A DNA stretch of 33,931 bases from Thermoflexales bacterium (GTDB lineage: Bacteria; Chloroflexota; Anaerolineae; B4-G1), in contig SKLM01000380.1 of NCBI GenBank assembly GCA_007123205.1, forward strand, positions 1-33,931, written 5' to 3'. Every line of letters starts with the position of its first letter. Within the stretch, counting starts at the first letter, position 1. Positions 1-33,931 of this stretch are shown here, in pieces. The notes beneath the pieces were generated by a model. The model was not told the DNA's origin. It made no database searches and was given only the letters and a program-made list of their open reading frames with translations. Made by a program: the position numbers and the translations under genes.

Positions 1-723
1 ATCCAGGGGAACGTCTTCGCCGGAATACGGCTGGCGGTCTCCCAGTGGTCGCTGCAGGCCGACACCATTCGGGTCAGCGGACAGGGGCACGAGATCACGG
101 ACAACCTCATCGGCCTCGACGACCAGGAGACACCCATCGGCGTCTGCGGCCGGGCCATCTTCCTCACCGACAGCCCGAAGCATCTACTGGTCCAGAACAA
201 CCAGATCATCGACCCTCAGCTGTCGGCGATCTCCCTCAACGGGATCCTGTATGACGGTACCACTCTGCGCCGCAACGTGATCACCAGGACCGGCCCCTGG
301 CCTCAGGTGGATGGTAACCCCGAGCCGGAGGACGCCATCCAGCTCGGTCCCCGCCTTCCAGAACCCTTCCGCGAGTTCCAACCGGCCAGGGTAACCACCA
401 TCGACGGAACCACCGTGGAGGGCACCAGTGGGAGCCACAGCCCGTGCCCCAACTGCGTCATCGAGCTCTTCCTGGACGATGCAGACGGGATCGTGGAAGC
501 GATAGCTTCTCTGGCGGTGGTGACTGCCGACCCGCAGGGGCACTGGACGGCCACGCTCAGCGAGCCCCTGGCCCCCGGCCATGGGATCCGCACCACCAGC
601 ACCTCGGCCCAGTACAATACCATCCCTGGTATGAGTGCGGGCACGACCACCGGCCTGTCGTCCTTATACCTGGAGGGGCCCGAAGCTTATCAGGTCTTCC
701 TGCCCCTCATCATACGGCGCTGA
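1..723 (+). CDS. Secreted right-handed beta-helix protein, 3' part (5' end outside window)
   Basis: Frame 1 is open from the window edge to the TGA at 721-723 (240 aa visible). The first ~95 residues show the G-x-x-I-x-x-N pattern of parallel beta-helix (PbH1, pectin-lyase-like) repeats, for example 'ITDNLIGLD', 'LLVQNNQI' and 'TTLRRNVI'. Residues ~125-220 look like an Ig/bacterial-adhesin module of the type that follows such helices ('VEGTSGS...CPNCVIELF', 'ADPQGHWTATL'). The protein ends in 'YQVFLPLIIRR', a tail I associate with exported Chloroflexota proteins. The signal peptide would lie upstream of the window. A cell-surface or secreted role is an inference. The substrate, if any, cannot be told. 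The ORF-track entry at 277 is only an internal GTG. Confidence 0.85.
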   Translation: MQGNVFAGIRLAVSQWSLQADTIRVSGQGHEITDNLIGLDDQETPIGVCGRAIFLTDSPKHLLVQNNQIIDPQLSAISLNGILYDGTTLRRNVITRTGPWPQVDGNPEPEDAIQLGPRLPEPFREFQPARVTTIDGTTVEGTSGSHSPCPNCVIELFLDDADGIVEAIASLAVVTADPQGHWTATLSEPLAPGHGIRTTSTSAQYNTIPGMSAGTTTGLSSLYLEGPEAYQVFLPLIIRR

Positions 724-803
724 GGCCCAAGACCCGGAGGGACATCCCATCGAGCCACCGTCAGGCCGAACGTCCCTACTCAGGCCGTCTGTGATGAAGG
801 AAA

Positions 804-839
804 AGGCGCTGTCCGACTTGATGCCGTCGGACAGCGCCT
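804..839. terminator. 14-bp perfect stem-loop after the beta-helix gene
   Basis: Arms 804-817 (aggcgctgtccgac) and 826-839 are perfect reverse complements around an 8-nt loop. On the plus strand no T-run follows, so it is not a classic intrinsic terminator for the gene ending at 723. On the minus strand the stem is followed by TTTTCC, the better orientation, but no minus-strand gene is evident just upstream. It may act as a bidirectional terminator or an RNA 3'-end stabiliser. Confidence 0.55.
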
Positions 840-1002
840 CCAACGTGGAGCGCGCAGCGATGCCCACACGGCCGCGACAGGGGCATAGAAAGCCGTCAGC
901 AGCGATGGACCTGAGCTCACAGCACTGATGAGGACCGGCCTTCAGGCACCGCCTTCAGCACCTGGGCCGGTACCGCTGTGCTTACACCAGGGAGAGTCAG
1001 CG

Positions 1003-1245
1003 ATGGAGGATACCCCAACGTCCGATGCCCTTCAGCAAGGCGAGGCTGTACCGCCCCGCTACGTCAGCTTCATCGTGCGGTGCCAGGCGCGCATCGGAGG
1101 CGGCGTGCGCGCGCGTCTGCTGGAAGTTCGCTCCGGGTTCACCTGCTCCGTGGACGACCTGGACCAGCTGCCGGATATCGTAAGGCGGCGGTTGGCACAG
1201 GCTTCCGACCAGCCCGAAGGACTCCAGGACAGAGGGTCCAGGTAG
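1003..1245 (+). CDS. Small protein of unknown function (80 aa)
   Basis: I do not recognise a named family. The ATG at 1003 is preferred over the track's 928 because GGAGAG (991-996) lies 6 nt upstream and the 25 residues before it look non-coding. After a polar N-terminus, residues ~20-65 ('RYVSFIVRCQARIGGGVRARLLEVRSG') read like a short beta-rich domain, with a helix at the end ('DIVRRRLAQ'). It resembles the small beta-domain proteins that annotation calls hypothetical in Chloroflexota. Neighbours are a secreted protein upstream and a DedA protein downstream, each more than 270 bp away, so it is probably transcribed alone. Confidence 0.6.
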   Translation: MEDTPTSDALQQGEAVPPRYVSFIVRCQARIGGGVRARLLEVRSGFTCSVDDLDQLPDIVRRRLAQASDQPEGLQDRGSR

Positions 1246-1255
1246 TGGCCCTCTG
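1230..1255. terminator. Stem-loop at the stop codon of the 80-aa ORF
   Basis: CAGAGGG (1230-1236) pairs with CCCTCTG (1249-1255), and two further pairs extend the stem inward. The loop includes the TAG stop at 1243-1245. No T-tract follows, so this is a weak terminator candidate only. Confidence 0.3.
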
Positions 1256-1648
1256 GTGGGATCAGCTGTCCGCAGCGCCTTGGAATACAGTGATTCCCTT
1301 CAAGGCGCCGCAGCTCCCTGCACCAACGGCCGGATGGTACATCGCGGCGCAAAGACCGCAGTTGCCGCCCGCCCGCGCACCGAGCTCGCGGATCACCCCC
1401 GTCAGGGAACGGGCGCGGCTCCCAGCCCACGGCTCACCCGCCCGCCCCAACGGGCCGAGCGGGCGTCGCTGCGGTGAATCACAGACCAGCCGAGGGCCCC
1501 AAGGACTCCCTGAAGCCAAGTATGATCACCACCCTGGCGTTTCGCCCGAAACCTGCTACACTATCATGTTCTGAACCAGCTCGGTGGTCGAGCCAGCTCA
1601 TCGACCGTGCGGGGCATCATCCCGTGCCCGTTGTGGAGTGATACGAAG
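1246..1648. other. Gene-free spacer between the 80-aa ORF and the DedA gene
   Basis: The ORFs here (1256-1477 plus, 1262-1519 and 1059-1430 minus) are low-complexity R/P/G-rich shadow translations with no ribosome binding site. GC-rich inverted repeats occur near 1438-1470 (cgcccg/cgggcg). A TACACTATCAT stretch at 1557-1567 could hold a -10 box for the downstream gene, but I see no good -35. Confidence 0.4.
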
Positions 1649-2362
1649 ATGGGACTGATCCCACAGCTGCTGGCTTACCTCGAGATGCAGGCCAACCACA
1701 TCCCGCTGGAGCTGTTTACCTTCTTCGGCACCATCCTCGAGGAGATCCTGGCGCCGATCCCATCCCCCTTCGTGATGACCATCACCGGTAGCATCGCCCA
1801 TGCTCAGGGCCACTTGCTCGCATATCTGATCGTGGTCTCCATAATCGGGGCCGCCGGCCGCGTCGTAGGCACCAGCTTTCTCTATCTCCTGGCCGATCTC
1901 GCCGAGGACATCGTCATCGGCACGTTCGGGTCCTTCTTGGGCGTCTCGCACAGAGAGGTCACACAGATCGGCTCCAAGTTCGACGGTACGGCCCGAGACT
2001 ACCTGACATTGATCGTGTTGCGGAGCATTCCCGTGATGCCAAGCTCGCCCATCTCCGTAGTCTGCGGTCTGGTGAAGCTCAACTTCAAGGTCTTCGCCAT
2101 CGGGACCGCCATCGGCAGCGTGTTCCGCAACCTGTTCTTCCTCTACATCGGGTACACGGGCCTGGCGGCGACCGAGTCGTTTATGGCAGGTCTGGAGGGA
2201 GTGGAGACGGTGGTCCAGATCGTCTTCGTCCTGGCGCTGGCTGGGGGCTTCTACACCTTCTACAGAAAGCGCGAGAGAGGCGAGCTTCTTAAGGATACGG
2301 AGAACACGCCAGAGGCCGGAGAGGTCGCTAGCGACGCAGAGGTACCACCCGACCGGGAGTGA
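1649..2362 (+). CDS. DedA-family (VTT domain) membrane protein
   Basis: A 237-aa integral membrane protein of the DedA/VTT ('SNARE-associated') family. These act in the inner membrane, and some members are proposed or shown to flip polyprenyl-phosphate or phospholipid carriers. Visible hallmarks are the N-terminal 'FFGTILEEILAPIPSPFVMTITG' type segment (a DedA E-x-x-x-P-x-P re-entrant loop), a glycine-rich helix 'IIGAAGRVVGTSFLYLLA', and the second re-entrant loop 'LRSIPVMPSSPISVVCG' with R-x-x-P. The C-terminus is a charged cytosolic tail. I place the start at ATG 1649 (GGAG at 1635-1638) rather than GTG 1607, because the 14 extra residues have no Shine-Dalgarno. Substrate is unknown. Confidence 0.85.
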   Translation: MGLIPQLLAYLEMQANHIPLELFTFFGTILEEILAPIPSPFVMTITGSIAHAQGHLLAYLIVVSIIGAAGRVVGTSFLYLLADLAEDIVIGTFGSFLGVSHREVTQIGSKFDGTARDYLTLIVLRSIPVMPSSPISVVCGLVKLNFKVFAIGTAIGSVFRNLFFLYIGYTGLAATESFMAGLEGVETVVQIVFVLALAGGFYTFYRKRERGELLKDTENTPEAGEVASDAEVPPDRE

Positions 2363-2499
2363 GGGAGACCCACAGGTAACCCCAGCGACAACAGAGGTGT
2401 TCAACCAGCCCGGCCCCCACTGCGCCAGCGAGACGCAGCCCGTCGAGTGAGTGGGTGGTGAGGATGGATGGAGACTGGGCGAATTCGAAGAGGAGAACG

Positions 2500-3540
2500 A
2501 TGGATGATAGAGCCCTGGCTTGCGATCGGTGCGGCGCTGAGGTACCCAACGGGAGTCGCTTCAGCCCCACCCGCGGTCACCCCCGCGTTCAAGAAGCGCT
2601 ATCCGATGACGGCCAGCAAGATGCGATTGCGTGGGAGACGGACATTCGGCTGGCGACCAATCCGCTGGTGGTGAAGCAGTTGATGCTGATAGCCCTAAGC
2701 TCCGGCCTGTTCATGGCCTTTCTGTTGAGCTTCGTGCTGGCAACGACAGGGGATTATCGGGATGTCCCGATGATGCTGCTGATCTCGCTGGCGGCAGCTG
2801 GCGGATTGGGGCTTCTCCTGCTCCTGGTGACCCTCGTCATCTTCGGCAACCGCATCCGGGTCCGCTTCATCGTGAACCACGAGGGGGCACTCTGGGAGAC
2901 GGTTGACCCCCGAGTCTTGAGCGGCAGCCGTCTGGCGATGCTGGCCGGCGTGTTGGGGCCCAGCCCTCAGGCAGCCGGGGCCGGCGGTCTCGCAGTGTCC
3001 CGGGAGAAGGAACTCGTCCGGTGGGACGAGTTCTCCGCCGTGCAAGGTGACGAGCGTCGGCACACGATCGTCCTGCGCAGCAGCTGGCGACCGCTCATGA
3101 TGGTCATCTGTCTCCCCAGCAACTACGAGCACGTGCTCCGCACCGTCAACCAGCGGGTCGTTCCCGCGCCCGCAGCCTCCAGAGCGGGCCGGAAGCCCGT
3201 GGGCAGAGCGCTGCTCCGCACCGCAATGGCAGCCGCCTCAACCGCACCGTTGTTCATGCTGTCGGCCTATCCTTTCGAGCTCGACATCTTCCTGCCGCTG
3301 GTCACGTTTCTGTTTGCGTTGGCCACCGTATGGTTGGTGCCGCTCTTCGGCTGGGTGGTAATGGGCTGTGCCGCCGTCCTGGCGGTCCAGATCACGGGGG
3401 TCGGCCTCTCCGAGTTTGCCTGGCTGTACGGCTACGAGCGGCTCATCTTCTTCCTGGCTTACGCCGGCCTGACGTACCTGGCATGGTTCTCGTGGCGCTC
3501 CGTGCGAGGAAGGATACTCCCGCTGCTGATGGAGACGTGA
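2500..3540 (+). CDS. Multi-pass membrane protein with degenerate zinc-ribbon N-terminus
   Basis: A 346-aa protein of unknown function. The N-terminus 'CDRCGAEVPNGSRFSPTRG' has the shape of a zinc ribbon (C-x2-C ... F-C-x2-C-G), but the second cysteine pair is replaced by S and T, so metal binding is probably lost. Residue ~42 onward ('WETDIRLATNPLVVKQ') leads into two adjacent transmembrane helices (~58-80 and ~88-112). A soluble, beta-rich middle follows, then about four more helices from ~235 to the end, finishing 'SWRSVRGRILPLLMET'. The start at ATG 2500 follows AAGAGGAG. ATG 2464 or GTG 2455 upstream are alternatives. It lies 137 bp after the DedA gene on the same strand, so co-transcription is possible. 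Confidence 0.7.
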   Translation: MDDRALACDRCGAEVPNGSRFSPTRGHPRVQEALSDDGQQDAIAWETDIRLATNPLVVKQLMLIALSSGLFMAFLLSFVLATTGDYRDVPMMLLISLAAAGGLGLLLLLVTLVIFGNRIRVRFIVNHEGALWETVDPRVLSGSRLAMLAGVLGPSPQAAGAGGLAVSREKELVRWDEFSAVQGDERRHTIVLRSSWRPLMMVICLPSNYEHVLRTVNQRVVPAPAASRAGRKPVGRALLRTAMAAASTAPLFMLSAYPFELDIFLPLVTFLFALATVWLVPLFGWVVMGCAAVLAVQITGVGLSEFAWLYGYERLIFFLAYAGLTYLAWFSWRSVRGRILPLLMET

Positions 3541-3683
3541 CACCACGCCTCGCCAGAAAGAACTGGCGCTGATTCGCAGGCCCAGGGGGTCCAAGGGCAA
3601 CCATAAGTGCCCCGGAGTGACACACGGATTGAGTCAGGAGACAGCCCGGTAGCAACAACCCTCAGACCTGCGCCCCCTGTCAG

Positions 3684-3944
3684 GTGGATGAGCCTAGCGA
3701 CATAGAGGGGATCCGGGAACTGGAAAGAGCCCTTCTGGAGCTGGAGGCGGACAGCGAGGACCGCCGGATAGCGCAAGCCACCCTCACCCAGTGAATCTTG
3801 GAAAGAGACGAGCTGACCAGGATCGGCCACGAAGCGATCGTTGTGCTCCTCGCGAGAGGGAGCCGGGAAGCAGTCATCGGCTCGCCGGAGAGCGAGCGAT
3901 CCACCGCCCGGCACGAGACGGCGGTCGCTGAGCCAATGGGCTGA
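3684..3944 (+). pseudogene. Small ORF interrupted by an in-frame TGA
   Basis: One reading frame reads through from GTG 3684 ('VDEPSDIEGIRELERALLEL...') to TGA 3792-3794, then continues in the same frame ('ILERDELTRIGHEAIVVLLARG...') to TGA 3942. Both halves have coding-like composition: amphipathic helices and a G/C-rich third position. Without the internal TGA it would be an ~86-aa helical protein. I do not recognise the family. The simplest reading is a recently broken gene (TGG, CGA or GGA to TGA). I see no selenocysteine-type hairpin right after the TGA and no convincing ribosome binding site. It converges on the 70-aa minus-strand gene. Confidence 0.35.
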
Positions 3945-3987
3945 CCAGTCTGCCCCAGCATCAGGGCAGGCCGTCCTTGAGGGTCGA

Positions 3988-4200
3988 TCAGAGTGCTCGA
4001 ACGCTCCAGGCGTCCTGCGCCTGGTGGTAGACGAGGGAGAAGCGGCGACCGTCGGAGACGCGCACCCGGAAGCGAAGCTGGCCGGGTGTACGGGCCTCAG
4101 CTTCGACCTCCTCCACCGGCAACCGGCGCCCTTCGACAAGGAGGGCCCGTGGTCGCTCGGGGTACCGCGACCCGGCGTAACACTGGACTATGATCGTCAC
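3988..4200 (-). CDS. Small conserved-looking protein downstream of galU (70 aa)
   Basis: A 70-aa protein starting at GTG 4200, 20 bp after the galU stop on the same strand, so probably co-transcribed with it. It begins 'MTIIVQCYAGSRYPERPRALLVEG' and has alternating beta-type segments ('LRFRVRVSDGRRFSLVYHQAQDAW'). This pattern ('V-Q-C-Y-A-G-x-R-x-x-E-x-P-R-x-L', then a V-x-x-D-G-x-x-F-x-L-x-H strand pair) matches short uncharacterised proteins I have seen in other Chloroflexota, possibly binding a ligand through a small barrel. The ribosome binding site is weak (TTGAG). Function unknown. Confidence 0.6.
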   Translation of the reverse strand: MTIIVQCYAGSRYPERPRALLVEGRRLPVEEVEAEARTPGQLRFRVRVSDGRRFSLVYHQAQDAWSVRAL

Positions 4201-4220
4201 GGCTCAACGGGCGGCGAGCC

Positions 4221-5081
4221 TCAGCGGATGACGGACCGCATATATGCGATCAGCTCCTCCCGCATGTCGTCACGCCGCAGGCTAACCTCGATGCACGCCT
4301 TGAGCTGGCGCAGCGGGTCACCGGCAGCCATCCAGACCCCATCGATGGGATGCACCGCCACCCGGGACCGGTTGGCCAGCGCGTCCACCGCGTCGGCCAA
4401 CCACAGCTCGCCGCCCTTCCCCGTCTCCAGACCATCCAGCACATCGAAGATCTCGGGGGTGAAGACGAAATGCCCAATCTGGACCAGGTTCGAGGGCGCC
4501 GTCCCGGGGGCAGGTTTCTCGACGATGCGGGTCATCTCGTTGTCGGAGCCAGGCTTCAACTCCACACAGCCGTAGAGGTGGGTCTCGTCGTCGGGGACCT
4601 CCTGCACGGCCAGAACCGCGGCCGGTGTCTCGCGATAGAAGGTGTCCAGAAGCTGCTGCGGGATCGGCACATCGCCCGTCACGATGTCGTCGCCAAACAT
4701 GTAGTAGAAGGGCTCGCCCGGGGTTAGCCAGTTGCGGGCCGCCAGCGCCGGCGTGGCATTGCCGTACGGCAGATCCTCCGGCTGGCGCACGAAGACGATG
4801 TCCGCCATCGTGTCGATCCGCTCCATCGACTCTAACAGGTCGACCTTCCCCGATTCCTTCAGATGCTCCCGCAGCTCGAGATCGGGCGAGAAGTGACTAT
4901 GTACCACGTGGCTGTTGTCTCTCGCCACGACGATGATCTCTGTGATCCCTGCCGCCACCAACCCCTCGACGTGGTACTGGATCAGCGGCTTCCCGGCGAT
5001 GGGGATCATCTCCTTGGGAACGGCTTTCGAGGCCGGAAGGAACCGTGTCCCGAACCCTGCGATGGTGATGATACCTTTCAC
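4221..5081 (-). CDS. galU: UTP--glucose-1-phosphate uridylyltransferase
   Basis: GalU makes UDP-glucose from UTP and glucose-1-phosphate, feeding cell-envelope polysaccharide, glycolipid and trehalose synthesis in the cytosol. The 286-aa length fits the family. The nucleotide-binding signature is clear at the N-terminus ('GFGTRFLPASKAVPKEMIPIAGKP'), though the usual first G-x-G-T-R residues are 'IAGFGTR' rather than 'AAGLGTR'. Further hallmarks are 'FGDDIV' (metal/uridine site), 'RIVEKP' and the C-terminal 'AAGDPLRQLKACIE'. The start is GTG 5081, with GAGGAG 7 nt upstream. It lies 168 bp downstream of gatA with no obvious promoter between them, so read-through from gatCA is possible. Confidence 0.92.
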   Translation of the reverse strand: MKGIITIAGFGTRFLPASKAVPKEMIPIAGKPLIQYHVEGLVAAGITEIIVVARDNSHVVHSHFSPDLELREHLKESGKVDLLESMERIDTMADIVFVRQPEDLPYGNATPALAARNWLTPGEPFYYMFGDDIVTGDVPIPQQLLDTFYRETPAAVLAVQEVPDDETHLYGCVELKPGSDNEMTRIVEKPAPGTAPSNLVQIGHFVFTPEIFDVLDGLETGKGGELWLADAVDALANRSRVAVHPIDGVWMAAGDPLRQLKACIEVSLRRDDMREELIAYMRSVIR

Positions 5082-5249
5082 TGCCTAACTCCTCGTGTGT
5101 GCATCAGTCGCGAACTGGTCCGACCGTGACCCCGCCACCATGCGCCAGATGCCGTCATCCACCAGGGGATCTGCGCAGAACACAGGCCGGTAACCCCTGC
5201 CTCCGATTCGCGCTCTCGGCGATGACTCTCTAACCAAGCGAGCCCCAGG

Positions 5250-6713
5250 TCAGAGATCCGGCCTTCTCGCCCGCCAGTCATAGGCCTGTTCGTAGGCGTA
5301 AGCGACCCGCAGGGCGCGCTGCTCCCCAAAAGCCGGACCGGTCACCTGCAGACCAATGGGCAATCCCTGCTGGTCGAAACCGCAGGGAACGCTCAAGCCG
5401 CATATGCCGGCCAGATTCATTGAGAGGGTGAACACATCCGACAGATACATCTGCAGTGGGTCGTCGATCTTCTCGCCGATACCGAACGCCGTCGTGGGAG
5501 TCGTGGGTCCGAGGATGACGTCCACCTCTTCGAAAGCGGCGTCGAAATCGGCCTTGATCAGCGTGCGCACCTTCTGGGCCTTCAGATAGTAAGCGTCGTA
5601 GTAGCCAGCCGACAGACTATGTGTCCCCAGCATAATACGCCGCTTCACCTCAGCGCCGAACCCGCGCCCACGGGTGCGTTTGTACATCCCGTCCAGGCTG
5701 TCCGCCTCCTCCCGGTGACCGTAACGTACTCCGTCGTAACGCGCCAGGTTGGCGCTCGCCTCGGCCGGGGCGATCAGGTAGAACGCGGGCAGCGCGTAAT
5801 CAGAATGCGGCAGGCTCACCTCGCGTACCTGGGCGCCTAGCTCGCCCAATCTGTCCACCGCCGTCCACACGGCCGCTTCCACCTCCGGCTGAAGCCCTTC
5901 CACGAAGGCCTCCTGCATCACCCCTATGCGTACGCCCTTCACGTCAGCGGTCAGCAGAGCCGCATAGTCGGGCACGGGAAGGTCTGTGACCGTCCCATCA
6001 CAGGGATCCGATCCGGCGATAGCCCCCAACAAAACCGCCGCATCCGTCACGTCCTTAGTCAGGACGCCCACCTGGTCCAAAGAGGACGCGAAGGCGATGA
6101 GACCGTAGCGGCTGACCCGCCCGTATGTGGGTTTGAGCCCCACCACACCGCAGAGGGCGGCAGGCTGACGCACACTGCCCCCGGTATCGCTTCCCAGGGC
6201 CGCCACGCACGCGTCTGCAGCGACGGCGGCCGCGCTTCCTCCGCTCGAGCCACCGGGCACCCTCCCCAGATCCCACGGGTTCCGTGTGGCAAAGTACGCC
6301 GAGTTCTCCGTGGAAGAACCCATGGCGAACTCGTCCGTGTTCGTCTTGCCAATGATGACAGCGCCGCCCTCTTTCAACCGACGTACGACTGTGGCGTCGT
6401 ACGGGGGAACAAAGCCCTCCAGAATCCGGGATCCGGCCGTCGTGGGAATACCCTCGGTACACAACACGTCCTTCAGCGCGATCGGAACGCCCAGAAGCGA
6501 TCCCCTCTCGCCTGCAGCCCTCCGCTCGTCGGCCGCCCTCGCCTGTCCCATCGCCTGCTCCGGGGTCACTGTCAGATAGGCCTTGACCGCGCCATCGGTC
6601 GCCGCTATGCGGTCCAACACTGCCTCCGTCAGCTCCACGGATGTGATCTGCCCGGCAGCCATCCGCCGACCGGCCTCGTGAATCGTCAATCGGATAAACT
6701 CTGTGGCGCTCAA
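5250..6713 (-). CDS. gatA: Asp-tRNA(Asn)/Glu-tRNA(Gln) amidotransferase subunit A
   Basis: GatA is the glutaminase/amidase subunit of GatCAB, which converts Glu-tRNA(Gln) or Asp-tRNA(Asn) to the cognate amide. The amidase-signature catalytic triad is intact: Lys81 in 'GVPIALKD', cis-Ser156 in 'PGGSSGGS', and nucleophile Ser180 in '[12 protein letters not shown]'. The spacing equals that of well-studied GatA enzymes. I start it at TTG 6713 ('[15 protein letters not shown]', 487 aa) rather than the track's 6815. Residues before it belong to another frame of gatC, and GGAG sits 7 nt upstream. The start lies 4 nt past the gatC stop, which suggests translational coupling. gatB is not in the window. 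Confidence 0.95.
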
Positions 6714-6717
6714 TGCT

Positions 6718-7005
6718 CTACTCCAACGCCGCCGGAACACGGAAACAGCCGCCCTCGGTGTCGGGAGCGTTCTCCAACACCTGCTCCCGTTGCAGGGGCG
6801 GTCGGGCCTCATCATCGCGCATCACGCTCCGCAGCGGCAGCACTGACGCCGTGGGAGGGATCTCCTCCGTGTCCAGCTCCTGCAGCCGCTGGAAGTGCTC
6901 CAGGATAGCCGCAAGCTGCTCCCGATATCGGGAGATCTCCCGGCTGGACAGGGCAAGCCGGGCCAGATCGGCGATGTGTTCTACGTCTTCTCGGCTTAAC
7001 TTCAT
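6718..7005 (-). CDS. gatC: Asp-tRNA(Asn)/Glu-tRNA(Gln) amidotransferase subunit C
   Basis: GatC is the small subunit that tethers GatA and GatB. The 95-aa product has the standard architecture: an N-terminal helical pair ('[18 protein letters not shown]'), a middle '[23 protein letters not shown]', and the C-terminal '[20 protein letters not shown]' motif seen in nearly all GatC proteins. ATG 7005 is chosen because AGGGGG (7011-7016) lies 5 nt upstream. The GTG at 7011 would overlap that site. It forms a two-gene unit with gatA. The 98 bp between it and the radical SAM gene carry a small stem (CCCGA/TCGGG) but no T-tract. Confidence 0.93.
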
Positions 7006-7109
7006 CGGCACCCCCTGACGTGTACGGCCTCTTTCACACCCAATCAGAGACGAACCCAGGACCCGACTTTCGGGACCGCGGTCTTCCGACAGACTGTCCG
7101 GTCGCCCCG

Positions 7110-8873
7110 TTATCCTCTCCCGACCAAGGCCTCCTTCAGTCCCAGACAGACGTCGGCCGCGCCCATCTTGAATAGCTTCGGCCAGTTGAAGGCCCGTACG
7201 TCGAACGGCAGATCTAGCTCCGTCTTCTCACAGACAGTGGACGTGTTTGCCCGGTCGATCTGTGGCTTGAGCGCCTGCAGCTCGCGCTCCAGCTCCTCAG
7301 GTGCGCACCGAGCCACCAACTCGTCGATCTGAGCCATCAGCGACACCGCTCGCTCGATGCGGTCCTCCGTCTCCGCGGCGATCTCCGGCTCCACCAGGCC
7401 GAACTTCGCCTTCAGTGCGTTCAGCCGCCGTCCGGCCTCATAAGTCACAGCCGCGATGTCGTCCCGGCTCATCCACTCCGTCTCATAGTTGAGAATGTGC
7501 TTCCAGGTTGGGGCCAGGAGCGCCCTCCGGTGCTCCTCCAGTGTACGGTAGCGGATGTTGTAGCCGTAGATCTCCGGCTTCTCGTAGAACAAGCTTCCCG
7601 GATCCACAAAGGGCGCCAGAGGCCCGATAAAGGGGATGAAACGCCCGTCGTTAAACCGGGTCAGCAGTTCCTCGCAGTAGTCGACGCCTTCGAGCACCGA
7701 TTCCCGCGTCTGCTGGGGAAGGCCGGTCATGAAGAACAGATCGAAGCGCCGGCACCCGACGTCCAGACACGCCTCGATCGTCCCCTCGATCGCCTCGTTC
7801 GAAAAGTTCTTGTGAAGCGCACGACGCACAGCCCCATCGTGTGACTCCGGTGAGAACTCGATCACGAAATCGGGCAGCGCGTCGGCCAACTCAGCGGCGA
7901 ACTCAGGGCTCATCGGCGTGAAGATCTCCAGCATGGCCTGACCCGGGTAGCCCCGCACGGCCCGCAGGAACCGACGCGCGTGGTCCACTCCCGCCTGCCG
8001 GATGTCGCCCAGTATGAACGCGGGCCCGCGGCTGATCTCGTACATGCGAAACAGATCCTCCGCCAGCCGCTCCGGCGAACGGTACGCCGGGGCATGCCGC
8101 CCGGAGATCAGCTCAGAGGCAGAGGCCGATCCCCCGCAGTACGCGCAGTCATGTCGGCAGCCCCGCACGCTCAGGGCAGCCATGACCGGATACTCCATCC
8201 AATGGTCGAAGGGCACGTGATTGAAGAAATCCCCGCTCCGCACAACAGAGCGCACCATCTGGCGGTAGTCCATGTCCAGGTGATCGAGGCTCGGAGGTAC
8301 GTACGTCTGAGGGTTGGCGTGCACCGTGCCCGATTCGTCCTGCCAGGTCAGATTGGGGATCCGCGACAGCACCGCCGGGTCGGCTCCACCGGATGTATCC
8401 AGCAGATGCTCCATCAGCCGGAGAAGTGGCTCCTCCGTCGAGTCGCCCCGCAGCACATAGTCGACCTGGGGGTAGCGGATCAACTCATCATGGAAGTAGC
8501 TCGCCGAGAACCCTCCGAAGACAATGGGCGCGTGGGGATGATGCCGTCTCACCAGATCGGCCACGGCCAGAGACCCGTGGGCGTGGGGCAACCAGTGAAG
8601 ATCGATGCCGAAGACCCGTGCCCCGCGCCGCGCAATGAACCGTTCGGCATCGAAGCGTTTCGAGCGGACCATCGCCGCCGCCAGATTGGCAATGCGCGTA
8701 CGAAGCCCCGCCTTCGTCAAATAGGAGGCCATCGTGGAGAACCCGACCGGATACATGTCGAAGATGGGCTCGGACGGTACCAGGTCGCTGGTCGGCCCCC
8801 ACAGTGTCGGACGACTCCGAAAGTCGTAGACAGTTGGCGCATGCAGGAAGATCAGATCCGCAGACGGCATCAC
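7110..8873 (-). CDS. B12-binding-domain radical SAM protein (Ta0216-like family)
   Basis: A 587-aa protein with an N-terminal cobalamin-binding-like Rossmann domain (~1-160: 'YPVGFSTMASYLTKAG', 'GIDLHWLPHAHG', 'IVFGGFSASYF') and a radical SAM core. The 4Fe-4S cysteines are C239-x3-C243-x2-C246 in 'VRGCRHDCAYCGG'. A helical C-terminal tail follows. Order and length match the family TIGRFAMs calls 'B12-binding domain/radical SAM domain protein, Ta0216 family'. Such proteins usually methylate or rearrange unreactive carbons, but the substrate here is unknown. The start is GTG 8873 (ATG 8870 is equally usable) after GGGAGG. It has its own promoter near 9100, and the neighbouring upstream gene encodes an MttB-type corrinoid methyltransferase, so the pair is B12-linked. 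Confidence 0.9.
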   Translation of the reverse strand: MMPSADLIFLHAPTVYDFRSRPTLWGPTSDLVPSEPIFDMYPVGFSTMASYLTKAGLRTRIANLAAAMVRSKRFDAERFIARRGARVFGIDLHWLPHAHGSLAVADLVRRHHPHAPIVFGGFSASYFHDELIRYPQVDYVLRGDSTEEPLLRLMEHLLDTSGGADPAVLSRIPNLTWQDESGTVHANPQTYVPPSLDHLDMDYRQMVRSVVRSGDFFNHVPFDHWMEYPVMAALSVRGCRHDCAYCGGSASASELISGRHAPAYRSPERLAEDLFRMYEISRGPAFILGDIRQAGVDHARRFLRAVRGYPGQAMLEIFTPMSPEFAAELADALPDFVIEFSPESHDGAVRRALHKNFSNEAIEGTIEACLDVGCRRFDLFFMTGLPQQTRESVLEGVDYCEELLTRFNDGRFIPFIGPLAPFVDPGSLFYEKPEIYGYNIRYRTLEEHRRALLAPTWKHILNYETEWMSRDDIAAVTYEAGRRLNALKAKFGLVEPEIAAETEDRIERAVSLMAQIDELVARCAPEELERELQALKPQIDRANTSTVCEKTELDLPFDVRAFNWPKLFKMGAADVCLGLKEALVGRG

Positions 8874-9248
8874 CGACTACCTCCCGTTGAGCAGCCCATT
8901 TTCCCGCGGCAGATTCCGCCCACAGCGTCACACCCTGAGCCCATCAAGCTTCCAGGACACCCCTTCAGGCTTCCCAGGCCGCCAGCCATGAGTCCAAGGC
9001 AGCGGCCGTGGTGAGCACCGTACAACCATCCGCGACGTAGGAGGTCTGTGTCGGTGGGTCACCTCGACATGCACGCCCACTCTCCACGCCGCGTGAGATT
9101 GTAGCACGTCCTCATCTACGGACAAGCCCTCCCTGGCCGCCCGGGCAATGGCCACCACGATTCCTTTGCCCACCCCCAATAAGTCCCACTGCTGCGTCGC
9201 CGGCCGTTCCACTCCGGCGGCCGGAACCTCCCGCTCCCGCCCGGGAAA
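8874..9248. other. Leader/intergenic region between mttB-like gene and radical SAM gene
   Basis: It holds a good minus-strand promoter (9098-9125), implying a leader of ~217 nt before the radical SAM start. A GC-rich inverted repeat (CGCCGG 9199-9204 / CCGGCG 9215-9220) follows the mttB stop and could be its terminator, but lacks a T-run. The minus ORF 8928-9212 spans the promoter and has no family look. I checked the leader for a cobalamin-riboswitch B12 box and did not find one. Confidence 0.45.
9098..9125 (-). promoter_or_regulatory. Sigma-70-type promoter for radical SAM gene
   Basis: Read on the minus strand: TTGTCC (9120-9125), a 16-nt spacer, then TACAAT (9098-9103). The predicted transcription start is near 9091. 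Confidence 0.6.
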
Positions 9249-10688
9249 CTACGACAACCCCCCGGACAGCTTACCGAGCTCCGCGTCGAGGGCGGAGGCC
9301 AGGGGCTTCACCCGGTGCGATCCGATCAGATCCCTGGCATACTCGCGCGCTCTCGCCGCGTAGTCGGCTGCCCCGTCAGCTGACCAGGTGTCGTAGTCCG
9401 TGTGATCCACGACAAGAGGCCGCCACATCTTGGGACGCAGGTACTGAAGCGTATGCTCATGCGACAGAAACTCACCCGCCGGCCCGATCTCGGCGATCAC
9501 CGCTGCCGCCAGCGTCCCGTCCGAGACCTCGAAGCCTTCCAAGAACCGCTTGACCCAGCGGATCTGCTCGGCACCCAGCACGATGCTCTCGAGGCTCCCC
9601 GTGAGACCAGAGTCGAGATATCCCACGTCGTGTATCAGATTGGTGCCGGCCAGGGCAGCCACCAACAGACTCCCGGCGTACTCGGCACCCGCCTGAGCGT
9701 CGACCCCTTTGCTGTCGCTGGCCCCACCGGTACCGAACACCGGGAGACCGTAGTGTCGGGCCATCTCGGCCATCACCAAGTCGTTCAGTCTCCACTCCGC
9801 CGAGCCGTAAGGAAAGAGCCCGGTCCTCATGTTGAGCTGGCTCACACACGCGCCGGTGATGAACGGGGCACCCGTCCGTTGTGCCTGGTGCATCACCAGA
9901 CCGCCGAGCATCTCGGCCAGGGCCAGGGACAATGAGCCGGCCAGTGTAAAGGGCCCACTCGCGCCACACATGATCGTCGGGACGTAGATCAGTGGCACCT
10001 CGTGGTCCGCGCAGAAGATGAGCCGCTCGACCGCTTGTCGGTCGTGTTGAAGTGGTGAGACGAACTGACCATAGAGAACGTAGTTCGGCCGCTCTCGAAA
10101 GGCCTCCTGCCCACCCGCTACCAGGCAGGCCATTGCATGGACACGGTCCAAAGACTCCAGACCCGAGAAACTCGTCATGATCACCGGTTTGCCCGTGTTG
10201 CGCAGGATGGTGTGGTACTGACTGGCCTCAGCATCCTCATTGGGCGCATCGGCCGGCAGCGCAAACGACATGACGAAATCGATCTCGTCCAGCGCATCGC
10301 ACAACCGGGCAGAACACTCCACGTCCTCCAGCCGGGACTCCCGCCGCTCTCCCGTGTGGGGGTCAATCGTGTAGATCAGGTCGGACCCGGTGCCGAAGTA
10401 GATCTGGTGGGGTCCCAGACGCATGGCGGGATCTCCGTGGCGATCGAACACAACCACGTCCTTATTCACTCCATCCAACGCCTTGTTGACCATGTCGGCC
10501 GACATAGTCACCCGTGTTCCCCCCATCAGCCTGGCCCCGGCATCCACCAGCTTCGCCCGCATCTCCGGGTGGTGGACGTTCAGCCCGGTGTCCTCCAGGA
10601 TCTCCATCGCCCTCTGGTGGAGGCTCTTCATCATGGCCTCGTTCATCAAGGTCAAACTCGGCCGCCACTCACAAATCTCGTCGCTCAT
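9249..10688 (-). CDS. Trimethylamine methyltransferase family (MttB-like) protein, non-pyrrolysine
   Basis: A 479-aa member of the MttB superfamily, which transfers a methyl group from a methylated amine to a corrinoid protein. Family marks include the N-terminal 'LHQRAMEILEDTGLNVHHPEMRAKLVDAGA', 'FGTGSDLIYTIDPHTGERR', 'PTIMCGASGPFTLAGSLSLALAE' and 'VFGTGGASDSKGVDAQAG'. No in-frame TAG falls inside the protein, so it is a non-pyrrolysine member. Known ones demethylate quaternary amines such as glycine betaine, carnitine or proline betaine. The actual substrate cannot be read from sequence. ATG 10688 has AGGAGG 6 nt upstream. The track's 71-residue extension is not coding-like. No corrinoid protein gene is adjacent, so its partner must be elsewhere. 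Confidence 0.88.
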   Translation of the reverse strand: MSDEICEWRPSLTLMNEAMMKSLHQRAMEILEDTGLNVHHPEMRAKLVDAGARLMGGTRVTMSADMVNKALDGVNKDVVVFDRHGDPAMRLGPHQIYFGTGSDLIYTIDPHTGERRESRLEDVECSARLCDALDEIDFVMSFALPADAPNEDAEASQYHTILRNTGKPVIMTSFSGLESLDRVHAMACLVAGGQEAFRERPNYVLYGQFVSPLQHDRQAVERLIFCADHEVPLIYVPTIMCGASGPFTLAGSLSLALAEMLGGLVMHQAQRTGAPFITGACVSQLNMRTGLFPYGSAEWRLNDLVMAEMARHYGLPVFGTGGASDSKGVDAQAGAEYAGSLLVAALAGTNLIHDVGYLDSGLTGSLESIVLGAEQIRWVKRFLEGFEVSDGTLAAAVIAEIGPAGEFLSHEHTLQYLRPKMWRPLVVDHTDYDTWSADGAADYAARAREYARDLIGSHRVKPLASALDAELGKLSGGLS

Positions 10689-10729
10689 AGTCGACCTCCT
10701 CTGCCTTCGTCCGTCCCTGCATTCCAATA

Positions 10730-10760
10730 GGGAGGCGGATCGCCCAGGGCTCCGCCTCCC
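10730..10760 (-). promoter_or_regulatory. 10-bp perfect stem-loop in the leader of the mttB-like gene
   Basis: GGGAGGCGGA (10730-10739) and TCCGCCTCCC (10751-10760) are exact reverse complements around an 11-nt loop. The stem sits about 42-72 nt upstream of the ATG. No T-run follows on the minus strand, so it looks more like an mRNA-leader structure or a protein-binding site than a terminator. Confidence 0.4.
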
Positions 10761-10999
10761 GCGTAGACCTCTCTTCAGTCCGCCGACGCCGCCTGACCCT
10801 TGGCGCGTGCCTGTCGCGAGGAGCGACGGCTTGGCGTGGTCCCCTGCGATATACCCCACACAGTAGTACCTGGCAGCAGGCAGCCCGCTCAGCGGAGGCA
10901 ACCGCCAATTGCCAGAGCCTGGGACCGGAGCAGCCGCGGAAGGGCAGCCACTTCAGCGACCAGGAATCCCACTATCGTTGCTGCCACCATTGCAGGCCC

Positions 11000-11028
11000 A
11001 TTGGGCCATCTTTCCAGTCCGGCCCAAT
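11000..11028 (-). terminator. Stem-loop after the ParB-like gene
   Basis: ATTGGGCC (11000-11007) pairs with GGCCCAAT (11021-11028) around 13 nt, downstream of the ParB-like stop on the minus strand. Overlapping it, GCCCATTGGGC is itself palindromic. There is no T-tract, so confidence is low. Confidence 0.3.
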
Positions 11029-11083
11029 CTGTCAGGTGCTGCCGCGCAACGACGGGAGCAAAGGAGGTTAGCTCCCACACCTT

Positions 11084-11491
11084 CTACCGCGCTCGCCGCC
11101 TCTGCTCCAACTCGCGGCGCATCTCCTGGCACCGCTCAAGCCAGACCTCCTTATACGCCTTCGAAGACACCACGCGGTCTTCCAGGTCGGCGACAGAGTG
11201 AATCCCCTCCTCCCGGCACCACGCCACGCAGATCTCGTACGCCTCCCAGTCCAGATCGTCCTCGTCCCAGAACACTCTGATCTCCGCGAGTCCACTCAGT
11301 ACCGCTGCCAGCGCTCTGGTGTGACCATCAGTGAGCACCACCCGATCGCCCAGCTTCTTGACCGGAACGGGCTCGAGCCCTTCCACCGCCACCGCACTAT
11401 CCTCTCTCATCACGCGAGACAGCTTCTCTGCGCTGACGAAGAGCTGGCTCGGCTGTAACTCTTCGAGCCTCTTCAGGAACACATCACCCAT
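11084..11491 (-). CDS. ParB-like nuclease-domain protein (orphan, 135 aa)
   Basis: Contains the ParB/sulfiredoxin-type core. 'LQPSQLFVSAEKLSRVM' resembles the N-terminal strand-helix, and 'VPVKKLGDRVVLTDGHTRALAA' carries the D-G-H-T-R motif shared by ParB/Srx-fold proteins. A 'WDEDDLDWEAYEICVAWCREEGI' helical region follows. It lacks the helix-turn-helix and dimer domains of a true chromosome-partition ParB, so a partition role is unlikely. The fold is used for nucleotide-dependent chemistry in relatives. I choose ATG 11491 (GGAG 7 nt upstream) because homologous proteins, as I recall them, begin at about this point. The frame extends to ATG 11638, which overlaps the stop of the preceding small ORF (TGATG), so a 184-aa form is possible. 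Confidence 0.7.
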   Translation of the reverse strand: MGDVFLKRLEELQPSQLFVSAEKLSRVMREDSAVAVEGLEPVPVKKLGDRVVLTDGHTRALAAVLSGLAEIRVFWDEDDLDWEAYEICVAWCREEGIHSVADLEDRVVSSKAYKEVWLERCQEMRRELEQRRRAR

Positions 11492-11637
11492 CCCTTCGCT
11501 CCACCAGCGGGGTCCGCCGCTGAGCGTGAGAGCGATTTCGATCTCCCACCCAAGGCGCCAACCGCTGTTCCCATCCGGCATCGCGTCTCCGCTCGGCGTC
11601 CCCTGGCCTTGCACGCCAAAGCGATCGAAGCCAGCCA

Positions 11638-11838
11638 TCAGCTGAACCCTGCCAAAATTCTCTTGGCCCCGGGGTCAGGAGCAGCACCCTTTCCATCCTG
11701 AGCCGACCGATGGAACCTGCAGCTGCACGCCGACCCATCCTCGTCCAGCCAATGTCGCTGCGCCTCTGACAAGCCGCACACCAGCCCCTGCTGCCCCCCA
11801 CGGACTGGTGGGGCGCAGGCGCCAAGGCCCAGCACCAC
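11638..11838 (-). CDS. Possible leaderless Cys-containing small ORF (66 aa)
   Basis: GTG 11838 sits exactly 7 nt after a TATACT -10 box, where a transcript would begin, so translation could be leaderless. The ORF runs to TGA 11640-11638, which overlaps ATG 11638 of the long form of the ParB-like gene (TGATG), a typical coupling arrangement. The peptide has a proline/glycine-rich start and a middle 'RHWLDEDGSACSCRFHR' with clustered C and H residues that could bind metal. I recognise no family, and the evidence is positional only. Confidence 0.3.
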   Translation of the reverse strand: MVLGLGACAPPVRGGQQGLVCGLSEAQRHWLDEDGSACSCRFHRSAQDGKGAAPDPGAKRILAGFS

Positions 11839-11844
11839 GCGGGG

Positions 11845-11873
11845 AGTATAGTACGATAAACACGTTGTGCCAA
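11845..11873 (-). promoter_or_regulatory. Strong minus-strand promoter upstream of ParB-like gene
   Basis: On the minus strand TTGGCA (11868-11873), a 17-nt spacer, and TATACT (11845-11850). The start of transcription is expected at about 11838. The next well-supported gene start is 347 nt further on. Confidence 0.65.
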
Positions 11874-12078
11874 CTACTCGCGGTTCAGAGCGACCCCATG
11901 GCGCCCAGAATCGTCTCCCCATCTGCGCAAATCAGCGCTAATCTGCGTCTCTTCTGCCCTTCTCCTGTCCCCAGGCCCGTCAAGGGCAACTGCCAACACC
12001 GACATCTGGGAGCTCACGCGCTACCAGCTATCCGAGCCGCACCCCACATCGTGCACTGGTCTCGAGCCCGCGCTGTGC
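11874..12078. other. Spacer between divergent promoters
   Basis: This stretch separates the minus-strand promoter at 11845-11873 from the plus-strand promoter at 12079. It contains a short tandem-like motif (ctgcgcaaatcagcg / ctaatctgcgtct, ~11924-11951). No ORF here looks real. Confidence 0.35.
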
Positions 12079-12084
12079 TATAAT
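12079..12084 (+). promoter_or_regulatory. Extended -10 promoter for histidine kinase gene
   Basis: A perfect TATAAT preceded by TGC (extended -10). The -35 region is poor (CTGGTC at 12056-12061). The predicted start near 12091 gives a leader of about 43 nt. Confidence 0.6.
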
Positions 12085-12133
12085 CGAAGGTCGTGACCCA
12101 AGACTTATCCTGCAATGGAATGATGACCATCCC

Positions 12134-13693
12134 ATGTTGACCGACTACCGCGTTCGACAGCGAGACCACTTACTGGAGATCAGCCGCGCTCTGACCGCCC
12201 AACTCGACCTCGACGAGCTTCTCGCCATTGTACTGGAGGCAGCCGCGGAGATGCTCTCTGGGCAGGCCAGCCTGGTTGCGCTCCGCGATACTGAGGATGG
12301 GCGCTTCGAAATCGCGGCCAGCCACGGACTCCCCCAAGCCCTGGTCCCCTACTTCGAGCCCCTTCTCTCCGACATCCCAGACTATTCGGACCGCAGTCGC
12401 TTCCGCATCCCGGGGCTAGCCGAGAAGCTGGGACGAGTGGTCACTGAGCTGGCCCTGCGCCTGGAGCAAGTCGTCGCCCTCCCTATGGCTATCGGGAATG
12501 AGTTGATCGGCTTGCTGTACGTTTTCCGCGCTTACGGCACCCGCTTCACGGCCAATGACCGCCAGGTTCTGGCCAGCTTCGCCGACCAGGCGGCCATCGC
12601 CGTTTACAACGCCCAGCTCTACGAACGAGTATCCCAGGAGAAGCGGCGACTAGACGCCATTCTGGAGTACAGTGCCGACGGGGTTCTGATCCTCGATTCG
12701 GCCCAGCGCATCCGAGTGTTCAACCGGGCCCTGTCGCGGCTCACCGGTTGGTATTCGCCCGAGGTGCTGGGCCGGCGGCATGACGAGGTGATTCGCTGGG
12801 CCCACCTCGAGACCGATCGGAATCTGTCCGACGCGGCAGCCGGGGGCTGGCCCCTGCCGTCGGCCCGCCCCCTCTACGTGGAGGGAGATCTCCGTCGTAG
12901 GAACGGCGGAACGGTCAGCGTAGGGATCATCTACGCCCCACTGTTCGGTCAGGGGGGGCGTCTGGTCAACATCATCGCCAACGTCCGCGACATCACCCGA
13001 TTCCGCGAGGCCGATGAGATTAAGTCGACGTTCGTGTCCATCATCTCCCACGAGTTGAAGACCCCCGTCGCCCTGATCCAGGGGTACGCAGAGACGCTGT
13101 TGCGGAAGGATGCACGCTGGGATCCGAGGACCCGACAGGAGAGCCTCCAAGTCATTCTCGAGGAGTCTGACCGACTCAACCATTTGATCGACGATCTCCT
13201 GGATGCATCACGCTTGGAGGCAGGGAAGCTGCCTCTGGAGCAAGAGGAGATCGCCATGGATAGCCTGGCCCAGCGGGTGGCCGAGCGCTTCCGGGTTCAC
13301 GCCAACACCCACGAGATCCGGGTCGATTTCCCGGAGGCATTTCCCATCGTCTGGGGGGATCCCATACGGATGGAACAAGTCCTGAACAATCTGCTCTCCA
13401 ATGCCATCAAGTACTCCCCCCGGGGTGGCACTATTGAGGTGAGGGGGCGCGCCGCCCCCGACGAGGTCATCGTCACCGTCGCAGACGAGGGCGTGGGCAT
13501 CCCCTTTGAGGAGCAACCCCACGTCTTTGAGAGCTTCTTCCGCGGCTCCCGAGAGTATCAGCAGCAGACGTCAGGGGCTGGGCTGGGACTCTATCTGGCC
13601 CAGGCCATTGTCGAGGCCCACGGCGGCCGCATCTGGGTCGACAGCGACCCCGGTGCGGGCGCCGCGTTTTCCTTCGCCATTCCCCGTAGATAG
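12134..13693 (+). CDS. Soluble GAF-PAS sensor histidine kinase
   Basis: A 519-aa sensor kinase with no transmembrane segment or signal peptide, so it senses an internal signal. Domains in order: an N-terminal helix, GAF (~20-165, 'LDLDELLAIVLEAAAEML' to 'ASFADQAAIAVYNAQLYERV'), PAS (~172-290, 'LEYSADGVLILDSAQRIRVFNRAL'), HisKA with phospho-acceptor H306 in 'SIISHELKTPVALIQGY', and HATPase_c (~400-519) with the N box 'NNLLSNAIKYSP', G1 'VADEGVGIP', F box 'ESFFRG' and G2 'GAGLGLYLAQAIVEAHGG'. All catalytic boxes look intact. No response regulator gene is adjacent, so it is an orphan in this window. The downstream CpXC gene starts 28 bp after its stop and is probably co-transcribed. Confidence 0.95.
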   Translation: MLTDYRVRQRDHLLEISRALTAQLDLDELLAIVLEAAAEMLSGQASLVALRDTEDGRFEIAASHGLPQALVPYFEPLLSDIPDYSDRSRFRIPGLAEKLGRVVTELALRLEQVVALPMAIGNELIGLLYVFRAYGTRFTANDRQVLASFADQAAIAVYNAQLYERVSQEKRRLDAILEYSADGVLILDSAQRIRVFNRALSRLTGWYSPEVLGRRHDEVIRWAHLETDRNLSDAAAGGWPLPSARPLYVEGDLRRRNGGTVSVGIIYAPLFGQGGRLVNIIANVRDITRFREADEIKSTFVSIISHELKTPVALIQGYAETLLRKDARWDPRTRQESLQVILEESDRLNHLIDDLLDASRLEAGKLPLEQEEIAMDSLAQRVAERFRVHANTHEIRVDFPEAFPIVWGDPIRMEQVLNNLLSNAIKYSPRGGTIEVRGRAAPDEVIVTVADEGVGIPFEEQPHVFESFFRGSREYQQQTSGAGLGLYLAQAIVEAHGGRIWVDSDPGAGAAFSFAIPRR

Positions 13694-13721
13694 TCCGAAG
13701 ATCGCTTGAGAGAAAGGAAAT

Positions 13722-15068
13722 ATGGTCCAACAGAGAGTAGCTAGAGTGAGCTGTCCCGCGTGCAACCAACCCTTCCAGACGCCCCTGCAAGAGATTCTCG
13801 ACGTCAGCGAGGATCCCCATGCTAAGTCGCGGGTAGCGAACGGCATCGTGAATGTCGCTCAATGCCCGCATTGCGGATTCCAGGGCGGTATGAACGCGCC
13901 CTTCCTCTATCACGACCCGTACAATGAACTCGCCCTCGTCTACATGCCCATGGAGGCAGGCGGGGCCCGGGATCGCCGCGAGCAGATCATCGGGCGCCTC
14001 ACGAGGCGGGTGATGGATCGTCTCCCTCCCGAACAGCGCAAGGCCTACTTGCTCCAACCGGAGGTCTTCCTGACCATGGAGAATCTGACTAAGAGGATCC
14101 TGAAGGAGGAAGGCATCAGCGAGGAGGTGCTCGAAGCACAGAAAGAGAAGGCCCAATTGCTCCAGCGCATGGTCCAGGCGACCTCAGACGAGGCTCTGAC
14201 GGCCCTGATTGAGGAGAACGATGAGAAGCTCGATGAGATGTTCTTCTACATGCTTCAGAGAAATCTGGAGATCGTCCGTTCCGCCGGCGAGGAGGAGTCC
14301 ATCCAGGTTCTCCGCGATGTTCGCCAGAAGCTCCTGGACCTGAGCACCGTAGGTCAGACCATCAGGGCCCGGACCGAGGCGATGGAGGCGCTGCGGGAGG
14401 AGCCAAACCGCGAGACGCTGCTGGAGTTGCTCACCGAGGCCCGGGACGAGGCGGTCCGCGAGGTATTGGTCGCGGCAGGCCGGCCCATGCTGGACTACCT
14501 GTTCTTCCAGAACCTGACCGCGCAGATCGAGGCCGCTGCAGACGAGGAGGAAAAAGAACGCCTCACCGAGCTGCGGCGCGAGATACTGGACATTCGAGAC
14601 CGGATCGACGAGGAGATGCGCGCCCTGTTCGAGTCCCGGGCCGATCTGCTTCGGGACCTGCTCACCAGCGACGACCCCAAGGAGTTAGCACGCCGTCGCA
14701 TCCGGGAGATCGACGATGCCTTCCTCAGTGTGCTGGGGACCAATCTGCAGCAAGCCCACGAGCGCGGGGACGAGGAGTCTCTGGAGGTGCTGCGATCGGT
14801 CTGGCGCCTGGTCATGGACCTCATGGAGGAGGGCCTGCCGCCAGAGCTCCGGTTCCTTAACCGTCTGATGGCAGCCGAGGAGGACGAGGAGATCGAACGG
14901 ATCCTCGAGGAGAACAGAAATCTAGTGACCGAGGGTATGGTGCAGTTCCTCAGGGAGGCCGAAACGGAAGCACGCGAGGAGGAGGATGACCCAAAGATGG
15001 CCGAGCAGATGGCTCGAATCTCACAGAAGATGAGCAGCATTCTGGCGCAAGAGATGCTCGCGAAGTGA
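13722..15068 (+). CDS. CpXC-domain protein
   Basis: A 448-aa protein. The N-terminal CpXC domain has two C-P-x-C pairs, C11-P-A-C14 and C48-P-H-C51, expected to bind zinc, followed by the typical 'NAPFLYHDPYNELALVYMP'. From ~residue 85 the rest is almost all charged alpha helix (many E/R/L stretches such as 'EEDEEIERILEENRNL'), likely helical repeats or coiled coil. Function is unknown, and proteins of this type are common in Chloroflexota. GAAAGGA precedes ATG 13722. It sits just downstream of an orphan histidine kinase, so it may act in the same response, which is an inference from spacing. Confidence 0.85.
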   Translation: MVQQRVARVSCPACNQPFQTPLQEILDVSEDPHAKSRVANGIVNVAQCPHCGFQGGMNAPFLYHDPYNELALVYMPMEAGGARDRREQIIGRLTRRVMDRLPPEQRKAYLLQPEVFLTMENLTKRILKEEGISEEVLEAQKEKAQLLQRMVQATSDEALTALIEENDEKLDEMFFYMLQRNLEIVRSAGEEESIQVLRDVRQKLLDLSTVGQTIRARTEAMEALREEPNRETLLELLTEARDEAVREVLVAAGRPMLDYLFFQNLTAQIEAAADEEEKERLTELRREILDIRDRIDEEMRALFESRADLLRDLLTSDDPKELARRRIREIDDAFLSVLGTNLQQAHERGDEESLEVLRSVWRLVMDLMEEGLPPELRFLNRLMAAEEDEEIERILEENRNLVTEGMVQFLREAETEAREEEDDPKMAEQMARISQKMSSILAQEMLAK

Positions 15069-15173
15069 CCTTGCTTTCCGGACACGGCGGTGGCTGGCGC
15101 GCGAAGTAGGAAGGCTATCGTTCGCAGAGACGATCGACACCGTAGTCGTTCGCAGTCAACCGGCGGGTCCTGG

Positions 15174-15247
15174 GCGCCTGTACCTCAATTGGACAGAGGG
15201 GCGGTCTACGAAACCGATCGTTGTGGGTTCGAGTCCCACCAGGCGCA
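15174..15247 (+). tRNA. tRNA-Arg (anticodon ACG)
   Basis: A full cloverleaf can be drawn. Acceptor GCGCCTG (15174-15180) pairs with CAGGCGC (15240-15246), and the discriminator is A15247. The D stem is CCTC/GAGG with loop AATTGGACA. The anticodon stem CGGT/ACCG has a G-A mismatch at its base, with loop CTACGAA and anticodon ACG (15208-15210). The variable loop is TCGTT, and the T stem GTGGG/CCCAC has loop TTCGAGT. CCA is not encoded. A34 is normally edited to inosine, reading CGU/CGC/CGA. Confidence 0.95.
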
Positions 15248-15735
15248 CTGACGATTGCCTGTCGTGAGCCAACCCGCAACCCTAGCATCGCTGGGCCGTC
15301 GTCCCCTGCGCTGCAGGTTGTCCGGCTTGCCCGGGCAGGCCACGCACCACTCAGGATGGAGGAGACACTCGACCAAGATCCTGCTCGTAGTTAGCCACGA
15401 AGCAGAGTGGAGTGGCGCCAGGCCGCAGCGTCCCGGCACCTTACCCTGGCCCGGGTGCCCAGCTTGGAAACCCAAGGGGGCCGCACTCCACTCCGCTTCG
15501 TGCTCGTGGGTCGCGCGAGATGAGAGTTGCGTAAGAGGGCACCCGGGGGGTTCCGCTCTCGGTACCGCTCAGGCCCTAACGTGGTAAGCCCAGTCGCCCA
15601 GGCACCGAGACACGGGAACAGCCCGGTGACATGGACGGCATCGCCATGCCACATCGGGCCCCACGGTGGTCAGGAGCATGGTGACACGGCAGCCTTCCCC
15701 ACGTCGCAACACGCCTCTTTCCGCCCCGAACCGGT
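15248..15735. other. Gene-free region after tRNA-Arg
   Basis: ORFs here (15255-15587 plus, 15206-15475 and 15391-15654 minus) look spurious. The one crossing the tRNA translates its T-arm into a 'WWDSNPQ'-type string, a well-known artefact. It holds a palindrome centred on CCCGGG (15324-15341) and the inverted-repeat element at 15396-15502. I see no copy of the tRNA 3' end that would mark an integration site. Confidence 0.5.
15396..15502. repeat. 107-bp inverted-repeat element (MITE-like or structured RNA)
   Basis: Terminal arms of 19 nt (15396-15414 and 15484-15502) are reverse complements with one mismatch (cacgaagcAgagtggagtg). The 69-nt interior holds two further hairpins: GGCACC/GGTGCC, and CTTGG-AAAC-CCAAG. 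The sequence 'tgctcgt(a/g)g' occurs at 15382-15390 and again at 15501-15509, overlapping the right end, reminiscent of an imperfect target duplication. It has no ORF. Terminal repeats and small size fit a MITE. Nested hairpins also fit an RNA. Confidence 0.5.
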
Positions 15736-17052
15736 TCAGCCGAAGCGACCGATCAAGACCTCCTTCAGTGTGGGCTCACCGATGACCTGGAGCTCGTAGC
15801 GGACGCGGTCGAGCGGATGACGGACATCGATGATGCGCCGCAGATCGATGGGCGTGGCCGTGAGGACCAGGTCGCAGTCCACAGCGTTTATGGTCTTCTC
15901 AAGCTCGGCGATCTGCGCTTCACCGTAACCCATCGCCGGAAGAAGGGCGCCGATATGAGGGTAGCTTTCGAAGGTCTTGGTGATGGAACCGACAGCTTGC
16001 GATCGCGGATCGACGAGTTCAGCGGCCCCAAAACGACGAGCTGCCACAGTGCCTGCCCCGTACGGCATACCCCCGTGGGTAAGCGTCGGCCCATCCTCTA
16101 TGACCAGAACCCGTTTGCCGCGGATGGCAGCAGGATTCTCGACAAAGATCGGTGATGCGGCTTCGATGACGATGGCGTCTGGGGCGACGCTGTGAACGTC
16201 CTCTCGCACCTGCAGGATACCCTCGGGATCGGCGGTGTCCACCTTGTTGATCACCACCACGTCGGCCATATAGAGATTGGCCTCCCCCGGGTGATAGCGC
16301 CGGCTGTGATCGGGCCTCAGGGGGTCAGCTACCACGATATGGAGATCGGGTCGATAGAAGGGCAGATCGTTGTTTCCTCCGTCCCAGACGATGACCTGGG
16401 CTTCCTCCTCGGCTTGACGAAGGATCGGTTCGTAGTCGACTCCAGCGTAGACGATCAACCCGCGATCGATGTGAGGCTCATACTCCTCGCGCTCCTCAAT
16501 GGTGCAGTCGTGCCGATCCAGATCGTCATACGTGGCGAACCGCTGCACTGCCTGCGCCGCCAGGTCGCCGTACGGCATAGGGTGACGGATCACGACGACC
16601 TCTCTGCCCATCTCCTGGAGGATGTCGCATACCCGCCGTGTTGTCTGGCTCTTCCCGCTGCCGGTCCGAACAGCACACACGCTAACCATAGGCTTCTGGC
16701 CCTGCAGCATCGTGGTGCCTGCACCCATAAGGCAGAAATCGGCACCCATGGCCAGGACTTCCGACGCCTTATGCATCACATACTCGTGCGACACATCGGA
16801 GTAGGCGAAAACGACGGTGTCGACCGCGTGTTCTCGGATCAAGCTCGCCAGTTCCGACTCTGGAGAGATGGGGATGCCCTCCGGATAGAGAGGGCCAGCC
16901 AGCTCGTGCGGGTACTCCCGCTCCTCAATGTTCGGAATCTGGGTGGCGGTGAAAGCGACCACCTCCTTGTTAGGATTCTCCCGGAAGTGCACGTTGAAGT
17001 TGTGGAAGTCGCGCCCGGCGGCGCCCATGATGATGATGCGTTGTCGGATCAT
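15736..17052 (-). CDS. P-loop GTPase, 'cyclic 2,3-diphosphoglycerate synthetase'-like (COG2403 type)
   Basis: A 438-aa protein. An N-terminal Rossmann-like domain ('IIIMGAAGRDFHNFNVHFR', 'VVFAYSDVSHEYVM') is followed by a P-loop at 129-137 ('RTGSGKSQT') and a GTPase-type 'VVINKVD' motif. The C-terminal segment 'THGGMPYGAGTVAARRFGAAELVDPR' is typical of the family. The name comes from archaeal cDPGS, which cyclises 2,3-diphosphoglycerate in methanogens. In bacteria this homologue is common but its reaction is unproven, so the name should be taken as family only. The start is ATG 17052, with GGGAGGG about 11 nt upstream. It stands alone on the minus strand. Confidence 0.85.
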   Translation of the reverse strand: MIRQRIIIMGAAGRDFHNFNVHFRENPNKEVVAFTATQIPNIEEREYPHELAGPLYPEGIPISPESELASLIREHAVDTVVFAYSDVSHEYVMHKASEVLAMGADFCLMGAGTTMLQGQKPMVSVCAVRTGSGKSQTTRRVCDILQEMGREVVVIRHPMPYGDLAAQAVQRFATYDDLDRHDCTIEEREEYEPHIDRGLIVYAGVDYEPILRQAEEEAQVIVWDGGNNDLPFYRPDLHIVVADPLRPDHSRRYHPGEANLYMADVVVINKVDTADPEGILQVREDVHSVAPDAIVIEAASPIFVENPAAIRGKRVLVIEDGPTLTHGGMPYGAGTVAARRFGAAELVDPRSQAVGSITKTFESYPHIGALLPAMGYGEAQIAELEKTINAVDCDLVLTATPIDLRRIIDVRHPLDRVRYELQVIGEPTLKEVLIGRFG

Positions 17053-17282
17053 AGCAGGTAGTTCCCTCCCGTGGTGCTTCGTGGATAGAGACTACGTTAC
17101 GGTCGCCCGGCCTCGGTAGACACAAGCCGTGCCCGGACCGCGCTCAGGAATCGAGCGCGTTGGCGCATCGGCCTCTCGACCTTCAGCCCGGGCCCAACGG
17201 AGCTGAACGCCCGGGTAGGATCAGACAGGCACCGACCACCGACGAACGTCAGTGGATAGCTCGGGCGCCGAAGAGTGAAGGG

Positions 17283-17501
17283 CTACATTCGGATCTCGTC
17301 CTGATCCGAACCCCGCCCCGACCATAGCCAGAAGAGCGGGGGCCCAACCCAAACCACAACTCCAAGGCCGATCAAGGCAGGCCCGAGGATCAAATTCTGA
17401 CCGACGATGGCGTAGATACCAGCGGCAGAACAGATCGTAGAGAAGAGAAGGGTGATCAACGACACGGCCACAGTGACGGGCAGCCCTGAGTTCCGTTCCA
17501 T
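17283..17501 (-). CDS. Small two-helix membrane protein (72 aa)
   Basis: Starts at ATG 17501 with GGAGG 6 nt upstream. The track's longer version (to 17573) adds residues that look non-coding. It has two hydrophobic helices, ~8-28 ('VTVAVSLITLLFSTICSAAGI') and ~34-58 ('LILGPALIGLGVVVWVGPPLFWLW'), and a short charged tail. I recognise no family. It lies between nusB and the GTPase gene on the same strand and may be the last gene of the rpmF-nusB transcript, 141 bp after the nusB stop. Confidence 0.65.
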   Translation of the reverse strand: MERNSGLPVTVAVSLITLLFSTICSAAGIYAIVGQNLILGPALIGLGVVVWVGPPLFWLWSGRGSDQDEIRM

Positions 17502-17642
17502 CGACAACCTCCGCGTAAGGACGAGCCCGGACCAGCACCTCGCACGGGCGCGTAGAACCATAGACTCATACAAGCTTAGAAGCCGATCATCACGAGAGAG
17601 ACACCGAACCGGTCGCGGCCATCCCGGTAGAGTTACGAACCA

Positions 17643-18086
17643 CTACGACTCCCGTTCGACGGCCAGTGCAGCCTCAGCGATGTCATCCTTGCACTCGACC
17701 AGGCTGCCGAGAACACCGTTGATGAAGCGGGGGGCGCTGTCGGAGCCAAACCCTTTGGCAAGCTCGACAGCCTCGTTGATAGCCACCTTCACCGGCGTGC
17801 TGCCGTCGACCGCGAATTCGAAGATTGCCATTCGTAGAATGTTGCGATCGATGTACGCCATCTGCTCAAGCGGCCACTCAGGTGCATGCTCGTGGATGAA
17901 ATCGTCCAGCACATCCTGATGTTCGAGGACACCTTCCACAAGATGGCGCGCGAACTCGGCGCTCAGGGCCGTCAGAGCATTTTCTGTGATGCGCCGATGG
18001 AGCACTACGGCAGGGGCGTGCGAGGCACAGTCGATCTCGTATAACGCCTCTAGCGCGACGACCCGTGCCCGACGCCGGCCCTTCAA
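17643..18086 (-). CDS. nusB: Transcription antitermination factor NusB
   Basis: NusB binds boxA RNA with S10 (NusE) and supports antitermination of rRNA operons. The 147-aa all-helical protein has the family signatures 'RRRARVVALEALYEID', 'ARHLVEGVLEHQDVLDDFIHEHAPEWPLEQMAYIDRNILRMAIFEF', 'PVKVAINEAVELAKGFGSDSAPRFINGVLG'. The start is TTG 18086, the only start codon matching the family N-terminus, with GGGGGA ~8 nt upstream. It follows the asp23 gene by 33 bp, an order also common in Firmicutes and Chloroflexota. Confidence 0.95.
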   Translation of the reverse strand: MKGRRRARVVALEALYEIDCASHAPAVVLHRRITENALTALSAEFARHLVEGVLEHQDVLDDFIHEHAPEWPLEQMAYIDRNILRMAIFEFAVDGSTPVKVAINEAVELAKGFGSDSAPRFINGVLGSLVECKDDIAEAALAVERES

Positions 18087-18119
18087 CCCTCAGATCCCCC
18101 GCTCACTGCGCATAACGGG

Positions 18120-18461
18120 TCAGGAGAAAGCAACATCCTCGATGTGTACGTCGACAACCTCCACCTCAACGCCTACCATGTTCTCCAGGGCTCGTGTGAC
18201 CTCGTTCCGAATCTTACGCCCGATGCCGAGCAGATTCACGCCGGGTTCGGTCATCACGCAGATCTTGACACGGACCCTGTCATCAGCAACCTGGATCCTC
18301 ACGCCGTCGCTGTTGAAGAGCCGCCCCACTCCAGGCGGGGCAACCAGGCGGACCACGCCGGGCACGGCCAGGGCCGTGAGTCGAGCGGTAGTGACCAGCA
18401 CTTCTGGAGCGATGGTGATCCTGCCAATGTCACCCTCTGTCTGAGTTACCCCAGTATCCAT
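18120..18461 (-). CDS. Asp23/Gls24 (DUF322) family protein, copy 1
   Basis: A 113-aa Asp23-domain protein. These are linked to the cell envelope and alkaline stress in Gram-positive bacteria, with no known enzyme activity. The family pattern is clear: 'GRITIAPEVLVTTARLTALAVPGVVRL', a variable stretch, then 'VRIQVADDRVRVKICVMTEPGVNLLGIGRKIRNEVTRALENMVGVEVEVVDVHIEDV'. ATG 18461 has GGGAGG 7 nt upstream. The TTG at 18464 is not needed. It sits between fabG (33 bp upstream) and nusB, in the same transcript. A second copy occurs at 26892. Confidence 0.9.
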   Translation of the reverse strand: MDTGVTQTEGDIGRITIAPEVLVTTARLTALAVPGVVRLVAPPGVGRLFNSDGVRIQVADDRVRVKICVMTEPGVNLLGIGRKIRNEVTRALENMVGVEVEVVDVHIEDVAFS

Positions 18462-18494
18462 CAATCGTCCTCCCCCTTCGTCAGGTGAGCTGCC

Positions 18495-19238
18495 TCACAT
18501 TATCAGGCCACCGTCGACGGTGAGAACCTCACCGGTGATGAAGGAGGCCTGATCAGATGCCAGGAAAGCCACCGCACAGGCGACCTCTTCGGGCCGCCCC
18601 ATGCGCCCCAGAGGCGTCAGCTCGATACCCCGCTGCTTGAGGTCTTCCGGCAGGTCGGCCGTCAGCCCGGTCGGTACGAACCCGGGCGCAACCACGTTGA
18701 CGGTGATGTTACGGGGACCGAGTTCCTTGGCAAGGCTCTTGGTAAAGCCGATCATCCCAGCCTTAGAGGCGGCGTAGTTCGTCTGGCCGCCCTGCCCAGC
18801 GATGCCGGACACGGAGCTCACATTCACAATCCGTCCCGAGCGCTGGCGCACCATCGTGCGGGAGACCGCTTTGCAGCAGTTGAAGACACCTTTGAGGTTG
18901 GTCCGCAACACCACATCCCAGTCGTCTTCCTTCATCAGCATTAGCAGCTGATCCCGCGTCGTGCCAGCATTGTTGACCAGTATATCGACCTTGCCGTAAG
19001 TGTCAATCGCCGTCTTGATCAGGTCGGCCGCCTCATCGAGATCACCGACGTCGGCCTTTACGGCAACAGCCCGACCACCCTCAGCTTCCACAGCTTCCAC
19101 CACCTCACACGCTGCTGCAGCGCTGGTGTGGTAGTTGACGATAACGCTGGCACCACGCCGCGCGAGTTCAAGCGCGATGGCCCGACCGATTCCGCCCGAT
19201 GCGCCGGTAACGATGGCTACTTTGTCCTCCAAATCCAT
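18495..19238 (-). CDS. fabG: 3-oxoacyl-ACP reductase FabG
   Basis: FabG is the NADPH-dependent reductase for 3-oxoacyl-ACP in type II fatty acid synthesis. The 247-aa short-chain dehydrogenase has the cofactor motif 'TGASGGIG' near the N-terminus, 'NNAG' (~residue 88), and the catalytic Ser-Tyr-Lys set in 'NVSSVSGIAGQGGQTNYAASKAG'. The C-terminus 'FITGEVLTVDGGLIM' is typical FabG. ATG 19238 follows GGAGG by 5 nt. The track's 13-residue extension is not coding-like. It is downstream of fabD, with 110 bp between them. That gap holds TGACAC-agc-GTGTCA (19272-19286), a small inverted repeat. Confidence 0.95.
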   Translation of the reverse strand: MDLEDKVAIVTGASGGIGRAIALELARRGASVIVNYHTSAAAACEVVEAVEAEGGRAVAVKADVGDLDEAADLIKTAIDTYGKVDILVNNAGTTRDQLLMLMKEDDWDVVLRTNLKGVFNCCKAVSRTMVRQRSGRIVNVSSVSGIAGQGGQTNYAASKAGMIGFTKSLAKELGPRNITVNVVAPGFVPTGLTADLPEDLKQRGIELTPLGRMGRPEEVACAVAFLASDQASFITGEVLTVDGGLIM

Positions 19239-19271
19239 GATGCCCTCCGTTCTCCAGGAACCACACAGCGG

Positions 19272-19286
19272 TGACACAGCGTGTCA
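19272..19286. promoter_or_regulatory. Inverted repeat between fabD and fabG
   Basis: TGACAC and GTGTCA flank a 3-nt centre. It could be a protein-binding site or a small mRNA hairpin. It matches neither the FapR nor the FadR site that I know. Confidence 0.25.
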
Positions 19287-19348
19287 ACAGACTGGCAGCT
19301 GATCAGATCAACGAAATCTACGCCAACAACGGCGCCATCGTGCCCTCT

Positions 19349-20266
19349 TTAGGCGAGCAGATCAGCAGTGGATAATCCCTGCACCGAGCGGTCGATGCGA
19401 CGCAGTAGACCGATCAGCACGTTCTTCGGGCCGACCTCGACAAAGCGGTCCACACCCTGAGTGACCATCCACTGCACCGATTCGGTCCAGGACACCGGAG
19501 AGGTCAGCTGTTGGGCCAGGACAGCACGAACCGCCGCAATATCGGTGACGGGGCGCGCTGTCGCGTTTGCCACGATTGGGATGTGGGGCTCCTCAAAGCG
19601 CGCAGTTCTCAGCTCCTCCTTGAAGGCCTCAGCCGCCTCACGCATCAGCGGCGAATGGGCTGCGATACTCACTGGCAAGCGGACAATGCGCTTGGCACCC
19701 CGCGCCGCCGCAAGCTCGGACGCCCGCTCCAGAGGGACTCTGGCCCCGGAGATAACGAGTTGTCCCGGGCAGTTGTCATTGGCCACGGCAACGTGCTCAC
19801 CAGTCTCCTGCCGGGCAGCCGCGCAAGCTTCCTCCAGCGGCTTCCTCTCCAAGCCGAGCACCGCTGCCATGCCGCCGGGATTCTGCTCCCCGGCCTGTTT
19901 CATCAACTGTCCACGACGCCGCACCAGGCGCAACGCGTCCTCAAGAGGGAGCGCCCCCGCAGCCACCAAAGCACTGAACTCCCCCATGCTGTGACCCGCC
20001 ACGTAGGCAGGAGCATGCGTGTCGTGCTGGGTTATGACACGGAGCGCCGCCACACTGGCAGCAAGAATCGCGGGCTGTGTGTTGACCGTGTCATCGAGAG
20101 CCTCGGAAGGCCCCTCGAAACAAAGCTCCGAAAGAAGAATACCCAGGATATCGTCAGCCTGGGCAAATACGTCGCGGGCCCTGGGAAATCTCTCGTAGAG
20201 CTCGTATCCCATGCCCACATATTGAGAGCCTTGTCCGGGAAAGAGATAGGCACACTTGTATGACAG
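19349..20266 (-). CDS. fabD: Malonyl-CoA:ACP transacylase FabD, probable CTG start
   Basis: FabD moves malonyl groups from CoA to acyl carrier protein. Motifs: 'LFPGQGSQYVGMG' (oxyanion-hole GQGSQ), 'AGHSMGEFSALVAAG' with the nucleophile Ser, 'VANDNCPGQLVISG', 'AAHSPLM' (catalytic His), 'EVGPKNVL'. The track starts at GTG 20218, which drops the GQGSQ motif. The frame upstream is open only to a TAG and contains no ATG, GTG or TTG, but two CTG codons. CTG 20266-20264 gives '(M)SYKCAYLFPGQGSQ', the normal FabD N-terminus, and AGGGGG lies 6 nt upstream. So I annotate a CTG start (305 aa). A sequencing error or true use of CTG are the alternatives. Confidence 0.9.
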   Translation of the reverse strand: MSYKCAYLFPGQGSQYVGMGYELYERFPRARDVFAQADDILGILLSELCFEGPSEALDDTVNTQPAILAASVAALRVITQHDTHAPAYVAGHSMGEFSALVAAGALPLEDALRLVRRRGQLMKQAGEQNPGGMAAVLGLERKPLEEACAAARQETGEHVAVANDNCPGQLVISGARVPLERASELAAARGAKRIVRLPVSIAAHSPLMREAAEAFKEELRTARFEEPHIPIVANATARPVTDIAAVRAVLAQQLTSPVSWTESVQWMVTQGVDRFVEVGPKNVLIGLLRRIDRSVQGLSTADLLA

Positions 20267-20362
20267 CAGCTCCCCCCTCTAGACTGTTAAAGCTATCTTG
20301 GTGAACGTTGCCTCTGATCTATGAACGGCAGCTCTAGTCCTCAGGAGTCCTCCCCTTAGAGG

Positions 20363-20548
20363 CTATTCTTCCTCAATCTGGATAACCTGCTCACCGCGAT
20401 ACGTCCCACAGCTCATGCAGACGTGGTGGGGTCGCTTTGGAGCCCCACACCAATCGCACGTCACCAAACTGCGCGCCCTGATCTTCCACTGACTGCTGCG
20501 TTTGCGACCTCTTGATTTTGAGATTCTTACTTTTGGGACAGCACCCAT
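20363..20548 (-). CDS. rpmF: 50S ribosomal protein L32
   Basis: A 61-aa L32: N-terminus 'MGAVPKVRISKSRGRKRSSQ' and a zinc ribbon 'CDWCGAPKRPHHVCMSCG' with four cysteines, finishing 'GTYRGEQVIQIEEE'. The track's extension to 20602 is not L32-like. ATG 20548 has an AAGGAG about 12 nt upstream, a little long. It is the first gene after a consensus promoter at 20684-20711 and is followed by fabD. rpmF beside fatty-acid genes is a widespread bacterial arrangement, and co-regulation with growth is usual. Confidence 0.95.
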   Translation of the reverse strand: MGAVPKVRISKSRGRKRSSQWKIRARSLVTCDWCGAPKRPHHVCMSCGTYRGEQVIQIEEE

Positions 20549-20683
20549 CGTCGATCCACACTCCTTTCCGAGTCCAAACCACCCACCTCCGTCGGACCCC
20601 ATCTGGGCATCAAACGAACCCGCGGCCCAATCCGAGCGGGGCGCGTCTATGCCGCACTATGATCGTCCCATTGTTATGCCCAT

Positions 20684-20711
20684 ATTATAGAGGCCCGGAT
20701 CCAGGTGTCAA
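20684..20711 (-). promoter_or_regulatory. Consensus sigma-70 promoter for rpmF-fabD-fabG-asp23-nusB
   Basis: On the minus strand TTGACA (20706-20711), a 16-nt spacer, and TATAAT (20684-20689): both hexamers are perfect consensus. The start near 20677 gives a leader of about 129 nt before rpmF. It lies 32 bp beyond the end of the upstream coiled-coil gene, which separates this operon from the coaD one. Confidence 0.85.
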
Positions 20712-20742
20712 GACCTACCCGTTTGTTCCTCGCCCGCCAGCC

Positions 20743-21255
20743 CTACATTTCGCCCTCACCTTCACCCTCCGCGACAACCGACTCGGACATCGGCGTTTCG
20801 TCTGGCCCCGCCCGCCGCACTTCCACGGCCCGGATTCCATTCTCAATGATGGTGAGGGCCCGCTTCAACTCCTGCTCAAGATCACACAGAACATCAAAGG
20901 CATACTCGTCGGCCCCGGCCACAATCTGCCGGGCCTCGTGCCGGGCTCGCTCACGGATCGCCCCGGCCTCTCTCTCGGCAGCGTGCGCAATGTGGTGGTC
21001 GGCGGAGAGGCGGGCAGCCTCCTCACGGGCCAACTCTACGATGCGCTCGGCCTCCTCGGTTGCCTGGGCCTTCGCGCGCTCTCGCTCGCGGATGATCCGC
21101 TCAGCCCGCCTCATCTCATCGGGGACGGAGATGCGCATCTGATCGACCAGAGGCCAGATCCGCTGTTCATCGACCAGACGGAGATCGCTAAGGGGAACAC
21201 GACGGCTGTCTCGGAGGATCTCCTCCAAGCGGTCTATCAGGTGCAGGATATCCAT
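20743..21255 (-). CDS. Coiled-coil protein of the DivIVA/ATP-synthase-b-like type (170 aa)
   Basis: A soluble helical protein starting at ATG 21255 (GGAGG 5 nt upstream). It opens with 'MDILHLIDRLEEILRDSRRVPLSDLRLVDEQRIWPLVDQMRISVP', then a long coiled coil (~50-145, 'EEAERIVELAREEAARLSADHHIAHAAEREAG'), ending with an acidic tail. Annotation pipelines call such proteins 'ATPase' or 'cell division initiation' proteins, but no catalytic motif is present. Homologues occupy the same slot between coaD and rpmF in Chloroflexota and some Actinobacteria and Firmicutes, to my knowledge. A role in envelope or division is a guess. Confidence 0.75.
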   Translation of the reverse strand: MDILHLIDRLEEILRDSRRVPLSDLRLVDEQRIWPLVDQMRISVPDEMRRAERIIRERERAKAQATEEAERIVELAREEAARLSADHHIAHAAEREAGAIRERARHEARQIVAGADEYAFDVLCDLEQELKRALTIIENGIRAVEVRRAGPDETPMSESVVAEGEGEGEM

Positions 21256-21269
21256 AGGTGCCTCCGTTC

Positions 21270-21797
21270 CTAATCGCGCAGCGATACGACCGGTACCGGT
21301 TCCTGGTTCTCCTCCCGCTGGCGGCGCCGCGCCTCCAATGCGCGCGCGACTTGGGGCGTGACCATGGCCTCCACGTTGCCCGCAAGCAGAGCAACCTCCT
21401 TCACAATGCTGGAACTGATAAACGCATGCGCCTGACGCGTCATCAGGCACACAAACTCGATCTCCGGTGCCAGTTGACGATTGGTCAAGGCCATCTGGTA
21501 CTCCAACTCGAAGTCCGAAATGGCCCTCAGACCGCGCACGATGGCCTGCGCGCCGACCTGGCGCGCGAACTCGACCGTGAGCCCGCCATACGCTTCCACC
21601 CTCACGTTCGACAGGTCCTCGAACGCCTGACGCCCCAGGGCCACTCGTTCCTCAACGGTGAACAGCGGGTTCTTGGCCGGCCGATCATAGACGGCTACCA
21701 CTACCTTATCGAAGATACTGCAGGCTCGCGTCGCGATGTCGATGTGTCCGCGATGGACCGGATCGAAAGTGCCGGGATACAGTGCCGTCCGGATCAA
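21270..21797 (-). CDS. coaD: Phosphopantetheine adenylyltransferase
   Basis: CoaD makes dephospho-CoA from 4'-phosphopantetheine and ATP, the penultimate CoA step. It supplies the CoA/ACP pantetheine group used by FabD nearby. The 175-aa protein has the nucleotidyltransferase H-x-G-H site 'YPGTFDPVHRGHID', 'IVRGLRAISDFELEYQMALTN' and 'FISSSIVKEVA'. The start is TTG 21797, overlapping the recG stop by 4 nt (TTGA) with AAGGAGG 9 nt upstream, so it is translationally coupled. The C-terminus is ~15 residues longer than typical and basic/glutamine-rich. Confidence 0.95.
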   Translation of the reverse strand: MIRTALYPGTFDPVHRGHIDIATRACSIFDKVVVAVYDRPAKNPLFTVEERVALGRQAFEDLSNVRVEAYGGLTVEFARQVGAQAIVRGLRAISDFELEYQMALTNRQLAPEIEFVCLMTRQAHAFISSSIVKEVALLAGNVEAMVTPQVARALEARRRQREENQEPVPVVSLRD

Positions 21798-24199
21798 CTG
21801 GTTGTCCCTCCTTGTTCAAGAACTCGACCTACCCGCTGAGCCAACAGTCGATGCGCCGGGTCAGCCAGCTGCGGGTCGGTTTCGAAGAAGCGTCGAGCGG
21901 CCTCCCGCGCCCGCTCGACTAAACCAAGATCGGCGACGTCCGCTAGCTCAAGAGAAAGCACCGCCTCTGAGAACCCAGATTGGCGCGTCCCGAGGAACTC
22001 GCCCGGACCGCGCATCTCCAGATCCTTGCCCGCCAGCAGGAAGCCATCATTGGTTGCCTCTACGGCCTCCAACCGCTGTCGCGCTTGGTCAGAAGACGAA
22101 TCGGAGATCAGGAGGCAGTACGACTGGTGTTCGCCCCGACCCACCCGCCCACGGAACTGATGCAGCTGGGCCAATCCGAAACGATCGGCGCCTTCGATGA
22201 GCATCACAGCCGCATTGGGTACGTCGATTCCCACCTCGATGACTGATGTAGCGACGAGGATGTCGAGCTCGCCTCGAACAAAGGAGGCCATCGTAGACTC
22301 TTTCTCGGCGGCCCCCATCCGGCCGTGCAATAGGCCCAGCTTCAAGTCCGGGAAGATGTCCGCCCTCAGCCGCTCGTACTCTTCCACCGCCGCCTTCGCC
22401 TCCAGGGCATCTGACTCCTCGACGAGAGGACAGATGACAAAGGCCTGACGCCCCTCCTCGATCTGCGTTCGCACGAACCCATAAGCTCGCTCCCGCTCGC
22501 TTGGTAGAATGAGACAGGTCACGACGGGCTTCCGCCCGGGCGGCATCTCATCGATGCTGGAGACATCCATGTGTCCCCAGACGGTGAGCTGCAGGGAACG
22601 CGGAATCGGCGTCGCGGTCATCACCAACAGGTGCGGGTTGTACCCCTTCTGCCGGAGCGCCGCACGCTGCCGTACGCCGAAGCGATGCTGCTCATCAACC
22701 ACGGCCAGCAACAGATTGTGAAAGCTGACACTCTCCTGAATCAGAGCGTGGGTCCCCACGACGATATGCAGGCTGCCGTCGGCCAGTCCCGAGGTTATCT
22801 CCTCCCGCTCCTCGCCCGTGGTGCTTCCGGTGAGAAGCCGGACCTGCACCTCAAAGCCGAGACCCTGGCCAAGAAGACCTATGATGGTCCGATAGTGCTG
22901 CTCGGCCAGAAGCTCGGTCGGCGCCATCAAAGCGGCCTGCGCGCCGGCGGCTGCAGCCAGAGCCATCGCTGCCGTGGCCACAACGGTCTTTCCGGATCCC
23001 ACGTCCCCCTGCAGGAGGCGCGTCATCGGCCGATCCGTGCAGACATCGTTGACGATCTGCTCGAGGACCCGCCGCTGCGCTGCCGTCAGGTCATAGGGCA
23101 GGCTTGCAAGCAGCCGCTGCAGCACATCCTCCCTCAACGGAATCGCCTGCCCCGGTTCCGAGCGCCATTCGACTCGCTGGCGCAGAAGAGCGACTTGGAG
23201 AACGAAGAGCTCGTCGAAGGCCAGCCGCTGACGGGCACGCTGGAGCAACTCCGGACTGCTGGGGAAGTGAGCCTGCAGGATAGCAGACTCGAGATCCAGG
23301 AGCCCCTCGCCATGCTGGACAGAAGGCGGCAAGTGGTCGGGCAGACGCCGGGCCCAGTACGTGACCGTTCGCTTCATGAGTCCACGCAGAGGCTTCGCTC
23401 TCAGGCCCTCGGTAAGCGGATAGACCGGCACGATGCGATTGGTGTGCAGCAGTTCGTCCCGAAGCGGTTCCCACTCGGGAGAGGTGAAACAGAGGCGCCC
23501 CAGGTACTCGTCGACGGTACCGCTGATCACGATCTGCCGCCCGGGCTTGATCTCGTCGACGAGATACCGCTGGTTGAACCACGTGACCTCGACGGAGCCC
23601 GTGCCATCACTGAGGACGGCTTTCAACATCGGGGCTCCTCCCCGTGTCTGGCGGAGGTGAGCCCTCTTTACCTGGGCGATGATCGTTACCCGCTCGCCCA
23701 GCTGAAGACGGTTGATGGGAACAAGCTGTGAATAGTCCTCATAGCGGCGGGGCAGGAAGTAGAGCAGGTCCCGGATGGTGCGGACGCCCAATCGCATCAG
23801 TCGGGCTGACCGCGTCGGACCCACGCCGCGCGCCTCCGTCACCGGTGAGTCAAGCTCAGGATGCTGCCCCGAATCAGCCTTCGGCCCTGGAGATACTTGA
23901 CGGGGTGAAGCCGTCGGCCTGCCAGAGGTCGGCTCGCTATCGATAGGCACCTGCTCCAGCACTCGTCGCAGGGAAGACAGCGCCTTTCGACGTGTGGCAG
24001 CGTCCGGCAGGTCACTGTAGGTACGCAAGCGAACCGCAACCTCATCTACCCAATCGGACCGCCGTGGTCCGAACTCCCGCTTAGCCTCGTGTGCCCAAGT
24101 CTGGGCATACGACGCGAGTCCGCCCACCACGGCCCTGTCCTGGTACCTCTCCGCCTCCAGACAAAGGATCTTGATCAGCTTGTCAACAGGTCCGCTCAC
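21794..24199 (-). CDS. recG: ATP-dependent DNA helicase RecG
   Basis: RecG remodels branched DNA (stalled forks, Holliday junctions). The protein is ~801 aa. A ~125-residue N-terminal extension precedes the wedge/OB domain ('VGPTRSARLMRLGVRTIRDLLYFLPRRYEDYS'). The helicase has Walker A 'GDVGSGKT', the RecG-specific box II 'VVDEQHRFGV', 'MTATPIPRSL' and motif VI 'QFRGRVGRG', then the C-terminal TRG region ('GPGEFLGTRQSG'). I prefer GTG 24199, 6 nt after GAGAGG, over GTG 24205, which abuts that site. It starts just after the fakB stop. The linker ~95-120 is P/S-rich. Confidence 0.96.
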   Translation of the reverse strand: MSGPVDKLIKILCLEAERYQDRAVVGGLASYAQTWAHEAKREFGPRRSDWVDEVAVRLRTYSDLPDAATRRKALSSLRRVLEQVPIDSEPTSGRPTASPRQVSPGPKADSGQHPELDSPVTEARGVGPTRSARLMRLGVRTIRDLLYFLPRRYEDYSQLVPINRLQLGERVTIIAQVKRAHLRQTRGGAPMLKAVLSDGTGSVEVTWFNQRYLVDEIKPGRQIVISGTVDEYLGRLCFTSPEWEPLRDELLHTNRIVPVYPLTEGLRAKPLRGLMKRTVTYWARRLPDHLPPSVQHGEGLLDLESAILQAHFPSSPELLQRARQRLAFDELFVLQVALLRQRVEWRSEPGQAIPLREDVLQRLLASLPYDLTAAQRRVLEQIVNDVCTDRPMTRLLQGDVGSGKTVVATAAMALAAAAGAQAALMAPTELLAEQHYRTIIGLLGQGLGFEVQVRLLTGSTTGEEREEITSGLADGSLHIVVGTHALIQESVSFHNLLLAVVDEQHRFGVRQRAALRQKGYNPHLLVMTATPIPRSLQLTVWGHMDVSSIDEMPPGRKPVVTCLILPSERERAYGFVRTQIEEGRQAFVICPLVEESDALEAKAAVEEYERLRADIFPDLKLGLLHGRMGAAEKESTMASFVRGELDILVATSVIEVGIDVPNAAVMLIEGADRFGLAQLHQFRGRVGRGEHQSYCLLISDSSSDQARQRLEAVEATNDGFLLAGKDLEMRGPGEFLGTRQSGFSEAVLSLELADVADLGLVERAREAARRFFETDPQLADPAHRLLAQRVGRVLEQGGTTS

Positions 24200-24208
24200 C
24201 GTCACCTC

Positions 24209-25093
24209 TCAGCGTCCGCCAAACCCTTCGTAGACAATCAGCGCCAGCGCGTCGGGGCCGACGTGGGAGGCCAATAGCGGGCCGTACAGCAGGACCGGGA
24301 ACTCACCATCGGCGGCCGTCACCTCCACATCTGCCCGCAGCATCTCAGTCTCTTCGGTTGCGTAGGACGTGCTCTGCAGGATCGCCATCTTCTCGATGTG
24401 CGGGAACTCATTGGCAAAATCGGCCAGTTTGCCTATGGCATCATCCCGACCAATCACCTTCTCCATCGGGATGATCCTCCCCCTCTCCAGCGCCAGGGAG
24501 GGCTTGTTGTCGAGCATCGTGCCGAGGATCGCCTGGGTCGCGCTGATCAAGCCGGAGTGCTCCAGGTAATCGAGGGTGTCTGCCGTGAGCGATACGTAGA
24601 TATGGCGAAGCATGCCCCTTACATGTCTCACGATGGCCCCAATCGGCATCGATTCATCGGCCAACCGAGCTGCCGATTCGGCGAGGATACCCAATCCAAG
24701 GGACAAAGTCTCGGAGTCAACCACCAGGATGTCGTAGCGCCCCATAAAACCCCGCGTGGCCCGCTCCGCCTCCCGAGTCACCAGGCTGAGGCCCCCCGAT
24801 GAGTGAAGGGAGATGATCTGATCGGTGCGACGAGTCAGGCGCCCGTAGACCCGGCGGAAGTCGTTCATCGTCGGGCCAACGATCTGAGGCCGAACCCGCT
24901 CTCTCGCCATACGGAGCAGCAGCTCCTCGTGATCCAGATCTATGCCATCCTTGAACTCCTCACCTCCAATGCGTACGGTGAGAGGGACAATGGTGATGCC
25001 AAGCCGCTTGGCAACCTCTGCATCGGAAACCCCTTCGCTCACCGCAGTTGGCAGCCGCAGAGCGCTATCAGTGACGATGTGGACCTTGGACAC
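24209..25093 (-). CDS. fakB: DegV family fatty-acid-binding protein (FakB-like)
   Basis: A 294-aa DegV/EDD-fold protein. FakB proteins bind a free fatty acid and present it to FakA for phosphorylation. Signatures: 'VHIVTDSALRLP' at the N-terminus, 'FKDGIDLDHEEL', the T-S pattern 'PQIVGPTMNDFRRVY', 'IISLHSSGGLSLVTREAE', 'ILVVDSETLSLGLG' and 'SLTADTLDYLEHSGLISATQAILGTMLDNKP'. GTG 25093 follows GGGAGG by 4 nt. The track's 28-residue extension is not coding-like. It lies 91 bp downstream of fakA. Fatty acid specificity is unknown. Confidence 0.93.
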   Translation of the reverse strand: MSKVHIVTDSALRLPTAVSEGVSDAEVAKRLGITIVPLTVRIGGEEFKDGIDLDHEELLLRMARERVRPQIVGPTMNDFRRVYGRLTRRTDQIISLHSSGGLSLVTREAERATRGFMGRYDILVVDSETLSLGLGILAESAARLADESMPIGAIVRHVRGMLRHIYVSLTADTLDYLEHSGLISATQAILGTMLDNKPSLALERGRIIPMEKVIGRDDAIGKLADFANEFPHIEKMAILQSTSYATEETEMLRADVEVTAADGEFPVLLYGPLLASHVGPDALALIVYEGFGGR

Positions 25094-25184
25094 GCGACCT
25101 CCCGGACTTACATAAGCAGCCGTCCGCCGGCACTCCGGCATTCGGATCGATATCGCGAGGCCGGGGACGTTTACCAAACGGCAT

Positions 25185-26840
25185 CTATTCTACCGAGATG
25201 ATGTACAGATAGTGTGGTTGCCCGCCCGAGACGACCTCAATCTCTTGCCCAGGCCACTCATCATGCAGGGAACTACCCAGCCTCTCAGCCTCTTCTGGAC
25301 TGACGTCTTCGCCGTGATACAATGTGATGATCTCTCGATCTTCCGCCCCCATCTCGTCGAGTAACTGCCGGGCGACCTCCTCGACGGTATCGCCACTCAC
25401 CCTGAGCTCACCGTTGTACAGACCGATCACCTGTCCGTCCAATACCTCGACACCGTTGAGCCGCGCCGAGCGAGTAGCCAGTGTGATCTCCCCCGTCTCC
25501 ACGTCTTCCATGGCCCGCTTCATCGCCTCGACGTTGGATTCCAGATCAGCCTGGTAGTTGACGGCAAGCAGCGCCGTGATCCCTTCGGGCACGAACCGGG
25601 TGGGAACGACCACAACCTCCTTGTCACTCAGCTCGCTGCTCTGCTCTGCGGCCAGGATCACATTGCTGTTGTTGGGCAGCACGATAGCCTGCTCCGTCGG
25701 CAAGCTCTCAATAGCCTCGAGCAAGTCCTTGGTGCTGGGGTTCATGGTCTGACCACCGCGGACGACGGCACCGACACCAAGGCTCTCAAAGACCCGGGCC
25801 AATCCGTCGCCGGGGACCACGGCCACCACTCCGATGTCACCAATCCCCTCGGCAGGCTGAGCGGCGCCGCGCTCCGAGATGAAGTCCTGATACTGGGCCT
25901 GCATATCCTCGACCACCACATCCCGGAGCGAGCCTAACTCGGCCCCGTAGCTGATGGGGACGCCGGGATCGGACACGTGGACGTGCACCTTGATCGTCGT
26001 GGAGTCGCCGACGACGAGAGGATAATCCCCCATCTCGGTGATACGCTCCCGAACCTCGTCCACGTCGAGCCCGTCTCCAACCACCAGGAACTGCACGTCG
26101 TAGTCGTACCCTTCCACGCCAGGTGCCAGCGCCTCGTGTCGGACCGGAGCGGCCTCGTCGACCTCCACATCCTGGCCAACGGGCTCTCCTCTCATATGGC
26201 GGAGCATACCCTGCAGGATGATGAAGAGACCCTGACCTCCGGCGTCAACCACTCCCGCCTCCTTGAGGACGGGCAGCAAGGAAGGGGTGAGGACAACCGC
26301 CTCGTGAGCGGCAAACACCATCTGCTCTAGCACGGTAACCAGATCATCGGTCCTCGTCTCGGCGCGCGCAGCTGCGTCCGCCACTGCCCGCGCAACGGTA
26401 AGGATCGTGCCTTCTACAGGCTTCACCACCCCCTTGTAGGCAGTCTCTGATCCTTCTCGACATGCGTGAGCCAGATCGTCCGCCTGCAGGACGTCTCTCT
26501 CGTCGAGACTCCGGGCAAATCCGCGCCAGATCTGTGAGAGGATGACGCCCGAGTTACCACGAGCGCCCATCAGCGCACCGTGAGCCATCTGTCCCACGAC
26601 TCGGCCCACATTGCTGTCCGGCACATCCTCGATCTCGGCCCATGCGGAGCGCATGGTCAGCACCATGTTGGTTCCGGTGTCCCCATCGGGGACCGGGTAT
26701 ACATTCAGAGCATTGATGGTAGCCTGATGTCGCTGCAGCCATCCCAACCCAGCCCGGACCAGCCGCTTAAAACCCTGACCATCGAGGACGTAGCGCGCAT
26801 CCCCGCCATCCGGCTCTGATCTCTTGTCCTGTGCAGTCAA
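25185..26840 (-). CDS. fakA: Fatty-acid kinase FakA (DhaL-type, YloV-like)
   Basis: FakA phosphorylates FakB-bound fatty acids to acyl-phosphate for phospholipid synthesis. The 551-aa protein has a DhaL/DAK2 kinase domain at ~15-210 with the metal/ATP motif 'NALNVYPVPDGDTGTNM' and 'MGARGNSGVILSQI', a middle domain (~215-340), and a C-terminal EDD-like domain (~345-551, 'VVPGDGLARVFESLGV', 'GGQTMNPSTKDLLEAI', 'VLPNNSNVI'). I start at TTG 26840 (GGGAG 6 nt upstream). The track's TTG at 26879 has no such signal. It forms the classic Asp23-FakA pair with the gene at 26892. Confidence 0.95.
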   Translation of the reverse strand: MTAQDKRSEPDGGDARYVLDGQGFKRLVRAGLGWLQRHQATINALNVYPVPDGDTGTNMVLTMRSAWAEIEDVPDSNVGRVVGQMAHGALMGARGNSGVILSQIWRGFARSLDERDVLQADDLAHACREGSETAYKGVVKPVEGTILTVARAVADAAARAETRTDDLVTVLEQMVFAAHEAVVLTPSLLPVLKEAGVVDAGGQGLFIILQGMLRHMRGEPVGQDVEVDEAAPVRHEALAPGVEGYDYDVQFLVVGDGLDVDEVRERITEMGDYPLVVGDSTTIKVHVHVSDPGVPISYGAELGSLRDVVVEDMQAQYQDFISERGAAQPAEGIGDIGVVAVVPGDGLARVFESLGVGAVVRGGQTMNPSTKDLLEAIESLPTEQAIVLPNNSNVILAAEQSSELSDKEVVVVPTRFVPEGITALLAVNYQADLESNVEAMKRAMEDVETGEITLATRSARLNGVEVLDGQVIGLYNGELRVSGDTVEEVARQLLDEMGAEDREIITLYHGEDVSPEEAERLGSSLHDEWPGQEIEVVSGGQPHYLYIISVE

Positions 26841-26891
26841 GCCTATCTCCCTAGAAGTTGTGAGCAAAACGACGCACAAGCGTCGTCACGG

Positions 26892-27245
26892 TCAGTCGAC
26901 ATTGCTGACGCGCAGGCCATCGACGTGAACGTTGACCTTGGCCACAGGGACTCCGATGGCCCGCTCGACGCTGAATTCCACGACGTTCATCACACTGCGT
27001 GCCACAGCGGGTATGCGCGTTCCGTATTCAATGATGACGTAGACATCGATGACGATGCGACCGTCGACGACCCGGACCTCGACCCCGCGTTTTCTTTCCG
27101 TCGAAAGAGCTGTAGCGATGCCTGCCGCCAGATCTTTGGACGCAGTCCCCACGACCCCATAGCACGACAGAACTGCATCGTTCACTATGCTAGCAATCGC
27201 TCTCGGCGACACGTCGATCCGGCCCCCAGACTTGCGTTCCGGCAT
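26892..27245 (-). CDS. Asp23/Gls24 (DUF322) family protein, copy 2
   Basis: A 117-aa Asp23-domain protein directly before fakA, like yloU-yloV in Bacillus. Pattern: 'GRIDVSPRAIASIVNDAVLSCYGVVGT', 'VEVRVVDGRIVIDVYVIIEYGTRIPAVARSVMNVVEFSVERAIGVPVAKVNVHVDGLRV'. GAGGAGGGAGC precedes ATG 27245. It differs clearly from copy 1 at 18120, so the two are likely separate paralogues rather than a recent duplication. The gap to the rpmB gene on the other strand is 338 bp, and I find no clear minus promoter there. Confidence 0.93.
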   Translation of the reverse strand: MPERKSGGRIDVSPRAIASIVNDAVLSCYGVVGTASKDLAAGIATALSTERKRGVEVRVVDGRIVIDVYVIIEYGTRIPAVARSVMNVVEFSVERAIGVPVAKVNVHVDGLRVSNVD

Positions 27246-27435
27246 GCTCCCTCCTCACGATCGGTCGAACAATCGGCATTCGAAGCAACGAGAATGTGCT
27301 GCCCCTCGCCCGGGCACGGGCACTGTCACTCCTTGGTCCAAGTTGATCCGACTCGGCACCGACTACCAGTGCATCTACTGAACCCACAATCGCACCTGTT
27401 CAGCGCCCCTCTCGCCAAGCGCGTAAAGCCACGGG

Positions 27436-27464
27436 TTGCATGAACGAGCAGCTCGGCGTATAAT
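27436..27464 (+). promoter_or_regulatory. Promoter for rpmB
   Basis: TTGCAT (27436-27441), a 17-nt spacer and a perfect TATAAT (27459-27464). The start near 27471 gives a ~113-nt leader. Confidence 0.8.
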
Positions 27465-27544
27465 AGCAGGCTGGCTAACGAACATCGATCAAGCCAGCTT
27501 CGGGTTGAACCCGAGCGTGTAATCATCAGAAGACGACAACAATT

Positions 27545-27560
27545 TCGTTGTGCACAACGA
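27545..27560. promoter_or_regulatory. 16-bp perfect palindrome in the rpmB leader
   Basis: TCGTTGTGCACAACGA is self-complementary, ending 23 nt before the rpmB ATG. As DNA it could be an operator. As RNA it could fold near the ribosome binding site. No known protein site is recognised. Confidence 0.4.
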
Positions 27561-27583
27561 CCAAGGTATTGGAGGTCAGGTCA

Positions 27584-27766
27584 ATGGCAAAGTGTAGAAT
27601 CTGCGGCAAAGGCACCCGATTCGGCCACAGCGTTCCGCGATCCAAGAAGAGGACCAAGCGCCAGTTCAACCCCAACGTCCAGAGGAAAAGGGTCATGATC
27701 GATGGCGAGATGAAGCGCATAAACATCTGTACGCGCTGTCTGCGCACCCGCGAGAGACAGCGATAG
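27584..27766 (+). CDS. rpmB: 50S ribosomal protein L28
   Basis: A 60-aa L28: 'MAKCRICGKGTRFGHSVPRSKKRTKRQFNPNVQRKRV' with the usual C-x2-C at the start and 'INICTRCLRTRERQ' near the end, a zinc-binding C+ form. ATG 27584 is preceded by GGAGG 8 nt upstream. The GTG-initiated track start 12 codons earlier lies over the palindrome and is not L28-like. It is monocistronic, ending at a strong terminator at 27908. Confidence 0.97.
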   Translation: MAKCRICGKGTRFGHSVPRSKKRTKRQFNPNVQRKRVMIDGEMKRINICTRCLRTRERQR

Positions 27767-27907
27767 GCAGGCCGCCGTAACGCAGACACCGCTCGGAGCT
27801 GTGGTCCTTGCGTAGGCTTGCCGAACGTCCGAAATTCGCCTTTTGGGCAACTCTTGAGTTGAGAGAGCATCTTCCTCAAACAGTGCAGATTCCTAACCGT
27901 TCGTCTC

Positions 27908-27934
27908 ACCCCCCTGGGAAAAGGGGGTTTGTTT
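27908..27934 (+). terminator. Intrinsic terminator downstream of rpmB
   Basis: ACCCCC (27908-27913) pairs with GGGGGT (27923-27928) around a 9-nt loop, followed by TTGTTT. It lies ~140 nt after the rpmB stop. Confidence 0.75.
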
Positions 27935-28104
27935 CGCTCGGTTGAGCCCCGGTCCGCGCTCTCCTTCTGGGCACAACGGCTCGGGAGCTCGCCGCGACGC
28001 CAATCTAAGCCACGGCTTCCCAGGAGACCCAAGGAACCAACCCCGGAGCACCCAAATGTCTATGATACCTCGGAATGGACAGAAGATCAAGACCCACCCG
28101 CTGG

Positions 28105-28133
28105 TTGAAGCGTGCGGATACTTGTGGTAGAAT
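28105..28133 (+). promoter_or_regulatory. Promoter for lon
   Basis: TTGAAG (28105-28110), a 17-nt spacer and TAGAAT (28128-28133). The expected start near 28140 leaves a ~280-nt leader before lon. Confidence 0.6.
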
Positions 28134-28189
28134 GCGCACTGAGCCTGGTAGGGCAAAGCGACTACGCAGAACTCGATCAGTGTCGCATA

Positions 28190-28241
28190 CCCGTCATCGA
28201 ACGGGCGCCGCTGCGATATCAATCGCGGCCCCACATAGGCC
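28190..28241 (+). other. Three consecutive hairpins in the lon leader
   Basis: CCCGT-loop6-ACGGG (28190-28205), GCGAT-ATCA-ATCGC (28213-28226), and GGCC-loop7-GGCC (28227-28241) follow one another. They could form a compact RNA leader structure. Each stem is short (4-5 bp), so chance is possible. Confidence 0.3.
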
Positions 28242-28419
28242 GCATCGGGAGCATCTTCTTCGTACGGAAGCCGAACGCCTGGCAACCCGTCGGGGGTGCG
28301 CCATAGATCGAGGGCTGGGCTTTCCACACAGAGCGACGGCGAGAGAGACGTTCGCAGCCAGCTGCGATTGGGTGGCGTTGAGATCGTGACAACTGGAATC
28401 CAAAGGACAGTTAGGACGA

Positions 28420-30912
28420 ATGCCTGACACCACGAACAGAGCGACGGATTGGCTGAAGCCGCTCATCAACCCTATGATCATGAACGAACTCAGCACCTCT
28501 CTACGCGAGGGGGCCGACGGTTACCACCTGGAGGTGCCGTCGACGCTCCCGATCTTGCCGCTAAGGGGTCTCGTCATCTATCCGATGACAGCGGTTCCGA
28601 TCCGCGTAGGACAGCCGCGTTCTGTGCAACTCGTCGATGACGCCGTGTCCGATGGCAATATTATCGGGCTCGTGGCGAGCCATGACCCAGAGATTGAGAC
28701 ACCCACTCCAGAGCAGGTGTACCGAGTCGGGACCGCCGCTGCGGTCCACCGCCTGGCCAAAGCACCCGATGGAACCTTGACGCTGATTGTGCAGGGGCTG
28801 GTGCGCATTCGAATCGAGGAGTTCATCCAGGAGTCGCCTTACTTCCTGGCTCGGGTCGAGGCGATTCCGGAGACGACGGAGCCGACAATGCAAACCGAAG
28901 CGCTCCGCCGCGGCATGCTCCAGCACTTCCGCCGTCTAATCGACCTATCGCCTGGGATTCCCGAGGAGATGGGCGAGATGCTGGCCGGGATAGAGGATCC
29001 CCTGCAGACCACCTACGCCATCGCCAATCATATCGAGAGTGAACTTGAGGAAGCCCAGGAGATCCTCGAGATGGACCATCTGGTGGATAAGATGCACCGC
29101 CTGCTTAACATGATGGCCCAGGAGGTGGAGGTCCTCGAGCTAGGCCGCAAGATCAAGAGCGAAGCCCAGTCCGAGATGCAGCAAAGGCAGCGCGAGTACT
29201 TCCTCCGTGAACAGCAGAAGGCCATTCAGCGGGAACTGGGTGAGGGCGACGAACAGATGGAGGCGGAGGAATTCCGGAAGAAGATCGAAGAGCTCGGTAT
29301 GCCGGAGGAAGCGGAACAGGAGGCCCGGCGCGAATTGGATCGGCTGACCAAAGTGCCGTCCGCCTCGCCGGAGTACGGTGTGATCCGCACCTACCTGGAC
29401 TGGTTGACGACCCTTCCGTGGGACGTAGAGACGGAGGATAACCTGGACATCGGGCACGCACGGAGCGTCTTGGACGAGGATCATTATGACCTCGAGGACA
29501 TCAAGGAGCGCATTCTCGAGTATCTCGCGGTCAGGAAGCTGCGGGACGAAAGAAAGGAAGAACTGAAGGCCCGAGAGCCCGAGGACTGCATTCGGCGGGA
29601 GCGAGAGGGTGTCATCCTGTGCTTCGTGGGCCCGCCGGGCACGGGGAAGACCAGTCTCGGCCAATCGATCGCGCGCGCGCTCGGCCGCAGGTTCATCAGG
29701 CAGTCACTGGGCGGCGTACGCGACGAAGCCGAGATTCGGGGGCATCGCCGGACGTACATTGGCGCGCTACCCGGGCGGGTCGTTCAGGCGATCCGGCGGG
29801 TTGGCTCGAAGAACCCGGTGTTCATGATCGACGAGGTCGACAAACTGGGGAAGGATTTCCGAGGAGACCCGGCCTCTGCCCTGCTCGAAGTCTTGGATCC
29901 TGAGCAGAACTCCGAGTTCAGGGACCACTATCTCGACGTACCCTTTGACCTCTCTCGCGTCATGTTCATCACGACGGCAAACCTTCTCGAACCAATTCCG
30001 GAGCCACTCCGCGACCGTATGGAGATCCTGAGGCTCTCAGGCTACACAGAGACAGAGAAGGTGCGCATTGCGCAGGGCTACCTGATCCCCCGCCAGCTGC
30101 GCGAGAACGGGCTATGGACTGAAGAGCTCAGTTTCGAGGAAGAAGCCCTGCGCAAAATCATCCGGGACTACACCCGCGAGGCTGGAGTCCGGAATCTCGA
30201 GCGCGAGATCGGTAAGGTATGTCGCAAGGTGGTGACTCGCGTGGCAGAGGGAGAGACGGAGGCGGTCGAGGTGACGCCGGACAACCTGTCGGACTTCATC
30301 GGCCGGCGGCGGTACTTCCCGGACACAGCGATGCGCACCCAGATCCCCGGGGTCGCCACGGGGCTCGGCGTCACCGTCGCCGGAGGGGATCTCCTGTTCT
30401 GTGAGGCCACAAAGATGGCGGGCGATAAGGGATTCACGGTGACAGGCCAGCTTGGAGACGTGATGAAGGAATCAGCCCAAGCTGCTCTGAGCTACATCCG
30501 GTCCAAGGCACCGGATCTCGGAATCTCTGAGGACATCTTCTCCAAGGTAGATATCCACGTCCACGTCCCCAAAGGCGCAATCCCCAAGGACGGGCCCTCG
30601 GCGGGCGTCACCATCGCCACCGCGCTGGCATCGTTGTTGAGTAACCGCCGGGTGCGGGGGAACGTCGGCATGACGGGCGAGATCACGCTTCGCGGACAAG
30701 TCCTGCCCGTCGGCGGAGTCAAGATGAAGGTCTTGACGGCTCATCGTGCCGGACTGGAGACTGTGATCCTGCCGATGCAGAACGACAAAGACCTGGAGGA
30801 CGTGCCGAAAGAGGTTCTTGACGAGCTGGAAATCGTTCTGGTGGAACGGATCGACGAGGTGTTTGACGTCGCCCTCGAGCCACCCGGCGCGCCCGAAGGA
30901 GAGGCGTGCTGA
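28420..30912 (+). CDS. lon: ATP-dependent Lon protease
   Basis: Lon degrades misfolded and regulatory proteins in the cytosol. The 830-aa protein has an N-terminal LON substrate domain (~38-235, '[19 protein letters not shown]'), a coiled-coil linker, AAA+ with Walker A '[10 protein letters not shown]' and Walker B '[10 protein letters not shown]', a sensor/arginine-finger region ('[14 protein letters not shown]'), and the C-terminal serine-lysine protease with S727 in 'PKDGPSAGV' and K770 in '[12 protein letters not shown]'. The 43-residue spacing equals that of E. coli Lon. ATG 28420 has only a weak AGGA. Codons up to ~35 are variable, so ATG 28474 or 28480 could also be used. The response regulator overlaps its stop. 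Confidence 0.97.
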
Positions 30913-31313
30913 CGATGGAGAGCGTCGTTGTTGTCGATGACGATGAGACCTTCACGCGGCTGCTCGAGACCATGCTGACGTTGGAGGGTTACAGGCCGGT
31001 GGCCGTGACGCGACCCGACCGGATCGTCGCCACGCTGCGTCGAGAGCACCCGGCGCTGGTGTTGATGGACATCCACGTCGGAGACTGGGACACTGTGGCC
31101 GTGTTGCGCGAGTTGAGGGATGACAAGGACCTCAGGACGGTGCCGGTGATCATGACGTCGGGCATGGACAGGGGCCGTGAATGTCTGGACGCCGGCGCCG
31201 ACGCGTTTGTCCTCAAGCCCTTCCGACCGTCGCAGCTGATGGCCAAGATCCGAGAATTACAACGGCCGGCTGAACGAAACGGTACTCCCAGCTCTCACTC
31301 TCCTCCCAGCTGA
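30906..31313 (+). CDS. Single-domain response regulator (CheY-like receiver)
   Basis: A 135-aa receiver domain with all key residues: acidic D11-D13 ('VVVDDDE'), phospho-acceptor D55 ('[10 protein letters not shown]'), T84 ('VIMTSG') and K104 ('FVLKPF'). A short unstructured tail follows and there is no output domain, so it signals by protein contact. The GTG at 30906 overlaps the lon stop by 7 nt (GGAG 4 nt upstream). ATG 30915 is an alternative start. It is co-transcribed with lon. No kinase is adjacent, and the only kinase in the window (12134) is far away. Confidence 0.9.
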
Positions 31314-32407
31314 CTCACCCGTCCGGTGACGATGTCCATCCCAATGACGTCCCCCGTTCTGGTGTCGGGCGGCACAGCGACCTTCACGCCCACTTCCAGG
31401 ATCGCCAACCGTCTGCCGGCCCACTCCTTGACTTCGACCACCTTCATCGGAATGGTTCTGGGAGTCTCCACCTGAGTATCGACCTGGAGCCGATCGACCC
31501 GCTGGATTACCTCTTCGCCCAGCACTCGCTCCCCGGCCATAGCGTTCTCCTCGATCTGTTCGGGACTTCTGGCGCCGGGGATGGCACACGTAACCCCCGG
31601 TCTGGATACAACCCAGGATAGGGCCAGTTGGGCCATCGTCAGCCCCAGGTCGGCTGCCAGGGGCTGAAGACGGCTCACCAGCCTAAGGGAATCACGCAAC
31701 GGGCGCCCCTGAAACTGCGGGTAAGAAGCGCGGTGGTCACCTTGCCCAAAGACCGTCTCAGGCGAGATCCTACCCGTGAACATTCCCATCAGGAGCGGCG
31801 TGTACGCGATGACGCCGACGCCGCGCTGGCGACAGTATGGAAGAAGCTCAGCTTCGATATCCCGGTGGAGCAGATTGTAGGGCATCTGGTTGGCGACGAC
31901 ACCATCGACAGCAAGCCACGCATCCAGCTCTTCGACCCAGAAGTTTGATAGGCCCGTGTATCGGATCTTCCCGGCCTCCTTGAGCCGCTCCAGGGCCCGC
32001 ACAGTCTCCTCGTACGGGGTCTCGAGATCGGGAACGTGGATCTGGTAGAGATCGATCCAGTCGGTGCCCAGACGACGCAGGCTCGCCTCGGCCGCTTCCG
32101 TGATGGCGGCGGCGCTGCAGTCGATCGTGGCTCGACCCTGGTCATCCCACGGTGTCCCACCCTTCGTCGCGACGACGACGTCGTCTCTCCGTCTTCGAAT
32201 CGCCTGCCCGACGAGTTCTTCGGCACGGCCGAACCCGTAGTTGTCGGACGTATCAATGAAGTTGATACCGAGGTCGACGGCTCGCCGAATCGTGCCGATG
32301 GAATCTCCATCATCCGCGGCGCCGTAGGCCTGGCCCCCCATAGCCAGCGTCCCCAGACCGATCACGGAGACCCGCAGCTCCGACCCTCCCAAACGGCGGT
32401 ACTCCAT
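31295..32407 (-). CDS. Aldo/keto reductase with a C-terminal extension
   Basis: A 370-aa AKR, NADP(H)-dependent TIM-barrel oxidoreductase. The catalytic tetrad is present: D and Y in 'FIDTSDNYG', K in 'VVATKGG' and H in 'YQIHVPD'. Barrel strands continue ('GLSNF', 'VVANQMPYNLLHRD', 'GVIAYTPLLMG') to the NADP site 'AIPGARSPEQIEENA'. The usual AKR end falls near ~318. Here ~52 further residues ('IPMKVVEVKEWAGRRLAILEVGVKVAVPPDT...') form a beta-rich tail not typical of the family. ATG 32407 has GGAGGGAG 8 nt upstream. Its 3' end overlaps the response-regulator gene on the other strand by 19 bp. The substrate is unknown. Confidence 0.9.
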   Translation of the reverse strand: MEYRRLGGSELRVSVIGLGTLAMGGQAYGAADDGDSIGTIRRAVDLGINFIDTSDNYGFGRAEELVGQAIRRRRDDVVVATKGGTPWDDQGRATIDCSAAAITEAAEASLRRLGTDWIDLYQIHVPDLETPYEETVRALERLKEAGKIRYTGLSNFWVEELDAWLAVDGVVANQMPYNLLHRDIEAELLPYCRQRGVGVIAYTPLLMGMFTGRISPETVFGQGDHRASYPQFQGRPLRDSLRLVSRLQPLAADLGLTMAQLALSWVVSRPGVTCAIPGARSPEQIEENAMAGERVLGEEVIQRVDRLQVDTQVETPRTIPMKVVEVKEWAGRRLAILEVGVKVAVPPDTRTGDVIGMDIVTGRVSQLGGE

Positions 32408-32633
32408 ATCCCTAACTCCCTCCTCTGGCACACCTGATGTCGCCTACTCCTCCCCCGGCTGTGCGTCGACCGTTGGGCAGCCCACTCGCCGGGCGATCAA
32501 CCGCACTGTTCTAGGATTCTGACCGGCTGACTGGACAGCCACTGCGGCTGAAGGCATCTAGTGCCTATCTCCCATCCCTTCAGGCGACGCCTTTTCTCAT
32601 CTCGTATTCCTTCATAGAAGCTGGCGACTTCCC

Positions 32634-33161
32634 TCAGGGCTGGTCTCCCTGCGCACATTCGGGTGCTGCTCTAACAAACACCTCGATCCCTCTCACCGTC
32701 TCCGAGTGACAGAGCCGATTTCTTGACAACGATGGAATCCGCTCCGGGGGAATGGCCGGATCCCGATAGAGGAACTCACCACCCTGCTTCAGGAAGGCAG
32801 TCCAAATTGCCAACGCCTGCTCGGCATCAGGAAGCTCGTGCAGAGTATCGAAACAGATGATCTTGTCGAAATAGGCCCGGGGAAACTCAAGGGTGTCTGC
32901 GCTGCAGCGGATCACCTCTACGTTTCGGACCGAAGCAGCCCTCTTCTCCAGATGGTCAAGCGCTTCTTCCCAGACATCGACGGCGTAAACCCGGCCCTCG
33001 CGCGCGAGCGTCGCCAGAGGAGCGGTATGATAGCCAATGGCGCATCCCACCTCCAGGATCCAGTCATCGGTCTCCACACCCAGAGCCGTGAAGAGGTCGA
33101 GGGGATCATCGAACAGCCCCTTCACCGCGTACAGCAAGCGGGCGATGGTGAGTTTCAGCAT
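32634..33161 (-). CDS. Small class I SAM-dependent methyltransferase
   Basis: A 175-aa Rossmann-fold methyltransferase. Motif I is 'WILEVGCAIGYHT' (E-x-G-x-x-x-G), then 'VYAVDVWEEALDHLEKRA' (acidic ribose-binding residue), 'VIRCSADTLEFPRAYFDKIICFDTLHELPD' and 'GGEFLYRDP'. The N-terminus is short ('MLKLTIARLLYAVKGLFDDPLDLF'). ATG 33161 follows GGGGG by 6 nt. The acceptor (small molecule, lipid or protein) cannot be deduced. It lies between a cupin-fusion gene upstream (122 bp) and the AKR downstream (226 bp), all on the minus strand. Confidence 0.88.
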   Translation of the reverse strand: MLKLTIARLLYAVKGLFDDPLDLFTALGVETDDWILEVGCAIGYHTAPLATLAREGRVYAVDVWEEALDHLEKRAASVRNVEVIRCSADTLEFPRAYFDKIICFDTLHELPDAEQALAIWTAFLKQGGEFLYRDPAIPPERIPSLSRNRLCHSETVRGIEVFVRAAPECAQGDQP

Positions 33162-33283
33162 CGACTACCCCCTTGGTCTACCTCCCAATCCCTGTTCCAT
33201 CGATACCTACCGGGCGCCCACGACCCTGGGAGTCAGCCGCGCTCCCCGGGCAAGCCCGGTCCGCACCCTGCGCTCTGCGAAAG

Positions 33284-33931
33284 TCAGGATCCTTCCCCCC
33301 AGGCCAACCAGAGTAGCGTCACGGGCTCGTCCTCATCCGTCCAGACGACGTGATCAGACCCGGGAGGGACGAAGTAGGCCTCCCCGGCCTGAACCGGGAA
33401 TGTCGCCTCTCCTATCTTCGCCCACCCCGCGCCTGAGATGAACACGAAGGCCTGCGGAAACGGGTTCGTGTCCCCAGGGTCGTTCAGCTGCTGTCCCTTC
33501 TCCACCTGGTACCAGGCGCTGCGGAATCCCGGTTGGTAGAACAGCGCGACGACATTCGCGCCATGGACTTTGCGACTGTGTTCAGCGTCCAGCAGGATCC
33601 GCTCGGGCTCCGTGCAGGTGAAGAAATGCTGCAGGAAGGAGAGCATGTCGGCGTAGAGTTGGGGGCTGAAGGATTGTCCCGGCCCCAGGCGGTACTCCAA
33701 TGGTGCTGGATCCGAAGCAGAAGCCTTGGCAGCCGCAGTGAAAGCCGTCATCTGGCCGGTGTATAACTTCCGCAGCGTTCTCTCCGTCAGCACCAGGATG
33801 GTCTGGGACTGGGGGTCCGATCCTGGGGACACCGTGACACGACATCCCGGCTCAACGATCACGTGCCAGGGCCCGGGGCCTTCCTGGATCTCCAACTCGA
33901 TCCTCAGCTCCAGTTCCTCGGAGACCTTCCG
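33284..33931 (-). CDS. SCP2-like sterol-carrier/cupin fusion, 5' end outside the window
   Basis: The frame is open to the window edge (216 aa visible), so the TTG at 33895 in the track is probably internal. Residues ~20-75 ('PGCRVTVSPGSDPQSQTILVLTERTLRKLYTGQMTAFTAAAKASASDPAPLEYRL') match the sterol-carrier-protein-2 C-terminal pattern. From ~110 on, a cupin barrel follows: 'ALFYQPGFRSAWYQVEKGQ', 'FVFISGAGWAKIGEATFPVQAGEAYFVPPGSDHVVW'. Cupins bind a metal or a sugar ligand. Here the classic G-x5-H-x-H box is incomplete ('PGFRSAWYQVEKG' lacks the H-x-H), while 'GSDHVVW' keeps the distal His. The function is probably lipid or small-ligand binding. Confidence 0.75.
   Translation of the reverse strand, partial: RKVSEELELRIELEIQEGPGPWHVIVEPGCRVTVSPGSDPQSQTILVLTERTLRKLYTGQMTAFTAAAKASASDPAPLEYRLGPGQSFSPQLYADMLSFLQHFFTCTEPERILLDAEHSRKVHGANVVALFYQPGFRSAWYQVEKGQQLNDPGDTNPFPQAFVFISGAGWAKIGEATFPVQAGEAYFVPPGSDHVVWTDEDEPVTLLWLAWGEGS

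Follow-up and report, generated by a model that had tools for sequence, protein, structure and literature searches.

A CTG codon shared by two species is very probably the translation start of fabD in a Thermoflexales bacterium

There are few annotated CTG starts; 20 of nearly 85,000 genes (0.024%) is the figure cited in PMC11983097. The closest described case is the rep gene of FIB plasmids, whose CTG start follows a good ribosome-binding site and was proven by a CTG to CTC mutation (PMC11983097). Annotations usually begin this gene wrongly, at a GTG 14 codons further on (PMC11983097). Non-standard starts can also be regulatory, as in Streptomyces sigR, where a GTC start is repressed by IF3, and in infC with its ATT start (PMC5472188). 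A strong Shine-Dalgarno (SD) sequence paired with a weak start has been described in S. aureus (PMC13009471), and this pairing is a general compensatory trend (PMC5622118). The gene reported here, fabD of a Thermoflexales bacterium, resembles these systems in part. Its first GTG lies 16 codons downstream of a CTG. It differs from rep, a plasmid copy-control gene of E. coli proven by mutation, in being a chromosomal fatty-acid gene of the Chloroflexota that is known from its sequence. Like sigR, it is a chromosomal gene with a conserved non-standard start that is missed by annotation; unlike sigR, the codon is CTG and not GTC, and IF3 control, shown for sigR, is only possible for fabD. A weak start with a strong or extended SD is also found in infC (ATT/AUA) and in ccpN/cvfC1 of S. 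aureus (PMC13009471). However, those codons (AUU, AUA) have a third-position mismatch and known regulatory roles, whereas CUG has a first-position mismatch. Among the papers searched, none described a CTG start for fabD.

The window, the whole stretch of DNA analysed (33,931 nucleotides), comes from the MAG GCA_007123205.1 (G000), which has 3.23 Mb in 454 contigs and is 89% complete. Its sister species in the same genus (G001) is a Thermoflexales MAG from a separate assembly, with a FabD protein that is 85% identical. The genus comparison covers these two genomes, both MAGs, as assembled sequence. The other close matches are Anaerolineae/Chloroflexota MAGs. The survey of fabD starts included 107 fabD motif matches in the loci examined, with some genomes counted twice.

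FabD carries out a core step of fatty-acid synthesis. By profile, the protein encoded at this locus is FabD, and its enzymatic activity is predicted. It reached 336.3 bits against the TIGR00128 equivalog (cut-off 260.9), with protein residues 4-293 aligned to profile positions 2-288 of 290, and it also matches Pfam Acyl_transf_1. Alignments to solved FabD chains begin at query residues 3-6. The FPGQGSQ and GHSMGE (GHSxGE active site) motifs are both in one frame, and the LFPGQGSQ segment is conserved in every fabD relative compared. This locus is the sole fabD match in the G000 assembly, and the single-copy gene is presumably essential. The features are listed in Table 1.

After the upstream stop, the minus-strand fabD frame continues with AGG GGG GAG, CTG (20269) and CTG (20266), then TCA TAC AAG TGT GCC TAT CTC and TTT CCC GGA CAA GGC TCT CAA. 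Reading this frame confirmed the first-pass annotation, which had claimed that there is no ATG, GTG or TTG between the TAG and FPGQGSQ, just the two CTG codons. The first in-frame ATG, GTG or TTG is GTG 20218, downstream of GQGSQ, and this motif is part of FabD only if translation starts upstream of that codon. The same annotation had proposed CTG 20266 as the start, with normal FabD length and an AGGGGG 6 nt upstream. Both details held: the product has 305 amino acids aligned from profile position 2, and AGGGGG was found where it had been placed. The predicted N-terminal peptide is (M)SYKCAYLFPGQGSQ. Anti-SD pairing is -9.7 kcal/mol for fabD of G000 and -9.2 kcal/mol for that of G001; genes of the same genome that start with ATG have a median of -6.5.

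Table 1. Features of the fabD region and of a second candidate gene (positions in the window unless a locus is named)
Feature	Position	Strand	Remarks
fabD CDS (malonyl-CoA:ACP transacylase)	19349..20266	-	from CTG 20266; stop included in coordinates
Proposed fabD start, CTG	20264..20266	-	no normal start in any frame
Second CTG, farther upstream	20267..20269	-	less likely start
Shine-Dalgarno AGGGGG	20273..20278	-	6 nt from CTG 20266
In-frame stop TAG closing the fabD frame upstream	20279..20281	-	read from sequence
GTG, start expected from standard gene callers	20216..20218	-	behind GQGSQ; ORF list 19349..20218
rpmF (ribosomal protein L32)	20363..20548	-	Pfam Ribosomal_L32p; upstream of fabD
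fabG	18495..19238	-	TIGR01830; downstream of fabD; family profile prefers ATG 19238 over GTG 19277
Sigma-70-like promoter TTGACA-16-TATAAT	20684..20711	-	upstream of rpmF; consensus scan 12/12; shuffles give 0.3 sites
InhA-like gene	L162:7249-9285 (G000); L218:4848-6881 (G001)	- (G000)	second candidate CTG start

The sister species also has CTG at the codon of 20266, and CCA at the codon of 20269. A similar Shine-Dalgarno run precedes its CTG, with AGGGGG at a spacing of 5 nt. A one-base indel separates the two species in the G run just upstream of the CTG. This indel breaks the frame between them, and thus the sequence upstream of the CTG does not appear to be coding. The substitutions agree with this boundary. 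Downstream of the CTG (600 nt), they fall 23/11/53 on the three codon positions, a third-position bias, and upstream they number 3/5/5 with no such bias. The presence of this CTG in the second species, together with the lack of a normal start in any G000 frame, supports the claim that fabD starts at CTG.

The first-pass annotation had suggested aligning the N-terminus with relatives. This gave, outside the genus, TTG or ATG at or near the same codon. TTG occupies exactly this codon in G007 and G009, and in G002 it sits one codon farther upstream. The G004 gene likewise carries TTG here, with an ATG following three codons on. In G003, G006, G008 and G010 there is an ATG 5 to 9 codons ahead of the motif. 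Among the 107 fabD matches, only G000 and G001 have no normal start at the normal place. L080 was considered as another fabD of this kind and rejected, as it has an upstream ATG. The start position is therefore old. By sequence comparison, the relatives fix 20266 as the putative ancestral start position, with only the codon differing. The TTG-start genes of G007, G009 and G002 are the same gene with a weak start at the same codon or one codon off; TTG is a standard start, whereas CTG of G000 is one T-to-C change further. The CTG was probably derived from a UUG start by this change, which would predate the divergence of the two species of the genus. A switch from UUG to CUG has been reconstructed for 1 in 2,468 UUG starts, and one from AUG to CUG for 2 in 61,358 (PMC5622118).

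Other explanations of the missing start can be considered. A normal start here or upstream could be hidden by a wrong base or by an indel in the G run. The fragmented state of the MAG and the one-base difference in G-run length between the species would fit such an error. However, the three G000 frames upstream of CTG 20266 run into stops at 15, 23 and 55 nt before any ATG, GTG or TTG. Since no upstream frame offers a normal start, none can be rescued by an indel in the G run or by a frameshift close by. This also answers the objection, raised in the first-pass annotation, that translation might begin upstream through a frameshift. In addition, the two separate assemblies agree on the CTG, and thus an assembly or base error is very improbable. 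The start could instead be the adjacent CTG 20269, which is in frame with fabD, or, for the sister species, a TTG in frame 60 nt (20 codons) before its CTG, with no stop between the two in G001. CTG 20269 is CCA in G001 and is only 3 nt from AGGGGG. The TTG extension is not conserved, and in G000 the indel and a stop interrupt its frame. A start at either of these codons is very improbable, and the upstream TTG is a minor alternative for G001 only.

Translation could also begin at GTG 20218 with a shortened FabD, or fabD could be decaying and non-functional. No normal start precedes GTG 20218, which G001 shares. The SD of this GTG is weak (-3.7 kcal/mol), however, and a start there would drop LFPGQGSQ, which lies within the alignments to solved FabD chains. 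The codons upstream of GTG 20218 are conserved between G000 and G001 at the protein level. Decay is opposed by the intact remainder of fabD and by the finding of no other fabD in the G000 assembly. Both readings are very improbable. Counting against the CTG start, a CUG in a dnaA leader gives toeprints yet is unused in vivo (PMC8443254); a normal AUG existed there, and G000 fabD has none.

It is highly likely that fabD is translated from CTG 20266 by fMet initiation that is inefficient and compensated by the strong SD, at a codon that was probably once UUG. We infer that ribosomes initiate at this codon. Ordinary fMet-tRNA would initiate at CUG 20266, and the first residue would be Met. Initiation here would be less efficient than at ATG, GTG or TTG, and the strong, well-spaced Shine-Dalgarno would help the weak start. 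In structures with an initiator tRNA variant, first-position pairing on CUG was poor (PMC11497404), and complexes on CUG were reported to be less stable than those on AUG, GUG and UUG (PMC11497404). In E. coli, expression from CUG is reported to be about ten times lower than from UUG (Hecht et al., cited in PMC11983097). From these published measurements of stability and expression, FabD output per mRNA is probably lowered by the CUG start. They fit the cautious suggestion of the first-pass annotation that the CTG may limit FabD expression and malonyl-ACP supply. An altered initiator tRNA was considered and rejected for G001. The initiator-type tRNA-Met of G001 (L174:5857-5932) has the usual CAT anticodon, and this tRNA evidence is from G001 only; its counterpart was searched for in the G000 assembly (89% complete) and was not found. 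A structured leader or riboswitch was also rejected: Rfam gave no hit even at E = 1, and the predicted fold of the leader was no better than that of shuffled sequences (z = +1.15).

The combination of a non-standard start codon and a strong SD in fabD is that of the IF3-controlled sigR/infC type. An ATT start of infC is a classical IF3-controlled, autoregulated start. In G000, the N-terminus of infC offers no ATG, GTG or TTG, and the gene begins with an ATT preceded by AGGAGGT (L243 5472-5470, minus strand). This ATT start of infC makes it probable that IF3 discriminates between start codons in this organism. We infer that FabD output may be reduced and sensitive to IF3. A further step would be that FabD synthesis is held down and tuned by IF3 discrimination against the conserved CUG, that membrane lipid synthesis follows the state of the translation machinery in this way, with fabD probably on one transcript with rpmF, and that CTG is used in this manner by several genes of the genus. 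This broader proposal is unlikely.

Start codons of the two species were scanned over approximately 0.66 Mb (G000) and 0.48 Mb (G001), in search of cases where a strong SD and a non-standard codon come ahead of any well-placed normal start. The scan set was 73 closed gene pairs, filtered on the third-position (coding) substitution pattern. The only CTG/CTG case among them was fabD. An InhA-like gene has a GTG start in G000 and CTG in G001, with an SD of about -10 in both. A third match, ATC in a truncated pair, was unconvincing. Genus-wide use of CTG was thus not seen in the 73 gene pairs. CTG starts in the genus are rare and perhaps not unique to fabD, the second case resting on one genome. 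In G001, a TATAAT lies just upstream of the InhA-like gene, and transcription from it would begin at or after the sole in-frame GTG farther upstream.

The gene order is rpmF, a 96-nt spacer (stop to CTG), fabD, fabG and nusB. The promoter upstream of rpmF has the full consensus, and rpmF-fabD-fabG is therefore probably one transcript. The spacer (20267-20362) is well conserved between G000 and G001, for example TTCACCAnGATAnCnTTAACAnTCTAGA, and more so than expected if neutral. In three ATG genomes the gap between rpmF and fabD is short (3 nt in G008, about 10 in G006 and about 14 in G003), and in the TTG/CTG genomes it is about 60 to 96 nt. Close spacing tends to go with ATG and 60-96 nt with TTG/CTG (L001-L009, L014), but there are too few genomes for a claim and there are exceptions, as G010 and G004 combine ATG with a longer gap. 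Elsewhere in the window, an MttB-family (trimethylamine methyltransferase-like) gene adjoins a B12-binding radical SAM gene (9249-10901 and 7110-8873).

The CTG start of fabD is very probably a rare, unusual and conserved one, but such starts are already known elsewhere. Gene callers that are restricted to ATG, GTG and TTG cannot report CTG starts. Default gene calling at this locus would give a FabD without its GQGSQ motif. CTG starts can be recovered by comparing sister genomes at their conserved N-termini, as was probably the case for fabD. If it is true that the weak start of fabD is regulatory, it would place a translation-level control on malonyl-ACP supply.
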